Assembly: GCA_001799195.1 (NCBI GenBank)
Contig: MGSU01000316.1
Span: forward strand, 1-12,013
DNA: 12,013 nt
Direction of reading: 5' to 3'
DNA from: Deltaproteobacteria bacterium RIFOXYA12_FULL_61_11
Lineage (GTDB): Bacteria > Bdellovibrionota_F > JAHFAK01 > YA12-FULL-61-11
This document shows, in pieces, positions 1-12,013 of the stretch (its first letter is position 1; every line of letters starts with the position of its first letter). Position numbers and translations under genes: made by a program. Under the pieces are notes generated by a model that did not search any database, was not told the origin of the DNA, and was given only the letters and a program-made list of their open reading frames with translations.

Positions 1-460
1 AGGCCAGACCATCGACCTCGCGGAGCGTTCGCCCCGCGAGATACCGCTCGAGCAGCTCGACCAGGGTCCTCTCCCCCTCACCGATGACAACAAAATCAAC
101 CCCTTCTACGAGAGCAGCTTCCGGTGAGGTCGTGGCCAGGGGCCCTCCGCCGAGCACCAGAGCGGCACCGGCGTTCCGGGCGACAACCACCGCTTCGAAA
201 TAGCGATCCGCGTAGGGTTGGAGTCCGCGTACCCCCACCACGTCGGGGTGGCGCTTCTCCAGAATAGCAGCCAAGGACGCCCTGTCCCGCCCCTCCACCG
301 CGGTGTTCACCACATCGACCTCCACGGCCTGGCCAAAGGCTTCGCGCACGCAGGAGGCCAGGGTCAAGAGGCCGTACGGCAGCACGACCTGCTCGTCCTC
401 AGGTCGGAGAGGATTCAGGAAGGGGCCGATGGCGTCGATCAGGGTCACCACGAGGGGCAT
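1..460 (-). CDS. B12-binding-domain protein, probable radical SAM enzyme (partial, N-terminus only)
   Basis: The first 153 residues of a minus-strand gene; the 3' part lies beyond base 1. The start is ATG at 460-458, preceded by a fitting ribosome site (AGAGG about 4 bases upstream). The visible part matches the N-terminal cobalamin-binding (Rossmann-like) domain found in many radical SAM enzymes: an N-terminal PYGLLTLAS segment (residues 28-36), HPDVVGVRGL (71-80), the glycine-rich LVLGGGPLATTSPEAAL stretch (101-117) and VDFVVIGEGERTLVELL (121-137), the usual end of this domain. The radical SAM core and its CxxxCxxC motif would lie outside the window, so the enzyme class is inferred from the family pattern. 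I see no DxHxxG cobalamin-ligand motif, which is common for this subgroup. It is divergently transcribed from the adenylation-domain operon. Substrate unknown. Confidence 0.8.
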   Translation of the reverse strand, partial: MPLVVTLIDAIGPFLNPLRPEDEQVVLPYGLLTLASCVREAFGQAVEVDVVNTAVEGRDRASLAAILEKRHPDVVGVRGLQPYADRYFEAVVVARNAGAALVLGGGPLATTSPEAALVEGVDFVVIGEGERTLVELLERYLAGRTLREVDGLA

Positions 461-492
461 CGTACCTCTTCGTCTCTTGCAGACTCCCGGCC

Positions 493-521
493 AGTATACC
501 CCTCCTCGCGAGGACCGCGAA
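493..521 (-). promoter_or_regulatory. Candidate promoter of the leftward B12-domain gene, with an embedded palindrome
   Basis: Read on the minus strand, a -10-like TATACT (493-498) lies about 33 bases before the ATG at 460. The hexamer 17 bases upstream (516-521, TTCGCG) is a poor -35. The spacer contains the perfect 10-base palindrome CCTCGCGAGG (504-513). The -10 match is good, but the -35 is weak and the assignment is tentative. Confidence 0.3.
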
Positions 522-729
522 GCGGATCGTCAATGGCGTAAAATGCCTTCTGTCTTGGGTGGTTCGAGGGGTCCTGGCACCTCTCACACCGACGCCGCTG
601 CGTCCTGCGCGTCGCTTGGAGGTCCGCATCCATGCGGTCGCCCCCACCATGCTCATCCTTGCGCGTGGCGGGGGCCCCCCGTCGGTGCCACCCCGACGAG
701 GTAGAGTCACTCCAGGGCACTACACCCAA

Positions 730-741
730 GACAGGCCTGTC
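730..741. repeat. Perfect 12-base palindrome, possible operator
   Basis: GACAGGCCTGTC reads identically on both strands. It sits 115 bases upstream of the adenylation-domain gene and just upstream of the candidate -10 CATAAT at 772-777, a position suited to a dimeric regulator. No second copy was noticed in the window, so a regulatory role is only inferred. Confidence 0.35.
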
Positions 742-747
742 ATCTTG

Positions 748-777
748 TTCCCTGGCTCTTCTGAACGGCAACATAAT
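748..777 (+). promoter_or_regulatory. Candidate promoter of the five-gene operon
   Basis: CATAAT (772-777) matches five of six bases of the sigma70 -10 consensus. A weak -35 (TTCCCT, 748-753) lies 18 bases upstream. This would give a leader of about 70 bases before the ATG at 856. The A+T-richer stretch here stands out in a GC-rich region, but the -35 is poor. Confidence 0.28.
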
Positions 778-855
778 GCCAGAGCACCCTGCCCGCTGTA
801 CAAGCCGTCCCGCCCTGTGCGACCATGAACGGGTACCAAGGACCGGAACCCAACG

Positions 856-2367
856 ATGCGTTCGCTGACCCACCTGCTCGTCTCCGCCCTGACCAAGCGA
901 CCTGGGCGCACGGTCCTGCTCGACCCCCACGGCTCGATAACCGCCGGCGACCTGCTCTCCGCAGCCCGAGGCGTGACGACAGTCCTCCAAAAAAATGGGG
1001 TCGGCGAGGGCCATCGAGTCGGTCTCTTGCTCGAACGGGGACGCGATGCCGCGGCGGCCACCCTCGGCACCCTCCTCTGCGGGGCTTCCTATCTTCCCCT
1101 CGATACCCTCGGTCCTGCCGAACGGGTAGCCTCGGTTCTCGCCCACGCTTCGGTCCGCGCAGTGCTCACCGATCGCTCGCTGCCGGCCTTGGCAGACCCA
1201 GTAACCACCACCTGGAACGGCCACCAGTTCGTGCTCGATCGAGGCAACCTCGGCACGCTCCGACCCGCACAACACGGAGCGGAAGGCTTCCTGTCGGGTA
1301 CCGAGGAGGACGCTTACGTCCTGCATACCTCGGGTTCGACCGGCCTTCCCAAGGGAGTCCGGGTCGGGCACTCGGCGGCAACTTCCTTCGTCACGTGGGC
1401 CCAGGAGGCCTTCTCCCTCCGACCTTCCGACCGCGTGGCCTGGCTAGCTCCGCTGGGGTTCGACCTGTCGGTCCTCGAACTCCATGCCGCCCTGTGGGCC
1501 GGAGCCACGGTGCTCGCCGTGCCGCGAAAAGCAACCGTGTTCCCTCGCGACCTCCTCGCCTTCCTCGAACGCGAGAGTGTGAGCGTCCTCTACGTCGTAC
1601 CTACCCGCCTGCTCCGGCTCGCCGAGGTTCTCGAAGGTCCTGCTCCGCGCCTGACCTCCCTCCGCTTGGCGCTCTTCGCAGGCGAGGTCTGTCCGCCTCG
1701 CCCTCTGGCGAAGCTGATGGCTGCCTTGCCGTGGACAACCTTCGCAAACCTCTACGGGCCGACCGAAACCAATGTCTGCACCTGCCACGTTCTCTCCTCC
1801 CCACCGCTCGAGGTCCCCCCACTCGGCAGGCCCTGCCCCGGCCAGGTCGTGCGGGTGGTGGATGCCCACGGACGGAACGTGGAGCACGGAGAGGGCGAGC
1901 TGTGGGTCGGAGGACCGACGTTGATGTCCGGCTACCTCGGGGATCCGGAGGGGACCGAACGGTGTTTGGTCGAGGATCCCGTGGGAACGCCCCCCGGACA
2001 CCCGCGGGGGCGCTTGTACCGGACCGGCGATCGCGTCCGGCGTACCGAGAGCGGCGCCCTGCATTTCCTCGGCCGGGACGACTGTCAACTCAAGCGCGGC
2101 GGACTGCGCTGCGAGCCTGGAGAGATCGAAGCCGTGCTGCAACGGCATCCCCTCGTGGCCCGCGCGCTGGTCGAGTTATGTGCAGGCGAACTCCTGGCCC
2201 ACGTCGAACTGCTCCGGCCGCTGCCCGATCCCGGCCGAGAGCTTCGCCTCCACGCCAGAGAACACCTGCCCGCGGCCATGGTCCCCGAGAGAGTGCTCGT
2301 CCACGCGGCTCTCCCCCTTCTGCCCAACGGCAAGGTCGATCGCCTCGCCCTGCGAGGCCACTCATGA
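856..2367 (+). CDS. Stand-alone amino-acid adenylation (AMP-binding) domain protein
   Basis: A 503-aa member of the ANL (acyl/aminoacyl-adenylate-forming) superfamily, which uses ATP to activate a carboxylic acid and usually passes it to a carrier-protein thiol. The full core-motif set is visible: A3 HTSGSTGLPKGV (157-168), A4 FDLSVLELHAAL (202-213), A5 NLYGPTETN (298-306), A6 GELWVGGPTLMSGYL (347-361), A7 YRTGDRV (388-394), A8 GRDDCQLKRGGLRCEPGEIE (406-425) and A10 LPNGKVDR (489-496) with the catalytic Lys493. Asp203 matches Asp235 of PheA, so the substrate is probably an alpha-amino acid. Aligned by eye, the ten specificity positions read D-L-L-Y-L-A-L-V-C-K, which I cannot assign to a substrate. 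No carrier, condensation or thioesterase domain is fused or adjacent. The start is fixed by an in-frame TGA at 826-828, and AAGGA (838-842) is a modest ribosome site. The stop overlaps the next start (ATGA). Confidence 0.93.
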   Translation: MRSLTHLLVSALTKRPGRTVLLDPHGSITAGDLLSAARGVTTVLQKNGVGEGHRVGLLLERGRDAAAATLGTLLCGASYLPLDTLGPAERVASVLAHASVRAVLTDRSLPALADPVTTTWNGHQFVLDRGNLGTLRPAQHGAEGFLSGTEEDAYVLHTSGSTGLPKGVRVGHSAATSFVTWAQEAFSLRPSDRVAWLAPLGFDLSVLELHAALWAGATVLAVPRKATVFPRDLLAFLERESVSVLYVVPTRLLRLAEVLEGPAPRLTSLRLALFAGEVCPPRPLAKLMAALPWTTFANLYGPTETNVCTCHVLSSPPLEVPPLGRPCPGQVVRVVDAHGRNVEHGEGELWVGGPTLMSGYLGDPEGTERCLVEDPVGTPPGHPRGRLYRTGDRVRRTESGALHFLGRDDCQLKRGGLRCEPGEIEAVLQRHPLVARALVELCAGELLAHVELLRPLPDPGRELRLHAREHLPAAMVPERVLVHAALPLLPNGKVDRLALRGHS

Positions 2368-3863
2368 AGCTCCGCCCGACTCTCCGGCGTGGGAGGATCC
2401 TCGCCCTGCGCCTTCTCTTCCTCCTCGTCTGCCTCGAACTGACCCTCCGTCTGGGCGGTCTCAGCCGGGAGCTCGGCCAGACAGGCTTCGAGGCGAACCC
2501 CACGAACCAGGAGTTCCGTATTGTGGTGGTGGGTGAATCGATCTCGGCTGGTCTCGACGATTCCTGGCCCGCCCGACTCGAAGCCCTGCTGCGCAAGGCC
2601 GACCCCGACCGCGGCTTCCGGGTGATCAACGCGGCCCGGCCGGACACCAACAGTTCTTTCATCCTTGCCAGGTTGGAGGACCTCCTCGACGCTCACCGAC
2701 CAGCGCTGGTCATCGCCATGCTGGGGGCGGGCGACGATGGCTTACGCATCCGTTATCAAGAAACCTGGATCCAACGGATGGAAGCTCTAGCAGGAGAACT
2801 GCGGCTGGTCTCCTTCATCCGTCAACTCCTCGCGGGAGAGCTTTTTTCCTCCGGGCACCCTTCCCCCCTCGAACTGCTGGAAGGACCTCGACCGAATCCC
2901 GGCCCGTCCCACCGCGAGCGCCGGGGTTTCCTCGAACGCGAAGTGAGCAGGCTCGAGGCCCTGGTGCCCACGACACCGGAGGATTTTCACCTCCATCACC
3001 AACTCGGTTTCACCCTGCACCAACTCGCCCGTTACGACGAAGCCCTGGAGCACTACCGCAAGGCCCTGGCGGTGCGCCCGGGAGACCCCCGCGTGCTGAC
3101 CAGGATGGGATGGGCCCATCAGAGCAGGAACGAACTCGGCCTCGCCGAGCGCTGCTATCGCGAAGCCCTCGCGGCCGATCGAGACGATGACTCGGCCTGG
3201 GTCGGGCTGGGCATCGTCCTCTTCCTCCTCGAACGGAGCACCGAGGCCATCAGTGCCCTGGAACGAGCCGCCGCCCTCAATCCCAAGAATCCCGGAGCGC
3301 ACAACACCTTGGGCAGGATCTTCCTCGAACGAGGAGAGCTGCGCCGGGCCGGCGAGGCGCTGCGCCGCAATCTCGAACTGGACGGTGAGGCCGACTGGGC
3401 CCTCACCCAGCTTATCCGAACGTATCTCCAACTCGGAAAATCCCCGGTCGAACTGGAAACGAGGCTGCGAGCCCTGGATCCTGGGCTTCGCCTCGCGGCC
3501 GCCCTCACCGCCGACGAAATCACCCGGGCCAACTTCCACCAACTCCAGGAAAAGCTCCATCGGCGCGGCATACCCCTGGCTGTAGCGCAATACCCTTGTC
3601 TGCCGGTAGAGCTCCTCCGGCGCTACCTGTCGCCCAAGTATCCGGTGGCCCTGATCGACAACGAAACCAGCTTCCTCAGGGCCGTGACCGAGGACGGGTA
3701 TGCCGCCTACTTCACCGACCACGTCGAGCGCTACGTCGATCAGCGTTCGGCGTTCTACGGCAATTACGGCCACACCACGGCTGCGGGCAAGCTCCTGCTG
3801 GCCAACAACGCCCTCCCCATCGTCTTGCGCCTGGCCGCGAACGCGGCAGAGCCCGGGAGGTGA
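2364..3863 (+). CDS. Membrane-anchored SGNH/GDSL-like protein with inserted TPR repeats
   Basis: A 499-aa protein. Residues 11-30 are a hydrophobic N-terminal signal anchor, so the rest is probably periplasmic. Residues 51-63 hold an SGNH block I (VVVGESISAG, candidate nucleophile Ser59). GAGDD (121-125) sits where block III has GxND, and GNYGHTTAAGK (466-476) resembles block V with His470. Between blocks III and V lie about four TPR-like units (roughly 206-342), with typical hits such as ALEHYRKALAVRPGDP (227-242) and AISALERAAALNPKNP (295-310). Canonical SGNH residues look altered: the usual Asn of block III is Asp, the block II glycine is not evident, and the Asp three residues before the catalytic His is Asn467. 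Proteins of this class act as esterases or O-acyl transferases on polysaccharides, but activity here is uncertain. The start overlaps the adenylation gene's stop (ATGA). The frame is open far upstream, but only this start makes sense. Confidence 0.82.
   Translation: MKLRPTLRRGRILALRLLFLLVCLELTLRLGGLSRELGQTGFEANPTNQEFRIVVVGESISAGLDDSWPARLEALLRKADPDRGFRVINAARPDTNSSFILARLEDLLDAHRPALVIAMLGAGDDGLRIRYQETWIQRMEALAGELRLVSFIRQLLAGELFSSGHPSPLELLEGPRPNPGPSHRERRGFLEREVSRLEALVPTTPEDFHLHHQLGFTLHQLARYDEALEHYRKALAVRPGDPRVLTRMGWAHQSRNELGLAERCYREALAADRDDDSAWVGLGIVLFLLERSTEAISALERAAALNPKNPGAHNTLGRIFLERGELRRAGEALRRNLELDGEADWALTQLIRTYLQLGKSPVELETRLRALDPGLRLAAALTADEITRANFHQLQEKLHRRGIPLAVAQYPCLPVELLRRYLSPKYPVALIDNETSFLRAVTEDGYAAYFTDHVERYVDQRSAFYGNYGHTTAAGKLLLANNALPIVLRLAANAAEPGR
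3855..3860 (+). promoter_or_regulatory. Ribosome site deciding a GTG start
   Basis: GGGAGG sits five bases before GTG at 3866 and only touches the alternative in-frame GTG at 3860. This favours 3866 as the start of the first glycosyltransferase. The site overlaps the end of the SGNH gene (stop 3861-3863). Confidence 0.6.
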
Positions 3864-3865
3864 CG

Positions 3866-5422
3866 GTGAAGGCAACCGCTCTGGGATCGAAGCTCCTGCG
3901 GCAGCGCTCCCTCGTTCTCCTCGTCCTCAGCGGCCTGGTCCTCCTCACCAAGGCTCCGTACCTGCAGAAACCCTACTGGTGGAGCGAAAAGGCCTATCTG
4001 GATGGCGCCCTCGCCATTGTCGCCAACGGCCTGAATCCGTTCGTCGAATTCTGGTCCTACAAACCCCAGCTCCTGCTCTGGCTGGCCGCGCTCGGCTTCG
4101 AGCTGGGTGCCGGGACTCTCTGGTGGCCTCGGCTCCTGATCGCCCTGGCCGCCATCCTGGCCCTCTTCGCGACCTACGAACTCGGCCGGTTGCTCGCCGG
4201 TCCCGGCACGGGCTTCCTGGCCGCGCTGGTGGTCTTTGCCATGCCACCCTTCTTCGTCCACGCCGAGAGCTTCGTCGAGGCGGTCCCCTTCACCGCCACC
4301 GTGCTCTGGCTCCTCCTGGCCCTGACGTGGGGCAGCGACCGATGGACCGTGGTCTTCGGCTCCCTGCTCGTCCTGCAGAAGGAACCGGCCGTGCTCCTCG
4401 TCGCCGGACTCGCCGGCGTCGAACTCTGGTTCGACCTGCGTTCGGGGTTGCCACGGGGCCGGTGCCTGCGCCGGCAACTCCTCCTCCTCTCGCCGCTCGG
4501 CGTATTCGTCCTCTGGCTCGCGCTCAATCACCTCGTGTTCGGTTGGTTCCTGTGGCCCCACAACCTCAGTTTCCTCGCCCACCCGACCCTGACCGGTTGG
4601 GGGCTGTGGTGGATCGTCCGACGAGTTTTCGTCGACGACTACCGGTTCCTGCTCAGCGGGTTGGTGGTCCTCGGGCTGCTCCTCCCGACCGTGCGGACGG
4701 GGATCCTCTCCGGGAGACTGTCGGCGAGGGTCTTGGTCCTTCTCCTCCTCAGCGTGCTCTTCCATTGGCTGCAATGCGACGAGCGACCCTTCGGGGACAA
4801 AGACTACCAACCCCTGTTGCGGTACTACCTCTACCTCCTGCCCCTGCTCGCGGTGTATGCCCTCTTCGCTCTCCGAAGCGTCTTGCCTTCTCGCGGTCTC
4901 AGGAGCCTCGGCGTCGTCGCGTTGCTGGCCCTCGAGACGAGCGCCTGGTCTCCTACCGTGGTTCGCACCAACGGCGAGGACGATCTCAACCAACGCCACA
5001 TGGTCCAAGCTCAGAGAACCATGGCAGCCCTGGTGGAGCTGGAACATCCCGGGGCCCTGATCGTGGTCGACGGCTTCACCGCGTGGAACGAGGTGCTCAA
5101 TAACCCGGCCATGGGCTTCGTGACGGAACGTCAGCGAACCATCGTCTCCGGAGAAGTGCACCGCCGCTTGCGCGACGGGGACCTCGACGAGCTCTGCGCC
5201 GAACCCACGATCCTATTCTTCGTGACCTCGTGGGCGGTCCCTGCCCTAGAATCCGACCCCCGCCCCCTGGACCTCGTCGCGCAGGCAGAGAAAGAAGCCT
5301 CCCTTGGCAGGGCCACGCTCCTACACCGTCACCGCGAAGGCCCCGAACTGGTCGAACTGTACCACTGGCTGCCCCCTTGTACGCTGCCCTACGATTCTCG
5401 GGAGCCCGGCCATGCGCCCTGA
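3866..5422 (+). CDS. GT-C family membrane glycosyltransferase (GT39/ArnT-like)
   Basis: A 518-aa polytopic membrane protein rich in Leu, Val and Trp. A first transmembrane segment (about 15-28) is followed by a large loop, PYWWSEKAYLDGALAIVANG (36-55), the position where PMT/ArnT-type enzymes carry acidic catalytic or metal-binding residues (candidates Glu41 and Asp46). Next come NPFVEFWSYKPQLLLWLAALG and a series of hydrophobic helices, including an LVLQKEPAVLLVAG segment (168-181) of the kind seen in GT39 proteins. A soluble C-terminal tail of about 120 residues follows the last helix, typical for the family. Such enzymes transfer a sugar from a polyprenyl-phosphate donor on the outer face of the inner membrane to a lipid, glycan or protein. 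The GTG start at 3866 is chosen from the GGGAGG site. The 3' end overlaps the next gene by 11 bases. Donor and acceptor are unknown. Confidence 0.78.
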   Translation: MKATALGSKLLRQRSLVLLVLSGLVLLTKAPYLQKPYWWSEKAYLDGALAIVANGLNPFVEFWSYKPQLLLWLAALGFELGAGTLWWPRLLIALAAILALFATYELGRLLAGPGTGFLAALVVFAMPPFFVHAESFVEAVPFTATVLWLLLALTWGSDRWTVVFGSLLVLQKEPAVLLVAGLAGVELWFDLRSGLPRGRCLRRQLLLLSPLGVFVLWLALNHLVFGWFLWPHNLSFLAHPTLTGWGLWWIVRRVFVDDYRFLLSGLVVLGLLLPTVRTGILSGRLSARVLVLLLLSVLFHWLQCDERPFGDKDYQPLLRYYLYLLPLLAVYALFALRSVLPSRGLRSLGVVALLALETSAWSPTVVRTNGEDDLNQRHMVQAQRTMAALVELEHPGALIVVDGFTAWNEVLNNPAMGFVTERQRTIVSGEVHRRLRDGDLDELCAEPTILFFVTSWAVPALESDPRPLDLVAQAEKEASLGRATLLHRHREGPELVELYHWLPPCTLPYDSREPGHAP

Positions 5423-7079
5423 CACGAACCCTTCGCGTTACCTCGTGCCGCTGATCTTCCTCGGGCTGCTCCTGCTCGGCCTGACCGTGTTCCGGGACTA
5501 CGGGGTTGGCTATGACGAGGGCAACAACCGCTTCTACGGCCGGTTGATGCTCGACTACGTGCTCGGGGTCGAACGACCCGAGTTCTCGGATCCCGGGCAC
5601 TACTGGCATCCGGTCCGAGGCACCTTCGCCCGCACCCACGGCCCCTTGCTGGAGATGCTCCTCGGCCTGCCCGAACTGCTCCTCGGTCTCGAGGATCCGC
5701 GTGACACCCTCTTGTTGCGGCACTTCCTGCTCTACCTGCTCTTCTGGGCCTCCGCGGTCGTGCTGTATGTCCTCTGCCGGTCGACCTTCGGCTCGTGGAC
5801 CTGGGGTTTGTTCGGCGTGGCCATGCTGGTGGCGAGCCCGAGGCTCTTCGCCAAGGCCTTCACCGACAGCATGGACCTCGGCTTCCTGTTCACCGTCAAC
5901 CTGGCCCTCCTGACCCTTCTCCGGTTCGTCGATCGCCCGACTCTGAAAAGCACGCTGCTCCACGCCCTCGCCACTGCCGTGGCCATCGACGTCCGCATCG
6001 CGGGCTGCTTCCTCCCCGTGCTGAGCATGGGCCTCCTGCTCGTCCTCGGACGGAGGACCCCAAACTCGAAGACGAGCACACTTCTCGGACCGAGCCTCGG
6101 ATACGTGCTCGCGACCTGGGTCTTGGCCGTGGTCCTCAACCCGAGTTGGTGGCAGCATCCCCTGACCGGGCCCCTGCTCGCCCTCGAAAGCGCGGCGGCC
6201 GACCCGTGGCCGAACTGGGAGTGGTATCTCGGCGCACAGGTCAACGGCCGGGAGGTTCCGTGGCATTTTACCGCCGTCTGGATCGGCGTGACGACCCCTC
6301 CCCTCTGGCTCCTTCTAGCCTTGCTCGGCCTGGGTTCCAATCTCCTCGCCCTGTTCCGGTCCCCTCTGAGGTGGCTCGGGGAGCGCCCCGCCTTGTCGAT
6401 CGCCTGCCTGGTGCTCACCGGCAACCTCGCCGCCATGGCCCTCCCCGGCGTCACCTTGTTCAACGGGTGGCGGCACCTCTTCTATCTGTATCCCTCATTG
6501 CTGCTCCTGGCTACGGCCGGGGGGCTCGTTCTAATCAAGAACGTACGGAGATATTCGGCGCTCCACCGGTCTCTCGTACGCCGAGCAGTGATCCTTCCCT
6601 GGCTGCTGCTGCTCCTCCAAGGCGGCTCGGTCGTCTATGACCTCGTGCGCTACCACCCGTTGCAGAACCTCTATTTCAACCGGCTGACCGGCGGACTGGC
6701 CGGAGCCCTCGGACGCTTCGAGATAGGCTATTGGGCGACCGAATACCGGGAAGCGCTCGAATACCTTCTTGCGACCTACCCGGGCCGCATCAGGTACCGC
6801 CAATGGGATTGCCAACCCGCACCGGCCGCCGGCGCTTCCTACAACGAACGTATCCTGCGAGCTACCGACCGGGAACGTCTCGAATATGCAGAGTGGAAGC
6901 CCGGAGAACCCGAGGTCTTCTGGTTGAAGAACGCCTTCCACCACCCCGATCCGCCCTGCTCCTGCGCCTCGGCCTGGCCCCACCTACCCCCCGTGCCTCC
7001 CGAGCTCCACCTCGAAGAGCTCTGGGCCCGCCGAATCGACGGCATACCCGTGATCGCGGTCTACAGGGAACGGCGCTGA
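5412..7079 (+). CDS. Second GT-C family membrane glycosyltransferase (GT39-like)
   Basis: A 555-aa polytopic membrane protein. After a first helix (about 11-28) comes DYGVGYDEGNNRFYGRL (29-45), with the Asp35-Glu36 pair expected in the first periplasmic loop of GT-C enzymes, then THGPLLEMLLGLPELL (75-90). SPRLFAKAFTDSMDLGFLF (142-160) and AIDVRIAG (191-198) are patterns I associate with GT39-like proteins. About ten hydrophobic segments follow, then a soluble C-terminal part from about residue 470, probably periplasmic. The start is ATG 5412 with GGGAG (5400-5404) seven bases upstream. It overlaps the previous glycosyltransferase by 11 bases and ends in TGATG, shared with the methyltransferase start. 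The two glycosyltransferases share a fold but are clearly divergent in sequence, so they probably add different sugars or use different acceptors. Confidence 0.8.
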   Translation: MRPDTNPSRYLVPLIFLGLLLLGLTVFRDYGVGYDEGNNRFYGRLMLDYVLGVERPEFSDPGHYWHPVRGTFARTHGPLLEMLLGLPELLLGLEDPRDTLLLRHFLLYLLFWASAVVLYVLCRSTFGSWTWGLFGVAMLVASPRLFAKAFTDSMDLGFLFTVNLALLTLLRFVDRPTLKSTLLHALATAVAIDVRIAGCFLPVLSMGLLLVLGRRTPNSKTSTLLGPSLGYVLATWVLAVVLNPSWWQHPLTGPLLALESAAADPWPNWEWYLGAQVNGREVPWHFTAVWIGVTTPPLWLLLALLGLGSNLLALFRSPLRWLGERPALSIACLVLTGNLAAMALPGVTLFNGWRHLFYLYPSLLLLATAGGLVLIKNVRRYSALHRSLVRRAVILPWLLLLLQGGSVVYDLVRYHPLQNLYFNRLTGGLAGALGRFEIGYWATEYREALEYLLATYPGRIRYRQWDCQPAPAAGASYNERILRATDRERLEYAEWKPGEPEVFWLKNAFHHPDPPCSCASAWPHLPPVPPELHLEELWARRIDGIPVIAVYRERR

Positions 7080-7906
7080 TGGAGTCGCAAGGACGGCGTG
7101 TGGACATCGAGTCCGACTTCGGAGCATGCTCTCTGCACCACAAGAGAATTAGACGCAACTGGCTCAAGGGCATACTCTACGCCATGGGAGCGCGGCGGCC
7201 CTGTCCGATCTGCGGAGGCTTTGCCCTGCCCATCAAAGCCAGTTGGATGCATAGTTATCTTCGCTGTTGGCGCTGCAATCTGATCTATGTTGCAGAACTC
7301 CCCAGTCAAAACAACTTACATGCTGCCTATCAACAGGTCTATCAGGACTCGTACCAAGCGCGGCACAAAGAGCATTGGGAGTCCTGGATGGAACACAAAC
7401 AACGAACGCTCGATGCGCTAGGAATACCGAGCTACCAAGAGCAACTCGGAGAACCTCGCCGGGCTCTTGATCTGGGCTGTGGAGAAGGCCGCTTACTGCA
7501 CGTGCTTGCTCAACGCGGCTGGCACGCTGAAGGACTTGAAATCAATGCAAAATTAGCCCACGAGGCCCAGGGGTTGGGATATACTGTACACCTTGGTCCA
7601 TTCGAGCAAGCCTCTTTCTCAGAGCAGTTTGCCTTGATAACCATGAATCACCTCATCGAGCACCTCCGCTCACCGCTCGAAGGCCTCGAGAAGGTGCGGA
7701 CGTGGTTGGTCCCTCAGGGGCGGTTGGTCTTGGAAACCCCCATCCTGCCGGATTATACGAACACCGATCACCTTTACTGTTTCAGTGCCGCCGCGATCGA
7801 TCGTGCACTAAGAAAATGCGGCTTTGTGCCTTTGATGTGGTTTCAGTATATTGATGCTCACTATCAGCACCACAACCTAGCCTGCTGTGCCAAGCGCACA
7901 GCGTGA
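7079..7906 (+). CDS. Class I SAM-dependent methyltransferase with N-terminal CxxC...CxxC motif
   Basis: A 275-aa protein. Residues 42-66 carry CPIC and CWRC, a probable zinc-ribbon-like module. Residues 129-137 (ALDLGCGEG) are the glycine-rich SAM-binding motif I, and EGLEIN (151-156) supplies the acidic residue after strand 2. NHLIEHL (190-196) and QGRLVLETPI (213-222) follow as in Methyltransf_23/UbiG-like proteins. Family members with a leading cysteine module often act in sugar or secondary-metabolite methylation, but the substrate here is not identifiable. The start at 7079 is coupled to the preceding stop (TGATG) with AGGGA upstream; an internal ATG at 7184 (residue 36), just before the cysteine motif, is an alternative. 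Base composition is unusual: 7261-7860 is about 53% GC by hand count, far below its neighbours, with many A/T-ending codons, suggesting a separate origin. Confidence 0.86.
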   Translation: MESQGRRVDIESDFGACSLHHKRIRRNWLKGILYAMGARRPCPICGGFALPIKASWMHSYLRCWRCNLIYVAELPSQNNLHAAYQQVYQDSYQARHKEHWESWMEHKQRTLDALGIPSYQEQLGEPRRALDLGCGEGRLLHVLAQRGWHAEGLEINAKLAHEAQGLGYTVHLGPFEQASFSEQFALITMNHLIEHLRSPLEGLEKVRTWLVPQGRLVLETPILPDYTNTDHLYCFSAAAIDRALRKCGFVPLMWFQYIDAHYQHHNLACCAKRTA

Positions 7907-7966
7907 AGCCCTTCGCCTGAAGAGAGCGCAGCATGGTGAAGAAACCGCGTTGCGAAGCTCCCCGAC

Positions 7967-9451
7967 TCACCCTTGATTTGGGGGATCCGCGTGGCGCGCT
8001 TGCCGATGGGTCCGAGGCGCCGGCTCGGTTCGCTCGCAGCGGCGTTCGTCCGATGCACGGGCCTCGGCGATAGCACTACCGGGCAAGCCAAAATCCTCGG
8101 CCAGCGCACGGTTGATCAGGTCGCGCAATCGCTGCAGGGCAATGCCGTGAGTCCTCCCGGCCTTGCGCATCACGGAGGTTGTCAATTGGGACAAGGCCTC
8201 GAAGCGCGACGGGGCTCGGAAGAGGAGGTCGAGGGTCGAGGGGAACCTGCCGCTGTTGACCACCAAGTCGTTGATTCTCGCCACGTGCCGAAGGTGGCTC
8301 ACCTCCTCGAAGGACATGCGATCCGAACGGAGGAGCTCGTAGGGAGGGAGGGGCGAGAACACCAGACCGCGGCGTTCCGCGATCGCGCACAGGGGGGTGC
8401 CTCTCAGACGTTTGAGGATGCCGAGCTGGAGCTCCTGCGGTCCCAGGGCCGAGAGGCGGTCATACCCCGCGGCGAAACTCTGCACGTCCTCTCCCGGCAG
8501 GCCTACCAGTAAGTCGGCATGGACGTGGACAAAGGTGTGCTCGCGCAGCCAGGTCAAACTTTCCTCCAGGGCCGGTAGATCTTGTCGGCGGTTGATGGCG
8601 GCCAAGGCCTCGGGATTGAAGCTCTGCACCCCCACCTCACCTTGCATCCGGCCCGGGGGCATCGCGGCAAGTAGGTCGCGGAGGCCTGGAGTGAGCAACT
8701 CGGCGATCAGCTCGACGTGGAGGAAGAGGTCGGGTTCGGGCCGTGCCAGGAAGAAGGAGAGCAGGTGTTCCGCGGCCGAGGGGTCCAGGTTGAAGGTCCT
8801 GTCCACGAACTTGAAGTGCCGGGCGCCACGTTCGATCAGCTCCTCGAGGGCGCGGAGCAAGGGGCCTCGGGGGAATTCCCGCACGCCCCGTTCGAGGGAG
8901 GACAGGCAGAAGGCGCAGGCATACGCGCACCCCCTCGAGGCCTCGACATAGGTGAAGCGTTCGCGCAGGTCTTCCTCGGTGTATTCGCCATAGGGGAAAC
9001 GGAGCGAGGCGAGCGGCAGCCGTTGGCCCCGGAGGATCCGTGCTTCCGGTCGCCGACCGGCTAGTATTGCTCCGGCCAACTCCGCGAAGAGCGACTCTCC
9101 CTCTCCGCAGACGACATAATCGGCCTGTCGGCAGATCGGCTGCTGCTCGGACTCGTAGCTGACCTCGGGTCCGCCGAGCACGATGCATAGCTCGGGACGC
9201 ACCGTCTTGAGCACCGCGACCAGCTTGGTCGCGAGCTCGACGTTCCAGATCGCAACGCTGAGGCCGAGGATCTTCGGCTCATGGGCCAGCACCACTTCGG
9301 CCAAGGCCAGCGGACCATGTTCGAGGGTCCGTTCCAACAGCAAGGCTCGCGGCCGCAACTCGCCGAGGTTGGCCAGCACACAACGCAGGCCAAGGCACGG
9401 ATGCTGATAGCGGGCGCACAGCCCGAGCAGGAGGATGTCCGTAGGTGCCAT
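7967..9451 (-). CDS. B12-binding-domain radical SAM protein, DUF4080 type
   Basis: A 494-aa protein read on the minus strand. Residues 5-135 form a cobalamin-binding domain (DILLLGLCARYQHPCLGLR; ILGLSVAIWNVELATKLV; VLGGPEVSYE at 91-100; DYVVCGEGE at 111-119). The radical SAM core follows, with YVEASRGCAYACAFCLSSL (168-186): Cys175, Cys179 and Cys182 would bind the 4Fe-4S cluster. Residues 211-222 (RHFKFVDRTFNL) and the FCLSSL/GVREFP pattern are what I recall from DUF4080-containing radical SAM proteins. QGEVGVQSFNPEAL (270-283) and HADLLVGLPGED (311-322) are normal core elements. The C-terminal tail from about residue 465 is Arg/Pro-rich and probably disordered. ATG 9451 is chosen because the domain begins there; it has no clear Shine-Dalgarno. 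The frame stays open to 10621 only as an antisense artefact of hutU. Reaction unknown; methyl or other radical chemistry is expected. It is convergent with the operon. Confidence 0.88.
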   Translation of the reverse strand: MAPTDILLLGLCARYQHPCLGLRCVLANLGELRPRALLLERTLEHGPLALAEVVLAHEPKILGLSVAIWNVELATKLVAVLKTVRPELCIVLGGPEVSYESEQQPICRQADYVVCGEGESLFAELAGAILAGRRPEARILRGQRLPLASLRFPYGEYTEEDLRERFTYVEASRGCAYACAFCLSSLERGVREFPRGPLLRALEELIERGARHFKFVDRTFNLDPSAAEHLLSFFLARPEPDLFLHVELIAELLTPGLRDLLAAMPPGRMQGEVGVQSFNPEALAAINRRQDLPALEESLTWLREHTFVHVHADLLVGLPGEDVQSFAAGYDRLSALGPQELQLGILKRLRGTPLCAIAERRGLVFSPLPPYELLRSDRMSFEEVSHLRHVARINDLVVNSGRFPSTLDLLFRAPSRFEALSQLTTSVMRKAGRTHGIALQRLRDLINRALAEDFGLPGSAIAEARASDERRCERTEPAPRTHRQARHADPPNQG

Positions 9452-9581
9452 CGGTACGCTCGACCACACGACCTGCAGTGCCGCGAACTCCCCGTCGCAG
9501 CTTAGAGGGTTTCGAGAGTACACCCCTGTCCGGGCGTCGCCAAGCGGGAAAGGGGGGCCCCTGGTTCTCCGGATTTCCCGA

Positions 9582-9610
9582 TTGCCGGACAAGGACTTCC
9601 TGTTTATACT
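9582..9610 (+). promoter_or_regulatory. Sigma70-type promoter of hutU
   Basis: TTGCCG (9582-9587), a 17-base spacer and TATACT (9605-9610) make a good housekeeping-type promoter. Transcription would start near 9617, giving a leader of about 45 bases. A strong ribosome site, GGAGG (9652-9656), lies five bases before the ATG at 9662. I see no clear HutC-type operator. Confidence 0.6.
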
Positions 9611-9661
9611 CGGCGTTCGCGAGCGAGGCGCGCCCTCGCCACGTCCAGCCTGGAGGTTACC

Positions 9662-11659
9662 ATGTCTACCGTCCTCGAGGGTCCACTTCCCCCACCCCCG
9701 GTCTTCCGCAACGACCTCCGCCGCGCCCCCCGCCGGCAAGCGACCTTGACCAGGGAGCAGGTCGAAATCGCCCTCGGCAATGCCCTGCGCTATATCCCGA
9801 CAGAGCACCACGCAGCGCTGGCTCCCGAGTTCCTCGAGGAGCTGCGCCAACGCGGGCGGATCTACGGCTATCGGTACCGCCCGGCCGGGGCGATCACGGC
9901 CCACCCCATCGAACACTACCGCGGCCGTTGCCTGGAGGGAAAAGCGCTCCAGCTCATGATCGACAATAACCTGGACTTCGCCGTGGCCCTCTACCCCTAT
10001 GAGCTGGTGACCTACGGCGAGAGCGGCCAGGTCTGCCAGAACTGGATGCAGTACCTCTTGCTCGGACACTATCTCGAGCGTCTCGACCCAGCCCACACCC
10101 TGGTCGTGGCCTCGGGTCACCCTCTCGGCCTGTTCCCGTCCCGGCCGGAGGCTCCCCGGGTCATCTCGACCAACGGTTTGCTCGTCGGCCTCTATGACAA
10201 CCAGACCGACTTCAACCTCGCGGCGGCCATGGGTGGGACCAATTACGGCCAGATGACCGCCGGCGGCTGGATGTACATCGGCCCGCAAGGCATCGTTCAC
10301 GGCACCTACCTGACCTTGCTCAACGCCGGGAGGATCTATCTCGGCCTGGGGGAGGACACCGATCTTCGCGGCCGCCTGTTCGTCTCCTCCGGGCTGGGCG
10401 GCATGAGCGGAGCCCAGGCCAAGGCCGTGGAAATCGCCGGAGGCGTGGGAATCGTCGCCGAGGTCGATGCCTCGCGCATCACCACGCGCCACGAGCAGGG
10501 CTGGGTCGGGCTGCGCTCCGACAACCTCGACGAGGTCACGGCCGCGGCTCGGCAAGCCCTGGCGAAACACCGCCCGCTCTCGATCGCTTACCACGGCAAC
10601 GTGGTCGATCTGCTCGAACACCTCGAAGGGAGCACGTTGCAGGTCGACCTGCTCTCAGACCAGACCTCCTGTCACGTGGTCTACGACGGCGGGTACACGC
10701 CGCAAGGGGTGAGTTTCGAGGAAGGCCGCAGGCTGATCGCCGAAGAACCAGCGCGCTTCCGAGACCTGGTCGACCGCTCGCTGCGGAGGCACTTCGAGGT
10801 GATCAAGGCCCTCGTGGCGCGGGGAACGCGCTTCTTCGACTACGGCAACAGCTTCCTCAAGGCGGTCTTCGACGCCGGGTGCAAAGAAGTCGCGAGGAAC
10901 GGGCGCGATGAGAAGAGCGGTTTCATCTTCCCGTCCTACGTCGAGGACCTCATGGGTCCGCTCTGTTTCGATCGCGGTTTCGGCCCCTTCCGCTGGGTCT
11001 GTCTCTCCGGCAAGGACGAGGACCTGCGAAAGACCGATGCCGCGGCCATGGCCTGTATCGACCCCTCGCGCAGTCCGCTCGATCGCGACAACCACCGCTG
11101 GATCGCCGAGGCCGAGCGCAACCGGCTGGTGGTCGGCTCCCGGGCCAGGATCCTGTATGCCGACGAACGTGGCCGCGTGACCATCGCCACGTGTTTCAAT
11201 GAGATGGTCCGGTCAGGGGAGATCGGCCCGGTCATGATCGGCCGGGACCACCACGACGTCGGCGGCACGGATTCGCCCTTCCGCGAGACGGCCAACATCC
11301 GCGACGGTTCCAACGTCTGCGCCGATATGTCCATCCATTGCTTCGCCGGCAACGCCGCTCGGGGTATGACCCTGGTGGTGCAGAGCAACGGCGGCGGGGT
11401 CGGTATCGGTCGGGCCAAGAACAGCGGCTTCGGTTTGGTCCTGGACGGTTCGCCCCGGGTCGACGGGGTCATCGCCTCGGCCCTCTCCTGGGACGTCATG
11501 GGTGGCATCGCACGGCGGGCCTGGGCCGGGAATCCGGCCGCCGTGGAGACGGCCAACGAATGGAACCAGCGCCCCGGGCAGAGTGGCCACCTGACCCTCC
11601 CCCAGCTCGCCGACAAGGAATTGGTGCGGGCCACGGTCGCAAAACACTGGCCCGACTGA
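9662..11659 (+). CDS. hutU: Urocanate hydratase (urocanase)
   Basis: A 665-aa NAD+-dependent urocanase (EC 4.2.1.49), which converts urocanate to 4-imidazolone-5-propanoate, the second step of histidine degradation, in the cytoplasm. Recognised segments are GKALQLMIDNNLD (93-105), YELVTYGESGQVCQNWMQY (113-131), MTAGGWMYIGPQGIVHGTY (198-216) and the NAD-binding SSGLGGMSGAQAKAVEIAG (242-260). Further segments are LLSDQTSCHVVYDGGYTPQG (330-349), SYVEDLMGPLCFDRGFGPFR (425-444), IGRDHHDVGGTDSPFRET (526-543) and SNGGGVGIGRAKNSGFG (575-591). The length matches the long class of about 660-680 aa rather than the roughly 555-aa Pseudomonas/Bacillus type. Expression should follow the promoter at 9582-9610 and the GGAGG site. 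No other hut gene (hutH, hutI, hutG) is seen in the window; the gene downstream is a transporter-like protein starting three bases after the stop. Confidence 0.97.
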   Translation: MSTVLEGPLPPPPVFRNDLRRAPRRQATLTREQVEIALGNALRYIPTEHHAALAPEFLEELRQRGRIYGYRYRPAGAITAHPIEHYRGRCLEGKALQLMIDNNLDFAVALYPYELVTYGESGQVCQNWMQYLLLGHYLERLDPAHTLVVASGHPLGLFPSRPEAPRVISTNGLLVGLYDNQTDFNLAAAMGGTNYGQMTAGGWMYIGPQGIVHGTYLTLLNAGRIYLGLGEDTDLRGRLFVSSGLGGMSGAQAKAVEIAGGVGIVAEVDASRITTRHEQGWVGLRSDNLDEVTAAARQALAKHRPLSIAYHGNVVDLLEHLEGSTLQVDLLSDQTSCHVVYDGGYTPQGVSFEEGRRLIAEEPARFRDLVDRSLRRHFEVIKALVARGTRFFDYGNSFLKAVFDAGCKEVARNGRDEKSGFIFPSYVEDLMGPLCFDRGFGPFRWVCLSGKDEDLRKTDAAAMACIDPSRSPLDRDNHRWIAEAERNRLVVGSRARILYADERGRVTIATCFNEMVRSGEIGPVMIGRDHHDVGGTDSPFRETANIRDGSNVCADMSIHCFAGNAARGMTLVVQSNGGGVGIGRAKNSGFGLVLDGSPRVDGVIASALSWDVMGGIARRAWAGNPAAVETANEWNQRPGQSGHLTLPQLADKELVRATVAKHWPD

Positions 11660-11662
11660 CGC

Positions 11663-12013
11663 ATGCTACAGCGGCTCAAGGCGACTTTCTATCCCATCGA
11701 ACGGCAGGACCTTGCCAAGGCCCTGCCTCTGTGGGGCTCTCTGTTCCTGCTGACCTTCTGTTACATCGGGACCAAGTGCGTGAAGTACGCGGTCTTCCTC
11801 GACCAGGCCTCTGGAGGTCCCGGGGCAGCGTATGTCCCCCATGCCAAGCTGCTCACCATGCTCTTGGCCTTCCTGTCCGTCGCCATCTACGGCAAGCTCT
11901 GCAACCACTTCCTCCGGGAACGCCTGGCCTTCGTGCTGCTCGTCTCCTTCTCCGTCATGCTGCTCGGCTACGACCTCCTCCGACCTTCCTTCCCCCTTGC
12001 AACCGCCTGGTTC
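11663..12013 (+). CDS. NTT/TLC-type ATP/ADP (nucleotide) transporter-like protein (partial, N-terminus)
   Basis: The first 117 residues; the gene runs off the right edge. ATG 11663 lies three bases after the hutU stop, with no obvious ribosome site, so translational coupling is likely. The protein has a short charged start with FYPIERQDLAKALPLW (9-24), then hydrophobic helices at about 24-38, 66-82 and 90-106. The order (basic/acidic leader before a LPLW helix, TFCYIGTKCVKYAVFL at 33-48, GAAYVPHAKLL at 55-65, AIYGKLCNHFLRERLAFVLL at 78-97) resembles the N-terminus of nucleotide translocases of Rickettsia, Chlamydia and plastids, and their homologues in free-living bacteria. The first-helix Arg-Asp typical of ATP/ADP exchangers is not clearly present. 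The family call is by pattern only; another multi-spanning transporter is possible, perhaps one importing histidine or urocanate. Confidence 0.55.
   Translation, partial: MLQRLKATFYPIERQDLAKALPLWGSLFLLTFCYIGTKCVKYAVFLDQASGGPGAAYVPHAKLLTMLLAFLSVAIYGKLCNHFLRERLAFVLLVSFSVMLLGYDLLRPSFPLATAWF

Follow-up and report, generated by a model that had tools for sequence, protein, structure and literature searches.

The window, i.e. the whole stretch of DNA analysed, comprises bases 1-12013 of contig C316 (27,198 bases) from the genome of an isolated bacterial lineage; this genome of 4.64 Mb is assembled in 342 contigs and 87% complete. Five genes on the plus strand span positions 856-7906, and all five ORFs are open at these coordinates. 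The first gene (P0001, 856..2367) encodes a stand-alone adenylation domain predicted to be an L-proline--[carrier] ligase, and the second (P0002, 2364..3863) an SGNH-hydrolase-like protein that is anchored in the membrane and whose SGNH fold is interrupted by TPR repeats. They are followed by genes for a GT-C-like membrane protein with about nine predicted transmembrane helices (P0003, 3866..5422), a putative GT-C glycosyltransferase with the fold of OST, ArnT and PMT (P0004, 5412..7079) and a class I SAM methyltransferase with an N-terminal Cys4 (zinc-ribbon-like) segment (P0005, 7079..7906). P0001 and P0002 overlap by 4 bases (ATGA at 2364-2367). The stop codon of P0002 (3861-3863) is separated by a 2-base gap from the GTG of P0003 at 3866, which is preceded by a strong GGGAGGTGA Shine-Dalgarno sequence. 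P0003 and P0004 overlap by 11 bases (5412-5422), and P0004 and P0005 meet in TGATG at 7077-7081, with the methyltransferase ATG at 7079-7081; a methyltransferase start at 7078 was rejected, being out of frame. Re-checking the coordinates and ORFs thus bore out the five-gene operon with four touching or overlapping junctions described in the sequence-only reading, and such junctions favour co-expression. The first gene begins 855 bases from the left contig end, and the sole feature in between is a fragment of a B12-radical-SAM gene on the opposite strand.

P0001 is 503 aa long and contains only the AMP-binding (3.4e-68) and AMP-binding_C domains, with no fused NRPS domains. Mapping by position gives DLLYLALVCK for its ten pocket residues. 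The stand-alone L-proline ligases PltF, RedM and CloN4 share the consensus L(L/F)YLALVC, which differs from that of modular proline domains (PMC3874040). The code of P0001 fits D-L(L/F)YLALVC-K and matches the stand-alone L-proline domains at 10/10 residues. Because the ten-residue code is that of the stand-alone ligases, the predicted substrate is proline; P0001 very probably activates L-proline, and would load it onto a carrier. Among solved stand-alone proteins PltF (6o6e) is the best match, and across the specificity region the aligned residues of the two agree. No other strong match to an amino-acid-type adenylation domain was obtained in the genome (the next match is at 1e-14). In the tree it sits on a long branch, a position with weak support (81/48). 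The sequence-only reading had likened the locus to DltA/DltD; a D-alanine substrate and identity with DltA were rejected, given the proline code and scores of 185 bits against a cut-off of 476 and 179 against 560 with the DltA models. The remaining strong ligase-type matches in the genome, an acyl-CoA-ligase-like protein on contig C200 and a fatty-acyl-AMP-ligase-like protein on C174, were set aside as separate pathways; that on C174 has its own carrier.

The closest stand-alone relatives of P0001, eight from 386 genomes and one from Streptomyces clavuligerus, differ from it by at most one change in the code, with the pattern DL[LFH]Y[LF]ALVCK. All nine adjoin a dehydrogenase gene. These dehydrogenases are 46-52% alike, and the one that was scanned scored 497 bits with PigA and 489 bits with RedW. 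A carrier of about 84 aa is also encoded beside most of the nine relatives, and the surrounding gene sets are predicted to be pyrrole-2-carboxyl cassettes. In genome G202 (L167 7147-11310, plus strand), a dehydrogenase, a prolyl-type adenylation domain and a carrier are followed by a GNAT/FemAB-like transferase; this set adjoins glycosyltransferase-like and asparagine-synthase-like genes.

P0002 matches TPR repeats (2e-22) and GDSL/SGNH (1.4e-6), and consists of an N-terminal transmembrane helix (residues 12-30), a TesA-type SGNH half (1.2e-8), at least three TPR repeats and a C-terminal segment that contains a GH motif. The serine is present in GES and the histidine in NYGH. However, the position of the block III Asn is occupied by Asp after an insertion, and the DxxH motif of block V reads NYGH, with Asn in place of Asp, so P0002 does not display the full Ser-His-Asp triad with the block III Asn. 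The active site appears to be either changed or lost, and the protein may be inactive, as the block III Asn is absent and NYGH replaces DxxH. Measured against DltD-like SGNH proteins with an N-in, C-out anchor, P0002 has one N-terminal transmembrane helix and an SGNH-like N-terminal half, but the catalytic Asn and Asp are not conserved. When P0002 was folded alone from its single sequence, only the TPR part was modelled with confidence, and the relatives recovered match only this part. No MBOAT partner for P0002 is encoded in the window.

GT-C enzymes act at the membrane on lipid-linked sugars. Sequence matches of P0003 and P0004 to PMT_2-like GT-C proteins had values of 0.014 and 2.7e-4, respectively. 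The structural model of P0004 (pLDDT 86.6) matches OST, ArnT and PMT structures at Z scores of 22-25 over 340-470 residues, with top values of 24.6 for OST and 23.5 for ArnT. Its family is broad, and the acidic first-loop motif Asp35-Glu36 is invariant in 37 sequences. From sequence and model, P0004 is a predicted GT-C glycosyltransferase. P0003 is more remote, and its activity is doubtful because Ser stands at the first-loop position where 6/6 relatives have Asp. P0005 matches Methyltransf_23 (1.6e-18). Its gene has a G+C content of 54.6% (0.60 at third positions) against 65-68% (0.77-0.84) in its four partners, so it is probably a later, recent arrival. Downstream on the contig, a further PMT_2-type GT-C gene adjoins a PF14907 nucleotidyltransferase gene (L042 7247-8902 and 8906-10306, both minus strand).

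Five radical SAM/B12-binding genes were observed on the 27-kb contig, in the window at 2-460 (-) and 7967-9442 (-) and in L042 at 10150-11544 (-), 12334-13410 (+) and 13361-15145 (-); they include KedN5-, ApyD/BchE- and PhpK-like members and one MoaA/SPASM-like member. Beyond the operon, the plus strand encodes a urocanate hydratase of 665 aa (9662-11659), which extends beyond the HutU model by about 80 N-terminal and 30 C-terminal residues, and a protein of the ATP/ADP (NTP/NDP) translocase family (TLC; 11663-12013, continuing in L042 to 967), encoded here in a 4.6-Mb genome. The TLC family is best known in intracellular bacteria and plastids. A dispersed G+C-rich repeat with strong hairpin potential lies at 541-720 of the window, at L151 8171-8460 on contig C30 and in L238, L240, L248 and L253; the copy on C30 has inverted GTAACCCTTCA on both sides and seems MITE-like. 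The Rfam search gave no match.

The sequence-only reading had proposed to look for the order adenylation domain, SGNH-TPR protein, two glycosyltransferases and methyltransferase across genomes. This order, and the five-gene set as such, are conserved in no genome searched, and in none of these genomes were even two of the operon genes observed together. Conserved synteny with P0003 or P0004 was found in none of 78-386 genomes, and no homologue of P0001 or P0003 lies up to 10 kb on either side of 80 GTDB homologues of P0004. In the one other genome of the same class that was compared, P0001, P0002, P0003 and P0004 had no match at the limits applied. The lack of a conserved order points to a lineage-specific operon rather than a conserved system; absence of the order from all relatives was among the findings that the sequence-only reading had named as refuting it. 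As just one other genome of the class was compared, a lineage-specific unit is compatible with this result.

Neither of the usual neighbours of stand-alone proline ligases is found beside P0001. The window encodes no prolyl-carrier dehydrogenase, and a search of the 87%-complete genome revealed none of the PigA/RedW type. Six acyl-CoA dehydrogenases were found there; in the tree all six branch outside the cassette clade (98/98), and the RedW model gives them 78-239 bits, compared with 489 bits for the cassette enzyme. Within the limits of this completeness, the simplest acyl group would therefore be proline itself. The genome-wide PF00550 search recovered no carrier on C316, the contig of P0001; it recovered carrier domains in large synthases on contigs C16 and C103 and small carriers on C248, C30, C44 and C174. 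As possible partners, the carriers on C248, an FAS-type AcpP, and on C44, which adjoins PfaD-, AT- and asparagine-synthase-like genes, were set aside. Among the small carriers, only that on C30 has no evident pathway of its own, and only that one adjoins an MBOAT gene. The statement that carrier and MBOAT are missing thus holds for the window, whose part list had been given correctly, but not for the genome, where the two adjoin each other.

The C30 locus consists of three nearly touching genes in a row on one strand. The carrier (83 aa, L151 12663-12914) lies between a gene for a B12-radical-SAM protein (L151 11044-12660), whose best match is TIGR04190, and an MBOAT gene (L151 12924-14423), whose best match is DltB. 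The carrier best matches DltC and the ornithine-lipid carrier, and is also similar to prolyl-cassette carriers. Four MBOATs are encoded in the genome (on C30, C144, C33 and C75), and only that on C30 has a carrier. The DltB score does not single it out, because all four score like DltB. In the C30 MBOAT His347 is invariant, and the C-terminus FIYIQF fits FXYXXF, the motif that serves as acyl-Tyr shuttle in DltX and in SGNH-partnered MBOAT proteins (PMC12148441). The other three MBOATs each adjoin an SGNH-like gene on the same strand, recognised only by eye and with no Pfam or NCBIfam match; the C30 MBOAT alone among the four lacks such a gene in its operon. Instead of P0002, its partner could be the product of a small SGNH-like ORF that lies on the opposite strand at L151 14947-15822, some 0.5 kb past the start of the MBOAT gene.

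Over 534 aa, the C30 radical SAM protein shares 37% identity with a protein of genome G029 that is encoded directly upstream of a dehydrogenase, adenylation domain and carrier set. TIGR04190 was nevertheless rejected as a marker of prolyl loci, since only G029 supports it and most genomes examined have no prolyl genes near their TIGR04190 proteins. Three candidates were scored per genome in this survey, so the C30 protein was missed. In genome G099 (L170 5699-10812, plus strand), genes for an MBOAT-like protein, an SGNH protein, a carrier, a prolyl-type adenylation domain and a prolyl-carrier dehydrogenase stand in a row. The 442-aa protein is MBOAT-like by a weak profile match alone. This row is possibly a one-locus version of the system proposed below, with pyrrole chemistry.

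With carrier and MBOAT side by side on C30, the Dlt-like logic may be whole, though divided over two loci. The two loci were paired by elimination: the C30 MBOAT has no SGNH gene in its operon and the window SGNH protein has no MBOAT, and by their predicted roles the orphan parts complement each other. We tentatively propose, at somewhat below an even chance, a Dlt-like relay, divided between two loci, by which an envelope glycan receives L-proline or a derivative instead of D-alanine. L-proline would be adenylated by P0001, which is the strongly predicted step, and P0001 would load the orphan 83-aa carrier of C30. The carrier-bound group might then, speculatively, be modified by the neighbouring B12-radical-SAM enzyme. 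The C30 MBOAT would carry the acyl group across the membrane to the Tyr of its C-terminal FIYIQF, a motif that is present, and membrane-anchored P0002 would take up the acyl group and hand it to the glycan. The glycan or glycolipid itself would be built on the outer side by GT-C enzymes that depend on polyprenyl-phosphate sugars, for example P0004, with the methyltransferase P0005 as an accessory. It seems plausible but rather unlikely that L-proline or a (methyl)pyrrole-2-carboxyl group is ester-linked to an extracytoplasmic glycan by a carrier-dependent MBOAT-SGNH system with split loci. The similarity of the C30 radical SAM protein to that of G029 and the gene row of G099 speak for the relay. 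Against the relay, the two loci lie on different contigs with no physical tie. The altered active site of P0002, the opposite-strand ORF near the C30 MBOAT, the recognition by eye of the other SGNH-like neighbours, the uncertain tree position of P0001, the DltB-like scores of all four MBOATs, the lack of prolyl genes near most TIGR04190 proteins and the unconserved order also count against it. The repeat common to the window and C30 was rejected as a link, as it is dispersed, with about 7 copies in 0.49 Mb.

Stand-alone proline ligases are known as entry enzymes to antibiotics and pigments. P0001 might instead supply a secreted or cytosolic prolyl or pyrrole small molecule, to which the GT-C proteins, the methyltransferase and the B12-radical-SAM genes of the contig would also belong; we consider this unlikely. 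The characterised stand-alone proline domains do work for natural products (PMC3874040), several radical SAM genes occur on the 27-kb contig, which accounts for 4 of the 10 radical SAM places encountered in a sample of about 0.49 Mb, and the large synthases with carrier domains on C16 and C103 would fit such a pathway. However, the window and the remaining contig show no gene for condensation, PKS or NRPS functions, GT-C enzymes use lipid-linked sugars at the membrane, and the prolyl-carrier dehydrogenase was not found.

The genes may also be co-transcribed but functionally loose envelope genes, with the SGNH protein degenerate or a scaffold and the adenylation domain serving an unrelated pathway. 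The order conserved nowhere among the genomes searched, the foreign composition of the P0005 gene, the altered catalytic residues of P0002 and the missing first-loop Asp of P0003 speak for it. The four junctions that favour co-expression and the mutual complementarity of the orphan parts speak against it, and we regard it as improbable. Still less probable is that a dehydrogenase in the unrecovered 13% of the genome yields a pyrrole-2-carboxyl group for transfer, with the C30 radical SAM enzyme perhaps adding a C-methyl group: a dehydrogenase beside 9/9 relatives and the coupling of a C30-type enzyme to one in G029 are consistent with it, but the six acyl-CoA dehydrogenases lie outside the cassette clade and far below the RedW score.

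At the least, as predicted from its code, P0001 is a stand-alone proline ligase whose gene surroundings are unusual. Its place in an operon of glycan enzymes, together with the carrier and the MBOAT with shuttle motif encoded at another locus, suggests that the entry chemistry of antibiotics and pigments also serves cell surfaces. If true, the relay would mirror the D-alanylation of teichoic acids with a cyclic amino acid. It predicts a modification of the envelope that we did not find reported; a search of the literature on proline or pyrrole attached to bacterial polysaccharides gave nothing relevant. It would also involve an MBOAT that depends on a carrier and has a shuttle motif of its own; PMC12148441 does not describe this combination.

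Several known systems can be compared with the two loci. Like PltF, PigI, RedM, CloN4 and CcbC, P0001 is a single adenylation domain of about 500 aa with the same ten-residue code, but it shares its operon with SGNH and GT-C genes and has no adjacent carrier or dehydrogenase, both of which accompany the ligase in the pyrrole-2-carboxyl cassettes (RedM/RedW/RedO, PltF/PltE/PltL). P0004 shares the GT-C fold with ArnT, OST/PglB and PMT at an identity of only 9-16%. In Gram-positive bacteria, D-alanine is attached to teichoic acids by the Dlt system. Four of the roles of DltA, B, C, D and X seem to be present here, the adenylation domain and anchored SGNH protein in the window and the MBOAT and carrier at C30; the differences are the proline code, the two loci with no DltB or DltC gene in the window operon, and a shuttle motif on the MBOAT C-terminus instead of DltX. 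The FIYIQF end and the conserved His of the C30 MBOAT are shared with the MBOAT-SGNH relays (PatA/PatB, alginate and cellulose acetylation). Those relays use acyl-CoA donors and no carrier (PMC12148441), whereas the C30 MBOAT gene is followed by a carrier gene. In the AlmEFG system of Vibrio, an adenylation domain, a carrier and an acyltransferase glycylate lipid A (PMC3783018; PMC11253843). The shared logic is the placing of an amino acid onto a surface glycolipid, but AlmEFG uses glycine and an LPLAT-type transferase, not MBOAT-SGNH.
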